Positions 1 to 64,000 of a stretch of DNA of 64,000 nt are shown here, piece after piece (the stretch's first letter is position 1; the number at the start of each line of letters is the position of its first letter). A program made the translations under genes and the position numbers. The stretch covers positions 1,178,001-1,242,000 of the forward strand of contig NC_014844.1 in assembly GCF_000176915.2 (NCBI RefSeq). Reading direction: 5' to 3'. The notes beneath the pieces are model-generated. The model ran no database searches and was not told where the DNA came from. It saw only the letters and a program-made list of their open reading frames with translations. The DNA is from Pseudodesulfovibrio aespoeensis Aspo-2. Lineage in GTDB: Bacteria > Desulfobacterota > Desulfovibrionia > Desulfovibrionales > Desulfovibrionaceae.

Positions 1-816
1 GTGCAGACGCCCCCACAGGGCGCAGATGCCTGCCGAGACCGAGGCAAAGAGGTTGGCCTCGGTGGACTGGACCATGCGCACCGTGGAGCAGGAGCAGTTC
101 TGCTCGTGGTCGGCGTGGAGCAGGAAGAAGAGCGAGAGGGCGCGCTCCTGTTCGTCGGTGGGGTCGAACTGCTTGTAGGGGATGGAGTGCATCATGTGCA
201 GGAAGTTGCGGCAGTACGACAGCTTGGGGTCGGGATACATGAAGGGCAGTCCCTGGCCCTTGCGAAAGGACCAGGTCGCGATGGTGCGCACCTTGGAGAT
301 GATCTTGGCCGTGGCGCGCAGGAATTCCTCGTCCGTTTCGATCTCCAGCAGGTCGGGATGGTAGCAGCCCATGGCGTTGATGACCGCCGAGAGGATGGCC
401 ATGGGATGCCCGGCGGAAGGGAACCCGTCGAAATGATGGCGCAACCCCTCGTGCAGCAACTCCTGGTCACTGAGCAGGTCGCGGAACTGCTGGCGCTCCT
501 CGCGGGTAGGCAGGGCTCCAAAGATGAGCATGTAGGCGGTTTCGATGAAGGAGCTGTTGGCGGCAAGTTCCTCGATGGAGTATCCGCGATAGCGCAGGAT
601 GCCGTTTTCGCCGTCCACAAAGGTGATGGCGCTGGAGCAGGCTCCGGTGTTGCCAAAGCCGGGGTCGTAGGTGATGTGGCCCGTGTCTTTTCGCAGGGCG
701 CGGATGTCGATGGCGTGCTCGTTTTCAGTGCCCACGATGACGGGCAGCTCGTAGGTGGTGCCGTCCAGTATGAGATAGGCGGTTTTGCCCTTGGCGTCCT
801 TGGTCTCTTTCAGCAT
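1..816 (-). CDS. gltA: citrate synthase, 5' part (gene cut by window edge)
   Basis: The first 272 codons of a type II citrate synthase, which condenses oxaloacetate with acetyl-CoA; the 3' end lies outside the window. The stretch HADHEQNCSCSTVR carries the catalytic histidine of the family, and the visible part stops at LWGRLH, where GltA proteins continue with the second active-site segment. The ATG at 816 follows an AGAGG box (AGAGGTAACACC). The next gene is divergent, 434 bp away. In sulfate reducers with an incomplete citric acid cycle the enzyme mainly feeds 2-oxoglutarate synthesis; that role is inferred. A long open frame on the opposite strand here is antisense shadow. Confidence 0.95.
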   Translation of the reverse strand, partial: MLKETKDAKGKTAYLILDGTTYELPVIVGTENEHAIDIRALRKDTGHITYDPGFGNTGACSSAITFVDGENGILRYRGYSIEELAANSSFIETAYMLIFGALPTREERQQFRDLLSDQELLHEGLRHHFDGFPSAGHPMAILSAVINAMGCYHPDLLEIETDEEFLRATAKIISKVRTIATWSFRKGQGLPFMYPDPKLSYCRNFLHMMHSIPYKQFDPTDEQERALSLFFLLHADHEQNCSCSTVRMVQSTEANLFASVSAGICALWGRLH

Positions 817-1168
817 GGTGTTACCTCTGGGAATCATGGGTGAAGCCCCCCTTCAGGCATCGGGTGCAAATAAAAGTTCTGGTGATCGGACCTGATGTCG
901 AAGGGTTTCTTCGTCGTCCGCCGCTCGGGCGGGGTGGAAGCGATCCTGGCAATGCGGACTCAGAGTCGTAGCTTGTCTTTGGATAGTCGAGTGCGCCCGC
1001 CATGTCAAACTCCGCTGCGGTGGCATGTTCTATGGGAGATGGTATCATCCTGCGCCCGTGCCCGGGCGTCCGATGCGCAAGGCACGACCCTACTCCAGAG
1101 TTTCGCGCTTCTCAATCCCCGCAAAGGGGGATAATTGTGCAGACAGCAATGAATTGCGGGAAGGGAGG

Positions 1169-1196
1169 TTGACAACCGGAAATATACCCCTATAGG
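1169..1196 (+). promoter_or_regulatory. sigma70-type promoter of the Fe-S/cytochrome b pair
   Basis: A perfect TTGACA (1169-1174), a 16-bp spacer and TATAGG (1191-1196). The start point would be near 1203, giving a leader of about 47 nt to the ATG at 1250. The -10 box lies inside a palindrome. Confidence 0.55.
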
Positions 1197-1200
1197 GTAT
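1184..1200. promoter_or_regulatory. ATACCC-N5-GGGTAT operator-like palindrome
   Basis: ATACCCCTATAGGGTAT has 6-bp perfect inverted arms and a CTATA spacer, and it overlaps the -10 region. G/C-tract palindromes with flanking TA are typical of CsoR/RcnR/CstR-family repressor sites (metal or persulfide sensing). The match to that class is by appearance only, and no such regulator gene is in this window. Confidence 0.45.
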
Positions 1201-1249
1201 GTTGCGAAGGGATGGCGGGACAAAGACCAAGCCGGGAGTTTGGACTATC

Positions 1250-2308
1250 ATGAAGAAGGACAGCAGAAGATCATTCGGCGTGAGTCGGCGCGGGTTTCTC
1301 AAGGCCCTGGTCGTGGCCGGGGCCGGGGCCCTTGTGCCGTCGGTCGGCCTGGCCGGTGCCGGAGCGGACGCGGTGCCGTCGGGAGAAGAGCTGGTCACCC
1401 TGCTCGACCTGTCGAAATGCATCGGCTGTGGCGCATGTGTCGAGGCGTGTCGCGAGGCCAATGCGCCCAAGTTTCCCGAGCCGGAGAAGCCCTTTCCGGC
1501 CATGTCCCCGGCCAGCCGGGCCAAGCCCGAGGACTGGTCCGGGCGGCGCGACGTGGACGACCGGCTTACGCCATACAACTGGCTCTCCATCCAGACCGCG
1601 CAGGTGCGCTACCAGGGCGTGGACCATGTCATCAACATCCCGCGCCGCTGCATGCACTGCGTCAACCCGCCGTGCGCCAACATGTGCCCCTTTGGCGCGG
1701 CCAACAAGCAGGCCAACGGGCTGACCCGCATCAACGATTCCCTCTGCCTTGGCGGGGCCAAGTGCCGCACGGTCTGCCCGTGGCACATCCCCCAGCGCCA
1801 GTCCGGGGTGGGGCTGTATCTTGACCTCATGCCGCGTTTCGCGGGCAACGGCGTCATGTACAAGTGCGACCGCTGCTATCAGCGCATCGACCAGGGTGAG
1901 CTGCCCGCCTGCATCGTCGAGTGTCCCGAGGGCGTGCAAACTATCGGCCCGCGCCGCGAGATGATTGCCAGGGCGCGCACCCTGGCCGACGAGATGAACG
2001 GTTTTATCTACGGCCTGACCGAGAACGGCGGCACCAACACCCTCTATGTCTCGCCGGTTCCCTTTGATCTGCTGGACGCGGCGGTGGAGCAGGGCAAGGG
2101 CAGGCCTCATCTCAAGCCTGTGGCCGATGTCATGGCTGATGAAACGAATCTGGCCACGGCAACGCTGCTGGCCCCGGTGGCCGGCATTGCCGCCGGATTC
2201 CTTGGGCTTGGCGCCAGGCTGCTTGGTCGTGACAAGCCGGGGCTGCGGGATGAAGAGAGCCATGAAGAAAAGAGGGAGAGCGATAAGGGGGAGAGTGATG
2301 CGAGCTAG
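1250..2308 (+). CDS. Tat-exported polyferredoxin subunit, HybA/DmsB-like, with C-terminal membrane anchor
   Basis: A 352-residue electron-transfer protein. The N-terminus has the twin-arginine motif SRRGFLK, which places the Fe-S domain outside the cytoplasmic membrane. Cysteine groups follow in order: CIGCGACVEAC, CMHCVNPPCANMC, CLGGAKCRTVC and CDRC...CIVEC. The third group has Gly169 where the second cysteine is expected, so one cluster may be [3Fe-4S] or altered. A hydrophobic segment near the C-terminus looks like a membrane anchor, as in HybA. The ATG at 1250 puts the Tat motif at the N-terminus and has GGGAG upstream; in-frame upstream starts are less likely. It overlaps the next gene by 11 bp. 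No catalytic subunit is adjacent, so the donor is unknown. Confidence 0.85.
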   Translation: MKKDSRRSFGVSRRGFLKALVVAGAGALVPSVGLAGAGADAVPSGEELVTLLDLSKCIGCGACVEACREANAPKFPEPEKPFPAMSPASRAKPEDWSGRRDVDDRLTPYNWLSIQTAQVRYQGVDHVINIPRRCMHCVNPPCANMCPFGAANKQANGLTRINDSLCLGGAKCRTVCPWHIPQRQSGVGLYLDLMPRFAGNGVMYKCDRCYQRIDQGELPACIVECPEGVQTIGPRREMIARARTLADEMNGFIYGLTENGGTNTLYVSPVPFDLLDAAVEQGKGRPHLKPVADVMADETNLATATLLAPVAGIAAGFLGLGARLLGRDKPGLRDEESHEEKRESDKGESDAS

Positions 2309-2759
2309 AGCGTATCCTGTCTGGATCAGTCGGCTGTTCATCTTTTCCGTGACCATGCTGGCCGTGACCGGCATGCTCCAGATGCCCCTGGCCACACGCT
2401 ATTACCTTACCGAGGTGCCGGGGCTGGCCTGGACCGGGGATTTCTTCATAGTCCACCGGCTCCATTACCTGTTCGCGGCCCTGCTCCTGTTCATTGTGGG
2501 GCTGGCCGTGACCAACTGGCTGCTTGAGTGGCGCGACCGGCTCGCGCTGACGCCGTTTGGCGCGGCCCGCGCGGCCATCCTGGGCGGGCTGATCGTCAGC
2601 GGCGGCCTGCGCGTGTACCGCAACCTGCCCGGCGTGACCCTGGACCCCGCGTTCATCGTGACCATCGAGTGGGTCCACCTCGTGCTGGCCATGGCATTGG
2701 GCGCAGCGGCCCTGGCCGCGCTGATCCGCAAGTCCTCGGCCTATGCCGGGCCGCGATAG
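2298..2759 (+). CDS. small cytochrome b-like integral membrane subunit
   Basis: 153 residues with about four membrane segments. Histidines in VHRLHYLFAA and WVHLVLAM are candidate heme b ligands, as in cytochrome b subunits of formate dehydrogenase or thiosulfate reductase type. The ATG at 2298 overlaps the end of the Fe-S gene and has AGGGGGAG upstream, so translation is probably coupled. With its partner it would form a membrane module passing electrons between quinone and a periplasmic redox protein. Function is inferred from architecture, and the heme ligation is not proven. Confidence 0.7.
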   Translation: MRARAYPVWISRLFIFSVTMLAVTGMLQMPLATRYYLTEVPGLAWTGDFFIVHRLHYLFAALLLFIVGLAVTNWLLEWRDRLALTPFGAARAAILGGLIVSGGLRVYRNLPGVTLDPAFIVTIEWVHLVLAMALGAAALAALIRKSSAYAGPR

Positions 2760-2815
2760 ATTTCGTCGTCCCCTGACAGCCGAACGCCCTTTCCCTCACA
2801 CTCCCTTCCTCTGTC

Positions 2816-2844
2816 AAAAGGGGAGCCGTCACGGCTCCCCTTTT
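2816..2844. terminator. bidirectional terminator
   Basis: Perfect 13-bp stem AAAAGGGGAGCCG / CGGCTCCCCTTTT with a TCA loop. The flanking A/T runs let it work for both convergent genes. Confidence 0.85.
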
Positions 2845-2881
2845 CGTTTTGAAGAAAGACAGTTCGGCCCCTGGCCGGATG

Positions 2882-3826
2882 TCATGACGAGTCGTCCTCA
2901 TTCATGACCATGCTTGCCTCGCATTCTCCGCCCACCTTGCGGCCATCGTAGGATGCCTCGCTTTCCAGTGGCTCCACGTGGATGGTGACCTCGGCCCGGG
3001 CCAGCCCGGCCTTGATCTCGTCCTCGATGACGCAGCACAGGTCGTGGGCGTCCCGCACGGTCGTTTTGCCGGGCAGGAGCAGGTGGAAGTCGATGAACCG
3101 GCGCGGACCGGATTTTCGGGTGCGCAGGCCGTGGAAGGTGGCGTTTTCGCCCTGGTGTTTGCGGATGGCCGCGCCGATGCGCTCGATTTCGTCGGGCGGC
3201 AGGGCGTCGTCCATCAGTCCGCTCACCGAGCGCTTGAGCAGGCTGACGCCAGTAACGACGATGTTTCCGGCCATGACGATGGCGATGACGGGGTCCAGGA
3301 TGGACCACTGCGGCATGACGATCAGCACGGCCAGCCCTGCCACCAGCCCGACCGAGGTCCAGACATCGGTCAGCAGGTGCTTGGCGTCCGCCTCCAGGGT
3401 GATGGAGTCGAAATGGGCGGCGGCCCGGAGCATGACCCTGGCCGTGACGAAATTGATGACAGAGGAGAGCAGGGCAAGGAGGAGGCCCGGTCCAAGGTTG
3501 ACCAGCTCCCTGGGGTCGAAAAACCGGCTCACGGCGGCGTAGGTGATGCCGATGGCCGCCACGATGATCAGGATGCCCTCGATGCCGCTGGAGAAATATT
3601 CGGCCTTGCCGTGGCCGTAGCTGTGGCTGCGGTCTGCCGGGCGCATGGCAATGGTGATGGCCGTCAGGGCCAGCATCCCGGCGGTCAGGTTGACGATGGA
3701 TTCGGTGGCGTCGGAGAGCAGGCCGACCGATCCGGTCATGCCCCAGGCCCCGAACTTGAGGGCCAGGGTCAGGATCGAAGCGACTATCGAATAGATCGCG
3801 TAGCGTCTGGGTGAGGCGGCGATCAT
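2882..3826 (-). CDS. cation diffusion facilitator (CDF) metal efflux protein
   Basis: 314 residues. The N-terminal half has the CDF membrane domain, with SDATES in the second segment and HLLTDVWTS later, the paired His/Asp positions that bind divalent metal. The C-terminal cytoplasmic ferredoxin-like domain holds further acidic residues and His. The family exports Zn2+, Fe2+, Co2+ or Mn2+ in exchange for protons; the substrate cannot be read from the sequence. The chosen start MIAASPRRYA lies 7 bp after the plsY stop, so the two genes are probably co-transcribed. A longer in-frame N-terminus overlaps plsY and is low-complexity, so I left it out. Confidence 0.88.
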   Translation of the reverse strand: MIAASPRRYAIYSIVASILTLALKFGAWGMTGSVGLLSDATESIVNLTAGMLALTAITIAMRPADRSHSYGHGKAEYFSSGIEGILIIVAAIGITYAAVSRFFDPRELVNLGPGLLLALLSSVINFVTARVMLRAAAHFDSITLEADAKHLLTDVWTSVGLVAGLAVLIVMPQWSILDPVIAIVMAGNIVVTGVSLLKRSVSGLMDDALPPDEIERIGAAIRKHQGENATFHGLRTRKSGPRRFIDFHLLLPGKTTVRDAHDLCCVIEDEIKAGLARAEVTIHVEPLESEASYDGRKVGGECEASMVMNEDDSS

Positions 3827-3833
3827 GGACGGC

Positions 3834-4424
3834 TCACACCCTGGGCTTGAGCCAGGGATTCTCCTCGCCGCGCGCCAGCCTGCGGATGTTCTCCTTGTGC
3901 CGCCAGAAGAGCAGGACCATGACCACCAGGGCCACGGGCACAAAGGCGGCATTGCCCGTGAGCAGCATGAATACGGGCAGGGCCAGGGCCAGGGTCAGCG
4001 AGCCCATGGAGACATGGCCGGACAGGGCGACCACGGTCAGGCACATGGCCGCCGAGAGCAGGGTGCCCCAGAAGGAGACGGCCAGGAATGCGCCCACCGT
4101 GGTGGCCACGGCCTTGCCGCCTTTGAAGTGCATGAAGCAGGAAAATATGTGGCCGAGGATGGCGGCCAGGACCACGAGGCTCAGGCCAAGATCGGATTCG
4201 ATCCACGACGAGGCCATGAGCACGGGCACCAGTCCCTTGGAGATGTCCAGCACCAGGGTGGCGATGCCGTATTTGAGGCCGCACAGCCGGGCGATGTTGG
4301 TAGCGCCGATGTTGCGGCTGCCGTCGGTGCGCGGGTCGATGTTGCACAGGGTTTTGGCTATGACCAGCCCGAAGGGGACGGAGCCGAGGACATAGGCAAT
4401 GACGATCCAGACGAGTATGGACAT
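3834..4424 (-). CDS. plsY: glycerol-3-phosphate acyltransferase PlsY
   Basis: 196 residues, normal for PlsY. This membrane enzyme transfers an acyl group from acyl-phosphate to glycerol 3-phosphate, the first step of phospholipid synthesis. All three family motifs are present: GSVPFG near the N-terminus, DGSRNIGATN, and FKGGKAVATT in the third cytoplasmic loop. About five membrane helices are visible. It lies between an RNase gene and the CDF transporter on the same strand. Confidence 0.95.
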   Translation of the reverse strand: MSILVWIVIAYVLGSVPFGLVIAKTLCNIDPRTDGSRNIGATNIARLCGLKYGIATLVLDISKGLVPVLMASSWIESDLGLSLVVLAAILGHIFSCFMHFKGGKAVATTVGAFLAVSFWGTLLSAAMCLTVVALSGHVSMGSLTLALALPVFMLLTGNAAFVPVALVVMVLLFWRHKENIRRLARGEENPWLKPRV

Positions 4425-4508
4425 GCGGGATTCTCCTGATGTCGTGCTTTGGGTTCCGGTGTTGTAGCGTTTTTATCCGGCGATTGGAAGGGGTGACCGG
4501 CGCGCGGC

Positions 4509-6569
4509 TCAGTCCTCCAGAGCCTCGCCCAGCCGGATCTCGTTGGTCAGCGGGTCGATGCGGGAGAAGCTGACCCGGAACCGCTGGCCGGGATAGAGCT
4601 TGTCGCCCAGAAGCTTGCGCGGTGCGCGGACATTGAGCTGGTACTGGGGCATGGCCAGGGTGGCCATGGGGCCGCTGTCCTCCACCAGCACGGCGGGGTG
4701 CAGCTCCTTGCGCCGCTTGGCGAGGTAGACGAGCTTCCAGTATCTGGGCCGGAACCGCTGTACCGCGCCGACCGCCTTGATGCGCGCGCCCAGCTGGATG
4801 GCGAGATGATCCAGGGCGTCGGTGTCCAGGCGCGGCTGGCCGTGGGCGAGAAAGGTGCAGACCTGGGCCATGTTGATGAAATCCGTGTACCGGCGCAGCG
4901 GCGACGATATGGGCGCATAGGCCGGGACGCCCAGGGCCGCATGGCGCTTGGGCGTTGTCTCCAGGGCCGGGGGCAGCAGGAGCTTGACCGAGCGCAGGAT
5001 CTCGGCGGGTTCGGTGAAGATGCCGGCTGCCTCCTGGGGCAGGGCGATGTCCTGGGTGCGGTGGAGCAGCGGCACGCCGTGGTCCCTGGCCCAGAGGGCA
5101 AGGCCGGAGTTGGCCAGGATCATGAACTCGCTGATGACCAGCTCGGCCATGGGACACGGCTCCTTGAGGGTGATGTCCACCACCAACTGCGCGCCCTGGC
5201 CCTCGACCGTGACCACGGGCTCGGGCTTGCGGATGACGCAGGCCCCGGTCTCGATGCGCTGGCCGATGAGCTTCTCAGCCAGGGCGTGGGCCAGGACCAG
5301 GGATGGGTCTGAGCCCTGGACAATGGCCTGCTCGGCATCCTCGTAGGTGATGTTGGCCCTGACCGTGGCCCAGGCCATGCGCGGGGTCACCGAGAGCAGC
5401 GCGCCCCCGGCGTCGAGGCGGAACAGGGCGATGAGCACGGGCCGACGCTCTCCGGCCAGCAGGCTGTACAGGCCAGTGCCGAATTGCTCGGGCAGCATGT
5501 GGCCCGTGCCTTCGGGCAGGTAGAGGCTGGTGGCGCGGTCGGCCACGGCCCGGTCAAGGGGCGAGCCGAACTCCCAGTGGGCATCGGGCCGGGCCAGGGC
5601 GATGGACAGGGCGTAGCCGTCACCGTCGCGCTCGATATGGAAGGCGTCGTCGATGTCGCGGGTGGTGGACGCGTCGATGCTGATGAACTCCAGGGGCGAG
5701 TCCTCGCCGGATTCATTGGAAAAGGCAATTTCTATCGCTTCGATTTCATTGGCGAAGGGTTCCGACCACTGATTGCCCCAGGCGTATCCGGCCTCGTCGA
5801 GCAGGGCGTTGTGGTGGTCGGGCAGCACGCCCCAGGCCTGGGCCAGGAGCAGGGGCAGGTGGGGGATGTCCGGCATGCCCTTGGCAATGGCCTGCCATAT
5901 CTTGGCCTCGGTCTCGTCCATGGTTCCGGCGATGGCGTGCCTGAGGATGCGCTCGATGCCCGCTGCCAGCTCGCGGTCCATGGCCGGGATGGCGGGCTTT
6001 CGGCCCTGGCTGTGGGCGGTCCACAGCTCCTGGACCAAGGTGTGTCCGACGGTGGTGATCGCCTCGCGCTCCTTTTCCTCGGACTGTTCGCGCAGGCGCA
6101 GCTCGACCTTTTCAGCGGGCCATATCTCGAAATTCGGGGGGCGAAACTTGAAGTGGGTCTTGGCCGAGAGCATGGCCCGGCCAAGGGCGGCCACCTCGTC
6201 CGGGCCGGGGCCGTCGAAGAGCAGGTCGCAAAACCACGACAGCGGCGCGCTCTCCAACTCGCCCTGGGCCAGTTCCCACAGCTCCATGACGTTCAGCCCG
6301 GCCTGGATCTCGCCGCGGCGGTCCTGGTGGGCGTTGAGGATGTCCTGGATTTCCTGCCGGTTGGACTCCGGGCTGTGGGTCGGTCCGGACCACGGCAGGA
6401 TGCGCGCCGCCGGGAGCTTGATCTCGCGCTTGTGGATGGAGACGAGCCTGAGCCGCCCGGCGGACTCCTCAAGCACCCAGGCCAGCTGGGGATGATCGCC
6501 CTGCATGAATTCCACCACGGTGCCGGGGCGGATGATCGAGGCGGGTGCTGTCTGTTTGACCATGTTCAC
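4509..6569 (-). CDS. RNase II/R-family exoribonuclease (RNB domain)
   Basis: 686 residues. The RNB catalytic core starts near residue 295 with SIDASTTRDIDDAF, which keeps the four aspartates (D-x5-D-x-D-D) that bind magnesium. SSPLRRYTDFINMAQ is the conserved arginine-rich segment later in the domain. The N-terminal 290 residues resemble the helical region of the divergent RNB proteins of deltaproteobacteria rather than standard cold-shock domains, and the C-terminus forms a short S1-like strand region. It would degrade RNA 3' to 5' in the cytoplasm. It is divergent from the SemiSWEET gene. Whether it is RNase II or R type is not decidable here. Confidence 0.85.
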   Translation of the reverse strand: MNMVKQTAPASIIRPGTVVEFMQGDHPQLAWVLEESAGRLRLVSIHKREIKLPAARILPWSGPTHSPESNRQEIQDILNAHQDRRGEIQAGLNVMELWELAQGELESAPLSWFCDLLFDGPGPDEVAALGRAMLSAKTHFKFRPPNFEIWPAEKVELRLREQSEEKEREAITTVGHTLVQELWTAHSQGRKPAIPAMDRELAAGIERILRHAIAGTMDETEAKIWQAIAKGMPDIPHLPLLLAQAWGVLPDHHNALLDEAGYAWGNQWSEPFANEIEAIEIAFSNESGEDSPLEFISIDASTTRDIDDAFHIERDGDGYALSIALARPDAHWEFGSPLDRAVADRATSLYLPEGTGHMLPEQFGTGLYSLLAGERRPVLIALFRLDAGGALLSVTPRMAWATVRANITYEDAEQAIVQGSDPSLVLAHALAEKLIGQRIETGACVIRKPEPVVTVEGQGAQLVVDITLKEPCPMAELVISEFMILANSGLALWARDHGVPLLHRTQDIALPQEAAGIFTEPAEILRSVKLLLPPALETTPKRHAALGVPAYAPISSPLRRYTDFINMAQVCTFLAHGQPRLDTDALDHLAIQLGARIKAVGAVQRFRPRYWKLVYLAKRRKELHPAVLVEDSGPMATLAMPQYQLNVRAPRKLLGDKLYPGQRFRVSFSRIDPLTNEIRLGEALED

Positions 6570-6665
6570 TACTTGTTCACTGCTGTGCGTTGCGGTGGTT
6601 TTCGGGTGTGAGGTTTTCTATCATGAATCAGTTGTCAGCGTAAGTGGGGCGGTATACACGGAGCC

Positions 6666-6956
6666 ATGGAACGCGACACCATGGAGATCATCGGCCTCGT
6701 GGCCGGCTTTTGCACCACGGCCTCGTTCGTGCCGCAGGTGGTGCGCACCTGGCGCACCCGGTCCGTGGCCGACATCTCGCTGCGCATGTATCTGCTGCTG
6801 TGCCTCGGGGTGTCGCTGTGGCTCGTCTACGGCGCGCTGGTGGGCTCGGTGGCCGTGCTGCTGGCCAACTCGGTCACCCTGGTCCTGGCCGCCTCGGTGC
6901 TGGGCATGAAGCTGGCCTTTGGCCGGAAGAAACCCGCCCCGCCCCCGCGCCGTTGA
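6666..6956 (+). CDS. SemiSWEET-family small sugar transporter
   Basis: 96 residues with three membrane helices, the size of bacterial SemiSWEETs, which work as dimers that move sugars through the inner membrane. The first helix carries TTASFVPQVVRTW with the conserved PQ pair, followed by SVADISLRMY, as in the MtN3/PQ-loop family. GGAG lies just before the ATG at 6666; the ATG at 6681 is an alternative start. The sugar is unknown. Confidence 0.85.
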   Translation: MERDTMEIIGLVAGFCTTASFVPQVVRTWRTRSVADISLRMYLLLCLGVSLWLVYGALVGSVAVLLANSVTLVLAASVLGMKLAFGRKKPAPPPRR

Positions 6957-6964
6957 ATCAAAAA

Positions 6965-6996
6965 GGGCCTCGCCGGATCGCGACCCGGCGAAGCCC
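6965..6996 (-). terminator. terminator of the AICAR transformylase gene
   Basis: A long GC-rich stem (GGGCCTCGCCGG with its near-complement, loop GCGA) followed on the reverse strand by TTTTT. It separates two convergent genes. Confidence 0.8.
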
Positions 6997-7017
6997 TGGT
7001 CATTCATCCCTGGTACA

Positions 7018-8292
7018 TCAGTGTTTGAAGGACCGCTGGCCGGTGAAGACCATGGCCACCTGCGGGCTGGCCTCGTTGACCGCCGCGATCACCTCGTGGT
7101 CGCGGATGGAGCCGCCCGGCTGGGCAATGGCGGTCACCCCCTGGTCGATGCACAGGTCCACGCCGTCGCGGAACGGGAAGAATCCGTCAGAAACCACCAC
7201 CGAGCCGGGCAGGCCGCCCTTGGCCTCTGCCGTGCGGCGTTCAATGTCGGCAAGCTGCGCCTTGGCCTCCGGGTCTCTGATGGCCTTGAGCTTGAGCTCG
7301 AATATGGACAGGCCCAGCTCCTTGGACGAGAGCAGGTCCATGTACTTGATGTAGGCCTTGGTCACGGCCAGGAGCACGCAGCCCACCCGGTCCTGTTCGC
7401 CGGTGCCGATGGCCGTGGTCACGCCGTCCTTGACGAAGAGCACGGAGTTGGAGGTCACACCCGCCTCCACGGCCCAGGCGAAGAGCAGGTCGTCCGCCTC
7501 CTGCCTGCCGGGCGCGCGGGCCAGGAAGACGTTGCCGTCCTTCTCGGCCCTGGCCGGGAGAAAGTCTTCAGTCGCCAGGATGGCGTTGCGAAACGAGAAC
7601 TGGACCACCATGCCGCCGTCCGACAGAGACTTGATGTCCAGAAACGGCGTGCGCGACAGACTTTCGAGGTCGGCGATGCCGGGAATGCGCAGGATGCGCA
7701 GGTTTTTCTTTTTCTTCAGCTCCGCCAGAGCGTCCGGGGCGTAGTCCGGGGCGGCCACCACTTCGAAATAGACGGAGTTGATCAACTGGGCTGTGGCCAG
7801 ATCAAGGGTGCGGTTGACCACCACGGCCCCGCCAAAGGCGGCGATGCGGTCCGCTTCAAAGGCGCGCCTGAGGGCCACGGCCACGCCATCGTCGGTCCAG
7901 GCCGCCCCGCAGGGGTTGTTGTGCTTGAGGATGAGGGCTGCGGGTTTGGCAGACAAATATTGCAGGATATTCAGGGCGTTGTCTACGTCGGTCAGGTTGG
8001 TCTTGCCCGGATGCTTGCCCGCCTGGAGCATGTGCTCCTCGGTCAGGGCCGAGACCAGCCCCTGGCCCGCGCCGATGAACTTCACGCCACCCACCTCAAG
8101 GCAACCCTGCGTCAGTTCGTAGAGTGCTGCGGGCTGGTCCGGGTTCTCGCCGTAGCGCAGCCCTTTGGTCTGGCCGTCGATCTCCCAGGTGCGCTTCTTG
8201 AAAACCAGTTCCTGGTCGCCCAGAGTCAGTTTCAGGTCTGCCGGAAACGGATCTTCCTGCAGCGTCGTGTACATCTTCTTCAGATCACTCAT
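7018..8292 (-). CDS. stand-alone AICAR formyltransferase (PurH C-terminal domain only)
   Basis: 424 residues that correspond to the transformylase half of PurH, which formylates AICAR to FAICAR with 10-formyl-tetrahydrofolate in purine synthesis. KHNNPCGAA contains the catalytic Lys/His region, and QPGGSIRDHEVI and MVFTGQRSFKH are the conserved C-terminal motifs. The N-terminal IMP cyclohydrolase domain of ordinary bifunctional PurH (over 500 residues) is absent, and no cyclohydrolase gene is nearby, so it must be encoded elsewhere. Monocistronic with its own terminator. Confidence 0.9.
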   Translation of the reverse strand: MSDLKKMYTTLQEDPFPADLKLTLGDQELVFKKRTWEIDGQTKGLRYGENPDQPAALYELTQGCLEVGGVKFIGAGQGLVSALTEEHMLQAGKHPGKTNLTDVDNALNILQYLSAKPAALILKHNNPCGAAWTDDGVAVALRRAFEADRIAAFGGAVVVNRTLDLATAQLINSVYFEVVAAPDYAPDALAELKKKKNLRILRIPGIADLESLSRTPFLDIKSLSDGGMVVQFSFRNAILATEDFLPARAEKDGNVFLARAPGRQEADDLLFAWAVEAGVTSNSVLFVKDGVTTAIGTGEQDRVGCVLLAVTKAYIKYMDLLSSKELGLSIFELKLKAIRDPEAKAQLADIERRTAEAKGGLPGSVVVSDGFFPFRDGVDLCIDQGVTAIAQPGGSIRDHEVIAAVNEASPQVAMVFTGQRSFKH

Positions 8293-8568
8293 GGCCTTAC
8301 CCCTTGTTGCTCCTGTGTCTTCGTGTCCCCTTGGAGGACGCGGTCATAGCACAGCTTCCCCCTGCGGGCAAATTGTTAGACACCCCGCCGCCAGCAGGGC
8401 CGGGTTTGCTCGCTTCAAGTGCGGATTGATTGTCCAGTTAGTCTATTTGTTGAAAATAATCATACCTTCAGCACGAATTATGTGGCAATGTCATGGCAAA
8501 GTCGGGCGGAATTTCATGGGGAATGATGGAACGATTCCCGAGAATTGATCAACAGACTGGAGGAGAAC

Positions 8569-10302
8569 ATGCGGCGTTTTCGAGATTGGGGGATGAGAAG
8601 CAAGGTCTTGAGCCTTTTTCTCGCTGCGGTCGTGCTGGTTCTGGGGGGGCTCCTTGGGTACTTCATCCCGGTGGTGGGGGATTCGCTTATGGAGGAGAAG
8701 AGCATCGCCACCAGGAGCTCGGTGGAGACTGCCTATTCTGTCATGCAATATTACGGGGATCAAGCAGCCAGCGGCAGCCTGAGCCAGGAAGAGGCCCAGA
8801 CCAGGGCCAAGGCGGCCATCAGGGCGATGCGCTACATGGGCGATAACTATTACTGGATCAACGACCTGGGTCCAACCATGATCATGCATCCGCTCAGGGC
8901 AGACATGGATGGGCAGGATCTGACCAACTCCAAGGACCCGGACGGCAAGGCGCTCTTCGTGGAAATGGCCGAGGTGTGCAAGAAGGCCGGGGAGGGCTTT
9001 GTGCCCTACATGTGGCCCAAGCCGGGTTCGGAAAAGCCAGTGCCCAAGATATCCTACGTCAAGCTCTACAAGCCGTGGGGCTGGATGGTGGGCAGCGGCA
9101 TCTATGTTGATGATGTCCAGGCTCAGATATCTGCCCTGCGCTGGCAGATTCTCATTCCAACCATCATCGCCATGGGGCTGATCATCGCTGTGGTCGTGTT
9201 CGTGGTCCGGGGAATCGTCACCCCGCTGGTGGAGGCCGTGCACGTTTCCAACCGCATGGCCGAGGGCGACTTGAGCATGGATGTCAATGTCCGCAGCCGC
9301 GACGAGGTGGGCCAGCTTTCCCAGTCCATGGCCAACATGGTCGCCGCGCTTCGGCGCGTGGTGGGCGAGGTGCGCTCGGCCAGCGAGCAGGTGGCAGCGG
9401 GCAGCGAGGAGCTTGCCGCCTCGGCCATCGAGCTGTCCCAGGGCGCCACCGAGCAGGCCGCCAGCGTGGAGGAGGTCTCGGCCTCGATGGAGGAGATGAC
9501 ATCGAGTATCGGCCAGAACGCCGAGAACGCCCAGACCACCAACTCCATGACCAATCGGGCAGCTGTGGACACAGACAAGGGCGGGCAGGCCGTGGCCAAG
9601 ACCGTGGAGGCCATGAAGCAGATCGCGGACAAGATCCTCATCGTCGAGGAGATCGCCCGGCAGACCAACCTGCTGGCGCTCAACGCGGCCATTGAAGCGG
9701 CCCGTGCGGGCGAGCACGGCAAGGGATTTGCCGTGGTCGCAGCCGAGGTGCGCAAGCTGGCCGAGCGCAGCGGCACGGCTGCCGCCGAGATCAGCGAACT
9801 CTCAACCACCAGTGTCAGGGTGGCCGAAGAGGCGGGCGGGCTGCTCGCCAAGATCGTGCCGGACATCCGCAAGACAGCGGAACTGGTGCAGGAGATCGCG
9901 GCGGCCAGCAACGAGCAGAACGCTGGCGGCGAGCAGGTCAACAAGGCCATCCAGGAACTGGACAAGGTCATCCAGCAGAATGCGTCCGCCTCGGAAGAGG
10001 TGGCGTCCACGGCAGAGGAGCTGTCGAGCCACGCCGTGCAGCTCCAGCAGTCGATCCGTTTCTTCAAGGTGTCGGACGGCGACATCTCCGCGCCTGCGCC
10101 TCAGAGGCTCAAGGCCAAGAAGGCATATGATCCGAACACAGGCAAGGTGACGGGCGGCAAGGCGAAGCTGGCCAAGCCGGTTGGCAGGGCGGCCGGAGCA
10201 CCCAAGCCGCTTCCATCGGCCAGGTCCGGCCCGGCGCCGGGTTCTGGTGGCGGCGTTGATCTGTCCATGGACGACGACGATTCCGGATTCGAGCGTTTCT
10301 GA
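8569..10302 (+). CDS. methyl-accepting chemotaxis protein with periplasmic single Cache domain
   Basis: 577 residues. A membrane helix near residues 12-32 is followed by a periplasmic single Cache (sCache_2-type) sensor with the pattern [16 protein letters not shown] and later [16 protein letters not shown] second helix (about 200-220), a HAMP segment and a cytoplasmic signalling domain follow. The hairpin tip [20 protein letters not shown] is the CheA/CheW contact site. The C-terminal tail is Pro/Ala/Lys-rich and ends in an acidic stretch, without a CheR-tethering pentapeptide. Such Cache domains often bind small organic acids; the ligand is unknown. The ATG at 8569 has GGAGGAGAAC upstream and is preferred over a TTG 24 bp earlier. 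Confidence 0.92.
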
Positions 10303-10326
10303 TAGTTGCCAAATAGGGACAATGAT

Positions 10327-10367
10327 CGGAGCCGCCTGAATCGTGGGCGGCTCCGACGTTGTGTTTT
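10327..10367 (+). terminator. terminator of the Cache chemoreceptor gene
   Basis: Perfect 10-bp stem CGGAGCCGCC / GGCGGCTCCG with a 9-nt loop, followed by ACGTTGTGTTTT. The T run is interrupted, so strength is uncertain. Confidence 0.6.
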
Positions 10368-10465
10368 GCGGTGCAGCGTTGTATTGCTGGGAACGCTTCC
10401 CACCTGGTCCAGAGGGCAAGCGCGCGTCGCCCCACCGCAGATCATCGACCGTCCGGAGGAACCCC

Positions 10466-12784
10466 GTGAATATATCCTTTCGTCTGATTGGCTCCGTTCT
10501 CCTCATTTTCCTCATCATTGTCGGCATGTTCGCCGCCACTTGGATGGTCACGTCGAGCCAGCAGAGCGACAGTCTGGTCATCAACATAGCCGGGCGCCAG
10601 CGCATGCTGGCCGAGAAGCTGGGCAAGGAAGTCCTGGCCTTTGGCGCACAGGGCGACACAGCCCTGCGCGGTCAGATCGAAATGACCATCGCCCTGTTTG
10701 AGAAATCCCTTGCCGCCCTCGATGATTCCGGCCCAGTGCCCCTGACCCTGAAGCCCGCAGGCCCCAAGGGTGAACTGCCCAAGGCGAGCAAGGCTGCCAG
10801 CGAAAAGCTGGGCAAGGTGCGCCAGCACTGGAACAACTACAAGGCGCTGGTTGAGCAGGGGGTTGCCACGGGCAAGCCCGATGTGGCGAAAATATCGGAC
10901 CTGAGCGAGGCGGTGCTCATGTCCATGAACGAGGCCGTGGTCCTGATGCAGCAGGAGTCCGAGGGCCGTGTCACCACGCTGCTTGTCAGTCAGGCGGCGT
11001 GCGTGGGCATCGCCATCGTCATCGTGCTGCTGGTGCTCTATAACCTCAAGGTCAAGCTGACCAAGCCGCTCAATTACCTCAAGGAATACGCCGAGGCCGT
11101 GGCCGGAGGCGACTACAAATCCGTGATCCGAGGCGAGTATGCCGAGGAGCTGCTCGACCTGAAAAACGCCACCGTGACCATGGTGGGGGCGCTGGGCGAG
11201 AACATGGCCCAGGCGGAGATCCGGGGGAGGGAGGCCGAGAAGAGCGCCGACGAGGCCAGACAGGCCGTGGCCAGGGCCAGCGAGCAGCAGGCCCAGGTCA
11301 GGGAACTGCTCGACACCATGGGGCGGGCCGCGTCCAAGGCGAGCCGCATCTCCCGCGATGTGGCCGAGTCCGTGGCCCAGCTCGCCACCCAGGTGGACGA
11401 GGTCAATCACGGCACGGACGTGCAGCGCGATCGCATGGCCGAGACCGCCACGGCCATGGAGGAGATGAACGCCACGGTGCTCGAAGTGGCGCGCAACGCA
11501 TCCAACGCGGCCCAGTCGGCTGACCGGGCCAGGGAGAACGCCCGGACCGGGGCCGAGGGCGTCCGCGCCGCCGTGGCCTCCATCGACGCCATCAAGGACC
11601 AGATTCTCGAACTCAACGCGAGCATGGGCGAACTGGGCAAACAGGCCGAGAACATCGGCAAGATCATGAACGTGGTCACGGACATCGCGGACCAGACCAA
11701 CCTCCTGGCCCTCAATGCGGCCATCGAGGCTGCCCGGGCCGGGGATGCGGGTCGCGGCTTCGCCGTGGTGGCCGATGAGGTCCGCAAACTGGCCGAAAAG
11801 ACCATGCAGGCCACCAAGGAGGTGGGCGACGCGGTGTCGTGCATCCAGGCCCAGGCCAGGGAGAATATCAAGGCCGTGGAAACCTCGGTCCAGGACATCG
11901 TCAAATCTACCGTCGCGGCCAACGAGTCCGGCGAGTTCATGGCCGAGATCGTGTCCATCGTGGGCGAGACCGCGAGCCAGGTGGAGTCCATCGCCACCGC
12001 CTCGGAGGAGCAGTCCGCCGCCAGCGAGGAGATCAACCAGGCCGTGACCGATGTCACGCGCATCGCCTACGAGACGGCCCAGGGCATGACCCGCGCGGCC
12101 CAGGCCCTGGACGCCATGGCCGCCATGGCCGCTGACCTGGACGCGGTGATCCGCGACATGACCAGGGAGGACGCGGGCGGGGAGGCAAGGCCTGCCGAGC
12201 GCCATGCCGGGGAACACGGGGATAAGCGCGGAAACGGTCACGCGGCCACGCCTGCCAGGACCGCCCCGGCCAAGGCCCCGGCGAGTCACAAGGCGTTATC
12301 GCCAGCGGCCTCGTCCTCCAGCGGCAGGGCGCAGCAAAAGCTGTCGGACCGCTCCGGCCTCAAGTCCGCCGATCCGGGCGGCATCATGCAGTGGGCCGAC
12401 GACCTGTCCGTCAACATCCGCGAGATCGACGAGCAGCACCTGCGCCTGATCGACCTCATCAACAAGCTGCACAACGCCATGCGCACCGGCAAGGGCATGC
12501 AGGCCACGATCAAGGTGCTCGAAGAGCTCAAGGACTACACCGTTTTCCACTTTTCCACCGAGGAGGCCATGTTCGAGGAGCATGCCTATTCCGGCATGAT
12601 CAACCATGTGGCCGCCCACAAGTCCTTTGTGAACAAGGTGATCGAGTTCGAGGAGAGGATTCTGTCCGGCAAGGCGGCGGTGACCATGGAGGTGATGAAC
12701 TTCCTCAAGGACTGGCTGGTCAAGCACATCAAGGGCGTGGACAAGAAATACAGCGGATTTTTCAACGACCGCGGCGTGTATTAG
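10466..12784 (+). CDS. chemoreceptor with PilJ-type sensor and C-terminal hemerythrin domain (DcrH-like)
   Basis: 772 residues. The N-terminal periplasmic region carries [16 protein letters not shown], the pattern of PilJ-type transducer sensors, between two membrane helices (about 5-30 and 180-200). A HAMP region and a full MCP signalling domain ([20 protein letters not shown]) follow, then a Pro/Ala-rich linker and a hemerythrin domain from about residue 638. All seven di-iron ligands are visible: His658, His695, Glu699, His714, His718, His754 and Asp759. In DcrH of D. vulgaris the hemerythrin tail binds O2, which suggests oxygen or redox taxis here. The start is GTG at 10466 with GGAGG 6 nt upstream; the 41-codon in-frame extension overlaps the upstream terminator. 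Confidence 0.92.
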
Positions 12785-12805
12785 GCCAGGGCCGGAAGCC
12801 TCGAT

Positions 12806-12856
12806 GCGCCCCGGCTTGCCCCGGCCATGGACCAAGGGCGGGCCTGGGGCGTTTTT
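12806..12856 (+). terminator. terminator of the hemerythrin chemoreceptor gene
   Basis: CGCCCCGGC pairs with GCCTGGGGCG and is followed by TTTTT. The long loop contains further GC-rich pairing. Confidence 0.6.
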
Positions 12857-12960
12857 GCGTGGCGGGCCGTGGATGTTTTTGCTATTGAGGGTGTTGCGGT
12901 GTCCGTCACCGGTGGTGTGTCGGGCGCGTTCACGTCGAGAATCTGTTTCAAGGAATACCG

Positions 12961-13356
12961 ATGTCCGAGAGTTACATGGAAAAGGCGCTGGTGAAGCTGG
13001 CCAGGCAACTCAACGCCTATGACGAGGCCTCCCTCATGAGCCTGTGGGAGAAGTATGCGGAGAAAGTGCGCCAGTTCGAGCCCACCAAGCGGTGGGAGGA
13101 GTCGGTGCTCATCTTCAACCTGATCCAGTCCACTCGCCTCAAAAACCAGCTGTTCAATTACAATTGGGCGCAGTCGCGCATGCCCGGCGACCCGCATGCG
13201 GACATAGACCTTGCCGCCCTGACCGCCCCTGAACGCACCATGCACGAGGTGACCAAGCCGCCACGCTCCGCCGGTCCGAGCGAAGTTCCGCCGATCAGGC
13301 CCAGAGCGGACCGCAAGGGCAAGCTGCTCACCCTTGAGCCCAGGAAGAAGAAATAA
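12961..13356 (+). CDS. conserved small hypothetical protein
   Basis: 131 residues, not recognised. The N-terminal two thirds is predicted helical and amphipathic (MSESYMEKALVKLARQLNAY), with a conserved-looking ESVLIFNLIQSTRLKNQLFNYNW. The tail is basic and Pro-rich and ends in RKKK, which could contact nucleic acid or membrane. No signal peptide or membrane segment. AAGGA precedes the ATG at 12961. It lies 109 bp before purA on the same strand. Confidence 0.7.
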   Translation: MSESYMEKALVKLARQLNAYDEASLMSLWEKYAEKVRQFEPTKRWEESVLIFNLIQSTRLKNQLFNYNWAQSRMPGDPHADIDLAALTAPERTMHEVTKPPRSAGPSEVPPIRPRADRKGKLLTLEPRKKK

Positions 13357-13465
13357 TTCAAGCCCTGCGCGGTTGACAGACGTGCGCGTTTGTACTTACG
13401 GAAGATAACCGTTTGTGCGCGCAATTCACGCCGGGGCGGGTTCCCGGTTTTTCAAGGAGCAATTC

Positions 13466-14737
13466 ATGGCCAATATAGTCGTTTTCGGCTCCCAGTGGGG
13501 AGACGAGGGCAAGGGCAAGATCGTCGATATCCTTGCCGAGCAGGCGAGCGCGGTCGTCCGTTTTCAGGGCGGCAACAATGCCGGTCACACCCTGGTGGTG
13601 GAGGGCGAACAGTGCATCCTGCACCTTATTCCGTCGGGCGTGCTGCATCCGGGCAAGCTCTGTCTCATCGGCAACGGCGTGGTCCTCGACCCTGTCGTCT
13701 TCTGTCAGGAGGTGGACAAGCTGGCTGCCAAGGGGCTTGATGTTTCCCCCACCCGGATGATGATCAGCAAGAAGACCCACGTCATCATGCCCTACCACCG
13801 GCTCATCGACTCGGCCCGCGAGACGACCAAGTCAGAGGCCAAGAAGATCGGCACCACCGGTCGCGGCATCGGCCCTTGCTACGAGGACAAGATGCACCGC
13901 TGCGGCATCCGGGCCTGCGACTTTGCCGACCCCGAGCTGCTGCGCGAGAAGATCGGCAAGGCCCTGGAGGAGAAGAACGTTCTCTTCAAGCATTTTTACG
14001 GGGTGGGCGAGCTTGATCCCGAGGCCGTGTTCGCCGAGGTGCTGCCCTATGCCGAGCGGCTGGTGCCCTACCTGGGCGACGTGTCCACGGCCATCCAGAC
14101 CGCCCAGAAGGACGGCATGGTCCTGTTCGAGGGTGCTCAGGGCACCCATCTGGACATCGACCACGGCACCTATCCCTTTGTCACGTCGAGCAACACGGTC
14201 ACGGCCAACGCCGCGTCCGGCTCGGGCTGCTCCCCGCGCGACCTGCACCGCATCGTGGCCATCGTCAAGGCCTACACCACCCGCGTGGGCGGCGGTCCCT
14301 TCCCCACCGAGCTGCTGGACGCCGACGGCGACTACCTCCAGAGCAAGGGGCACGAGTTCGGGGCCACCACCGGGCGCAAGCGGCGCTGCGGCTGGCTCGA
14401 TCTGGTGGTACTCAAGGAGTCGGTGCGGCTCAACGGCCCCACCGAGCTGGCCATCACCAAGCTCGATGTGCTCTCCGGCCTCAGCGAGCTCAAGCTCTGC
14501 GTGGCCTACGAGTATCGAGGCGAGACCATCCTCTATCCACCGCAGGAGCAGAACGGCATGGGCCACGTCACGCCGGTCTACGAGTCCATGCCGGGCTGGG
14601 ACGAGGACATCTCCGCCGCGCGTTCCTGGGGTGACCTCCCGGTCAACGCCGTCAACTACCTGAGGCGGATCGAGAAGATCACCGGGGTTCCGGTGGGCAT
14701 TGTCTCCGTCGGTCCCGACAGGGTGCAAACCTTCTGA
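13466..14737 (+). CDS. purA: adenylosuccinate synthetase
   Basis: 423 residues, full length. It joins IMP and aspartate using GTP on the way to AMP. The N-terminus has the WGDEGKGK phosphate loop and [20 protein letters not shown] and the C-terminal [14 protein letters not shown] are family motifs. AAGGAG precedes the ATG. A perfect TTGACA occurs at 13373-13378, but no good -10 box sits at the proper distance. The next gene begins 14 bp downstream and is probably co-transcribed. Confidence 0.97.
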
Positions 14738-14751
14738 TACCGGAGCGCGCG

Positions 14752-15591
14752 ATGATTCCCAACGCCGACCCGCTGGCCGCCCTCGTCGGGCAGGAACATG
14801 CAGTCAGGCGGCTCAACGCCATCGCGGCAGACCCTCCGCAATCCATGGTCATCGAGGGCGGCGACGCGGACAGCCGCGTCGCCCTCGCCCTGTACTGGGC
14901 CATGCGCCTCAACTGCGTGACCGGTTCAGTCCCGTGCGGCCAGTGTCCGGCGTGCAGGCAGATCGGCGACCTCGCCTTCAACGACCTGCTCTTCTACGAT
15001 GGCCGCGAGGGGTTGATCAAGGTGGAGTCCGTGCGCGAGCAGCGGTCCACCTGGGGCCAGCCGCCCCATGGAGACGGCCATCGGGTGACCATCTTTGCCG
15101 AGGCCCAGATGTTCATGACCGAGGCGGCCAACGCGCTGCTCAAGTCTCTGGAGGAGCCGAGGCCCGGCAACGTCTTTGTTCTGGCCGCGCCGCAGCGCGA
15201 GCGGCTGCTCGAAACCCTGGTCTCGCGGTCGTGGGTGGTCACCCTGGCCTGGCCCGACATCCGCGAGAACGAGCCGGCCATTGCCGAGTGGACCACGGCC
15301 CTGGTCGGGTTCTGGCAGTCGGGCCGGGGATGGTTCGAGCGCACCTCGTCCAAGGGCGCGGTGGACAAGCATCTGGCCATGCAGGTGGTGCTGGGCATGC
15401 AGCGCGAATTGCGCGAGGCCCTCTCCGGCTCCTGCGCCACGCCGCTCTCGGCCAGCCTTGCCCGCTCCTACGACCTGCGCGGCCTGCGCCGCATCGGTCT
15501 GGCCCTCGATCAGGCCCAGGACGCCCTGAACACCCAGGTCCCGGTCAACCCGGCCATGGTCCTCGACTGGGTGGCCACGCGCATGATTTAG
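14752..15591 (+). CDS. holB: DNA polymerase III delta' subunit-like clamp-loader ATPase
   Basis: 279 residues, shorter than typical HolB. It has the start of the clamp-loader fold (LVGQEHAVRRLN), a zinc-binding CGQCPACRQI and the sensor-like EAANALLKSLEEPRPGNVFVLA. The Walker A loop is not canonical (EGGDADSRVA), as is usual for delta', which does not hydrolyse ATP. It would help load the beta clamp together with delta and DnaX. It follows purA by 14 bp. Confidence 0.82.
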   Translation: MIPNADPLAALVGQEHAVRRLNAIAADPPQSMVIEGGDADSRVALALYWAMRLNCVTGSVPCGQCPACRQIGDLAFNDLLFYDGREGLIKVESVREQRSTWGQPPHGDGHRVTIFAEAQMFMTEAANALLKSLEEPRPGNVFVLAAPQRERLLETLVSRSWVVTLAWPDIRENEPAIAEWTTALVGFWQSGRGWFERTSSKGAVDKHLAMQVVLGMQRELREALSGSCATPLSASLARSYDLRGLRRIGLALDQAQDALNTQVPVNPAMVLDWVATRMI

Positions 15592-15634
15592 AGGCGTTTG
15601 CCTCCATATTGCCATGGCCTGTGCGGCCACTGGA

Positions 15635-15667
15635 AAAAACAAGGGCGCTTCGGCATGAAGCGCCCTT
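15635..15667 (-). terminator. terminator of the 126-residue hypothetical gene
   Basis: Perfect 11-bp stem AAGGGCGCTTC / GAAGCGCCCTT with a GGCAT loop, followed on the reverse strand by TTTTTT. Confidence 0.85.
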
Positions 15668-15692
15668 GGTGCGTTCGTGGGACAGGTGCGGC

Positions 15693-16073
15693 TCAGGCCA
15701 CTTCGATGAGCAGGGGGATGACGTGCAGGGTGGCCGAGACCTCCCTGGTGGAGCCGAGCTTCCAGGAGGCGGTCCCGCTGCCGGTGGCCTGGGCCACGGC
15801 CTCGGCGATGCCGGGCACGTTGATCACCGGATGGCGCGAGAAGACCTGGGGCAGGCCGTAGGTCAGGTTGCAGGCCAGACATTTGCCTGGACGCTGCATG
15901 AGCCGAAGCTCGAAGTGCAGCTTGGTGTCGCAGCCGCCGGAGTAGCCCAGCTCGATATCGTAGCTTCCTTCCTCGGCATCGCCGAACAACGCCTCGAAGA
16001 ACTGCTCGGTGCGGTCTGCGGGAAAAAGGTCCGCGAGTTTCTCCTGGGTGAAGATATCCTGGTAATGACCCAT
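15693..16073 (-). CDS. conserved hypothetical protein
   Basis: 126 residues, not assigned to a function. It begins MGHYQDIFTQEKLADLFPADRTEQFFEALFGDAEEG and has two cysteines in GKCLACNL plus one in GGCDTK, which could bind a metal. No signal peptide or membrane helix is seen, so a cytoplasmic location is likely. It lies 95 bp downstream of the DUF401 gene, with a terminator between them, and has its own terminator. Confidence 0.75.
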   Translation of the reverse strand: MGHYQDIFTQEKLADLFPADRTEQFFEALFGDAEEGSYDIELGYSGGCDTKLHFELRLMQRPGKCLACNLTYGLPQVFSRHPVINVPGIAEAVAQATGSGTASWKLGSTREVSATLHVIPLLIEVA

Positions 16074-16128
16074 GGCCGGTTCCCCCTGTGTGCTGATGTG
16101 AACGTCTGTGCGGGAACGAGTTGTCTAC

Positions 16129-16154
16129 AAAAAAATATCGCCCCTTTCAAGGGG
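16129..16154 (-). terminator. terminator of the DUF401 permease gene
   Basis: On the reverse strand a short CCCCTTGAAAGGGG hairpin is followed by CGATATTTTTTT. The stem is short but the T run is good. Confidence 0.6.
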
Positions 16155-16167
16155 TTTCGACTTTGTG

Positions 16168-17466
16168 TCAATCCAGCACCGACAGCCAGAACCAGAACAC
16201 GCCAACACCTGAGAGCAGGAAGATCAGGGACGGCCAGAAAATCTTCCGCCAGGTGGTGCCCAGCTCGCAGTTGAAGTATTGGCAGGTGAGCACGAAGCAG
16301 ATGTGGATGGGCGAGACCATGACCCCGGTGAATCCGAAAAAGGTGGCCAGGACGAGATAGGGGATGGTCTGGTCCTGCATGCCCAGGGTGTTCAGCACGC
16401 CAAGGAGCAGGGGGAAGGTCGCCCCGACAAAGGCCACGTTGATCCCGGCCACCATGCCCACCAGAAAGGGCAGGAAAGTGGCCGAGGCGATGAGCGCCGC
16501 CTTGCCGCCCGCCACGCGCGACATCTCGTCCACCACGCCGCTGGCCTGCATGATGTCCTTGAAGACGAAGATGGAGATGACCACGAAGAGCATGGACCAC
16601 AGCGACTTCTTGGTCAGCACCTGCCGCAGGAAGGGCAATCCGAGCTGGGTGTTCTGGATCATGACGCAGACCACGCTGGCGGCCAGGGCGGCGAGTACGC
16701 CCCACTCGAAGGCGATGGAGGGCGCAAAGACCGAGATGGCGCTTTCAAGGCCGATGGCTCCGCAGATGGCGATGATCAGGGGCAGCCCCTCGCGCAGGAC
16801 CGCGCCCTTGCTGCGGCTGACAGACAGCCCGGTCACGGCGATGTCCTTGGCATCCAGCACGCCGGGGCGCAGGAAGAAGAACCAGCCCGTCAGCAGCATG
16901 AGCGGGGTGCCCGGCCAGGTCTTGGAGATGAGGTCGATGATGGGGATGTCGGCCAGGGCCACGGTCAGGATGATACCCGGATACAGCGGCCAGCACATTT
17001 CCCAGACATGGCGGAACCAGTAGTTGAGCATGGCCCGGTCGCTGTTTCTGATGGACATGTTCTCGGACACGGTCTTGACCATGGGCGCGGAGAAGACCGC
17101 CCCGCCGGGCATGGGCAGCAGCCCGATCAGGGCCGGGAAGAAGATTAGCCTGAGCCGGGGGCTTGTCAGGTAGCCGGACAGAGACCCCATGAGTCGGCTC
17201 GACTGCCCGGAGCGCTCCATGGCATCGGAAAGCAGAAGGATCAGTCCGACGATGGCGGCCAGGAAAAGAAAGCTCTCCTGGGCCAGGGCCAGGACACCGG
17301 TCTGGGCAATGGGCAGCGGGGCCATGCCAAAGAGCAGGCCGAGGATCACGCCCCCGGTCATGATGGACAGGCCAACGCCAACCTTGAAGCGCATGCCTGC
17401 GAGCATGACGGCAAAGGCGAACAGAATCTTGAGGAAGGGCGCGAATTTGACGAGCAGGGGTTCCAC
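16168..17466 (-). CDS. DUF401-family integral membrane transporter
   Basis: 432 residues with about ten to twelve membrane helices. The pattern LIGLLPMPGGAVFSAPMV and the repeated helix-break segments resemble the DUF401 group of the ion-transporter superfamily (anion-type permeases). Substrate unknown. The GTG at 17466 has GGAGG 9 nt upstream and starts right before the first hydrophobic segment; the longer in-frame extension is rich in Arg/Gly and unlikely. It is divergent from the next gene. Confidence 0.8.
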   Translation of the reverse strand: MEPLLVKFAPFLKILFAFAVMLAGMRFKVGVGLSIMTGGVILGLLFGMAPLPIAQTGVLALAQESFLFLAAIVGLILLLSDAMERSGQSSRLMGSLSGYLTSPRLRLIFFPALIGLLPMPGGAVFSAPMVKTVSENMSIRNSDRAMLNYWFRHVWEMCWPLYPGIILTVALADIPIIDLISKTWPGTPLMLLTGWFFFLRPGVLDAKDIAVTGLSVSRSKGAVLREGLPLIIAICGAIGLESAISVFAPSIAFEWGVLAALAASVVCVMIQNTQLGLPFLRQVLTKKSLWSMLFVVISIFVFKDIMQASGVVDEMSRVAGGKAALIASATFLPFLVGMVAGINVAFVGATFPLLLGVLNTLGMQDQTIPYLVLATFFGFTGVMVSPIHICFVLTCQYFNCELGTTWRKIFWPSLIFLLSGVGVFWFWLSVLD

Positions 17467-17676
17467 GGTGAGAGTCCTCCGAAACGGTTTGCATACACCC
17501 ACGGATGGTCCTACTCCCATTCGGCCCGAATGAAAACGGCGAATTCCCGGTTCTGCCCGCCTGACCCCTTTGCTCCAAGGCCCAGGGGGCGCTTGCCGGA
17601 ATGCTCGCATTGGGCTAAACTCGTCAGCGCCAGCCCGGCGCGTGTTCACGGCAAACCACTCGGGAGACGACAGCTC

Positions 17677-18156
17677 ATGTCCATGACCCCCAAGCAACTA
17701 AAAACGCACATCTTTTCCGTCATCATCAGCAAGGTCGAGGAGCAGGACGAGGCCAGACGCTCCGAGGCCCTGGCCGAATTCATGTCCGTCACTGGCACGG
17801 CGGGAAACGCAGCCGAGACCGTGGCCGATCTGATCCCGCCGCTGATGCACGACCTGTACGAAAAGTGGATCACCCTGTTCGTGGACCGTCTGCTCGAAAC
17901 CGTGGACGCCCGCAACATCGAGCTGCTCTGTGACGGCAGCGCGGACAACAACGCCGCCCTGGTCCTGGCCTACATCATGTTCCTCGAATCGGCGCGCATG
18001 GAAAAACAGATCGACGCCGACCTGCGCGAGCATGGCCTCAAGGCGGCTGACTCGGACCTGGGCGATGTGGCGGCCAACTACATCCGCGCCCAGATGGCCC
18101 GCGTGGCCAAGGCGACCAGGGATTCGGAAGACGACACGCCCAAGGGCAACGCCTGA
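17677..18156 (+). CDS. hypothetical helical protein
   Basis: 159 residues, not recognised. It is almost wholly predicted alpha-helical and acidic, without signal peptide or membrane segment. Two start codons are possible (MSMTPKQL at 17677, or the second Met); GGGAG lies about 10 nt before the first. It is monocistronic with a strong hairpin downstream. Confidence 0.65.
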   Translation: MSMTPKQLKTHIFSVIISKVEEQDEARRSEALAEFMSVTGTAGNAAETVADLIPPLMHDLYEKWITLFVDRLLETVDARNIELLCDGSADNNAALVLAYIMFLESARMEKQIDADLREHGLKAADSDLGDVAANYIRAQMARVAKATRDSEDDTPKGNA

Positions 18157-18197
18157 CTCAAGTTGCACGCGGGGCGCATCTGCGGGTGCCAGAAAGA

Positions 18198-18236
18198 ATC
18201 AGGGCCGACGCATGGGTATCATGCGTCGGCCCTGAT
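18198..18236. terminator. strong hairpin between convergent genes
   Basis: Perfect 17-bp stem ATCAGGGCCGACGCATG and its complement around a GGTAT loop, followed by CCTTTCT (forward) or TCTTTCT (reverse). Probably terminates from both sides, although the T tracts are weak. Confidence 0.7.
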
Positions 18237-18262
18237 CCTTTCTGATTTGCGCAGCGGGTGGT

Positions 18263-19189
18263 TTAGAGGGCGTCCACCCGCAGAGGCTCGCCCTTTTCCG
18301 GGGCCAGCCGCAGGGAGAGGGCGTCCTTGGAGCAGGCCTCCACGCACACGCCGCAGCCCATGCACCGCTTGGCGCGGATAAAGGCCATGCCGCCCCGAAA
18401 GCCGATGGCCTTGAACTGGCACTTTTCGGCGCACAGGCCGCAGCCCACGCACGTCTCCTGGTCCACCTCGGCCAGGTAGCCGGACGAGCAGAGCATTTGC
18501 ACGCCCATGCGCTGGGCCTTCATGGCCCCGCAGCAGCAGGAGCAACAGTTGCAGATGGCGTAGAACCGGCCGAGCATGACATCCTTGAAAAAGGCGTGGG
18601 CCACATGGCCGCGCGCGTTCTCGGCCTTGAGGATGCGTACGGCCTCGTCCGTGTCGATCTCGCGCGTCTTGTCCGGGTGGTGTTCGAGCATGAAGGAGCA
18701 GAACGGCTCGCCCACCAGCAGGCAGACATCAATGGGCGTGCAGGGGTTCTTCATGCCCGCCCGGCACGGACAGTCGAGCAGGACGATTTTTTCGGGGTTG
18801 TTGAGCACAATCTCGCGGGCGCGGGTGTAGGGCAGCACCTGCTCGGAGACCGAGGTGTTGACCGCCCGGTCGAGCCGGATCAGTTTGGTCGCCTCGGCCA
18901 GGGGCAGGGCCTTGCCGTGGTAGGTGTCGGCAAAGGTGGGCTTTTCTTGACCGGGGTCGCCGGTCCGGCTTTGGTCCGTGGGCTGGAAAGGGGAGTGGCG
19001 GTCGAGCAGCAGGACCAGCGGGGCCATGAGGTATCGCCACCACGGTTTTTTGTCGCCCGCCATGCCGATATACTGGTAGGCGAAGCGGCCATAGAGATAG
19101 CCGTGCAGCCAGTCGATGAAGGGCATGCCCTGCTGGCGGGCCATACGGCGGTAGTTGATGGTGGACTGTTTTATGAAGGGTATGCGCAT
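18263..19189 (-). CDS. cysteine-rich 4Fe-4S ferredoxin-like protein
   Basis: 308 residues. The C-terminus has two classical clusters, CVGCGLCAEKC and CMGCGVCVEAC. Before them lie two unusual cysteine groups: residues 140-164 (CPCR, then Cys150, Cys156, Cys164) and 213-220 with the pattern CNCCSCCC. A hydrophobic stretch around residues 55-62 is too short to be a sure membrane segment. The function is unknown; the cysteine pattern suggests extra metal or Fe-S sites beyond a simple electron carrier. The ATG at 19189 is the first methionine; the ribosome site is weak. Confidence 0.82.
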   Translation of the reverse strand: MRIPFIKQSTINYRRMARQQGMPFIDWLHGYLYGRFAYQYIGMAGDKKPWWRYLMAPLVLLLDRHSPFQPTDQSRTGDPGQEKPTFADTYHGKALPLAEATKLIRLDRAVNTSVSEQVLPYTRAREIVLNNPEKIVLLDCPCRAGMKNPCTPIDVCLLVGEPFCSFMLEHHPDKTREIDTDEAVRILKAENARGHVAHAFFKDVMLGRFYAICNCCSCCCGAMKAQRMGVQMLCSSGYLAEVDQETCVGCGLCAEKCQFKAIGFRGGMAFIRAKRCMGCGVCVEACSKDALSLRLAPEKGEPLRVDAL

Positions 19190-19286
19190 GGTGGTCCGCC
19201 GTGTTTTTTTTGGGTGAGACTTTGGTGCCAAAGTGTACCCTTGGGGAGGATAAAGTCAATGGTCCTGCGCATCACGCTTCAGGGCA

Positions 19287-19322
19287 ACGAAAAAGGGGAA
19301 GCCCGGTTTGCGGACTTCCCCT
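19287..19322 (-). terminator. terminator of typA
   Basis: A 12-bp stem (AGGGGAAGCCCG, one mismatch) followed on the reverse strand by TTTTTCG. Confidence 0.8.
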
Positions 19323-19343
19323 GTGTTTTCTTTCGGGCTCGGT

Positions 19344-21182
19344 CTAGTCGGTCTTTTTCTTCTTGCCATCCTCGCGGTGGCGGACCAGGGCCGAGAGCTG
19401 CTGCTTGCGCAGTCGGATGGATTTGGGGGTGACCTCCACCAGTTCGTCGTCCTTGATGAAGTTCAGGGCGTATTCCAGGGTCATGGTCTTGACCGGGGTG
19501 AGGGTGACGGCCTCGTCCTTGCCCGAGGCGCGCATGTTGGTCAGCTTCTTCTCTTTGGCCGGGTTGACGTTGATGTCGTTTTCCCGGTTGTGCTCGCCGA
19601 TGATCATGCCCTCGTAGATGGGCTCGCCGGGCAGGATGAAAATGCGGCCCCGCGGCTCCAGGTTGAACAGGCCGTAGGCCACGCCCTTGCCCGAGCGGTC
19701 GGCCACCAGGGAGCCGGTGTAGCGCGTGGCGAAGTCGCCCCGGTACTCGCCGTAGCCCTCAAGGTAGGAGTTCATGATGCCGGTGCCCTTGGTGTCGGTC
19801 AGGAACTCGTCGCGGTAGCCGATGAGCGAGCGCGACGGGACCGAGAATTCGAGGCGCACGCGGCCCGTGCCGTGGTTGACCATGTTGGTCATGCGCGCCT
19901 TGCGGGCCGAGAGTTTCTCGGTGACGATGCCCATGAAGGCCTCGTCGCAGTCCACATAGAGGTGCTCGATGGGTTCGAGTTTGACGCCGTCCGTATGCTT
20001 GTAGATGACTTCGGGGCGGCCCACGGAAAGCTCGAAGCCCTCGCGGCGCATCTGCTCCACGAGGATCGCCATCTGGAACTCGCCGCGCCCTTTGACGATG
20101 AACGCCTCGCGGGTGTCGGTCATCTCCACCTGAATGGCGACGTTGAGCAGGGTCTCCTTGAACAGCCGGTCGCGGATCTTGCCCGCCTGGACCAGCTTGC
20201 CCTCGGTGCCTGCCAGGGGCGAGGTGTTGATGCCGAACTTCATGGACACGGTGGGTTCGTCCACGGTGATGCGCGGCAGGGCCTTGGGGCTTTCCTTGGT
20301 GCAGATGGTGTCGCCGATGTGCACATCCTCGATGCCAGCGATGACCACGATGTCGCCCGGTATGCAGGTCTCGGTGGAGACCACCTTGAGGCCGTCGTAG
20401 GTCTGGAGCTTGGTCAGCTTGAGGGAAATGGGCTTGCCGTCCTTGGGCAGGCAGACCAGGGCGTCGTTGGAGCGGACCTTGCCGTGGTGGACCTTGCCGA
20501 TGGCCAGACGGCCCACGTAGTCGGAGTAGGAGAGGTCGGACACGAGCATCTGGAAGGGCTCTTCGGGGTCATGCACCGGGCCGGGCACCTTGTCGATGAT
20601 CATGTCGAGCAGGATGTGCAGGTTTTCGCCGCGCTCCTCGGCCGTCTTCATGGCAATGCCGTCGCGGCCAATGGCGTAGAGCAGGGGGAAGTCCACCTGA
20701 TCCTCGCGGGCGTCCAGGTCGATGAACAGGTCGTAGATTTCGTCGAGCACCTCGGCGGGGCGGGCGTCCTGCCGGTCCACCTTGTTGACCACGACCATGA
20801 GGGCCAGCCGCTGCTCAAGCGCCTTCTTGAGCACGAAGCGGGTCTGGGGGAGCGGGCCTTCGGAGGCGTCCACCAGCAGGATGGCGCCATCGGCCATGGA
20901 CAGGGAGCGCTCCACCTCGCCGCCGAAGTCGGCGTGGCCGGGGGTGTCGATGATGTTGATCTTGACGCCCTTCCAGGTGACCGAACAGTTCTTGGCGGAG
21001 ATGGTGATGCCGCGTTCGCGTTCAAGGTCCATGGAGTCCATGATGCGGTCGTCCACGTTCTGGCCTTCGCGGAACAGGCCGGACTGTTTGAACAGGGCGT
21101 CCACCAGGGTGGTCTTGCCATGGTCGACGTGGGCGATGATTGCGATATTGCGAATTTTTTCGTTGATGATTCTGGTGCTCAT
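19344..21182 (-). CDS. typA: ribosome-associated translational GTPase TypA/BipA
   Basis: 612 residues, standard length. G motifs are [32 protein letters not shown] and VNKVDR; the EF-G-like domains and the TypA-specific C-terminus follow. It binds the 70S ribosome and supports 50S assembly and stress adaptation. GGAG precedes the ATG at 21182. The C-terminus ends in a lysine-rich KKKKTD. Monocistronic, divergent from the amino acid permease. Confidence 0.96.
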
Positions 21183-21359
21183 TGTGACTCCGGTATCCAG
21201 TATATAGTAATGGGCGCATGTGCGCAGGCAAGCGGTTAGCCGAAACCGTGAGGGCTGGCAAGCGGAGAATGCGTGTCGGGCAAGAAATCCTTTTGATTCC
21301 GAAGAAAAATGCGATAGCTTGGGCGCGTCCCGATTCTGCCACCTCACACGGAGATCCGC

Positions 21360-22589
21360 ATGGCTCAAAGCTCCCCCTCCACCGGCAAAGTCATTACCAC
21401 CTCGCTCATCGTCACCGGCAACATGCTCGGCGCTGGCATCCTGGCCCTGCCCGTCGATCTTGGTCCGGCGGGGCTTTTTCCGGCAGTGCTGGGTGCCCTT
21501 GGCGTGTGGGCGCTCATGACCTGCACCGGGCTGATCATCGCGCGCCAACCCTTTCTCGCCCAGAACAGGGACGCGGATCTGCCCACCTTCTTCGAGGTGG
21601 TGCTCGGCCCGGTGGGCAAGTGGGTCAGCGTGGCCGCCAACCTCGTCATCTTCTACGGGCTGCTCACGGCCTATCTGGCCGGGGTCGCCTCGGTGCTGGT
21701 GGAGTCGCTGGGGCTTGCCGTGCCCAGTTGGGTTGCCCTGGCGGGCTATTTCTGCATCGCCACGCTCTTTGCCTCGTTCGGCGATGTGGTCCTGCGCAAG
21801 GGCGCGACCGTGTTCATGACCATCATGTGGGGGCTTTTCGCCGTGCTGGTGGTCATGGTGGTGCCGCATTTTGAGGGCCACGGCGCGCGCGGGGTCGATC
21901 TCGTCTTTTTCACCTCGGCCCTGCCCATCCTGGTGGTGGCCTTCAACTTCCACAACGTCATCCCGACCCTGTGCCGGGTGCTCGACCACGACCGCCAGGC
22001 CATCACCCGGGCCATCTGGTTCGGCTCCGGCCTGGGCCTGACCATGACCCTGATCTGGACCGTGGCCGCCATGCTGACCCTGCCCATGGAGTCGGCCAAC
22101 GGCGTGGATATCATCTCGGCCTTCAAGTTGAACGAACCGGCCACCGTACCCCTGAGCCGACTGATCACCTCGAGGTTATTTCTCGATGTTTCCGTGGCCT
22201 TTGCCGTGGTGGCCATGACCACAGCCTATATGGCCACCGGCGTGGCCATGCTCAGCTTCCTGCGCGACGTGGGCGGGCGCATGGGCCGCAACCGGCTGGT
22301 TGTCTGGCTGACGGCCTTTGTGCCGCCCCTGCTTGTCGGCGCGCTGTATCCCAATATTTTCATCGACGCCCTGAATGTGGTGGGCGGCATCGGCGTGGGC
22401 AGCCTGTTCGGCATCCTGCCTGGACTGCTGCTCATCAGACAGGGCGAACCGGGATCGCGCAGGCGGCTGGCCGGATGGGGCATTGTCTGCTTCTTCTCCG
22501 TGGTCCTGCTGGTGGAGATCGCGCAGATGACGGGCCTTGTCCACATCACGCCGGATGTCGAGTACTGGAACGCCCGTCAGGGAAGGTGA
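21360..22589 (+). CDS. aromatic amino acid permease (HAAAP/TyrP family)
   Basis: 409 residues with about eleven membrane helices. The first helix carries GNMLGAGILALPVDLGPAG, the unwound-helix motif of the hydroxy/aromatic amino acid permease family, which imports Tyr or Trp with protons. GGAG precedes the ATG. It ends 5 bp before the aspartase-like gene, so both are probably in one transcript. The exact substrate is not resolved, and import of aspartate or another amino acid for the lyase is possible. Confidence 0.85.
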   Translation: MAQSSPSTGKVITTSLIVTGNMLGAGILALPVDLGPAGLFPAVLGALGVWALMTCTGLIIARQPFLAQNRDADLPTFFEVVLGPVGKWVSVAANLVIFYGLLTAYLAGVASVLVESLGLAVPSWVALAGYFCIATLFASFGDVVLRKGATVFMTIMWGLFAVLVVMVVPHFEGHGARGVDLVFFTSALPILVVAFNFHNVIPTLCRVLDHDRQAITRAIWFGSGLGLTMTLIWTVAAMLTLPMESANGVDIISAFKLNEPATVPLSRLITSRLFLDVSVAFAVVAMTTAYMATGVAMLSFLRDVGGRMGRNRLVVWLTAFVPPLLVGALYPNIFIDALNVVGGIGVGSLFGILPGLLLIRQGEPGSRRRLAGWGIVCFFSVVLLVEIAQMTGLVHITPDVEYWNARQGR

Positions 22590-22594
22590 ACCCC

Positions 22595-24007
22595 ATGACC
22601 AGCGGATTCAGACTGGAGCACGACAGCCTGGGCGAGATGCCGGTCCCGGCAGAGGCCTACTACGGCATCCAGACCCTGCGGGCCAGGGACAACTTTCACA
22701 TCACGGGCATCACCATGGCCCACTATCCCCGGTTCATCACCGCCCTGGCCCACGTCAAGCACGCCGCGGCCATGGCCAATGCCTCCCTGGGGCTGCTCGA
22801 CGAGCGCAAGAGCCGGGCCATCGGACGCGCCTGCGAGGAGATGGTCTCGGGCCTGCTGCACGACCAGTTCGTGGTGGACGTGGTGCAGGGCGGGGCCGGC
22901 ACCTCGGCCAACATGAACGCCAACGAGGTCATCTGCAACCGCGCCCTGGAGCTGCTGGGCCACGAGCGCGGTCAGTACGAGTTCCTGCATCCGCTCAACG
23001 ACGTGAACATGTCCCAGTCCACCAACGACGTGTATCCCTCGGCCCTCAACATCGCCCTGATCTTTGACCTGCGCGAGCTGATCGAGGCCATGGAGCATCT
23101 GCGCAAGGCGTTTCGGCGCAAGGGCGAGGAATTCGCGGACGTGATCAAGATGGGGCGCACCCAGCTTCAGGACGCGGTGCCCATGACTCTGGGCCAGGAG
23201 TTCACGGCCTGGTCGGTGACCATCGGCGAGGACGTGCAGCGCGTGGACGAGGCCGAGGACCTGGTCTACGAGATCAACATGGGGGCCACGGCCATCGGCA
23301 CCAGCCTCAACGCCCATCCCGACTACACCCGCACCGTGACCGAGAAGCTGGTGGAGATCACCACCCTCAAGCTCGTCTCGTCGCCCGATCTGGTGGAGGC
23401 CACCCAGGACACCGGAGTCTATGTCCAGCTCTCGGGCGTGCTCAAGCGGGTGGCGGTCAAGCTCTCCAAGATATGCAACGACCTGCGCCTGCTCTCCAGC
23501 GGCCCCAGGTGCGGGCTGAACGAGATCAACCTGCCGGCCATGCAGCCCGGCTCGTCCATCATGCCGGGCAAGGTCAACCCGGTCATTCCGGAGGTGGTCA
23601 ATCAGGTGGCATTTGCGGTCATCGGCCATGATGTCACGGTGTCCATGGCCAGCGAGGCCGGACAGCTCGAACTCAACGTCATGGAGCCGGTCATCGCCTT
23701 TTCCCTGTTCCAGACCATCAACATGCTCAGGCGCGCCTGTCTGACCCTGGCCGACAAATGCGTGTCCGGCATCACGGCCAACCGCGAGCGGTGCCGGGAG
23801 CTGGTGGAGAATTCCATCGGGCTGGTCACGGCCCTCAACCCGCACATCGGCTACGAGAAATCAGCCGAGATCGCCAAGGAGGCCATGCGCACTGGCGGCT
23901 CGGTCTACGACATCGTGCTCCAGAAGGGGTATCTGAGCCGGGACGAGCTTGAGGACATCCTCAAGCCGGAGAACATGGTCAGGCCCAGGTACATGCCCCG
24001 CAAGTGA
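22595..24007 (+). CDS. aspA: aspartate ammonia-lyase (fumarase/aspartase superfamily)
   Basis: 470 residues. The superfamily signature GSSIMPGKVNP contains the catalytic serine loop; DVNMSQSTNDVYPSA and the TxxS-like GRTQLQDAVPMTLGQE region are also present. Aspartases cleave aspartate to fumarate and ammonia; fumarate would feed fumarate respiration or the partial citric acid cycle. Length and the signature favour aspartase over fumarase C, but the two are close. GGAAGG lies upstream, 5 bp after the permease stop. Confidence 0.88.
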   Translation: MTSGFRLEHDSLGEMPVPAEAYYGIQTLRARDNFHITGITMAHYPRFITALAHVKHAAAMANASLGLLDERKSRAIGRACEEMVSGLLHDQFVVDVVQGGAGTSANMNANEVICNRALELLGHERGQYEFLHPLNDVNMSQSTNDVYPSALNIALIFDLRELIEAMEHLRKAFRRKGEEFADVIKMGRTQLQDAVPMTLGQEFTAWSVTIGEDVQRVDEAEDLVYEINMGATAIGTSLNAHPDYTRTVTEKLVEITTLKLVSSPDLVEATQDTGVYVQLSGVLKRVAVKLSKICNDLRLLSSGPRCGLNEINLPAMQPGSSIMPGKVNPVIPEVVNQVAFAVIGHDVTVSMASEAGQLELNVMEPVIAFSLFQTINMLRRACLTLADKCVSGITANRERCRELVENSIGLVTALNPHIGYEKSAEIAKEAMRTGGSVYDIVLQKGYLSRDELEDILKPENMVRPRYMPRK

Positions 24008-24180
24008 CCCTTGACCCCTGCCAGGAGCTGTGTCCCTTTGCTGGGTATCAGTGCCCACTGTTGCGGCCCTTCAAATGGAGAGCATGGAACGAGTCAATCA
24101 GGCTCGAAACGCCGTGGCTCTTTGGCCCGCTTGCATTCCGGCCCGATCTGGCGTAATGCTCTAGACATTGTCGAGACTGT

Positions 24181-24205
24181 TTCCGGGCATCTCGCCCGGA
24201 ATTTT
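24181..24205 (+). terminator. terminator directly upstream of rlpA
   Basis: Stem TTCCGGGC / GCCCGGAA with an ATCTC loop followed by TTTT. It lies only 16 nt before the rlpA start and about 175 nt after aspA. It may end the aspA transcript or act as an attenuator in an rlpA leader. Confidence 0.65.
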
Positions 24206-24221
24206 CATCTGTGGAGGAGAC

Positions 24222-24980
24222 ATGCGCTGCATCAGAGCACTGTCGGTCGGTCTGGTTCTGCTGGCCGTGGCCGGGTGTGCCTCGCTCAACCCTTTCCCAA
24301 GCCACATCTATTCCACGCCGCCGAGCAGCCGCGACACGCCGGGACCAGTCACCCACGATCCCAAGACGAACCCCTATACGGTCCTTGGGCAGACCTATTA
24401 CCCGCTGACATCGGCCCAGGGCTACGACGAGGTGGGCGACGCCTCATGGTACGGCGAGGATTTTCACGGCAAGAAGACCGCCAACGGACAGATATATAAC
24501 ATGCACGGCATCTCGGCTGCGCACAAGACGTTGCCCCTTGGCACCAGGGTGCGCGTGACCAATCTTGAGAACGGGCGCAACGTGACCCTGGTCATCAATG
24601 ACCGTGGGCCGTTCGTGCGCGGGCGGATCATCGATCTTTCCCACGGGGCGGCGCGGCAGGTAGGCTCGGTGGAGCGCGGCGTGGTCCGGGTGCGCGTCAC
24701 GGCCCTGGATTCGCCGCCGGTCGAGCCGACGCGCTATGCCACTTCGGCCATCAAGTACTACCATGTGCGCGTGGGTGCCTTTGCCATCCGCTCCAACGCG
24801 GTCCGTGTCTACGACCAGCTGGTGGCCAGTGGCTACGGCGAGGCGCGGGTGAGTACGGTGGAGAGCAACGGCATGACCCTGCATGTGGTCCAGGCCGGGA
24901 GCTTTGTCAGCCGCGACAAGGCCGAGCAGGTGCTGGCCCGGCTCAAGCCGAGCTTTCCGGCCAGCTACATTGCCAGTTGA
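24222..24980 (+). CDS. rlpA: RlpA-type lytic transglycosylase lipoprotein with SPOR domain
   Basis: 252 residues. A lipoprotein signal peptide ends LLAVAGC, with Ala at +2, which favours the outer membrane. The double-psi beta-barrel has GDASWYGEDFHGKKTANGQ and VINDRGPFVRGRIIDLS, the catalytic face of RlpA. The C-terminal SPOR domain (YYHVRVGAFAIRSNA...) binds denuded peptidoglycan at septa. It would act on peptidoglycan in cell separation. GGAGGAG precedes the ATG at 24222. Confidence 0.93.
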   Translation: MRCIRALSVGLVLLAVAGCASLNPFPSHIYSTPPSSRDTPGPVTHDPKTNPYTVLGQTYYPLTSAQGYDEVGDASWYGEDFHGKKTANGQIYNMHGISAAHKTLPLGTRVRVTNLENGRNVTLVINDRGPFVRGRIIDLSHGAARQVGSVERGVVRVRVTALDSPPVEPTRYATSAIKYYHVRVGAFAIRSNAVRVYDQLVASGYGEARVSTVESNGMTLHVVQAGSFVSRDKAEQVLARLKPSFPASYIAS

Positions 24981-25015
24981 GCCTGACTGAGGCCGATGGA
25001 CCGTCAGGTACGAAG

Positions 25016-25047
25016 AACCCCGCGCACGAGCCATCGTGCGCGGGGTT
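25016..25047. terminator. bidirectional terminator
   Basis: Perfect 14-bp stem AACCCCGCGCACGA / TCGTGCGCGGGGTT with a GCCA loop, then ATTTC, between two convergent genes. Confidence 0.8.
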
Positions 25048-25084
25048 ATTTCACGTTGCGAACCGGTTGGCCGCTGCGGGTGGG

Positions 25085-25522
25085 CTACTGCTTGAGGTGC
25101 CAGACGCCCTTGTCGTCCCGCCAGGCCTTGGCCATGATGGACTCGCCGGTCTTTTCGTCCTTGATGACCACATCGCGGTAGACGCGGTTCTCGGCCATGT
25201 AAGGCTCCTTGGGCGTGGCCGAGTAGGTGCTGCCGGTGTCAGGGTTGGTCCAGCTGGAGGGCTGGCCGCTCCTGTTGGTTTCCAGGGTCCGCTGGACCTG
25301 GGCCTCGTCGTGCTTGTCCCACTCGTTGCCGACGATGTAGCCCATCAGGGTGCCGACGCCCGCGCCGACAGCCGCGCCGAGCAGCTTGTCCTTGAAGGTC
25401 AGGGCGCCGATGGTGGCACCGGCGAGGCCACCGACCGTGGCTCCCTGCTGGGCCTTGTTGGCGCAGCCGAAGCCGGCGACCAGAAAGCAGACGAGAAGGG
25501 TGATGACAGCGGTATGTTTCAT
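25085..25522 (-). CDS. glycine-zipper surface lipoprotein (17-kDa antigen-like)
   Basis: 145 residues. The signal peptide ends in the lipobox AGFGC. A glycine-zipper region follows (GGLAGATIGAL... GAAVGAGVGTLMGYIVG), as in SlyB/17-kDa-antigen lipoproteins, which associate with the outer membrane. The C-terminal half is a soluble region with charged residues. GGAAGG precedes the ATG. Divergent from the sensor kinase gene. Role is structural or stress-related by family, not shown here. Confidence 0.8.
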   Translation of the reverse strand: MKHTAVITLLVCFLVAGFGCANKAQQGATVGGLAGATIGALTFKDKLLGAAVGAGVGTLMGYIVGNEWDKHDEAQVQRTLETNRSGQPSSWTNPDTGSTYSATPKEPYMAENRVYRDVVIKDEKTGESIMAKAWRDDKGVWHLKQ

Positions 25523-25738
25523 TGGGTACCTTCCTTTGTTTTGGGTTGGTCTTATGATAGCCACATTCGGTACTCTTTGTACAGAATGGGGTGGGCCGTT
25601 TTTTGGGAGGCTATCACGGGCGCATGCTCTTGTCATGCCTCTGCGCAGATTTCAGGCCCGCCTTTTGCAGGACGCGAACCGGCCCGCGCCGATGCGCCCG
25701 TCGGACACTGACGCCGAAATCAGGATTGAGGAAAAACG

Positions 25739-28378
25739 ATGCTAAAAGCTCGATATATAATATTTTTTCTCTTTGCCATCTTCTGCCTGACGCCCGCTGC
25801 GGGGCAGGCCGAGATGGCCAAGAAGAACGTCCTCTATCTCAATTCGTACCACCGGGGCTACAAGTGGTCGGACGACATTTTCGATGGCGTGCGCTCTGTG
25901 CTTGAGGCCGGGCCGTACAAGATCGACCTTCAGATCGAATACATGGACATCAAGAAGTACCGGTACGAGGATGTCACCGGCATGCTCCTGCATTTGTACA
26001 TGGAGAAATTCCGGGGCGAGCGGTTTGATGTGGTGCTGGTCTCGGACAACGATGCCTTCAATTTCGCGACCTATTACCGCGAAGAGCTTTTTCCCGGCGT
26101 CCCCCTGGTCTTCTGCGGGGTCAACGCGCTGACCCCCCGCGACCTCGAAGTGGGCAACCTGACCGGCGTGGTGGAGAATTTCGACCTCTCCCTGACCCTG
26201 GACGTGGCCCGCAGGCTCCACCCGGACAAGAGACACATGGTCGTGGTGGGCGATGCGTCCACAGCCGGGCTCGCCATCAAGCGTCAGATCGAGGACGCCG
26301 TGCCCCGGTACGAGCCACAGCTGGTGGTGGACTACTGGACCCACCTCTCGCTGCCCGACGTGCTCGAAAGGGTCAGGCGGCTTCCGCCCGACACCTTCCT
26401 CTTCTTCATCCCCTACTATCAGACCATGGGGAATAATTTCTACACAGCCGAGGAGGTGATGGCGGCCATCTACGCCAATTCGAGCGTGCCCATCTACACG
26501 GCGTGGGAATTTCTCATCGGCCACGGCGCGGTGGGAGGGCGCGTCCTTTCGGGCTATCAGCACGGCCAGGCAGCGGCGGGCATGGTCCTTGAAATCCTCG
26601 GCGGCAAGTCTGTCGACGACATTCCCGTTGATCACGAATATGCCGGAGACTTTGTCTTTGATTACAACGTAATGGACCGGCTGAACCTGACCGAGGACAT
26701 GCTTCCGGAGGGCAGCCGCATCATCAATGCGCCCAAGGCCTTCTACGAACTGCCCAAGGAGCTGTTCTGGACCATCATGGTCAGCTTCGCGCTGCTGCTG
26801 GTGGTGACGGTGTTCCTGATCTTCGCCATGCTCGCGCGGCGCAAGGTGGAGCGCAAGATCAAGGACCAGCTCGCCTTCCAGGAAACGCTCATGGACACCG
26901 TGCCGCAGTTGCTCGCGTGGAAGGACATGAACGGGCGGTATCTCGGCGTCAACCGGGCCTTTGCCGAATTCTTCGGGTACAAGGATTCCGCGTTCGTCGT
27001 CTCCAAGACCACCCGCGAGGTCATCGTCGATAGCGAGTACGCCACGTGGGCCTTCAATGCGGACCAGCAGGCCATGCGCGACCCCGAGGCCGTGCGCAAG
27101 GTACGCCGCAAGCTCGAAGACGGGGCGGGCAACCAGGGGTGGCTTGAGATCAGCAAGGTGCCCATCCGCGACCAGTCGGGCCGGGTGGTGGGCCTGCTCA
27201 GCACGGCGGAGAACATCACCAAGGAGCACAACCTCGAAAAACAGCTCCTGCAATCGCAGAAAATGGAGGCCATCGGCACCCTGGCTGGCGGCATTGCGCA
27301 TGATTTCAACAATATCCTGACTTCCATTATCAATTCTACCGAGTTGGCCCTGGGCGATGTGGAGCCCGATTCCGTGACCCGGCGCGACCTGGAGCGCGTG
27401 CTCAAGGCCGCCCGGCGGGGAGGTCGCGTGGTCAAGCAGATCCTCGCCTTCAGCCGCCCCTCCACCGAGGGGTTTCGGTCCACGGACGTTGGCGCGGTGG
27501 TGTCCGAGGCCTTGGGATTTCTGGAGGCGTCCATGCCCAGCAACATCGCGGTCCGCTCGCTTGTGGCCCCGTCTCTTTCCTGCGTGCTGGCCGACCCCAC
27601 CCAGCTGCATCAGGTGGCCATGAACCTGTTCACCAACGCCTTCCACGCCCTGCGCGAGCAGGGCGGGGTCATTGAGGCGCGGGTGGAGCAGGTGCTTCTC
27701 GACGAGGACGAGGCTGGCGTCATCGGTCTGAACCACGGCTGGCATGTGCGTCTGACCATTGAGGACAACGGACCGGGCATCCCGCCGGAGATCGTGGACA
27801 AGATATTCGACCCGTTCTTCTCCACCAAGGACAAGACCGAAGGCACCGGGCTCGGACTGGCCGTGGTCCATGGCATCGTCAGGAGCCACAAGGGCGGGCT
27901 GCAGGTTTCGCCCAGAATCGGCGGCGGCACGGTCTTTGAGGTCTATCTGCCCAGAGCCGACGAGGCCGATGCCGAATGCCAGGCCCCGGCCAGCGACCGG
28001 GCGCGGCAGGGCGGCCACATCCTTTTTGTGGAGGATGACGAGGACCAACTCGATGCCACCCCGCGCCTGCTTGAGGTCATGGGCTACCAGGTGACGCCGG
28101 TGCGCAGCCCGGAGTCGGCCCTGGCCTTGGTCAGGATGTCCCCGTGCCCCTTTGACCTGCTCATTACCGATTACGACATGCCCGGCCTGAGCGGCACCCA
28201 GCTGGCCCGGCGGGTGGGCGATCTGGTGCCGCTGCTGCCGGTGATCCTGGTTTCCGGGCGTGAAGATGCCGCCATGGCGGCCTCGGACTTGCCCAATATC
28301 CGTCAGGTGGTTATCAAGCCATACGACAAGGATGATCTGGCAACCGCCATCGCCAGTGCCCTTGCTGTGGCAGGATGA
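25739..28378 (+). CDS. hybrid sensor histidine kinase with periplasmic binding-protein-like sensor (LurR partner candidate)
   Basis: 879 residues. A signal/anchor helix is followed by a periplasmic ABC_sub_bind-like domain (about 28-330: NVLYLNSYHRGYKWSDD), a membrane helix (about 342-365), a PAS domain, a HisKA domain with phospho-acceptor His521 in GGIAHDFNN, an ATPase domain (EDNGPGIPPE, GTGLGLAVVHG) and a C-terminal receiver with Asp811. It lies 20 bp before the sigma54 response regulator, so the two form a two-component system. In D. vulgaris a hybrid kinase gene (DVU3022) sits beside the lactate regulator LurR. The signal sensed is unknown; a small organic molecule is plausible. Confidence 0.9.
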   Translation: MLKARYIIFFLFAIFCLTPAAGQAEMAKKNVLYLNSYHRGYKWSDDIFDGVRSVLEAGPYKIDLQIEYMDIKKYRYEDVTGMLLHLYMEKFRGERFDVVLVSDNDAFNFATYYREELFPGVPLVFCGVNALTPRDLEVGNLTGVVENFDLSLTLDVARRLHPDKRHMVVVGDASTAGLAIKRQIEDAVPRYEPQLVVDYWTHLSLPDVLERVRRLPPDTFLFFIPYYQTMGNNFYTAEEVMAAIYANSSVPIYTAWEFLIGHGAVGGRVLSGYQHGQAAAGMVLEILGGKSVDDIPVDHEYAGDFVFDYNVMDRLNLTEDMLPEGSRIINAPKAFYELPKELFWTIMVSFALLLVVTVFLIFAMLARRKVERKIKDQLAFQETLMDTVPQLLAWKDMNGRYLGVNRAFAEFFGYKDSAFVVSKTTREVIVDSEYATWAFNADQQAMRDPEAVRKVRRKLEDGAGNQGWLEISKVPIRDQSGRVVGLLSTAENITKEHNLEKQLLQSQKMEAIGTLAGGIAHDFNNILTSIINSTELALGDVEPDSVTRRDLERVLKAARRGGRVVKQILAFSRPSTEGFRSTDVGAVVSEALGFLEASMPSNIAVRSLVAPSLSCVLADPTQLHQVAMNLFTNAFHALREQGGVIEARVEQVLLDEDEAGVIGLNHGWHVRLTIEDNGPGIPPEIVDKIFDPFFSTKDKTEGTGLGLAVVHGIVRSHKGGLQVSPRIGGGTVFEVYLPRADEADAECQAPASDRARQGGHILFVEDDEDQLDATPRLLEVMGYQVTPVRSPESALALVRMSPCPFDLLITDYDMPGLSGTQLARRVGDLVPLLPVILVSGREDAAMAASDLPNIRQVVIKPYDKDDLATAIASALAVAG

Positions 28379-28398
28379 TCTGAGATAGTGGAAGGGAC

Positions 28399-29841
28399 AT
28401 GACCAATATCCTGGTGATAGACGACGACATCGAGGTCTGCGAGACTCTGGAGAGCCTCATAGGCAGGCTGTCGCATGTTTGCGACACGGCCCAGACCCTG
28501 AGCCGGGGAATGGCCCTGGCCAAGGCCGGAAGCTATGACGTCGTCTTCCTCGATGTGAGCCTGCCCGATGGAAACGGACTGGACATCCTGCCCCAGCTCA
28601 TGGCACTGAGCGATCCGCCAGAGGTGATCATCCTCACGGGCCGGGGCGACCCGGACGGCGCGGAGATGGCCATTGAGGGCGGCGTGTGGGATTATCTGCT
28701 CAAACCGTCGAGCGTGCGCGAGATATCCCTGACTCTGGGCCGCGCCCTCAAATACCGCGAAGAGAAGGCGGGCAAGGCCGAGAGTGATTCCCTCGACCTC
28801 AGCGAGGTGGTGGGGGGCAGCCCGACTATCAAGGCGAGCTTCAAGCTCATGGCCCAGGCCGCGCGCTCGGACACCAATGTGCTCATCACCGGCGAGACCG
28901 GCACGGGCAAGGAACTTTTCGCTTCCACCATCCATCAGAATTCCAGGAGGCACGGTGGCCAGTTCGTGGTGGTGGACTGCGCCGGGCTGACCGAGACCCT
29001 GGTGGAATCCACCCTGTTCGGCCACCGCAAGGGGGCGTTCACCGGAGCCCAGGCTGACCGCATCGGCCTGATCAAGCTGGCCGACAAGGGGACGCTTTTT
29101 CTGGACGAGGTGGGCGAGATGCCCCTGTCCATCCAGAAAGTGTTCTTGCGCGTGCTTCAGGAGCGCACCTTCCGCCCGGTGGGCGATACTCGCGAGCAGA
29201 CCAGCGATTTCCGGCTCGTGGCCGCCACCAACCGCGACCTCGACGCCATGGTGGAACAGGGACAGTTCAGGGCCGATCTGCTCTTTCGCATCAAGACCAT
29301 GCGCATCCATCTGCCGCCGCTCTCCCAGCGGCCCGAGGATATCCGCGCCCTGGCCCTGTTTCAGGTGATACGGCTGTGCGAGCACTACGGCATGGAGAAG
29401 AAGAATTTCGGCTCCAATTTCTTCACCACCCTGGAGAGCTACAGCTGGCCGGGAAATGTCAGGGAACTCTTCAATATCCTGGAGAGGGCCGTGATCGAGG
29501 CGGGCCAGGAAAGGACCATCTACGCCATGCACCTGCCGCGCGCCCTGCGCATCGAGGTGGCCAAGGCGCAGATCGAGCGCATGACCGGCTCCCATGTGGT
29601 CACCGTCGGTTCCGGCCTGGTGGACGGGGTGTCTGTCCGAAAAATCGGACAGGAGATTTTCGAGGACATCTTTGACCAGGCCCTGCCTTCGCTGCGCGAG
29701 TTCAAGGGTACGGCGGAAAAGGTCTATCTTGGCGAACTGATCCGTCAGAGCGCGGGAGACCTGGCGCAGATCCTGAATGTGTCGGGGCTTTCGCGGTCCC
29801 ATCTCTACTCGTTGCTCAAGAAGTATGGGTTGTCCCTGTGA
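28399..29841 (+). CDS. lurR: sigma54-dependent response regulator, probable lactate regulator LurR
   Basis: 480 residues. An N-terminal receiver has Asp52 (FLDVSLPDG); the AAA+ domain has GETGTGKE and the sigma54-contacting GAFTGA loop (residues 212-217); a Fis-type helix-turn-helix closes the protein. It lies downstream of the sensor kinase and upstream of the lactate operon, matching DVU3023 (LurR) of D. vulgaris, which activates the lactate operon with sigma54. The gene name rests on this synteny and domain layout. The por promoter in this window has the expected enhancer and -24/-12 elements. Confidence 0.85.
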   Translation: MTNILVIDDDIEVCETLESLIGRLSHVCDTAQTLSRGMALAKAGSYDVVFLDVSLPDGNGLDILPQLMALSDPPEVIILTGRGDPDGAEMAIEGGVWDYLLKPSSVREISLTLGRALKYREEKAGKAESDSLDLSEVVGGSPTIKASFKLMAQAARSDTNVLITGETGTGKELFASTIHQNSRRHGGQFVVVDCAGLTETLVESTLFGHRKGAFTGAQADRIGLIKLADKGTLFLDEVGEMPLSIQKVFLRVLQERTFRPVGDTREQTSDFRLVAATNRDLDAMVEQGQFRADLLFRIKTMRIHLPPLSQRPEDIRALALFQVIRLCEHYGMEKKNFGSNFFTTLESYSWPGNVRELFNILERAVIEAGQERTIYAMHLPRALRIEVAKAQIERMTGSHVVTVGSGLVDGVSVRKIGQEIFEDIFDQALPSLREFKGTAEKVYLGELIRQSAGDLAQILNVSGLSRSHLYSLLKKYGLSL

Positions 29842-29890
29842 TGCGAGCGGGCCGGGCTGCCCGCAGGTGGATGCAGGCAGGGGTCTGGGG

Positions 29891-29936
29891 AAAAAAGAGG
29901 CGCATTGTGCGCCATTGGCCGGAGGGAACCTCTTTT
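29891..29936 (+). terminator. terminator of the kinase/regulator operon
   Basis: AAAAGAGG pairs with CCTCTTTT around an inner hairpin (GGCGCA TTG TGCGCC). The terminal Ts are part of the outer stem. Confidence 0.65.
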
Positions 29937-30071
29937 ATGCCGGGTTATCCGCACTATTTTTTGCGGGCGGGCGTTTTTGGGCTTCCTTTCATTTCGTCAA
30001 GTGTGTATGGAGGGCTAATACTTTTGCGTTCCACGCACGGTAACCATTTTCATCAAATAGGAGAGACACAG

Positions 30072-30344
30072 ATGACCAAAGCAGAACTTGTTGCCAAAAT
30101 CGCTGAGAAGAACGGCACCTCCAAGGCCCAGGCCGAGGCGTCCATGAATGCCATCCTCGATGTCATTCAGGGCGAGCTGGCCGCTGGAAACAAACTGACC
30201 CTGACGGGCTTCGGCACCTTCAGCGTCAGCGAGAGGAAGGCCCGCACCGGTCGCAACCCGCGCACCGGCAAGGAAATCAAGATTCCGGCCTGCAAGGTCG
30301 CTCAGTTCAAGCCCGGCAAGGTTCTGAAGGAAGCTGTGAAGTAG
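30072..30344 (+). CDS. HU-family DNA-binding protein
   Basis: 90 residues, standard HU length. It has MTKAELVAKIAEKNGTSKAQAE and the DNA-binding arm region GTFSVSERKARTGRNPRTG with IPACKVAQFKPG. HU bends DNA and shapes the nucleoid. GGAGAG precedes the ATG. It has its own terminator and sits between the LurR-like gene and the lactate operon. IHF/HU-type bending often assists sigma54 promoters, but a functional link here is only a thought. Confidence 0.93.
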   Translation: MTKAELVAKIAEKNGTSKAQAEASMNAILDVIQGELAAGNKLTLTGFGTFSVSERKARTGRNPRTGKEIKIPACKVAQFKPGKVLKEAVK

Positions 30345-30366
30345 TTTTGTCACGCTGCTGATGAAG

Positions 30367-30397
30367 GAGCCCCCCTGCACGCGCAGGGGGGCTCTTT
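30367..30397 (+). terminator. terminator of the HU gene
   Basis: Perfect 12-bp stem GAGCCCCCCTGC / GCAGGGGGGCTC with an ACGC loop, then TTTCTGTTT. Confidence 0.85.
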
Positions 30398-30472
30398 CTG
30401 TTTCCTGGCCTTGCAGTCAAGGGCGTGGTAGCCCTGCAGCATTGGAAATCAACGCAAACACCAGGAATAGTC

Positions 30473-31066
30473 ATGAACCGCATCAGCGAGATTCTCGAAA
30501 AGATTGGCACGCTGGAAAACGAACTTTCCACCGAACTGGAGCGAAGGCACGACGAGCTGCGCGGCGTCATCAAGGAAAAAAAAGCGTGGTTCAGCGACGA
30601 GGTGGACCGGCGGCACAGGGAACTCGCCACACGGTTTCTGGATTACGTCTACGACTCCGGTTTCCTGAAGATACTGACCATTCCCGTCATCTGGGCCGCG
30701 CTGATCCCGGCGGTGTTTCTGGATATGGTGGTCTGCGTCTACCAGTTGGTCTGCTTTCCGGTGTACGGCATCCCGCGCGTCAGGCGTGGCCGGTATTTGG
30801 TCATTGACCGGTATGCCCTGGGCTACCTCAACTGGCTTGAGAAATGCAACTGCGTCTATTGCGGCTACTTCAACGGGTTGATGAGTTTTATACGCGAGGT
30901 GGCGGCCAGGACCGAGCAGTACTGGTGCCCGATACGCCACGCAAGGCCGGTGGTGCCCCACAGCCGCTACAAGCATTTCTTCGACTTCGGCGATGCCGGG
31001 GCCTACCGCGACGGGTTGGCCGAGGTCCGCAAAAAGTTTGATGACGTGGAGTCATACCGCAACTGA
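30473..31066 (+). CDS. hypothetical membrane-associated protein with N-terminal coiled coil
   Basis: 197 residues, not recognised. The first 60 residues are strongly charged and heptad-like (coiled coil). One or two membrane segments follow at about 64-100. The C-terminal part has NCVYCGYFNGLMS and CPIRHARPVVPHSRYKHFFD, whose Cys and His residues could bind metal. AGGA lies before the ATG at 30473. It occupies the position next to por where D. vulgaris has a conserved hypothetical gene; a role in the lactate system is not shown. Confidence 0.7.
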   Translation: MNRISEILEKIGTLENELSTELERRHDELRGVIKEKKAWFSDEVDRRHRELATRFLDYVYDSGFLKILTIPVIWAALIPAVFLDMVVCVYQLVCFPVYGIPRVRRGRYLVIDRYALGYLNWLEKCNCVYCGYFNGLMSFIREVAARTEQYWCPIRHARPVVPHSRYKHFFDFGDAGAYRDGLAEVRKKFDDVESYRN

Positions 31067-31104
31067 CCCGGCCTCGGGAACCTCTCACTGCCCGGCGTGT
31101 CCCT

Positions 31105-31146
31105 AAAAAAGGATGAGTCTGTTTTTTCGGATTCATCCTTTTGTTG
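31105..31146 (+). terminator. terminator of the 197-residue hypothetical gene
   Basis: AAAAGGATGA pairs with TCATCCTTTT around a T-rich loop, followed by GTTGTGTTTTT. Confidence 0.75.
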
Positions 31147-31230
31147 TGTTTTTATTGCGAAGTGGTACAAGTAATGACCAGATACTCCCGTTTGGCGCGA
31201 TCTTTCTTTCATCCCGGGGGTGTGGCTCCT

Positions 31231-31258
31231 GTCCGGTTTTCCGGACGCAGGGGCGTCC
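31231..31258. promoter_or_regulatory. tandem GTCC/GGAC palindromes, candidate LurR enhancer sites
   Basis: GTCCGGTTTTCCGGAC (31231-31246) and GGACGCAGGGGCGTCC (31243-31258) are perfect 16-bp inverted repeats that share GGAC. The result is three half-sites, each separated by 8 bp. They lie about 110-120 bp upstream of the predicted start, the normal distance for enhancer-binding proteins. No T run follows, so this is not a terminator. Binding by LurR is inferred. Confidence 0.55.
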
Positions 31259-31330
31259 CCGCTCTGGTCCTCGCGCAGTCTTCCTATTACAACATTTCGC
31301 TATGTTTGAACAAATGGTGAATCACCCATC

Positions 31331-31347
31331 TTGGCATGGAAGTTGAT
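31331..31347 (+). promoter_or_regulatory. sigma54 (-24/-12) promoter of the lactate operon
   Basis: TTGGCATGGAAGTTGAT matches TTGGCAC-N5-TTGCW with GG at -24 and TTG at the -12 element; the final C of GC is A. The start would be near 31358, about 75 nt before the por ATG. The upstream palindromes support the call. Confidence 0.55.
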
Positions 31348-31356
31348 GCAGGGAGT

Positions 31357-35035
<3,679 letters not shown>

Positions 35036-35047
35036 CGTTTGAGGATT

Positions 35048-35098
35048 GCGCGGGGTGCGGGTGTTTGCGGAGGCTTCTGCCTGGCCCTCGCCCCGCGC
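35048..35098 (+). repeat. intercistronic stem-loop between por and the permease
   Basis: GCGCGGGG pairs with CCCCGCGC and the inner GCGGG/CCC region can extend the stem. Only a short TTT follows, so partial termination or transcript processing is more likely than a full stop. Confidence 0.55.
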
Positions 35099-35159
35099 GT
35101 TTAGAGAAACGGGTGTGTGGTTGCACCGGTTTTTACACTTCAATGAGGAGTAGGGTACG

Positions 35160-36833
35160 ATGTACACGTTAATGGCACTGGCACCGATTCTCACGGTGTT
35201 CTTCTTCCTGGTAATTTTGCGCTGGCCTGCCAAAAAGGCCATGCCCCTGGCCCTGATCGTGGCCGCCGGCCTGGCGTACTTCGTCTGGCAGGTTTCCGGC
35301 ATGGTCATCGCCGCTTCCATCATCCAGGGTCTCGCGATCACTATCGCCATCCTCTGGATCGTCTTCGGCGCGCTCCTGATGCTCAACACCCTGACCAACA
35401 GCGGGGCCATCGCGGCCATTCGCGCAGGGTTCATGGACATCACCCCGGACCGTCGAATCCAAGCCATGATCATCGCCTGGTGCTTCGGTGCCTTCATCGA
35501 GGGCGCGGCCGGTTTCGGCACCCCTGCAGCGGTCTGCGCACCGCTGCTCATGGCGCTGGGCTTCCCGGCCATGGCTTCGGTCACCGTGGCCCTGATCATC
35601 CAGTCCACCCCGGTCACCTTTGGCGCGGTCGGCACCCCGATCCTGCTCGGCGTGCGCACCGGCCTGGACAACCCCATTGTCCATGACCTGCTGGGTAAAA
35701 ACGGTATCGCCTTCATGGACTACATCTTCGAGATCGGTGCCACCGCCGCCATCATGCACGGCATCATCGGCATCATGATCCCGACCTTCCTGGCCGTCAT
35801 GCTGACCCGCTTCTTCTCCAAGGAGAAGTCCATCGCCAGGGGTCTTGAGGCCCTGCCTTTCGGCATCTTTGCCGGTCTGGCCTTCACTGTTCCCTACATG
35901 CTGGTGGCCTGGTTCCTCGGCCCCGAGTTCCCGTCCCTGATCGGCGGCCTCGTCGGTCTGGCCCTGGTCGTCACCGCTGCCAAGAACAACTTCCTCACCC
36001 CCAAGAACACCTGGGACTTCGACGATCGTTCCGAGTGGCCCTCCGCCTGGATGGGTACCTGGGAGCCGAAGTTCGCCAAGGCTCCCGAGCACATGACCTT
36101 GCTCAAGGCCTGGGCTCCGTACGTCCTGGTCGGCCTGTTCCTGGTCATGTCCCGCAAGATCGATTGGATCAAGGGTGCCCTGACCTCGGTCAAGATTCCC
36201 ATCAACAACATCTTTGACACCGGCATCGGCTACGTCATTGACCCCCTGTACATTCCCGGTTTCATCTTCGTGTGCGCCGTCATCTGCGCCTTCTTCATCC
36301 AGCGGATGAAGGTCAAGGACCTCTCTGATGCGGCCAAGCAGTCCTTCAAGACCACGGTGCAGGCGTCCTTTGCCCTTGGATTCGCCATCCCCATGGTGCG
36401 CGTGTTCATCAACTCCGGCGAGAAGTTCAACGCCTCTGGGCTGGCTTCCATGCCCCTTGAGCTGGCCAACGGCGTCGCCGCCCTGGCGGGTACCGCGTGG
36501 ACCGGCTTTGCGGCGGTCATCGGCTCCCTGGGTGCCTTCATCGCGGGTTCGAACACCGTGTCCAACATGATGTTCTCCCTGTTCCAGTTCGGCGTGGCCT
36601 CCCAGATCGACGTGCCGCAGTCCATCATCGTGGCCCTGCAGGCCGTGGGCGGCGCTGCCGGCAACATGATCACGGTCCACAATGTCGTGGCCGCCGCCGC
36701 AGTGGTGGGCCTGATGGACCGCGAGGGCGAGATCATCCGCAAGACCCTCATCCCCATGACCTATTACCTGATCTTCGCCGCCATCATCGGCACCGTCATG
36801 ATCAGTTCCGGTTGGGGCACTGTCCTGAAGTAA
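35160..36833 (+). CDS. lctP: L-lactate permease (LctP family)
   Basis: 557 residues with about thirteen membrane helices. [19 protein letters not shown] and [19 protein letters not shown] are the hallmark segments of the lactate/glycolate permease family, which imports lactate with protons. GAGGAG precedes the ATG at 35160. It lies between por and the D-lactate dehydrogenase gene, as in D. vulgaris (DVU3026). Confidence 0.95.
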
Positions 36834-36834
36834 C

Positions 36835-36851
36835 CGCGTCCCCCGGACGCG
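36835..36851 (+). repeat. stem-loop 1 between permease and dehydrogenase genes
   Basis: CGCGTCC-CCC-GGACGCG, perfect 7-bp arms, starting right after the permease stop codon. Confidence 0.6.
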
Positions 36852-36866
36852 AGAACATGTTATGTC

Positions 36867-36892
36867 GGGAGGGGAGGATATCCTCCCCTCCC
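36867..36892 (+). repeat. 26-bp perfect palindrome between permease and dehydrogenase genes
   Basis: The arm GGGAGGGGAGGAT is followed directly by its 13-base complement. In RNA it would form a very stable hairpin, 35 nt before the next start codon, and it also holds purine-rich sequence that could mimic a ribosome site. It is not followed by a T run. Confidence 0.7.
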
Positions 36893-36926
36893 ACCATGGA
36901 CACAAATTTTCCAAGGAGATACGGAA

Positions 36927-38321
36927 ATGGGTGCTGAAAAGCTCATCAAGGATTTTGAGGCCGCAGTCGGTGCGGACAATGTTATGACCAGCGAGACTGA
37001 TCGCCACGCCTATTCCTATGATGCGGCGGTGCTCGATTCCGTCATGCCTGCCATGGTCGTCCGGCCCACCACCAGCGAGGCGCTGGGCCAGGCCACCAAG
37101 CTGTGTAACGACAACGGACTTCCGCTCACCGTGCGCGGCGCGGGAACCAACCTTTCCGGCGGCACCATCCCCCATCCGGGTGGTGTGGTCGTCCTGACCA
37201 ATGGCTTGAGCCGCATCCTCGAGATCAACGAGGCGGACATGTACGCCGTGGTCGAGCCGGGCGTGATCACGGCCAAGTTCGCCGCAGAAGTGGCCAAGCG
37301 CGGCCTGTTCTATCCGCCCGATCCGGGCAGCCAGACCGTCTCCACCCTGGGCGGCAACGTGGCCGAGAATGCGGGCGGCCTGCGCGGCCTAAAGTACGGT
37401 GTGACCAAGGACTACGTCATGGGCGTGGACTTCTGGGACGTGAACGGCCAGATGGTCAAGTCCGGCTCGCGTACGGTCAAGTGTGTCACCGGCTACAACC
37501 TGTCCGGGCTCATGATCGCCTCCGAGGGCACGCTGGGCGTGTTCGACAGGATCATCCTCAAGCTCATTCCCCCGCCGCAGGCAGCCAAGTCCATGATGGC
37601 CATCTTCCCCTCCATGAAGGCCGCTTCCGAGACCGTGGCCGCCATCATCGCCAACAAGATCGTGCCCGCCACCCTTGAGATGATGGACAACTTCACCATC
37701 CGCGCGGTGGAGAATTTCCGCGGCGCGGGGTTGCCCGTGGATGCGGCGGCCCTGTTGCTGATCGAGGTGGACGGGCATCCGGCCCAGGTGGCCGACGAGG
37801 CCGCCAAGGTCGAGGAAATATGCCGGAAGAACGGTGCCACCGAATTGAAGGTGGCCAAGGACGCCGCCGAGCGCGACGCGGTCTGGCAGGCAAGACGCGA
37901 CGCGCTGCCCGCCCTGGCCAAGCTCAAGCCCACCTGCGTGCTTGAGGATGCCACGGTGCCGCGCTCCAAGATCCCGGCCATGATCGAGGCCCTGGGCCAG
38001 ATCAGCAAGAAGTACGACCTGACCATCGGCACCTTTGGCCACGCGGGCGACGGCAACCTGCACCCGACCATCCTGACCGACAAGCGCGACAAGAAGGAAT
38101 GGGAGCGCGTGGAGCACGCCATCGACGAGATATTCGAGCGCGCCCTGGCCCTGGGCGGCACCCTGTCCGGCGAGCACGGCATCGGCATGGCCAAGTCCAA
38201 GTACCTGGAGCAGGAGACCTCGCGCGCCACGCTGGAATACTCCCGCCGCATGAAGTCCGTTCTCGACCCCAAGGGCATCCTCAATCCCGGCAAGATCATC
38301 GGCCTGAAGTCCGAAGGGTAG
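36927..38321 (+). CDS. dld: FAD-linked D-lactate dehydrogenase (GlcD family)
   Basis: 464 residues. The FAD-binding type 4 domain has VRGAGTNLSGGTIP and PDPGSQTVSTLGGNVAENAGG; the C-terminal domain has FGHAGDGNLHPTIL and GTLSGEHGIGMAKSKYL, typical of GlcD/D-lactate dehydrogenases. It oxidises D-lactate to pyruvate and passes electrons to the Fe-S partner encoded 8 bp downstream. AAGGAGA precedes the ATG. Equivalent to DVU3027. Confidence 0.93.
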   Translation: MGAEKLIKDFEAAVGADNVMTSETDRHAYSYDAAVLDSVMPAMVVRPTTSEALGQATKLCNDNGLPLTVRGAGTNLSGGTIPHPGGVVVLTNGLSRILEINEADMYAVVEPGVITAKFAAEVAKRGLFYPPDPGSQTVSTLGGNVAENAGGLRGLKYGVTKDYVMGVDFWDVNGQMVKSGSRTVKCVTGYNLSGLMIASEGTLGVFDRIILKLIPPPQAAKSMMAIFPSMKAASETVAAIIANKIVPATLEMMDNFTIRAVENFRGAGLPVDAAALLLIEVDGHPAQVADEAAKVEEICRKNGATELKVAKDAAERDAVWQARRDALPALAKLKPTCVLEDATVPRSKIPAMIEALGQISKKYDLTIGTFGHAGDGNLHPTILTDKRDKKEWERVEHAIDEIFERALALGGTLSGEHGIGMAKSKYLEQETSRATLEYSRRMKSVLDPKGILNPGKIIGLKSEG

Positions 38322-38329
38322 GGGGAATC

Positions 38330-39610
38330 ATGGCAGATATCCACAAGCTTGCCCAAATGCTCAAGGAGCTGGACGACCAGCTGGTCGGCTGCATGCGCTG
38401 CGGCATGTGCCAGGCCGTTTGTCCCATATTCGCCCAGACCGGGCGCGAGGCCGATGTCACGCGGGGCAAGCTCGCCCTGCTCGACGGGCTGGCCAAAGAG
38501 ATGCTCACCGACGCCGAAGGGGTCAACGAGAAGCTCAACCGCTGCCTTTTGTGCGGCACCTGCCAGTCAAACTGTCCCAGCGGCGTGAAGATCATGGACA
38601 TCTTCCTCAAGGCCCGGGCCATCATGACCGGCTACTTCGGCCTGTCCCCTGTCAAGCGCGCCATCTTCCGGGGCATGTTGCAGAACCCGAAGCTCTTCAA
38701 CGCCCTGACCAGCATGGGCTCCAAGTTTCAGGGGTTGTTCACCAAGAAGGTGGACGACATGCTTGGCTCGTCCTGCGCCCGGTTCAACTCGCCGATCATC
38801 GGCGACCGCCACTTCCGCACCCTGGCCGAGAAGCCGCTGCACACGATCGTGCCCGAGCTGGACACCCCGGCCGGAAAGAGCGGGATCAAGGTCGCCTTCT
38901 ATGTGGGCTGCGTCATCGACAAGATATTCCCCCATGTGGGCCAGTCCATCATCGATGTGCTGACCCGGCACGGGGTGGGCATCTACATGCCGTCGGGCCA
39001 GGCGTGCTGCGGCATCCCGGCCCTGTCGAGCGGCGACACTGCCACCTTCGACACCCTGGTGGCCATGAACGTGGAGCGGATGGCCGAGGGCGAATTCGAC
39101 TACCTCGTCACTGGCTGCGCCACCTGCACCTCCACCATCAAGGAGCTGTGGCCGCACATGTTCAAGGGGCCGTCGGCGCTCAAGTACGACATCGGCGTGA
39201 TTGAAAGAAAAACCATGGACATCAGCCAGTTCCTCGTGGATATATTGAAACTGGAGCCAAAAGTGCAGACCGGCGGACGGACCGTGACCTACCACGATCC
39301 CTGCCACCTGAAGAACGCGCTGGGCATCACCGCCCAGCCCCGCGCCCTGATCAAGGCAGCGGGTTGCGGCTTCAAGGAGATGGCCGAGGCGGGCGTGTGC
39401 TGCGGCTGCGGTGGCAGCTTCAATATCGCTTACTATGAAATGTCCAAGAAGATCGGCAGCCGCAAGGCGGACAATATCATGGCCTCTGGCGCTGACACCG
39501 TGGCCACCAGCTGTCCGGCCTGCATGCTCCAGATCACGGACATGCTTTCGCAGAAAAAAGCCGGTATCGATGTGAAACACGTCATCGAACTCTACGCCGA
39601 CGGCTGCTAG
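38330..39610 (+). CDS. Fe-S electron-transfer subunit of D-lactate dehydrogenase (GlcF/LutA-like)
   Basis: 426 residues. The N-terminus has two ferredoxin-type clusters (CMRCGMCQAVC and CLLCGTCQSNC); the rest has two CCG-type domains with ACCGIPALSSGD and GVCCGCGGSFN. GGGGGA precedes the ATG, 8 bp after the dehydrogenase stop, so translation is probably linked. It would carry electrons from the flavoprotein toward menaquinone or another acceptor. It corresponds to DVU3028. Confidence 0.9.
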   Translation: MADIHKLAQMLKELDDQLVGCMRCGMCQAVCPIFAQTGREADVTRGKLALLDGLAKEMLTDAEGVNEKLNRCLLCGTCQSNCPSGVKIMDIFLKARAIMTGYFGLSPVKRAIFRGMLQNPKLFNALTSMGSKFQGLFTKKVDDMLGSSCARFNSPIIGDRHFRTLAEKPLHTIVPELDTPAGKSGIKVAFYVGCVIDKIFPHVGQSIIDVLTRHGVGIYMPSGQACCGIPALSSGDTATFDTLVAMNVERMAEGEFDYLVTGCATCTSTIKELWPHMFKGPSALKYDIGVIERKTMDISQFLVDILKLEPKVQTGGRTVTYHDPCHLKNALGITAQPRALIKAAGCGFKEMAEAGVCCGCGGSFNIAYYEMSKKIGSRKADNIMASGADTVATSCPACMLQITDMLSQKKAGIDVKHVIELYADGC

Positions 39611-39618
39611 GCCGCCGG

Positions 39619-39647
39619 GAGCGGCTGGCCACCGGGGTCAGCCGCTC
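39619..39647 (+). repeat. intercistronic stem-loop before pta
   Basis: GAGCGGCTG pairs perfectly with CAGCCGCTC around an 11-nt loop. No T run, so it is likely an RNA stability or processing element. Confidence 0.55.
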
Positions 39648-39703
39648 GTTCATCTTTGAACTGTCTGCCGGGCCAGCGCCGACAGACCGAAAAGGAAAGC
39701 ACT

Positions 39704-41821
39704 ATGTCCAAGAACCTGTATGTGACCGCGACGGAATCGCGAAGCGGCAAGTCCGCCATCGTCCTCGGCGTGTTGCAGATGATCCTGCGGGAACTGCACA
39801 ATGTCGCCGTTTTCCGGCCCATCATCAATGATCCGGGCGAGGGGAGGAAGGACCACGACATCGAGCTGATGATCGAGCACTTCAAGCTTTCCATCCCCTA
39901 TCGCGACACCTACGCCTACACCCTCAAGCAGGCGCGCGAGCTGATCAACTCCGGTCAGCATGCCCTGCTGCTCGAAAATATTCTCAAGAAATACAAAGAC
40001 CTCGAAGCCCAATATGACTTCGTGCTCTGCGAAGGCACGGACTTCAAGGGCAAAGATCCCGCCTTTGAGTTCGACATCAACGCGGACATCGCGGCCAACA
40101 TCGGCGCCCCCATGCTGGTGGTCTGCTCCGGGCTGGACAAGTCGCCCGAGGAAGTCATCTCCGTCTCCCAGACCACCATCGACACGCTGGAGGAGAAGGG
40201 CGTGGACCTCGTGGGCTGCATCGTCAACCGTGCGCCCGAGGGCGTGACCCGCGAGATGGCCAGCCTCATCGAGTGCAAGGTGCGCTGCAAGGAGCCCATG
40301 CCCGTCTACAGCATCCCGGAGAACGAGGCCCTGGGCAAGCCCACCATCGGCGATGTCAAGCGCTGGCTTGATGCCGACGTGCTCTACGGCCACAGCGGCA
40401 TGCACGGGCTGGTGGACAACTATGTGGTCGCGGCCATGCAGATAGGCAACTTTCTTGGTTACATCCGGACCGGCAGCCTGATCATCACCCCGGGCGACCG
40501 CTCGGACATCATCCTGTCGAGTCTTGCCTCGCGGCTGTCCAGCTCCTATCCGGACATTTCCGGCATCGTGCTCACCGGCGGGCTGAACGTGTCCACCAAT
40601 GTGCACAAGCTCATCGAGGGGTGGACCGGCGTGCCAGTGCCCGTGCTCTCGGTCAAGGGCCACACCTACCAGACCGTGCAGGAGCTGACGCGCCTGTATG
40701 GCCGCATCGAGACCCACGACGACCAGCGCATTGCCACGGCGCTTGGCGGATTTTCCCAGCATGTGGACGTGCAGGAGCTGCGCGACCGGGTCATCGAGCA
40801 GCGCTCCACCCGCGTCACGCCCAAGATGTTCGAGTATTCGCTGGTGGAGAAGGCGTCCGGCAACAAGCAGCGCATCGTCATGCCCGAAGGTTCGGGCGAG
40901 CGCATCCTGCGCGCCACCGACATCCTGCTGCGCCGCGGCGTGGCCGAGATGATCCTGCTGGGCAAGCCCGAGGAGCTCAGGGCCAAGGCGTCGGCGCTGG
41001 GCGTGGACATTTCGGGCGCGCGGATCATCGATCCCAGTGAGTCCGAGCTGCTCGATCCCTTTGCCGAGGAATATCTGGAACTGCGCAAGCACAAGGGCGT
41101 CATTGCCGAGATGGCCTGGGACCGCATGCGCGACCCCACCTATTTCGCCACCATGATGGTCCACAAGGGGTTTGCAGACGGCATGGTCTCCGGCTCGGTG
41201 ACCACCACGGCCCAGACCATCCGCCCGGCCTTCGAGTTCGTCAAGACCAAGCCGGGCTGCTCCATCGTCTCCTCGGTCTTCCTCATGTGCCTCAAGGACC
41301 GCGTGCTGGTCTACGGCGACTGCGCGGTGAACCCCAACCCCAACGCCCAGCAGCTGGCCGAGATCGCCATTGCCTCGGCAGAGACCGCGCGCATCTTCGG
41401 CATAGAGCCCAAGGTGGCCATGCTCAGCTACTCCACCGGCGATTCGGGCAAGGGTGAGGATGTGGAAAAGGTCATCGAGGCCGCCAGGATCGCCAAGGCG
41501 TTGGTCAAGGAGCGCGGCCTGGGCTTCCCCATCGAGGGGCCGCTTCAGTACGACGCCGCCGTGGACCCGGACGTGGCCGCGGTCAAGATGCCCCATTCCG
41601 AGGTGGCTGGGCAGGCCTCGGTCTTTATCTTCCCTGATCTCAATACCGGCAACAACACCTACAAGGCCGTGCAGCGCGCTGCCAACGCCGTGGCCATCGG
41701 CCCCATCCTCCAGGGGCTGAACAAGCCTGTCAACGACCTCTCGCGCGGCTGCACCGTGCCGGACATCGTCAACACCGTGGCCATCACCGCCATCCAGGCG
41801 CAGGCCGAAAAGGGCAACTAG
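39704..41821 (+). CDS. pta: phosphate acetyltransferase, long form
   Basis: 705 residues, the long Pta form. A BioD-like P-loop domain begins TATESRSGKSAIVLG, a DRTGG domain is central (ITPGDRSDIIL), and the C-terminal catalytic domain has MPEGSGERILRAT and DGMVSGSVTTTAQTIRP. It converts acetyl-CoA and phosphate to acetyl phosphate. The ATG at 39704 follows AAAGGA. It is separated from ackA by one base. Confidence 0.96.
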   Translation: MSKNLYVTATESRSGKSAIVLGVLQMILRELHNVAVFRPIINDPGEGRKDHDIELMIEHFKLSIPYRDTYAYTLKQARELINSGQHALLLENILKKYKDLEAQYDFVLCEGTDFKGKDPAFEFDINADIAANIGAPMLVVCSGLDKSPEEVISVSQTTIDTLEEKGVDLVGCIVNRAPEGVTREMASLIECKVRCKEPMPVYSIPENEALGKPTIGDVKRWLDADVLYGHSGMHGLVDNYVVAAMQIGNFLGYIRTGSLIITPGDRSDIILSSLASRLSSSYPDISGIVLTGGLNVSTNVHKLIEGWTGVPVPVLSVKGHTYQTVQELTRLYGRIETHDDQRIATALGGFSQHVDVQELRDRVIEQRSTRVTPKMFEYSLVEKASGNKQRIVMPEGSGERILRATDILLRRGVAEMILLGKPEELRAKASALGVDISGARIIDPSESELLDPFAEEYLELRKHKGVIAEMAWDRMRDPTYFATMMVHKGFADGMVSGSVTTTAQTIRPAFEFVKTKPGCSIVSSVFLMCLKDRVLVYGDCAVNPNPNAQQLAEIAIASAETARIFGIEPKVAMLSYSTGDSGKGEDVEKVIEAARIAKALVKERGLGFPIEGPLQYDAAVDPDVAAVKMPHSEVAGQASVFIFPDLNTGNNTYKAVQRAANAVAIGPILQGLNKPVNDLSRGCTVPDIVNTVAITAIQAQAEKGN

Positions 41822-41822
41822 C

Positions 41823-43028
41823 ATGAAAGTACTTGTCATCAACTCAGGCAGTTCATCCATCAAATACCAGCTCCTGGACATGCAGACCGAGGCCGTGCTG
41901 GTCTCGGGCCTGGTGGAGCGCATCGGCGAGGCCAAGGGCGAGCTGACCAACAAGGCGTTCCCCGGCACTGACCGGCAGGTGGTGACTAAAATCGAGCAGC
42001 CCATTCCGGATCACAACACCGGCATGCGGCTGGCCATCGAGCTGATCACCGACCCGGAAAAGGGCGTGATCAAGGATCGCGGCGAGATCGACGCGGTGGG
42101 CCATCGCGTGGTGCACGGCGGCGAGGAGTTCCACCAGCCCACGATCATCACCGCCGAGGTCATCCGGGCCATCGAGGCCACGGTGCCGCTGGCCCCGCTG
42201 CACAATCCGGCCAACCTGGACGGCATCCGCGTGGCCGTGGAGCTGTTTCCCGGCGTGCCGCAGGTGGCCGTGTTCGACACCGCCTTTCACCAGACCATCC
42301 CGGCCCACGCCTACATGTACGCGCTGCCCTACGCCCTGTATGCGACCGACCGCGTGCGCCGCTACGGCTTTCATGGCACCTCGCACAAATTTGTGGCCGG
42401 GGAGTGCGCAAAGCTGCTGGGCAAGCCGCTCGACAAGTGCAACCTGATCACCGTCCATCTGGGCAACGGCTGCTCCATGACCGCCGTGGAGCAGGGCAAA
42501 AGCGTGGACACCTCGCTCGGGCTGACTCCCCTTGAGGGACTGGTCATGGGCACCCGCTCCGGCGATGTGGACCCGGCTGTCCACGCCTTCCTGGCGCGCA
42601 ACAAGGGCATGGGTATCGAGGAAATCGACACCATGCTCAACAAGGAGTCCGGTCTCAAGGGGCTGTGCGGCATGAACGACATGCGCGACATCCACGCGGC
42701 CATAGCCAAGGGCGACGTCAGGGCCGGGCTTGCTCTGGATGTCCAGACCTACCGCAACCGCAAATACATCGGCGCATACATGGCCGTGCTTGGCCGGGTG
42801 GACGCCATCGTCTTCACCGCGGGCATCGGCGAGAACGACGACATTGTCCGCCGCGAGTCCCTCAAGGGGCTTGAGTGCCTGGGTGTGAAGATCGACGCCG
42901 AGGCCAACGGACAGCGCGCCAAGGAGCCGCTGAAGATCAGCGCTGCCGACAGCACTGTCGCGGTCTGGGTCATTCCGACCAACGAGGAACTTGCCATCGC
43001 GCGAGAAACGAAGAGCGTTTTGAACTAG
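41823..43028 (+). CDS. ackA: acetate kinase
   Basis: 401 residues. Motifs are NSGSSSIKYQ, HRVVHGGE, GFHGTSHKFV, HLGNGCS, GTRSGDVDP and GIGEND. It makes ATP and acetate from acetyl phosphate, the substrate-level phosphorylation step of lactate oxidation. It starts one base after the pta stop. Confidence 0.97.
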   Translation: MKVLVINSGSSSIKYQLLDMQTEAVLVSGLVERIGEAKGELTNKAFPGTDRQVVTKIEQPIPDHNTGMRLAIELITDPEKGVIKDRGEIDAVGHRVVHGGEEFHQPTIITAEVIRAIEATVPLAPLHNPANLDGIRVAVELFPGVPQVAVFDTAFHQTIPAHAYMYALPYALYATDRVRRYGFHGTSHKFVAGECAKLLGKPLDKCNLITVHLGNGCSMTAVEQGKSVDTSLGLTPLEGLVMGTRSGDVDPAVHAFLARNKGMGIEEIDTMLNKESGLKGLCGMNDMRDIHAAIAKGDVRAGLALDVQTYRNRKYIGAYMAVLGRVDAIVFTAGIGENDDIVRRESLKGLECLGVKIDAEANGQRAKEPLKISAADSTVAVWVIPTNEELAIARETKSVLN

Positions 43029-43039
43029 CATCCGGATGC
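43028..43039 (+). repeat. palindrome between ackA and lutC
   Basis: GCATCCGGATGC, perfect 12-bp palindrome overlapping the last base of the ackA stop codon; GGCC/GGCC repeats follow. Confidence 0.4.
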
Positions 43040-43079
43040 GGCCTGGCCGGGGGGTCGGGCCAAACGGGGGAGGGTACCC

Positions 43080-43706
43080 ATGACAACCAGCACTGAATAC
43101 TGCCAGACGTTCATCGAGAAGGCCAAGGCCGTCTCCGCGTTCGTCACTGAAGTGAAAACCGAGGACGAGGCGCTCAAGTACGTCATCGACCTGTGCGACA
43201 CCAAGGAGGCGTGCCAGCTGCTCGTCTCCGGCTGCGAGCGCGACCTGTCGGAAAAGGCCGAAAAGCTGTGCGACGCCAAGCAGAAAAAGGTCATCGCCGC
43301 GCCTGGCCTGAAGAAGCCGCTCTATGACAAGCTCGCGGAGATGAGCGCCAAGGCGGGTTTCGAATGCATCGATTCCGGCATGCGCGAGCATCTGGCCGGG
43401 GTGGACATCGGCTTCACCTTTGCCGAATACGGTCTGGCCGAGACCGGCACCCTGATGCTCGACTGTCCGAGCGAGGACCTGCGCCTGGCCACCATGGTCA
43501 GCGAGTTCCATGTCTGCGTGCTGCCCAAGTCCAAGATCCGCAAGGACAGCTACGCGGTGGAAAAGATGATGCTCACCCGCATGGGCAAGACCCCGGATTA
43601 TCTGGCCTTCATTACCGGAGCCAGCCGCACCGCCGACATCGAGCGCGTCCTCGCGCTGGGCGTCCACGGTCCCCTTGAACTGCACATCCTGCTCCTGGAG
43701 GACTAG
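43080..43706 (+). CDS. lutC: L-lactate utilisation protein LutC (LldG-like, LUD domain)
   Basis: 208 residues with a single LUD domain; FTFAEYGLAETGTLMLDCPSED is its conserved region. Together with the fused Fe-S protein encoded 2 bp downstream it forms the L-lactate oxidising complex of Desulfovibrio (LldG/LldH). GGGGGAGG lies upstream of the ATG at 43080. Confidence 0.9.
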   Translation: MTTSTEYCQTFIEKAKAVSAFVTEVKTEDEALKYVIDLCDTKEACQLLVSGCERDLSEKAEKLCDAKQKKVIAAPGLKKPLYDKLAEMSAKAGFECIDSGMREHLAGVDIGFTFAEYGLAETGTLMLDCPSEDLRLATMVSEFHVCVLPKSKIRKDSYAVEKMMLTRMGKTPDYLAFITGASRTADIERVLALGVHGPLELHILLLED

Positions 43707-43708
43707 CC

Positions 43709-45862
43709 ATGCAGAAAGCCGACAATCTCAAGGAATACCGCAGCGAGCTGCGCGAGTCGCTGGATAACGACTTCCTGCGCACCACGCTCGACAACTTCGC
43801 CATCGCCTATCGCACCGGGCGCGCCAACGCCTTCAAGGGCATGGACGTGCGCGGCCTGATCGACGAGATCGCCTGCTCCAAGGACGAAGCCGCCGCCCAC
43901 CTGGACGACCTGTACAAGGAGTTCAAGACCAAGGCCGAGGCGGCGGGCGTGCATGTGCATCTGGCCAAGGACGCCAAGGCGGCCAACGCCATCATCGCTT
44001 CCATCGCCAAGAACGCCAACTGCAAGAAGATCGTCAAGTCCAAGTCCATGACCGCCGAGGAGACGCTCCTCAACCATGCGCTGGAGGACGAGGGGCTTGA
44101 GGTGACCGAGACCGACCTTGGCGAGTGGATCATCCAGCTGCGCCACGAGGGACCGTCACACATGGTCATGCCCGCCATCCACCTGTCGCGCTATCAGGTG
44201 GGCGACCTGTTCACCGAAGTCACGGGCAAGAAGCAGGACAGCGAGATCGAGAAGCTGGTCAAGGTGGCCCGCCGCGAGCTGCGCCAGAAGTACGTCGAGG
44301 CCGACATGGGCATCTCCGGCGCCAACTTCGCCGTGGCCGAGACCGGCACCATCGGGCTGGTCACCAACGAGGGCAACGCCCGGCTGGTGACCACGCTGCC
44401 CCGCGTCCATGTGGCGCTCATGGGTCTGGACAAGCTGCTGCCCACCCTGCACGACGCCCTGCGCATCCTCAAGGCGCTGCCGCGCAACGCCACAGGCCAG
44501 GCCATCACTTCCTACGTCACCTGGATCACCGGGGCCAACGAGTGTGCGTCCGCGCCCGACGGCAAGAAGGAAATCCACTTCGTCATGCTCGACAACGGGC
44601 GTAGCGAGCTGGCCAAGGATCCGCTCTTCTCCCAGGTGCTTCGCTGCGTGCGCTGCGGCGCGTGCGCCAACGTCTGTCCGGTCTACCGGCTGGTGGGCGG
44701 CCACAAGATGGGCCACATCTACATCGGGGCCATCGGCCTGATTCTGACCTACTTCTTCCACGGCAAGCATGCGGCCAAGAACCTGATCCAGAACTGCATC
44801 AACTGCGAGGCGTGCAAGGACATCTGCGCGGGCGGCATCGACCTGCCGCGCCTGATCAAGGCGATCCACGCCCGTATCCAGGATGAGGACGGCCACCCGT
44901 TGCCGAGCCTGCTGCTGGGCACGGTGCTCAAGAACCGCAAGCTCTTCCACACCCTGCTGCGCACGGCCAAGTGGGCGCAAAAGCCCGTGGCCGAGAAGGA
45001 CGGCTTCATCCGCCACCTGCCCATGATCTTCTCCAAGGAGCACGGGTTCCGTGCCTTGCCGACCATTGCCGAGACCCCGTTCAGGGACAAGTGGGCCGAA
45101 ATCCGCCCGACCGTGGAGAACCCCAAGTACCGCGTGGCCCTGTTCTCCGGCTGCGTGCAGGACTTCGTGTACCCGGAGCAGATGCAGGCGGCGGTCAAGC
45201 TGTTCGCCGCCGAGTCCGTGGCCATGGAGTATCCCATGGATCAGTCCTGCTGCGGCCTGCCCGTGCAGATGATGGGCGAGATGAAGGCGTCGCGCGATGT
45301 CTGCGTGCAGAACCTGCGCGCCTTCGAGGCGGGCGACTACGACTACGTCATCACCCTGTGCGCCTCCTGCGCCGCCCACCTCAAGCACAACTACCCCAAG
45401 CTGGTCATGGACACCCCGAGCCTGGCGCTCAAGGCCGCCGAGTTCGCGGCCAAGGTCATCGACTACAGCTCCTTTGTCCACGACGTGCTCAAGGTCAAGG
45501 CCGAAGACTTCACCCAGTCTGGCGGCAAGGCCACGTATCACGCCCCGTGCCACCTGTGCCGCGGGCTCGATGTCCACGCCGCGCCGCGCGAGCTGATCGC
45601 CACCGGCGGCATGGAGTATGTGGAGTGCAACGAGGAGGAGGTCTGCTGCGGATTCGGCGGCACCTTCTCCATGAAGTTCCCGGAGCTTTCGGCAGAGCTG
45701 CTCAAGAAGAAGCTGGGCAATGTCGAGGCCACCGGGGCCGAGGTGCTCCTGACCGATTGTCCGGGCTGCATCATGCAGCTGCGCGGTGGCCTGAAGACCA
45801 GGGGGTCGGCCATCAGGGTCCGGCACGTGTCCGAGGTGCTGGCCGACAATCTGAAGAAATAG
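43709..45862 (+). CDS. lutB: fused L-lactate oxidation Fe-S protein (LutB plus LutA, LldH-like)
   Basis: 717 residues. The N-terminal LUD domain (FAVAETGTIGLVTNEGNARL) is followed by two Fe-S motifs (CVRCGACANVC and CINCEACKDIC) and then by a CCG-type region with SGCVQDFVYPEQM, SCCGLPVQM and VCCGFGGTFS. This combines the separate LutB and LutA of Bacillus into one chain, as LldH does in D. vulgaris (DVU3033). It would oxidise L-lactate to pyruvate and pass electrons to the membrane pool. Last gene of the lactate operon. Confidence 0.92.
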   Translation: MQKADNLKEYRSELRESLDNDFLRTTLDNFAIAYRTGRANAFKGMDVRGLIDEIACSKDEAAAHLDDLYKEFKTKAEAAGVHVHLAKDAKAANAIIASIAKNANCKKIVKSKSMTAEETLLNHALEDEGLEVTETDLGEWIIQLRHEGPSHMVMPAIHLSRYQVGDLFTEVTGKKQDSEIEKLVKVARRELRQKYVEADMGISGANFAVAETGTIGLVTNEGNARLVTTLPRVHVALMGLDKLLPTLHDALRILKALPRNATGQAITSYVTWITGANECASAPDGKKEIHFVMLDNGRSELAKDPLFSQVLRCVRCGACANVCPVYRLVGGHKMGHIYIGAIGLILTYFFHGKHAAKNLIQNCINCEACKDICAGGIDLPRLIKAIHARIQDEDGHPLPSLLLGTVLKNRKLFHTLLRTAKWAQKPVAEKDGFIRHLPMIFSKEHGFRALPTIAETPFRDKWAEIRPTVENPKYRVALFSGCVQDFVYPEQMQAAVKLFAAESVAMEYPMDQSCCGLPVQMMGEMKASRDVCVQNLRAFEAGDYDYVITLCASCAAHLKHNYPKLVMDTPSLALKAAEFAAKVIDYSSFVHDVLKVKAEDFTQSGGKATYHAPCHLCRGLDVHAAPRELIATGGMEYVECNEEEVCCGFGGTFSMKFPELSAELLKKKLGNVEATGAEVLLTDCPGCIMQLRGGLKTRGSAIRVRHVSEVLADNLKK

Positions 45863-46046
45863 CAAACGGCAGATCAACGCCGCCGGATGGCGGGCCGGGC
45901 GGGTGCCCGGCCTTCCCGGCGGCGGGCGGACAGGGGGATGCCTGACCAGCCCCCGTCCGTGTCCCATATTGCATGAGGCTCTCCAGGTTGGACCGCAATC
46001 CCTTGAAGCAATGCCACGCTTCCTCCTGAGACCCGGCCTCCATGCA

Positions 46047-46085
46047 GGTTCCCCGCCCCGGGCAGGGCGGGGAACCATTATTGTT
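46047..46085 (+). terminator. terminator of the lactate operon
   Basis: Perfect 12-bp stem GGTTCCCCGCCC / GGGCGGGGAACC with a CGGGCA loop, followed by ATTATTGTT. It lies about 185 bp after the last lactate gene. Confidence 0.7.
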
Positions 46086-46158
46086 CCGGGAATCGCAAAG
46101 CCGGTGCGCCGCTGGTTCGAAGAACCCGATCCAGCCGGGTGCGCACAACGAGGTGTCC

Positions 46159-47739
46159 ATGAGCCAGTCCACGCCCCCATACCTGCGCAGATTCGTCGCG
46201 CTCTATTTCGGAGTTTTCGCCCTTGTTGCGGGAGCGTCCGTCTGGTTTACCCTGGCCTGTTCCGGGGAGGCGTGGGCCGTGGCCGTGGTTGCCACGGCGA
46301 TCTTAGGCGTGTTCGGCCTGCTCGGCATCGCCCTGGTGGTCCTGCTCGGGCGGCTGCTCGTCGGCCCGGTCAGCCAGGTGATGCGCTACACGGCCCATGT
46401 GCTCGACGGCAACTATGCCGAGGCGGACGACGCGGCGCTGGCTAAGGCCATGCCCGGGCTGGGCGGGATGGTCAGCGAGCTGGCTGGCCGGTTCAAGGAG
46501 CGGCTCGGCTTCTCCCGGAGCATTCTCGCCGGCCTGCCCGTGCCGTGCTGCCTTGTGGACACCGGGCAGAACATCACCTTTCTCAACCAGGAATGCCTGG
46601 ACATGATCGGGTCCAAGGATACTCCGGAATCCTTTTATGGCCGCAAGATTTCCCAGATTTTCTACCGCGACGACCGCAAATCCGTCATCGGGACATGCAT
46701 GGATGATACTATCCGGATGATGAACCGGGAGGCGGTCTTCAAGCATGTGGACGGCAGCGACATCAACGTGCTGGCCAACCTGTTTCCCCTGACGGACGTG
46801 ACCGGCAAGGTCATCGGCGGCTGCTGCCTCTATCTTGACACCACGGAACTCAAGCGGCGCGAGGCGGAGATTCTCAGCCAGAACGAGCGGATAGCGCGGG
46901 CCGCCAGCGACGCCTCAGCCATTTCCGAGGAGCTGGCCGCCGCTGCGGTGCAGCTTGAGGGGCTGGTGGCCAACGCCAGGACCGGGGCCTGTGTCCAGAC
47001 GGACCGGACCGGCGAGACCGCCACGGCCATGGAGCAGATGAACGCCACGGTCCTTGAGGTGGCGCGCCACGCCCAGGACGCTGCCCTGGACGCCGACGAG
47101 GCGCGACAGCGGGCCGATGAGGGCGCTGCCGTGGTCACCGAGGTAGTCCAGGCCATCCATGAGGTCGCCACCCGCGCCCAGGAACTCAAGTCGTCCATGG
47201 AGGAGCTTGACGTTCGGGCCGAATCCATCGGCAAGGTGCTCGGCGTGATCGAGGACATCGCGGACCAGACCAACCTGCTGGCCCTCAACGCCGCCATCGA
47301 GGCCGCGCGCGCGGGCGAGGCGGGCAGGGGGTTTGCCGTGGTGGCCGACGAGGTGCGCAAGCTGGCGGAAAAGACCATGCAGGCCACCAACGAAGTGCAT
47401 CAGGCCGTCACCGGCATCCAGGACGGGGCCAGGAAGAATGTCCGGGCCACGGAGATTGCGGTCAGCGCGGTGCAGAAAAGCACGGACATGGCCAACCGTT
47501 CGGGCGAGGCCCTCAAGAGCATCGTCCTGGTGGCCGAGTCCACCGCCGATCGGGTGCGCTCCATCGCCACGGCGGCGGAGCAGCAGTCCGCGGCCAGCGA
47601 TGAAATCAGCCGGGCCACCATGGATGTCAACCGCATCTGTGGCGAGACCGACCGGGCCATGGCCGAGTCTGCCGAGGCGATCAAGCGGCTGGCCGGGCTG
47701 GCCGAATCACTGGCCGATGTCATTCGCGGCATGCGCTAG
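46159..47739 (+). CDS. methyl-accepting chemotaxis protein with cytoplasmic PAS domain
   Basis: 526 residues. Two membrane helices near the N-terminus (about 12-32 and 38-62) have almost no periplasmic loop, so sensing is probably cytoplasmic. A HAMP-like segment and a PAS domain ([20 protein letters not shown]) follow, then an MCP domain with [23 protein letters not shown]-type receptors often report redox or energy state. GAGGTG precedes the ATG at 46159. It follows the lactate operon, so it may sense metabolic state, but that is inference. Confidence 0.88.
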
Positions 47740-47874
47740 CGTGCATTATAAATGTGTCTCGACAGGTGACATGCGGCGCATCAGTGCTTATTCATTGTAA
47801 TGTAGGTGAATGCCATTCTGGCGCATTTCGCCAATAGTCTTGAATTATTAACTTTTTTCGATGAGGGGTTGAGC

Positions 47875-48177
47875 GTGGTCAGGCATATCGTCATGTGGAC
47901 AATGAAGGAAGAGGCCGAAGGCAACCCGGCCCAGGTCAACGCGGCCCGGATGAAAGAGATGCTTGAAGCCCTGGCCGGGCGCATCGAAGGACTCCGGCAT
48001 ATTGAGGTCAGTCACGACATCGTGGCCGCCGATCCCGATTGTCACGTTGTTTTGTGCTCCGAGCACGACGACGCAGACGCCCTGAACCACTATCAGGGCC
48101 ACCCCGAACACCAGGCATGCGTCGGCTTCGTCAAGAAGGTCGCCGCCAGCCGAAAGGCCGTGGATTACGAGATCTAG
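47875..48177 (+). CDS. Dabb-family (stress-responsive alpha/beta barrel) protein
   Basis: 100 residues. VRHIVMWTMKEEAEG and DADALNHYQGHPEHQA are typical of the dimeric Dabb fold (PF07876-type). The start is GTG at 47875 with GAGGGG 8 nt upstream; the 23-codon extension upstream is AT-rich and lacks a ribosome site. Function of bacterial members is mostly unknown. Confidence 0.8.
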   Translation: MVRHIVMWTMKEEAEGNPAQVNAARMKEMLEALAGRIEGLRHIEVSHDIVAADPDCHVVLCSEHDDADALNHYQGHPEHQACVGFVKKVAASRKAVDYEI

Positions 48178-48267
48178 CCGATCCGGGAACCCTGGTTCCC
48201 GGAAGAGTGCCGATGCAGTTGATCCCGGCTTTCGCGACACAGGAAACGTCGCGAGAAGGAGAGTGCC

Positions 48268-48633
48268 ATGTCCATGCGTTACGATCAGGACCGAAAGCGG
48301 ATTATCTGCCGCTGGGAAGAGCCGATCAAAGTGGTGATGAACAAGAAGGAAGGGTTCATCAACCGGTCGCGCATGATCACCGTCAAGGTCAATGACAACG
48401 GCAAGCTGAACAGCAAGGACATCCGGCGACACGCCAAGCACCCCATGTTCCCGTTCATCAGCCGGTTCAACCAGATGCTCAACAACATCGAGTATTATCC
48501 TGAAGGTGATGGGCACAGGTGCGCTGTCTGCGGCCTGGAGCAGGGCGTGAGCCCGCATTTTGACGTGGGGACCCAGTCCATCGTCTGGCTCTGCCGGGAG
48601 CATCTGACCGATTCGCCCAAGGTTGATGCCTGA
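48268..48633 (+). CDS. small conserved hypothetical protein with Cys/His cluster
   Basis: 121 residues, not recognised. The C-terminal part has CAVCGLEQG, then CREHL, a CxxC plus C..H arrangement that could bind zinc. The N-terminal half is basic. AAGGAGAG precedes the ATG. Followed by a clear terminator. Confidence 0.7.
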   Translation: MSMRYDQDRKRIICRWEEPIKVVMNKKEGFINRSRMITVKVNDNGKLNSKDIRRHAKHPMFPFISRFNQMLNNIEYYPEGDGHRCAVCGLEQGVSPHFDVGTQSIVWLCREHLTDSPKVDA

Positions 48634-48656
48634 TCCTGGCATCGCAAGGAAACCGC

Positions 48657-48690
48657 AGTCCCCTGCCGACTTTTGGCAGGGGACTTTTTG
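48657..48690 (+). terminator. terminator
   Basis: Perfect 11-bp stem AGTCCCCTGCC / GGCAGGGGACT with a GACTTTT loop, followed by TTTTG. Confidence 0.85.
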
Positions 48691-48778
48691 TAAGCTGCGA
48701 TCACCTGGGAGGTTACAATGCTGCAAGCTGGTGCGAATTCGGTTGGAATTATCATGGAAATGGAGATACGTTCATGCC

Positions 48779-49531
48779 ATGTGGATGAAGCCTGCCCTGT
48801 TTCTCGGCCTGCTCGCTTTGGGCCTACTCTCAAGCTTGTCTGCTCTGGCGGCAGATCGGGTGGTTCTCGCCTCTCTGGAGTGGCCGCCCTATACAGGGGA
48901 GTCCCTTCCCGGAAACGGAGCCACCTCAGAGGTGGTCCGCGAGGCTTTCAGGGTCATGGGGTACGAGCTTGAGATCCGGTTCTACCCTTGGAACCGCGCT
49001 TTGAACGAGGCCCGGTTGGACAAGGATATTGCTGGGTATTTTCCCGAGTATCCAGAGCACTGGCACAAGGATGCGTTTCTCAATTCCGACAGCGTGGGCA
49101 GCAGTTCCCTTGGACTGGCAAGCCGTCAGGAGATGGTCATCAACTGGCAAACCCTTGACGATCTTCGCCGATACACCCTCGGTGTCGTGGCAGGTTACGC
49201 CAACACCCCCGAGTTTGACGCCATGGCGAAAGAGGGGCGCCTGACCATCGACCACTCCAGCACGGACGCGCTCAACCTGCGCAAGGTCCTGGCCGGGCGG
49301 GTTCGCGCCGCCGTGGTGGACACCAACGTGTTCAGGCATCTGTTGCAGGTCGATCCCGTGCTGCGCAAGCAGAGGGGAGAACTGGTGATGAGCACACGGC
49401 TCCTGGGCACCAACAGCCTGGTCGTCTGCTTCTCCGACACCGAGCGGGGGAGGAGGCTGGGGCGGATACTCAACCTCGGGTTGCGTCAGGTCGATCAGGA
49501 GGCTGTTTACTTGCGTCATTTCAAGGAATGA
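48779..49531 (+). CDS. periplasmic solute-binding protein (SBP family 3)
   Basis: 250 residues. The signal peptide ends SALA before ADRV. The mature part begins VVLASLEWPPYTGESLPGNG, typical of amino-acid-binding-type family 3 proteins (TxxxxPPY). No ABC permease or ATPase gene is adjacent, so it may act with a remote transporter or as a receptor partner. The ATG at 48779 is chosen because the signal peptide starts there; the ribosome site (GGAG, 12 nt away) is weak. Confidence 0.78.
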   Translation: MWMKPALFLGLLALGLLSSLSALAADRVVLASLEWPPYTGESLPGNGATSEVVREAFRVMGYELEIRFYPWNRALNEARLDKDIAGYFPEYPEHWHKDAFLNSDSVGSSSLGLASRQEMVINWQTLDDLRRYTLGVVAGYANTPEFDAMAKEGRLTIDHSSTDALNLRKVLAGRVRAAVVDTNVFRHLLQVDPVLRKQRGELVMSTRLLGTNSLVVCFSDTERGRRLGRILNLGLRQVDQEAVYLRHFKE

Positions 49532-50055
49532 GGCGCGTGGCGGTCACATGGAGCAGCGGAACTCTGGGGCAAGGGCGGTCGCTCTCCGAAAGGGCGGAGC
49601 GAAACGGACAGCGGTCGATTCTGAAGAGAAATTCAGAAAATTTTATTGGACAAGTTTTGGCTCTAATGTTTAAAAATACGCGCATTGTGGAATTTGGTTT
49701 CTTGATCTTAAGAGTGGGGCATCAGGTCATGATCACGCTGCGAAAGATGAAATCCGCCACGTCCGGAGTTGCCGGTCGTTCTGTTTCGCGGGCCTGTCCG
49801 GCCCGTGCGTGCGGGTTTTCGGCGCAGGCGGTTTTCTTCAAGGATGCGAATGCGCACCGGCTCGTTTCCCCAGCCGGTTTTTTTATGGCATAGGCATTGT
49901 CCGGAAGCGGCGAGGGAGAGAGCATTGCACGGCAACGTCTCGGATATTCCCCCTCTTCGTTTCGTGTCATCCCGGTCCGTTGCGGACACCCGTGCCGGTT
50001 TTCGTGCGAGTTTGAGGCCGGTTTTATTCGAGGCCCGTCTGCCTGGAGAGTTTGT
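49532..50055. other. 524-bp region before the antiporter operon, no clear gene
   Basis: No convincing protein gene. The first 200 bp become AT-rich around 49625-49690, unlike the flanks. A terminator stands at 49856-49884, more than 320 bp after the binding-protein gene, so a short transcript such as a small RNA or a leader could end here. I could not assign a riboswitch class. Confidence 0.5.
49856..49884 (+). terminator. orphan terminator
   Basis: ACCGGCT / AGCCGGT with a 9-nt loop and a run of seven Ts. There is no gene directly upstream. Confidence 0.75.
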
Positions 50056-50619
50056 ATGGATCAAATGACTGAATCTGTTCGCGTTGTCCGCAAGGGCGCG
50101 CCCAAGGCCGCGGTGTCACGGCGCGGCGATGCCGCCATCAGCTTTGTGCTGCGGTTTCTGCTGCTTTTTGGCACCTGGCTGATCCTGTCGGGCATGTTCG
50201 ACGCCTTCCACATGACCGTTGGCGCTTTTTGCAGCGCCTTTGTGACCTGGATCTCTACGGATATCTTTCCGCCCGAGGTGCGCAGCTTCCGCAAGCTGCG
50301 CGCCCTGTGGCTGCTGGCCCTCTATGTGCCCTGGCTGGTCCTGGAGATTGCCAAATGCAACATGCGCCTGCTCCGGCTGGCCTTCGACCCGCACCTCAAC
50401 GACAAGATATACCCGCGCATCGTCACCTTCAAGACCGTGCTGCGTACCAAGCTGGCCCTGACCTTTCTGGCCAATTCCATCACCATGACGCCCGGCACCA
50501 TCACCGTGTCCATTGATGAGCGCGGCTATGTCTCGGTCCACGCCTTTGACGAAGTGGCTGCCGAGGGCCTGCCCGGCGATATGGAAAAGAAGATCAAGGC
50601 CATATTCGAGGAGTTATGA
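50056..50619 (+). CDS. mnhE: Mrp/Mnh cation:proton antiporter subunit E
   Basis: 187 residues. About 25 basic/soluble N-terminal residues come before the membrane helices; LALTFLANSITMTPGTITVSID is the conserved MnhE stretch. First gene of the antiporter operon. GGAGAG precedes the ATG at 50056. Its stop overlaps the start of mnhF (ATGATGG). Confidence 0.9.
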   Translation: MDQMTESVRVVRKGAPKAAVSRRGDAAISFVLRFLLLFGTWLILSGMFDAFHMTVGAFCSAFVTWISTDIFPPEVRSFRKLRALWLLALYVPWLVLEIAKCNMRLLRLAFDPHLNDKIYPRIVTFKTVLRTKLALTFLANSITMTPGTITVSIDERGYVSVHAFDEVAAEGLPGDMEKKIKAIFEEL

Positions 50620-50897
50620 TGGAATCATTCATCCTGTATTCCGGCGTGTTCCTGGTGGCCATCATGACCATGCCCCTGTATCGCGCCGTGGTTGGCCCGA
50701 CGACGCTGGACCGCCTGATGGGCATGAACGCCATCGGCTCCAAGACCGTGGCCCTTATCGTCATCATCGGGCTGGTCTTCGAGCGTGTGGACATGTTTGT
50801 GGACATTGCACTCGCCTACGCGATGCTGAACTTCATCGCCGTTCTCGCGGCTTCCAGATATCTGCATAAAAGGGGACGCCGGGACACGGCATCCTAA
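50616..50897 (+). CDS. mnhF: Mrp/Mnh antiporter subunit F
   Basis: 93 residues with three membrane helices. YRAVVGPTTLDRLMGMNAIGSK is the MnhF signature. The ATG overlaps the mnhE stop (alternative start at 50619, the next codon). Part of the hetero-oligomeric sodium or potassium/proton exchanger. Confidence 0.9.
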   Translation: MMESFILYSGVFLVAIMTMPLYRAVVGPTTLDRLMGMNAIGSKTVALIVIIGLVFERVDMFVDIALAYAMLNFIAVLAASRYLHKRGRRDTAS

Positions 50898-50917
50898 ACG
50901 TCGGAGGAAGCGACCCC

Positions 50918-51253
50918 ATGGTCCAGATCTTGGTTGTTATTTTGTGTTGCAGCGGAATGCTGCTGTTTGTCGCCGGCATGGTGGGCATTTTGCGGCTGCC
51001 GGATGCCTACACCAGGCTCCACATGGCCGGAATGCTCGACACGCTCGGGCTGCTGACGCTGCTCCTTGGGCTGGTGCTGTATGGCGGGATCCAGGCCACC
51101 CCCATGACCTTGCTGGTGCAGCTCAAGGTGCTCCTGCTCTGGGGGTTCGTCCTGATAACCAGCCCCACGGCGACCCACGCCATGGTTGACGCGGGCGTGC
51201 GCGCAGGGCTCGCACCCTGGGTCCAGACAGACGGCAAGAGGAGGCGCAAATGA
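50918..51253 (+). CDS. mnhG: Mrp/Mnh antiporter subunit G
   Basis: 111 residues with three membrane helices. GILRLPDAYTRLHMAG and LLWGFVLITSPTATHAM are typical MnhG segments. GGAGG lies upstream. It overlaps the next gene by 4 bp (ATGA). Confidence 0.92.
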   Translation: MVQILVVILCCSGMLLFVAGMVGILRLPDAYTRLHMAGMLDTLGLLTLLLGLVLYGGIQATPMTLLVQLKVLLLWGFVLITSPTATHAMVDAGVRAGLAPWVQTDGKRRRK

Positions 51254-51495
51254 TCTGGGAAATCAAACTGCTGGCCCTCATCCTCGTGATCATCTGCGCC
51301 ATCGCGGCGATCAACGTCAAGGATCTGCTGGGGGCCGCCATCATCTTCGGCATCTACAGCTTCATGATGTGCGTCCAGTGGCTGGCCATGGGCGCGGTCG
51401 ATGTGGCCTTCACCGAGGCGTCCATCGGCGCGGGCATCAGCACCGCCCTGATGTTTGCGGCCATTTTCCGGACCACAAGGAGGACCAAAGATTGA
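51250..51495 (+). CDS. MbhD-like (DUF4040) antiporter subunit
   Basis: 81 residues with three membrane helices. VDVAFTEASIGAGISTALMF is the conserved MbhD element. In long MrpA proteins this domain sits near the C-terminus; here it is a separate gene, as in archaeal membrane-bound hydrogenase and group-3 Mrp operons. The gene overlaps mnhG (ATGA) and the next gene (TTGA). Confidence 0.85.
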   Translation: MIWEIKLLALILVIICAIAAINVKDLLGAAIIFGIYSFMMCVQWLAMGAVDVAFTEASIGAGISTALMFAAIFRTTRRTKD

Positions 51496-52325
51496 AAAAG
51501 GCAGCTCTTGTGGCCGTGCTTCTTGCCGGCGCTTTCCTGATTCTGTCCATGGAGAACTTCTCCTCCTGGGGCGATATTGAATCTCCGGCAAGCCGTCATA
51601 TTTCACGGTACTTCATCGAAAAAAGTTACGAGGACACCCATACCCCCAACTTTGTCACAGCCGTTTTGGCCGACTACCGTGGGTTTGATACCATGCTGGA
51701 AACCGTGGTGGTCTTCACTGCGGCCCTGGCCTGTTTCCTCATCGTCCGTCTGCCCAGCGACGTGTGCAAGCCCGGCCTGTTCTACTATCGTCATGCCAGC
51801 ACCGGGCTGGTGGTCCGCAGGCGTCAGGCCTGCGCACTCCCGGATGAGGGCGGCGCGTTCGAGCGCGTGGATTCCGACTGGCCGCCGCACGATGTCGTGG
51901 TCACCACCACCTGTCGGATGATCATCCCTTTCATCCAGCTTTACGCCCTGTATGTGCTCGCGCATGGTCACTACAGTCCGGGCGGCGGTTTTCAGGGCGG
52001 CGTCATATTCGCGGCCAGCTATGTCCTGCTCGCCGTGTCGCACGATCTGCGCACCCTGGTGAACCAGCTGACCGAGCGCTTCACGCATCTGCTTGCGGCT
52101 GCGGGTGTGCTGGTCTACTTCGGCACCGGCCTCCTTGGCTTGGCCAAGGGAGCGAATTTTCTGGATTACGATGCTGTTGCTGACATAATGGGCGTGTCCC
52201 TGGCGAGCGGGCACTCCCTTGGCATCCTGTTCGTCGAAACCGGCGTGGCCATGACCGTGACCGCCGCGCTGGTGATCATCTTCAAACTCCTGTCCTCTCG
52301 CGGGGCGGTCACGGAAGGATTGTAG
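51492..52325 (+). CDS. mnhB: MbhE/MnhB fusion subunit of the antiporter
   Basis: 277 residues. The N-terminal 90 residues fit an MbhE-type region (TPNFVTAVLADYRGFDTMLETVVVF is split by the helix). The C-terminal part is MnhB (GGFQGGVIFAASYVLL, with HYSPGGG). The start is TTG at 51492, overlapping the previous stop, with AGGAGG 8 nt upstream, which strongly favours this start. The two parts are separate proteins or belong to MrpA in other bacteria. Confidence 0.82.
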   Translation: MKKAALVAVLLAGAFLILSMENFSSWGDIESPASRHISRYFIEKSYEDTHTPNFVTAVLADYRGFDTMLETVVVFTAALACFLIVRLPSDVCKPGLFYYRHASTGLVVRRRQACALPDEGGAFERVDSDWPPHDVVVTTTCRMIIPFIQLYALYVLAHGHYSPGGGFQGGVIFAASYVLLAVSHDLRTLVNQLTERFTHLLAAAGVLVYFGTGLLGLAKGANFLDYDAVADIMGVSLASGHSLGILFVETGVAMTVTAALVIIFKLLSSRGAVTEGL

Positions 52326-52329
52326 GCGT

Positions 52330-52719
52330 ATGGAAGACTTCCTGACGCAACTGACATCCAAGTACAACTTCTGGGCCTACATCGTCCTGATGATGATTGG
52401 CCTGTACGCGATGATAGCCAAGGGGAACCTGATCAAGAAGCTGATGGGGCTTGGTATATTTCAGACCGCCATCATGCTCTTCTACGTTGCCATCGGTTCC
52501 AAGGCGGGGGCCACCATACCCATCCTGCTGGATACCCACTCCAAGGAACTGATCGACTTCGCGGACTACATCAACCCCTTGCCCCACGTGCTGATGCTGA
52601 CAGCCATCGTCGTCTCCGTGGCGACACTCGGCGTGGCTCTGGCCCTGGTCCAGCGCATCTTTGATGTGCACGGGACGCTGGAAGAAGATGAAATACTGGA
52701 AAAAATCAAGAATCCATAG
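52330..52719 (+). CDS. mnhC: Mrp/Mnh antiporter subunit C (NuoK-like)
   Basis: 129 residues with three membrane helices. The pattern GLYAMIAKGNLIKKLMGLGIFQTAIMLFYV and LPHVLMLTAIVVSVATLGVALAL is characteristic of MnhC/NuoK. The C-terminus is acidic (EEDEILEKIKN). It lies 4 bp after mnhB and 2 bp before mnhD. Confidence 0.92.
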   Translation: MEDFLTQLTSKYNFWAYIVLMMIGLYAMIAKGNLIKKLMGLGIFQTAIMLFYVAIGSKAGATIPILLDTHSKELIDFADYINPLPHVLMLTAIVVSVATLGVALALVQRIFDVHGTLEEDEILEKIKNP

Positions 52720-52721
52720 CC

Positions 52722-54176
52722 ATGCATGATGTAGTCCTGACCCTCCTCCCGTTGCTTCTTGGAGCGTTCCTCGCCACCCTGGCGGGCTGGACGCGGAGCG
52801 TGCTCGCCTATCCCGTGGGTGCCATCGCTCTCCTGACATCCTTCGGCTTTGCCGTGAAACTCCTGTGCAGCGTCCTGGCGCACGGGACCGCGACATACCT
52901 GCTTGGCGGATGGTCCCCCCCGTGGGGCATCGTCTTTGTCGTGGATACGTTCAGCGCGGGCATGCTCGTGCTGATCTCGGCGTCGGCGCTGTTCACCTTC
53001 CTCGCCTTCAGGGCCGAGATCCTCGACCATTTCGCCGAGAAGTCGGCGGCTTTTGTGGCCCTGTTCATGCTCACGGTGGCCGGGCACATGGGCATCGTCG
53101 CCACCGGCGACCTGTTCAACCTGTACGTCCTCATCGAGGTCGCAGCCTTGAGCGGCTACGCGCTCCTCGGTTTCGGGACCGGGCGCTCCCCGCTGGCGAG
53201 CCTCAACTACCTGTGCATCGGGTCGGTGGGCGCTTCGTTCTATCTGCTTGGCGTCGGCTATCTCTACATGCTGACCGGCTCGCTGAACATGGCCGATCTG
53301 GCCCGGATCATCGCGGCCTCGCCGGTTACGGTGTCCATGCACGGGGCTGTGGGCGTGATCCTGCTCGGCCTGTGGGTGAAGATGGCGCTGTTCCCGTTCC
53401 ACGGCTGGCTGCCCGGCGCCTATGGAATGACATCCCCGGTGTCGGCCACGCTCATGGCGCCGCTGACCACCAAGGTCATGGTGTATGTGGTCATCCGCAT
53501 TCTCATCAGCGTGCTCCCCGGTGCCTCCATACCGGACGCCATCCCCGCAGTGGCCGTGACCCTGGCCACCGCCGCCATTTTCGTGGGGTCTGTCATGGCC
53601 TTCCGGCAGACAGACCAGCGCCGCATGCTCGCCTACATCCTGGTGGCCGAGGTGGGCTACATGGTCGGCGGCGTGTTCATCGGCAACCGCACGGCCATGA
53701 CCGGGGCCATGTTGCACGTCTTCGCCGACTCGCTCATGACCCTGACCCTGTTCATGGCCGTGGGCAGCATCGCCCGCCAGCGCGGCGAGATGACCCTTGG
53801 CAACCTGAGCGGGCTCTTCAGGACCATGCCCTTCACCATGGCCGCCTTTGTCCTTGGGGCCATGTCCATGATCGGCGTGCCGCCCCTGTTCGGCTTCTTC
53901 AGCAAGTGGTACCTGCTCTCCGGCGCACTGGCGTCCGGTCAGTATGTGTTCATGGCCGGTCTGCTGGTGTCGAGCCTGGTCAACGTGGTCCTCTTCTTCC
54001 GGCTCTTCGAGACGGCCTTTTTCGATGCGCCCGGGGAGTCTGTCCGGGACATCGAGCATTGGAGTCGCGTGACGCCGCTGGCGATTGTCGCCGTGCTGCT
54101 TATTGTGGCCGGGCTTTCGAGCGGTCTGATCGTGGACCGGCTCATCGCCGGAATCATCCCCGCAAGCCTCATCTAG
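52722..54176 (+). CDS. mnhD: NuoL/M/N-like antiporter subunit D (first copy)
   Basis: 484 residues with about fourteen membrane helices. FPFHGWLPGAYGMTSPVSATL and FRQTDQRRMLAYILVAEVGYM are the proton-channel segments with the conserved lysine/glutamate chain. Belongs to the proton-translocating antiporter module shared with complex I. Confidence 0.92.
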   Translation: MHDVVLTLLPLLLGAFLATLAGWTRSVLAYPVGAIALLTSFGFAVKLLCSVLAHGTATYLLGGWSPPWGIVFVVDTFSAGMLVLISASALFTFLAFRAEILDHFAEKSAAFVALFMLTVAGHMGIVATGDLFNLYVLIEVAALSGYALLGFGTGRSPLASLNYLCIGSVGASFYLLGVGYLYMLTGSLNMADLARIIAASPVTVSMHGAVGVILLGLWVKMALFPFHGWLPGAYGMTSPVSATLMAPLTTKVMVYVVIRILISVLPGASIPDAIPAVAVTLATAAIFVGSVMAFRQTDQRRMLAYILVAEVGYMVGGVFIGNRTAMTGAMLHVFADSLMTLTLFMAVGSIARQRGEMTLGNLSGLFRTMPFTMAAFVLGAMSMIGVPPLFGFFSKWYLLSGALASGQYVFMAGLLVSSLVNVVLFFRLFETAFFDAPGESVRDIEHWSRVTPLAIVAVLLIVAGLSSGLIVDRLIAGIIPASLI

Positions 54177-54189
54177 CCGGAGAAGTCAC

Positions 54190-55653
54190 ATGTATTCCAT
54201 ATACTCGATCCAGCCCCTTCTCGCAGTGGCCGCCCCTCTGCTGGCGGTCCCCGGCATCATCTCGGCGCGCACGCCCAACATCCGCGAGGCGTGGTCCTTT
54301 GCGGCGGCGCTGCTGCTGCTGGCGCTTCTGGCCTGCATGGTCCCGGCGGTGCTGGCCGGGCACACCTACACCTGGGTTCTGGCCGAGGTTCTGCCCGGCG
54401 CGCCCATCGCCTTCCGCGTCGATGCCTTTGGCATGCTCTTCGCCCTGGTCTCCTCCAGTCTGTGGGTGGTGACCACGGTCTATTCCATTGGCTACATGCG
54501 CGCCAAGAACGAGCATGCCCAGACCCGCTTCTTCGGCTATTTCGCAAGCTCCATCTTCTGCGCGGTGGGCGTGGCCTTCTCGGCCAACCTGCTGACCATG
54601 TACCTGTTCTACGAGCTGCTTTCCTTCTCCACATACCCGCTGGTGGCGCATCACCAGAACGAGGAGAGCCGCAAGGCCGGGCGCAAATACCTCGGCTTCA
54701 TCGTGGGCACCTCCATCGGGCTGGTGCTCCCGGCCATGGTCGCGGTGCACCACTTCACCGGCAGCCTCGATTTCGCCTCGGGCGGCATCGCCCTGGGCGC
54801 TGCGGACTCCACGACCCTGACCGTGCTGCTCTGCCTGCTGCTTTTCGGCTTTGCCAAGGCGGCCCTCATGCCGGTCCACGTCTGGCTCCCGGCGGCCATG
54901 GTCGCGCCCACGCCGGTCAGTTCGCTGCTCCATGCCGTGGCCGTGGTCAAGGTCGGCGCGTTCTGCATCATGCGCGTGGTCACGGGCACCTTTGGCGTGG
55001 AGACGCTCCAGGCCCTGCATCTCAACGATGTCATCACCGGCGTGGCGGCGGTGACCATGCTGGCGGCGTCGCTGATCGCCCTGTCCCAGGACGGGCTGAA
55101 GCGGCGGCTGGCCTACTCCACCATCGGCCAGCTCTCCTACATCGTGCTGGGCGCGGGGTTGATGACCACTGCCGGGCTGACCGGCGGCATGCTGCACATC
55201 TCCATGCACGCCTTTGGCAAGATCACGCTCTTCTTCTGCGCCGGAGCCATTTATGTGGCCACGGGCGAGAAATACATCAGCCGTCTCAACGGCATCGGCT
55301 ACCGCATGCCCTGGACCATGACCGCATTCCTCATCGGGTCTTTGTCCATCATCGGCATCCCGCCCACGGGCGGGTTCCTGAGCAAGTGGTATCTGCTCAA
55401 CGGGTGCATCGGGTCAGGTCAGTGGGTGCTCGCCCTGGTCCTGCTCGTCAGCTCGCTGCTCAACGCGGCCTACTTCCTGCCCATCGTCTACCGGGCGTGG
55501 TTCTGCGCCCCTGATCAGGCCCAGCACTCCGGGCCGGTGCGCGAGGCCCCGCTGGCGTGCATCGTGCCGCCGCTGATCACTGCGGGCATTTCCGTGATCC
55601 TGTTCTTCTATCCTTACCCGTTCCTGAATTTGGCCCGACTGGCCGCCAACTAG
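54190..55653 (+). CDS. NuoL/M/N-like antiporter subunit D (second copy)
   Basis: 487 residues with about fourteen membrane helices. YSIGYMRAKNEHAQTRFFGYF, MPVHVWLPAAMVAPTPVSSLLHAVAVVKVG and SQDGLKRRLAYSTIGQLSYI are typical of the family; the last region is close to NuoM/MrpD. It follows the first D gene by 13 bp. Two or more such subunits in one operon increase the number of ion paths. Confidence 0.9.
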   Translation: MYSIYSIQPLLAVAAPLLAVPGIISARTPNIREAWSFAAALLLLALLACMVPAVLAGHTYTWVLAEVLPGAPIAFRVDAFGMLFALVSSSLWVVTTVYSIGYMRAKNEHAQTRFFGYFASSIFCAVGVAFSANLLTMYLFYELLSFSTYPLVAHHQNEESRKAGRKYLGFIVGTSIGLVLPAMVAVHHFTGSLDFASGGIALGAADSTTLTVLLCLLLFGFAKAALMPVHVWLPAAMVAPTPVSSLLHAVAVVKVGAFCIMRVVTGTFGVETLQALHLNDVITGVAAVTMLAASLIALSQDGLKRRLAYSTIGQLSYIVLGAGLMTTAGLTGGMLHISMHAFGKITLFFCAGAIYVATGEKYISRLNGIGYRMPWTMTAFLIGSLSIIGIPPTGGFLSKWYLLNGCIGSGQWVLALVLLVSSLLNAAYFLPIVYRAWFCAPDQAQHSGPVREAPLACIVPPLITAGISVILFFYPYPFLNLARLAAN

Positions 55654-55661
55654 GAGTTGCG

Positions 55662-55913
55662 ATGAGCAAGAAAAAGGAATTCGACTTCTTTGACCGGCCA
55701 AAGACAAGGCGCATGCTCTGGATCGCTCTCTGGGGCAGTTGCGGGCTGACCGTGGCCTTGCAGTTCTTCGCCTCGCCCGAACCGCATTTCGGCTTTGACG
55801 ACTTCTTTGGTTTCAACGCCCTGTTCGGGTTCGTTGCGTGCTCTGTTCTGATCCTGGTCGCCAAGGGTCTGGGCTTTATCCTGAAGAGAAACACGGACTA
55901 TTATGATGACTAG
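55662..55913 (+). CDS. small two-helix membrane protein of the antiporter operon
   Basis: 83 residues, two membrane helices (about 18-36 and 50-72) between charged ends (MSKKKEFDFFD... KRNTDYYDD). No named family recognised. AGGAG precedes the ATG, 8 bp after the previous stop, and its end overlaps the next start (ATGATGACTAG). Possibly an assembly or accessory subunit. Confidence 0.78.
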   Translation: MSKKKEFDFFDRPKTRRMLWIALWGSCGLTVALQFFASPEPHFGFDDFFGFNALFGFVACSVLILVAKGLGFILKRNTDYYDD

Positions 55914-57669
55914 CATTCACCCGATCCTCGCCTATCTGGGAGCCGCTGCGCTGCTTCCGCTGTTCACCGGAGCGTGGCGCAACCGCATGGTTCTGGCCGC
56001 AGCCGCCGTCGGTCTGCTCATCGTGCACAACCTCCCGTCAGGCACCCTGGCCACGGCCAATTTTCTCGGCATGGACCTCGTCCTCATGCGCGTGGACGGC
56101 CTGAGCCGGGTGTTCGGGTACATCTTCTGCCTCAACTCGGTCTTTGCCTTCCTCTTTGCCTACAAGCTCAATGACGTGCGCCAGCAACTGGCGGCCCTGT
56201 TCTACATCGGCTCGGCCCTGGGGGCGGTGTTCGCCGGAGACCTGATCACCCTGTACGTATTCTGGGAGATCATGGCCATAGCGTCCACCTTCCTGATCCT
56301 GGCCCGCAAGACCAAGCTTTCGTCCGGGGCGGGATTCCGCTACGTGCTCGTCCATCTTTTCGGCGGGCTGTGCATGCTGGTGGGCATCATCGTCCATATC
56401 CAGACCACGGGCTCCATCGCCTTTACCTCGCTGGCCCCCAGCCTGGGCAGCTGGCTCATCCTGCTCGGCGTGCTGGTCAACGCGTCCGCCTTCCCCTTTG
56501 CCAGCTGGCTTTCGGATTCCTATCCCGAGGCCACAGTCACCGGCGGCGTCATCCTCTCGGCCTACACCACCAAGACGGCGGTCTACGCGCTCCTGCGCGC
56601 CTTCCCCGGCTGGGAAATCCTCATCGTCATCGGCTGCCTGATGGCCGTTTACGGCATCATCTACGCCCTGCTCGAAAACGACATGCGCCGCATCCTGGCC
56701 TATTCCATCACCAACCAGGTGGGCTTCATGGTCACGGGCGCGGGCATCGGCACGGCCATGGCCATCAACGGCGCGGCAGCCCACGCGTTTTGCCACATCA
56801 TTTACAAATCGCTCCTGTGGATGTCTGCGGGCGCGGTGCTGGCCGCCACGGGCAAGAGCAAATGCACGGAACTCGGCGGACTCCACAAGACCATGCCGTT
56901 GACGTTGCTGCTCGGACTCGTCGGGGCGCTGGCCATATCGTCATTCCCCGGCACCAGCGGCTTCACCAGCAAGAGCATGATCATCCAGGCCGCTGCCAAC
57001 GAGCATCTGACCTGGGTGCTGATGATCCTTGAGATCGCTTCGGCGGGCGTGTTCCTGCACGCGGGCATCAAATTCCCGTACTTCGTCTTCTTTGCCAAGG
57101 ACAAGGGGCTGCGGCCTCCCGAGGCGCCCAGGCACATGCTCCTGGCCATGGCCGGGCTGGCCTTCCTGTGCATCGCCCTGGGCGTTTACCCCCAGCCGCT
57201 GTACGCCATCCTGCCCTTTGACGTGGGCGGGTTCGACGTCTACAAGGGGGGCAAGGTCGTGGCGCAGCTCCAGCTGCTCCTGTTCTCGGCCCTGGTCTTC
57301 TTCCTCATGCTGCCGCTGCTCAAGCGGACCGACACCATCGCCCTTGAAACCGACTGGTTCTACAGGCGCGGCGGGCGGCTGTTTTATCAGGCCGTGTCCG
57401 CATTCTTCAATGGGCTGAACGACATGGCCGCCAAGGTCGCTGGCCGCGCGGTTCACGGGTTCGCCGAGTTCTGCCGGAACTTGCCTGAGCGGGCCTTGTT
57501 CCTGCTGACCGCGCTCAATCCTGATTTTTGGACCAGTGGCACGACCGTCAATGCCGCGCTCAGGATGAAGCAGATCAGGGATTCCCTCGACGCGGGAGCC
57601 CTGCCTGTGGGCGGTTCGCTGATTGCTGTCACTCTCGGGCTGGCTGTCCTTTTAGGCCTGGTCTTGTAA
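55903..57669 (+). CDS. NuoL/M/N-like antiporter subunit (MrpA-type core without C-terminal extension)
   Basis: 588 residues with about sixteen membrane helices. FASWLSDSYPEATVTGGVIL, LLENDMRRILAYSITNQVGFM and PGTSGFTSKSMII carry the conserved proton-path residues. The long MbhD/MbhE extension of classical MrpA is missing; it is supplied by the two genes upstream. A C-terminal extra helix region follows. It overlaps the small gene by 11 bp and closes the operon. Confidence 0.88.
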   Translation: MMTSIHPILAYLGAAALLPLFTGAWRNRMVLAAAAVGLLIVHNLPSGTLATANFLGMDLVLMRVDGLSRVFGYIFCLNSVFAFLFAYKLNDVRQQLAALFYIGSALGAVFAGDLITLYVFWEIMAIASTFLILARKTKLSSGAGFRYVLVHLFGGLCMLVGIIVHIQTTGSIAFTSLAPSLGSWLILLGVLVNASAFPFASWLSDSYPEATVTGGVILSAYTTKTAVYALLRAFPGWEILIVIGCLMAVYGIIYALLENDMRRILAYSITNQVGFMVTGAGIGTAMAINGAAAHAFCHIIYKSLLWMSAGAVLAATGKSKCTELGGLHKTMPLTLLLGLVGALAISSFPGTSGFTSKSMIIQAAANEHLTWVLMILEIASAGVFLHAGIKFPYFVFFAKDKGLRPPEAPRHMLLAMAGLAFLCIALGVYPQPLYAILPFDVGGFDVYKGGKVVAQLQLLLFSALVFFLMLPLLKRTDTIALETDWFYRRGGRLFYQAVSAFFNGLNDMAAKVAGRAVHGFAEFCRNLPERALFLLTALNPDFWTSGTTVNAALRMKQIRDSLDAGALPVGGSLIAVTLGLAVLLGLVL

Positions 57670-57688
57670 TTATCCTGGAGGTTTGATC

Positions 57689-58165
57689 ATGAAGTCTTTG
57701 AATAGCAGCCAGTTCAATATTCTCGAAAACGTCTCGGAGGAGCTGATCGAAAGGCTCCGGCGCGAGGTCCAGCCCAAGGACTACGCCAAGGGGGAGGTCG
57801 TCTACCAGAAAGGCGACCCGGCGGATAATTTCTACTTTCTCCTGAAGGGCAAGGCGCAACTCCAAGTGGAGAACAAGGAAGGGGTGACCGTCATCCTCGG
57901 CGTGATCAAGGTCGGGTACTGCTTTGGCATGACCGCCCTGTTTCCCGAGCAGTCCAGGCAGCATTCCGTGGTCTGCGATGACGCCTGCCGGGTGGCTGTC
58001 ATCTCTGGCAGCGACCTTCGCGCCATCCTGGAGTCCGAGGACAAGATCGGGCTGCCCTTGCTCTGGAATCTGTTTCATCTGCTCAAGGACCGGCTCGATC
58101 TGCGCACAGATCAGCTTGTGCAGGTGCTCGCCTCGCATCCCGATGTGAGCAAGCTTGGCATCTGA
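57689..58165 (+). CDS. stand-alone cyclic-nucleotide-binding-fold protein
   Basis: 158 residues: one CRP-type beta-roll with a C-terminal helix but no helix-turn-helix. The phosphate-binding cassette reads FGMTALFPEQSRQHSV; the glutamate that normally follows FG is Met81, while Arg90 is kept, so cAMP binding is doubtful. It lies 19 bp after the last antiporter gene, with GGAGG upstream, so it may regulate or modify the antiporter. Its ligand is unknown. Confidence 0.85.
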   Translation: MKSLNSSQFNILENVSEELIERLRREVQPKDYAKGEVVYQKGDPADNFYFLLKGKAQLQVENKEGVTVILGVIKVGYCFGMTALFPEQSRQHSVVCDDACRVAVISGSDLRAILESEDKIGLPLLWNLFHLLKDRLDLRTDQLVQVLASHPDVSKLGI

Positions 58166-58290
58166 CCGATCGCTGGCGAGTGAACCCGACGGCATGTCCC
58201 CACGGTCTTGCTGTTTGGCGAAGCAGGCTTTGCCTGTGCGCTTCAGACGCGAGGTCGGGCAATGGCCTGGGGATGATCAGGAATGCAGGA

Positions 58291-58318
58291 AGCAGGGCTG
58301 CGGCCCTGCTTTTTGTTG
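58291..58318 (+). terminator. terminator of the antiporter operon
   Basis: Perfect 8-bp stem AGCAGGGC / GCCCTGCT with a TGCG loop followed by TTTTTGTTG (first T from the stem). Confidence 0.8.
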
Positions 58319-58409
58319 TCACGCGTCTCAGGGGTGAGGCGTGATGCTGTCGGCCCGAGTGCGGGCGGCTGGATTTCATTGTTTTTTGCCGATGAGCTTG
58401 GGAGGCGCC

Positions 58410-59108
58410 ATGAGACTATTGCTGGTCGAGGACGAGCGGGAGATCGCTGACTTCCTCAAGGCGCGGCTTGAGGGCGAAGGGTTTGATGTCGTGGCTGCGG
58501 TTACTGGCGAGGAAGGGTTTTTCCTGGCCAACGAGCAGGTGTTCGATGTAGTTCTGCTCGATCTGACCCTGCCCGGTCGTGGCGGGCTTGAGGTCCTCAG
58601 GATGCTGCGCAGGCGCGGCATCAACGCACCGGTGATCCTGATTTCCGGCAGCGACAGCGTCGAGGACAAGGTGGCCGGGCTCGATGCCGGGGCCGACGAC
58701 TACATCGTCAAGCCGTTCGCCTTTCCCGAAGTGCTTGCCCGCATCCGCGTGGTGTTGCGTCGCGGCTGGGCCGATCAGGTCCTGCTGCTTCGGTGCGGCG
58801 ATCTGGCCATGGATCTGATCACCCGCATCGTCACGCGGGGGGGGCGGACCATCGCTCTGACGGCGCGCGAGTTCGAACTGCTGGAATACCTGCTTCGCCA
58901 TCCGGGCCGGGTGGTCACGCGCGACATGCTGGCACGCGACATCTGGCAGGAGGACACCAGGGCCACCAACCTCGACAATGTCATCGACGTGCACATTGCC
59001 CGCATCCGAAAAAAGCTCGATCACGGGCACGAACGCAAACTGCTTCACACCCAGCGCGGCGTGGGCTTCCAACTCAAGAATCCTGAACTCGACACCAGGC
59101 AGAAGTAA
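58410..59108 (+). CDS. orphan OmpR-family response regulator
   Basis: 232 residues. The receiver has the acidic pair near residues 7-9, phospho-acceptor Asp51 (LLDLTLPGRGG) and the KPF lysine. The C-terminal winged-helix domain has TAREFELLEYLLRHPGRVVTRD and DNVIDVHIARIRKKL, as in PhoB/OmpR. GGAGG precedes the ATG at 58410. No histidine kinase gene is adjacent. Confidence 0.92.
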   Translation: MRLLLVEDEREIADFLKARLEGEGFDVVAAVTGEEGFFLANEQVFDVVLLDLTLPGRGGLEVLRMLRRRGINAPVILISGSDSVEDKVAGLDAGADDYIVKPFAFPEVLARIRVVLRRGWADQVLLLRCGDLAMDLITRIVTRGGRTIALTAREFELLEYLLRHPGRVVTRDMLARDIWQEDTRATNLDNVIDVHIARIRKKLDHGHERKLLHTQRGVGFQLKNPELDTRQK

Positions 59109-59198
59109 CGTCTTCCGCCACGAAGTTGCCCCTGCCCGTGGGCGGGCGGTGCAAACCCTCTCTTTTGGAATTGTTGCTTCCAGTGCCTGCGTTATCGT

Positions 59199-60620
59199 TT
59201 AATCTCCAATAGTCATAGATGGATACATCCCCTGTTCCGGCCCGGACTGGAAGGGCTGGAGGATGTTGAAGCAGGCGTCCTGCGTTTTTTGCGCGTGTCC
59301 GCGCGTGTTTTCCGTACCGTTGTAGTAGGCGCCGTTGGCTTCGAGGATATGCTCGATGCGCTCCCTGAAGGCATCGACGAACGCCTTGCCGTCGCCTTTG
59401 AAGGTCATGTTGCCCATGGTGATGTCGGTGGCCGCACTCATGGCGTCGAGGGTCATGCACTGGGTTGCGAGATCAGCCTGGCAAGTGACATGCCCCCAGA
59501 CCATGGAGTTTTCCGGGATGGCGATGGGTTCGTCGGAGTCGATGATGGTGTGCGGCATGACGATGGAATTGCGGCCCACAGTGATATGCTCGGGCTTCTT
59601 GCCGTGCAGGAAGGAGTTGAAGCCGACAAAGACCTTGTTGCCGAGGCGGGTGTTGATGACCTTTGCCCCGTGCGCGGTGATGTCGAGGCCCTCGTAAACC
59701 GAGTTCATGATGTAGCAGTTTTCCTGGGCGTTCGAGCCGTTGCCGAAAACCGAGTCCTCGACGTGGGCGCGCTGGGCCACCAGGGCATTGTCGCCGATGG
59801 TGCAGTTGCCCTTGAGCACTGCGTAGGGGCTGACGTAGGCGCCATCGCCCTTGCCTTCAAAGGGCTCGGGACTGATGGACGAGTAGATGGGCAGGAAGTC
59901 TTCCTTGCGCTCGTCCACATGGTCGAAGAACTCGCCGGACAGGCTGCCGTTCTCGTCCATGGAGATGTACTTTTTGAGCACGCCTTCGGGATAGATGTAG
60001 TTGAACTCGAAGAGGCCGTTGTATCTGATCCAGACGCGGCCCGGCTCAATGACCTGGCGCGAGAGGTCTCCGGCCTGGACATAGGCGTATTCGCCTACCA
60101 CGCAGTTGTGCATGTACGAGAAATCGACAGTGGCAAAGGGGCCGAGGAATACACCCTCTGTGGTGGTGCCGTGAATGTTGGAGTAGTGCATGGCCACGGT
60201 GTTCAGGATCTTGAAAACCTCCGGGATTTCCGGATTGTGGGAATAGTTGTGGACCAGGGTCTTGACGAGGTAGCTGTTGATGATGCGGATGACCTCGTTG
60301 TAGAAGAGCTTGGTCTTGATGCCGTCGAACTCCACCACGTCGCCCTTGCGTTTGAGCTCGTCGCCGCGGATGTCGCTTTTGTAGAGCACAGAGCGGTCCA
60401 CCAGGGTCTTGCCCAGGAAATAGGTGCCACCCAGGCTTGAATTGGTGAAGCGGAAGCTCAAGGGGTGGTCGGTGGTCAGGGCGTAGAAGGCGTAGTAGAG
60501 CAGATGTCTTTCGCGCGGGATGGCGTTTTTCAGGATCGGCTCCACGTCGATGCCCATGGGCTTGAGGTTGATGTTGATTCTCGAAGTGATGTGGGTCAGC
60601 AGTTCTTCAAGCTTTTCCAT
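59199..60620 (-). CDS. large left-handed beta-helix (hexapeptide-repeat) protein, function unknown
   Basis: 473 residues. The N-terminal 140 residues are mainly helical; from about 150 on, hexapeptide-like turns are visible (GVFLGPFATVDFSYMHNCVVGEYAYVQAG and later GAYVSPYAVLKGNCTIGDNALVAQ...). Proteins with this fold are acyltransferases, sugar-nucleotide enzymes or gamma carbonic anhydrases; no catalytic motif allows a choice. It is the last gene of the reverse operon that starts at 63148. ATG at 60620 with AGGGAGAGACTCC upstream. Confidence 0.8.
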   Translation of the reverse strand: MEKLEELLTHITSRININLKPMGIDVEPILKNAIPRERHLLYYAFYALTTDHPLSFRFTNSSLGGTYFLGKTLVDRSVLYKSDIRGDELKRKGDVVEFDGIKTKLFYNEVIRIINSYLVKTLVHNYSHNPEIPEVFKILNTVAMHYSNIHGTTTEGVFLGPFATVDFSYMHNCVVGEYAYVQAGDLSRQVIEPGRVWIRYNGLFEFNYIYPEGVLKKYISMDENGSLSGEFFDHVDERKEDFLPIYSSISPEPFEGKGDGAYVSPYAVLKGNCTIGDNALVAQRAHVEDSVFGNGSNAQENCYIMNSVYEGLDITAHGAKVINTRLGNKVFVGFNSFLHGKKPEHITVGRNSIVMPHTIIDSDEPIAIPENSMVWGHVTCQADLATQCMTLDAMSAATDITMGNMTFKGDGKAFVDAFRERIEHILEANGAYYNGTENTRGHAQKTQDACFNILQPFQSGPEQGMYPSMTIGD

Positions 60621-60652
60621 GGAGTCTCTCCCTCATGAGAAGTGTTGCAGAC

Positions 60653-60691
60653 AAGACAGCTGCCGTACACGAGGTGTACGACAGCTGTCTT
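60653..60691. repeat. stem-loop between the SLC13 gene and the beta-helix gene
   Basis: AAGACAGCTGCCGTACAC pairs with TGTACGACAGCTGTCTT (one mismatch/bulge) around a GAGG loop. On the reverse transcript no T run follows, so it is more likely a processing or partial-termination hairpin than a terminator. Confidence 0.65.
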
Positions 60692-60715
60692 TATTTCATA
60701 GATGGTTCCGATTGG

Positions 60716-62191
60716 CTAGCCCCCGGCAGGCACGGTGATGGGCATGCCCATCAGCGGCCAGATGACGAGGCAGGCCAGGCCCACCACGACCATGAGCATG
60801 ATGCTGGCCGGAATGCCCCACTTGAAGAACTCGCCGGTGGTGAACTGCCGGGAGTCGTAGGCGATGGCGTTGGGGGCCGCGCCCACGAGCAGCAGGAAGG
60901 GCATGCCCGCCGTGACCAGCGAGGCGTACAGGATGACCTCGGCCGACACGCCCAGGTAGGGCGCGATGACCAGGGCCACGGGCAGGGATATGGCGATGGC
61001 CGCCACGTTCATGATGAAGTTGGTCATGATCATGACAAAGAAGGCGATGGACATGACGAACACGAACCAGTTGGCCTCCTGGAACATGACCAGCCAGTTG
61101 ACGGCCATCCACTTGGCCGCGCCCGTCTCCCACAGACAGAAGCCGATGGACATGGCGCCCGCGAAGAGCAGGATGATGTTCCAGGGGATGTCTTCCAGGT
61201 CCTTGATGTCCAGGATCTTGAAGATGAAGAAGAGGACCGAGGAGCACAGGATGATGGCAGTCTTGTCCACCGCGTCCAGCGCGGGCACAAAGGCGCGCAG
61301 ACTCATGATGAGGATGGTGATGCCGACGATGATGGCGGCCATGATTTCGTTGCGGGTCAGGGAGCCCATGCGGGCGTTGAGCTCGCGGGCCTTTTCGCGC
61401 AGGCCGGGGATGCGGTCTTTCTCGGGCTTGCAGACGAGCATGAAGAAGCCCCAGAGCAGGAAGACCATGAGCCAGCCTATGGGGGCCATGTAGTAGGACA
61501 GCTCGAAGAAGCCGACCTCCTTGCCCACGATCTCCTTGAAGAAGCCGATGGCCACGGCGCCGCGGGCCGCGCCGAGCAGGGTGACGATGGAACCCGCGCC
61601 CGCCACATAGGCCATGCCGATGAACAGCCCCTTGCCGAATTTGGTGGGCTTGTCGCCCTCGCCGTACAGGGCGTAGATGGCCAGCAGCAGCGGATAGATG
61701 GTGGCGGCCACGGCGGTGTGGGCCATGATGTGGGTCAGGGCGGCGGTGACCACGAACACGCCCAGATAGATCATGCTGGTGCGCTCGCCCACGATGTCGA
61801 GCATCTTGTAGGCCAGCCGCTTGGTCAGGCCGGTCTTGGTGAAGACCAGGCCGATCATGATGGAGGCGAAGATGAACAGGACCGAGGGGTCCATGAAGTC
61901 CTTGAAGGCCGATTTGGCCGGGCGGATGAGGAACATGACCTGGAGAATGCCGATCATCAGGCTGGTGATGCCGATGGGCACCACCTCGAAGACCCACCAC
62001 GTTCCGGCCAGAAGGAAGACCGCCAGGGCTCCCTTGGCCTCATGGGAGAGGACGAAATGCTGGCCAGTGGGGTCGATGGCGTCGGGCCAGGCCGGAGAAA
62101 AATAGACCAACGTGAACAGGGCGACGCCGGTGAGCATGAACACCAGTCGGCTCCAGTCGAACTTTGATTGCGGGGCGTGTGCCGCTTCCAT
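60716..62191 (-). CDS. SLC13/DASS-type anion transporter with replaced signature motifs
   Basis: 491 residues with about twelve membrane helices. The overall pattern fits the SLC13/DASS family (sodium-coupled dicarboxylate or sulfate importers): WWVFEVVPIGITSL near the N-terminus and VGAAPNAIAYDS in the second half. The two SNT sodium/substrate motifs are replaced, by Ala157-His158-Thr159 (MAHTAVAATIYP) and by Met394-Asn395-Val396 (FIMNVAAIAISLP), and the first TPIGTPPN loop reads TLLGAARG. Specificity or coupling may therefore differ. GGAGG precedes the ATG, 32 bp after the CBS gene. Confidence 0.85.
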   Translation of the reverse strand: MEAAHAPQSKFDWSRLVFMLTGVALFTLVYFSPAWPDAIDPTGQHFVLSHEAKGALAVFLLAGTWWVFEVVPIGITSLMIGILQVMFLIRPAKSAFKDFMDPSVLFIFASIMIGLVFTKTGLTKRLAYKMLDIVGERTSMIYLGVFVVTAALTHIMAHTAVAATIYPLLLAIYALYGEGDKPTKFGKGLFIGMAYVAGAGSIVTLLGAARGAVAIGFFKEIVGKEVGFFELSYYMAPIGWLMVFLLWGFFMLVCKPEKDRIPGLREKARELNARMGSLTRNEIMAAIIVGITILIMSLRAFVPALDAVDKTAIILCSSVLFFIFKILDIKDLEDIPWNIILLFAGAMSIGFCLWETGAAKWMAVNWLVMFQEANWFVFVMSIAFFVMIMTNFIMNVAAIAISLPVALVIAPYLGVSAEVILYASLVTAGMPFLLLVGAAPNAIAYDSRQFTTGEFFKWGIPASIMLMVVVGLACLVIWPLMGMPITVPAGG

Positions 62192-62207
62192 GGTAACCTC
62201 CTCAGGT

Positions 62208-62223
62208 CAACCCGAAAATTGTG
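62208..62223 (-). other. short spacer between CBS and SLC13 genes
   Basis: Spacer of 32 bp in total (62192-62223) on one strand; it holds the SLC13 ribosome site and no separate promoter that I can see. Confidence 0.3.
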
Positions 62224-62739
62224 TTAGCAGCCGCAGCTGGTGATTCTTTTCCTGATTTCCGCAAAGACATCGGCGAGGCGGAGCAGTCCGGTCACCTCGC
62301 GCTTGCGGCGGACGATGAGTGGCTGGTGCACGCCGGTGATGTAGTGATGCACGCCGAATTCGAGGTTGTCTTCCTCGTCGAGGTACTCCACGTCAGCGGG
62401 CACGTACATGACTTCGGACACCTTGATGTTTACACACTTGCGGCACAGTTCGTTCAGGGTGTCGGACCACAGGCCGAACTCCTTGAAGATATCGGCCACG
62501 TATTTGTTGGTCAGGGTCTCGCCGTTGCGCTCGTGTTCCGTGAGCCGCTTGTAGCTGGGTTCAAGGGCCGCAAGGATGTCGGTCATGGTCAGGATCCCGG
62601 CCAGGCTTCCCTGCTCGTTGATCACGAGGACATCGTTGTGCTTGCTCGTGGAGAGGGCGGCTGCGGCGTCGCCCAGCGTTGCCCCGGTGTCGAGCGTCGT
62701 GTATTCGCCGACCGGAGTCATCAACTCTTTGACTTTCAT
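62224..62739 (-). CDS. two-CBS-domain protein
   Basis: 171 residues. The first CBS domain covers about 1-60 (MKVKELMTPVGEY ... GILTMTDILAAL); the second, more divergent, about 105-165 (VKVSEVMYVPADVEYLDEED ... GLLRLADVFAEI). CBS pairs bind adenine nucleotides and regulate transporters or enzymes. The C-terminus ends CGC. The position just upstream of the SLC13 gene suggests control of that transporter. GGAAG precedes the ATG at 62739. Confidence 0.87.
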   Translation of the reverse strand: MKVKELMTPVGEYTTLDTGATLGDAAAALSTSKHNDVLVINEQGSLAGILTMTDILAALEPSYKRLTEHERNGETLTNKYVADIFKEFGLWSDTLNELCRKCVNIKVSEVMYVPADVEYLDEEDNLEFGVHHYITGVHQPLIVRRKREVTGLLRLADVFAEIRKRITSCGC

Positions 62740-62764
62740 TATCTTCCTTCCTTGGGAAAAAGTT

Positions 62765-63148
62765 TCATACACCACCCCCGATGTCCTTGGCCCGTCTGGC
62801 CGAAACCGCGTCGAGCTTTTGCAGCAGTTCATCGAGATCCACAGGTGCTGCCACCTCGTCGAGCGCGCCGTGCTTCATCGCCTCGATGGACAGGGGAACG
62901 TTGCCCGAGTGGTTGATGAGGATCACTTCGCTGCCTGGGCAGTCCTGACGGATGCTCCGCAGAAAGGCCAGGAGCGTCTGCCTGGGGCTGGAGAGCCCGA
63001 CCAGCACCGCGCCTGTCCGTTCGCGGCAGGCCATGAGCCTTGCCTCGGCAGGGTCTCCGGTGGCCTGCACCGTCATTCCGCGCCTGACAAGCTGCCTTGC
63101 CAGGCTTTCCCGGAAGCGTTCGTCCGCATCAACTATCAACACATTCAT
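62765..63148 (-). CDS. stand-alone pseudo-receiver domain protein
   Basis: 127 residues with the CheY-like fold (MNVLIVDADERFRESLARQL; SEVILINHSG; AMKHGALDEVAAPVDLDELL). The phospho-acceptor aspartate is Gly51 (VLVGLSSPR), the switch Thr/Ser is Asn, and the lysine of the KP motif is Ala, so it cannot be phosphorylated in the normal way. The acidic pair Asp7/Asp9 remains. First gene of a four-gene reverse operon behind a sigma54 promoter. Possible role: protein-protein regulator of the CBS protein or transporter. Confidence 0.85.
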   Translation of the reverse strand: MNVLIVDADERFRESLARQLVRRGMTVQATGDPAEARLMACRERTGAVLVGLSSPRQTLLAFLRSIRQDCPGSEVILINHSGNVPLSIEAMKHGALDEVAAPVDLDELLQKLDAVSARRAKDIGGGV

Positions 63149-63207
63149 CAGGGTCGGTCCATCCTCGTGTTCAGGCGCATGGTTTGCGACTTGTTTCACA
63201 AGCAATA

Positions 63208-63223
63208 GGCAAGGTGTGTGCCA
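63208..63223 (-). promoter_or_regulatory. sigma54 (-24/-12) promoter
   Basis: On the reverse strand TGGCACACACCTTGCC matches TGGCACG-N4-TTGC with only the G after TGGCAC changed; both the GG and the GC are at the right distance. Transcription would start near 63198, about 50 nt before the pseudo-receiver gene. Confidence 0.85.
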
Positions 63224-63330
63224 CGATTTTTTTTACACGCTATAATAATGAGTTGTGAAATTTTAGCGATGTGGCTGGCGTGAGAATGAACCAAAATGAG
63301 ACAAAATAAAACATATAGTGCGGGTCAATA

Positions 63331-63347
63331 TGTTTCACTTTGAAACA
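63331..63347. promoter_or_regulatory. TGTTTCA-CTT-TGAAACA enhancer-like palindrome
   Basis: Perfect 7-bp arms about 140 bp upstream of the predicted sigma54 start. This is the usual place of an enhancer-binding-protein site. The adjoining sigma54 activator gene (63707 onward) is the obvious candidate for binding it; this is inference. Confidence 0.6.
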
Positions 63348-63363
63348 CAATAAAGCGGCGTAG

Positions 63364-63702
63364 TCAGTATATGTATGTTCCTGGAACAAGCCGCTTGTCG
63401 TGGTAGGCGTCGAGCACGGCGTCCACCGGCCCGCAGACATCGTCGATGACCTTGGTGCCTTTCCACACGAGGAAATCGTGGTATTTGCCTTCGATTCCGG
63501 CGCAGATGACGGTGTTGACGTTCTCGCTGATGGCCAGTCGGCAGATGGATTCCGCCGAGGCATGGTCCAGGACCACGACCTTTTCCTCCAGGCTTTCCCT
63601 GCGGCTGGATTCGCGGGGGATGGTGACGATGAGCACGTCTGTGGCGAGGTCGAAGCGGGGGGCCACGTCGTTGTCCATGAGTGGGATGAGTATTTTTTCC
63701 AT
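63364..63702 (-). CDS. NifX/NifB-C-terminal-like (dinitrogenase iron-molybdenum cofactor fold) protein
   Basis: 112 residues with the small alpha/beta fold of NifX/NafY-type proteins (MEKILIPLMDNDVAPRFDLA ... VNTVICAGIEGKYHDFLVWKGTKVIDDVCG). Such proteins bind Fe-S or Fe-Mo cofactor precursors, but in many anaerobes relatives occur outside nitrogen fixation, beside regulators. The ATG at 63702 lies 4 bp after the stop of the sigma54 activator, so they form one operon. Confidence 0.82.
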   Translation of the reverse strand: MEKILIPLMDNDVAPRFDLATDVLIVTIPRESSRRESLEEKVVVLDHASAESICRLAISENVNTVICAGIEGKYHDFLVWKGTKVIDDVCGPVDAVLDAYHDKRLVPGTYIY

Positions 63703-63706
63703 GGGG

Positions 63707-64000
63707 CTATCCGAGGTCGTGGTGTTTCATCTTGCGCCACAGGGTGGAGCGGCCCCAGCCGAGGAGTTCGGCGGCCTGGCTTTTTCTGCCGCCCGCCCTG
63801 CGCAGGGCGTCGAGGATTATGGCGCGCTCCATGTCGGTCCAGGTGGCGGACGGGGCCATGGGCGTCCGGGGCAGGGCATCGGCCCTGCCGGGCGTATCTG
63901 CGGGCGCGCCGGACTGCCCGGAGGCGTCGGGCCATGCCGTGGGCTCCAACTCTGCGGGCTGGGGCGGGTCTGCCGGGTGGAGTAGATAGCCGGGCAGGTG
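63707..64000 (-). CDS. sigma54-dependent activator, C-terminal part (cut by window edge)
   Basis: The last 97 codons. The visible start HLPGYLLHP resembles the end of the AAA+ domain of NtrC-type activators; an Ala/Pro-rich linker follows, then a Fis-type helix-turn-helix (MERAIILDALRRAGGRKSQAAELLGWGRS... is the DNA-binding core). The frame is open to the window edge, so the gene starts beyond 64000. It is the likely activator of the sigma54 promoter at 63208-63223. Confidence 0.85.
   Translation of the reverse strand, partial: HLPGYLLHPADPPQPAELEPTAWPDASGQSGAPADTPGRADALPRTPMAPSATWTDMERAIILDALRRAGGRKSQAAELLGWGRSTLWRKMKHHDLG

Follow-up and report, generated by a model that had tools for sequence, protein, structure and literature searches.

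Lactate oxidation is the chief mode of growth of the sulfate reducers considered here. In Desulfovibrio vulgaris Hildenborough, DVU3025-3033 are controlled by LurR and sigma54, LurR being the first two-component and the first sigma54-dependent activator described for lactate use (PMC6456213). It is required for lactate activation and has 16-bp sites (e.g., GTCCGCTTTTTCAGAC), which occur upstream of por across the order; the promoter reads ATTGGCACATTTCTTGTTA (PMC6456213).

The locus described here lies in a window of 64,000 nucleotides from Pseudodesulfovibrio aespoeensis Aspo-2 (NC_014844.1, positions 1,178,001 to 1,242,000; genome of 3.63 Mb), and was compared with relatives in the genus group Pseudodesulfovibrio (hereafter, the genus). 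It resembles the D. vulgaris system in an operon that starts with por and lactate permease, in the class of its regulator, in a -24/-12 promoter, in having several sites, and in a 16-bp site with a central T/A tract (PMC6456213), and it very likely belongs to the LurR system. Our main reading, to which we give a probability of roughly 0.83, is that the window contains a LurR/sigma54 control region of the lactate operon in which two LurR sites have a second function.

Gene order and regulator

The genes concerned are as follows (window coordinates throughout):

25739..28378, + strand: hybrid histidine kinase, presumed LurS partner (Pfam ABC_sub_bind sensor, PAS, HisKA, HATPase, and receiver)
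28399..29841, + strand: lurR-like gene (open reading frame; Pfam receiver Response_reg and AAA+ domain Sigma54_activat; GAFTGA)
about 30069..30344, + strand: HU-family DNA-binding protein gene (Pfam Bac_DNA_binding, 4.6e-35)
30467..31066, + strand: hypothetical protein gene, with its stop 50 bp before the distal LurR site
31433..35035, + strand: por, pyruvate:ferredoxin oxidoreductase (TIGR02176, 1943 bits)
35160..36833, + strand: lactate permease (Pfam Lactate_perm, 1.1e-111)
36927..38321, + strand: FAD-linked oxidase, presumed D-lactate dehydrogenase (Pfam)

An earlier note on this DNA took the gene upstream of the operon to encode a sigma54 regulator. The class was right: lurR encodes a sigma54-dependent response regulator (Response_reg plus Sigma54_activat), GAFTGA can be read in its translation, and its C-terminal end appeared helix-turn-helix-like by eye. 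The implied adjacency to por was not, as the HU and hypothetical genes intervene between lurR and the por-led lactate operon. The hypothetical gene had no Pfam or NCBIfam matches, and the por start at MSKMKTMDG (31433) was favored over one at 31397. Most genomes of the genus keep lurR and por linked, and 35/36 contain a match to the regulator (E up to 1e-150), although the one in G206, at just 55% identity, is possibly a paralogue; G282 had no regulator match. The HU-family DNA-bending protein gene, between lurR and por in the window, is downstream of lurR in several relatives. DNA bending is a frequent aid to sigma54 activation.

The kinase combines an ABC_sub_bind sensor with one stretch matched by several PAS models, whereas LurS of D. 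vulgaris has three PAS domains (PMC6456213). With a sensor domain resembling ABC transporter substrate-binding proteins, the kinase at 25739-28378 may sense its ligand differently from LurS.

The proximal LurR site and the sigma54 promoter

Three elements lie between the hypothetical gene and por in the region first singled out:

31231..31246, + strand: proximal LurR site GTCCGGTTTTCCGGAC (GTCC-N8-GGAC; published LurR motif, with equivalents genus-wide)
31243..31258, + strand: second palindrome of the earlier note, GGACGCAGGGGCGTCC (GGAC-N8-GTCC; half-site order opposite to that of LurR sites)
31331..31347, + strand: sigma54-type -24/-12 promoter TTGGCATGGAAGTTGAT (TGGCAY genus-wide)

The three half-sites that had been proposed to form two overlapping 16-bp palindromes are present (GTCC at 31231-31234, GGAC at 31243-31246, and GTCC at 31255-31258, with 8-bp gaps), as is the -24/-12 promoter at 31331-31347. 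Only the first palindrome held up as a LurR site: it is conserved and, on comparison with the published motif, matches the 16-bp sites (PMC6456213), whereas the second has the reversed half-site order, is broken in the window's closest relative (L057, where the last half-site is GACC), belongs to a type common in the window, and is probably incidental. The palindromes do lie upstream of the promoter, but 100 bp from it, first base to first base (a gap of 84 bp), rather than the "about 110 bp" given.

Conservation was assessed in 27 regions, comprising the window and the lurR-linked stretches of 26 relatives in which por fell within the fetched stretch. One duplicate row was dropped (L003, of L064), as were L090-L092, whose regulator matches of 53-55% identity were taken as paralogues and include G206's only match. 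All 27 carry GTCY-N8-RGAC between -196 and -217 relative to the start of por, and TGGCAY at -94 to -116, mostly followed by N5-TTGA or TTGT (a stricter regular expression for the promoter missed L088), and the spacing from proximal site to promoter is nearly fixed at 100-106 bp. For seven loci of the genus (L058, L060, L061, L063, L066, L083, and L085), the fetched stretch did not include por. The gene was then located in G080, G093, G146, G188, G298, and G206, giving six extra regions in which either lurR and por are not neighbors in that stretch or the match to LurR is weak; both the proximal and distal sites (6/6) and the promoter motif (6/6) precede por there as well. Outside the genus, sites of LurR type precede por in most of the por-linked loci and genera examined.

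Taken on their own, the window's elements are about as frequent as chance predicts: GTCC-N8-GGAC was found at 2 places (1.53 expected), GGAC-N8-GTCC at 5 (1.82 expected; 5 was reached in 6/100 shuffles), and the promoter pattern, with at most one mismatch, at 1 (0.67 expected). It is because each is conserved in 27/27 genus regions that the first palindrome and the promoter exceed chance. The relaxed LurR-type pattern GTCYNNWWWWNNRGAY gave 7 strand matches at 5 places versus 0.26 expected, none of 100 shuffles reached 7, and 4 of the 5 places fall inside the 1.6 kb spanning lurR to por. Across the whole genome, the pattern GTCYNNWWWWNNRGAC occurs at 4 places, whereas its reversed control gave 7 matches per strand; a LurR regulon drawn from this pattern was rejected for lack of enrichment. 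Two of these genome places lie outside lurR-por, and the open reading frames listed there show no link to lactate genes.

The -24/-12 element of the window resembles the published ATTGGCACATTTCTTGTTA (PMC6456213), a sequence that was itself found in 0/297 genomes searched, and the exact published LurR sites matched 60 loci only once, through one 16-mer in L121. LurR control from a sigma54 promoter through the first palindrome is well supported, as both site and promoter match those of D. vulgaris (PMC6456213). The earlier note's "concrete candidate site" is accordingly of LurR type, but it is not new, because LurR sites before por were already known across the order (PMC6456213).

A separate observation concerns the por 5' leader (31358-31432), where a hairpin-like TCCG...CGGA element with variable loops occurs in 18/27 genus regions, about 23-30 bp past the -12 element.

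A LurR box inside lurR

One match of the genome pattern search, made prior to any look at conservation, falls inside the regulator gene and had also escaped the earlier note:

29635..29650, + strand: intragenic LurR box GTCCGAAAAATCGGAC (codons 413-418 of lurR, encoding VRKIGQ)

The box is at -204 from the lurR stop in 26/34 genus rows and, at the same distance, in 3/3 Desulfobulbales relatives (Desulfopila and Desulfogranum). In a scan of synonymous constraint across 29 full-length genus lurR genes (one of 30 was dropped as partial), the five-codon stretch at the box ranked first of 433 in excess of identical synonymous codons (0.336; mean 0.087, sd 0.067), and the box is present in 23 of these genes versus 1.52 expected from synonymous shuffles. 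The box is kept in two genomes where por is distant from lurR (G080, 7.9 kb away, and G093, more than 1 Mb away) and is lost in G146, in which the two genes are also apart.

We consider it unlikely that the box is kept for the protein or as an mRNA hairpin, and not as a DNA operator. A conserved peptide does follow VRKIGQ in the genus, and the palindrome could fold as RNA. Codon choice at the box, however, is skewed, with GGA in 26/29 genes versus 17% of Gly codons in these genes and CGA in 16/29 (25 have Arg there) versus 9% of Arg codons, at the site ranked 1/433. Furthermore, two other genera, g6 (9/9) and g13 (8/12), carry the same DNA palindrome 208-235 bp ahead of the stop codon of lurR, but read in a different frame, so that it mostly encodes SEKSD or SEKKD. 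In 17/17 of these boxes, a codon ending in G is followed by TCT and GAC comes last (backgrounds of 24% and 39%, respectively), while the residue before Asp varies. Copies such as GTCTGAAAAAAAAGAC also retain the half-sites without an extended RNA stem, which argues against the mRNA hairpin. Since the box is read in different frames, selection at the DNA level can be separated from selection on the protein, and the former is well supported. The box was found in 0/19 genomes of ten other por-linked genera (last 420 bp of lurR), and in 2/20 regulators without an adjacent por, at other positions.

There is likewise only a small chance that the box is bound by LurR but inert. Many intragenic PhoB sites of Escherichia coli are transcriptionally inert, and such sites are common (PMC10294691), but inert sites should neither hold synonymous constraint nor reappear in another frame. 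The most likely role of the box is in the action of LurR on its own lurR operon; it could provide negative feedback as a roadblock, or else serve as an enhancer from a distance.

A further question is which regulator would use these sites. It would surprise us if they served another member of the class, NrfR-like or a paralogue, instead of the lurR product: in D. vulgaris this motif is also bound by NrfR (PMC6456213), and the window genome encodes relatives that are 44 and 50% identical to the regulator, but few genomes carry both systems (PMC6456213), lurR and por are linked in most genus genomes, and the intragenic box connects the motif with lurR.

The distal LurR site and the predicted upstream terminator

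The true second intergenic site, unnoticed in the earlier note, lies 114 bp upstream of the proximal one and coincides with a predicted terminator:

31117..31132, + strand: distal LurR site GTCTGTTTTTTCGGAT (one base off strict consensus)
31107..31152, + strand: intrinsic terminator of the hypothetical gene (15-pair hairpin at 31107-31142 and a T-rich tail; terminator scan)

Distal sites occur at -296 to -331 from the por start in 27/27 genus regions and are strict in 25, the exceptions being the window and L057, which end in GGAT where the strict consensus has GGAC. The distance to the proximal site ranges from 98 to 121 bp and is clustered at 98-102 bp (11 regions) and 109-114 bp (15), with one region at 121 bp. 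A 10.5-bp periodicity this strong arose in only 1 of 20,000 random sets, but the fit is a little better with periods of 11-12 and the test does not correct for relatedness, so helical phasing is no more than hinted at.

The window's hairpin at 31107-31142 has the distal site as its apex and upper stem, and the RNA fold of the terminator has a free energy of -20.8 kcal/mol (z -6.9; 0/200 shuffles as low). We called terminators by a fixed rule that required 3/4 or more of the core pairs, 4 or more outer pairs of which 2 are G-C, and 5 or more T in 8. Among the genus regions it called 14/27 distal and 0/27 proximal sites, and among the six extra regions 2/6 distal and 1/6 proximal (L158); the L158 call is probably a false positive, and the caller therefore yields some. 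The outer arms of the distal site vary between species, yet 102/156 positions pair across 26 genomes (L069 was omitted as near-identical to L068) versus a permuted mean of 75.3, with 0/5000 permutations as high. Counts of this kind are raised by relatedness among the genomes, but the proximal flanks, a control with the same ancestry, gave 61 pairs versus 57.3 (1257/5000 as high).

The fusion of operator and terminator tracks gene order. Where a separate same-strand gene ends 5-52 bp before the site, 14/16 regions were called, versus 0/11 of the regions with no such upstream gene, among them L088, in which the gene stopping 23 bp ahead of the site is lurR. The upstream gene in those 16 is a hypothetical gene in the window and a methyladenine glycosylase in the other 15, as identified by Pfam on the first 60 residues for L068 and by similar N-termini for the other 14. 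Termination in vivo at 31107-31152, and any effect of LurR on it, are predictions from these patterns.

That the distal element is a mere terminator resembling a LurR site by chance is highly improbable, since the palindrome is kept in place in 13 armless regions and 6/6 other por loci, with spacings of 98-102 or 109-114 bp in 26/27, even though 14/27 regions score as terminators and the window copy is one base off consensus. A loose site at 31099-31114, found only in the window and within the terminator flank, was taken as chance.

Recurrence of the fusion outside the genus

In 11/12 genomes of genus g13, the middle one of the LurR sites doubles as the terminator of lurR itself, 52-183 bp past the lurR stop. 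For por-linked sites outside Pseudodesulfovibrio, the rule called 11/37 in g13 and 0/63 in eleven other genera; sites whose core was G+C-rich, or that sat too near the beginning of the cut region, were left out. A tree built from 67 por sequences places g1 and g13 in separate clades, and the window pairs with L057, whose distal site is not fused. A short tree search required at least 7 changes of the fused state over the 67 rows, which may be gains or losses.

Most genomes of g13 (L115-L126) have two LurR-type sites ~24 bp apart just past lurR, with the second inside the lurR terminator. In another genus, g2 (L127-L134), a dld gene, not por, follows the lurR-like regulator in the loci checked (L127, L129, and L130), and LurR-type palindromes lie between the two genes in these three.

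Proposed mechanism

The conserved sites and promoter, their spacing, the covarying terminator arms, and the synonymous constraint inside lurR are visible in the sequences; from these we infer LurR binding in P. aespoeensis and lactate activation. Phosphorylated LurR would bind the distal (31117-31132) and proximal (31231-31246) sites and, by looping the DNA, would drive sigma54 polymerase at the TTGGCATGGAAGTTGAT promoter. For regulators of this class, an oligomer that loops to sigma54 polymerase would be well served by two sites separated by some ten helical turns and by constant spacing from the promoter. The distal operator would double as the upper part of the stem in the hypothetical gene's intrinsic terminator. 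Where this operator lies at the point at which the upstream transcript must end, the protein-binding palindrome may have been extended into a terminator, which would keep read-through out of the por enhancer. A further operator would be written into the lurR coding sequence.

A more elaborate version is possible but doubtful. LurR may act as a roadblock on its own operon through the intragenic and terminator operators while serving the por enhancer, the palindrome having been recruited as a terminator more than once; bound LurR would then restrain both the transcription of lurR and any read-through that reaches the por enhancer.

Should the double-duty sites prove functional, they would offer a clean test of two general points: whether the operator of an activator can work as a terminator too, and whether a regulator controls itself via a site in the sequence that encodes it. 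The box in lurR is, moreover, a rare case in which a change of frame splits DNA-level from protein-level selection.

Comparison with known systems

The second purR operator of E. coli is an intragenic operator that acts as a roadblock. The lurR box is similar in being a regulator's site within its own gene, but it lies near the 3' end and is read in different frames in different genera, and its role as an operator is putative. Like the inert PhoB sites of E. coli (PMC10294691), it is a response-regulator site within a gene; unlike them, it is under synonymous constraint. Our searches of an open-access library, and the text consulted of PMC6456213, yielded no mention of the fused terminator or of a LurR box within lurR. 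In D. vulgaris, three LurR sites are placed at -389, -350, and -250 and the promoter at -136 from por (PMC6456213), whereas P. aespoeensis has two intergenic sites, the distal one within a predicted terminator, and an additional box inside lurR.
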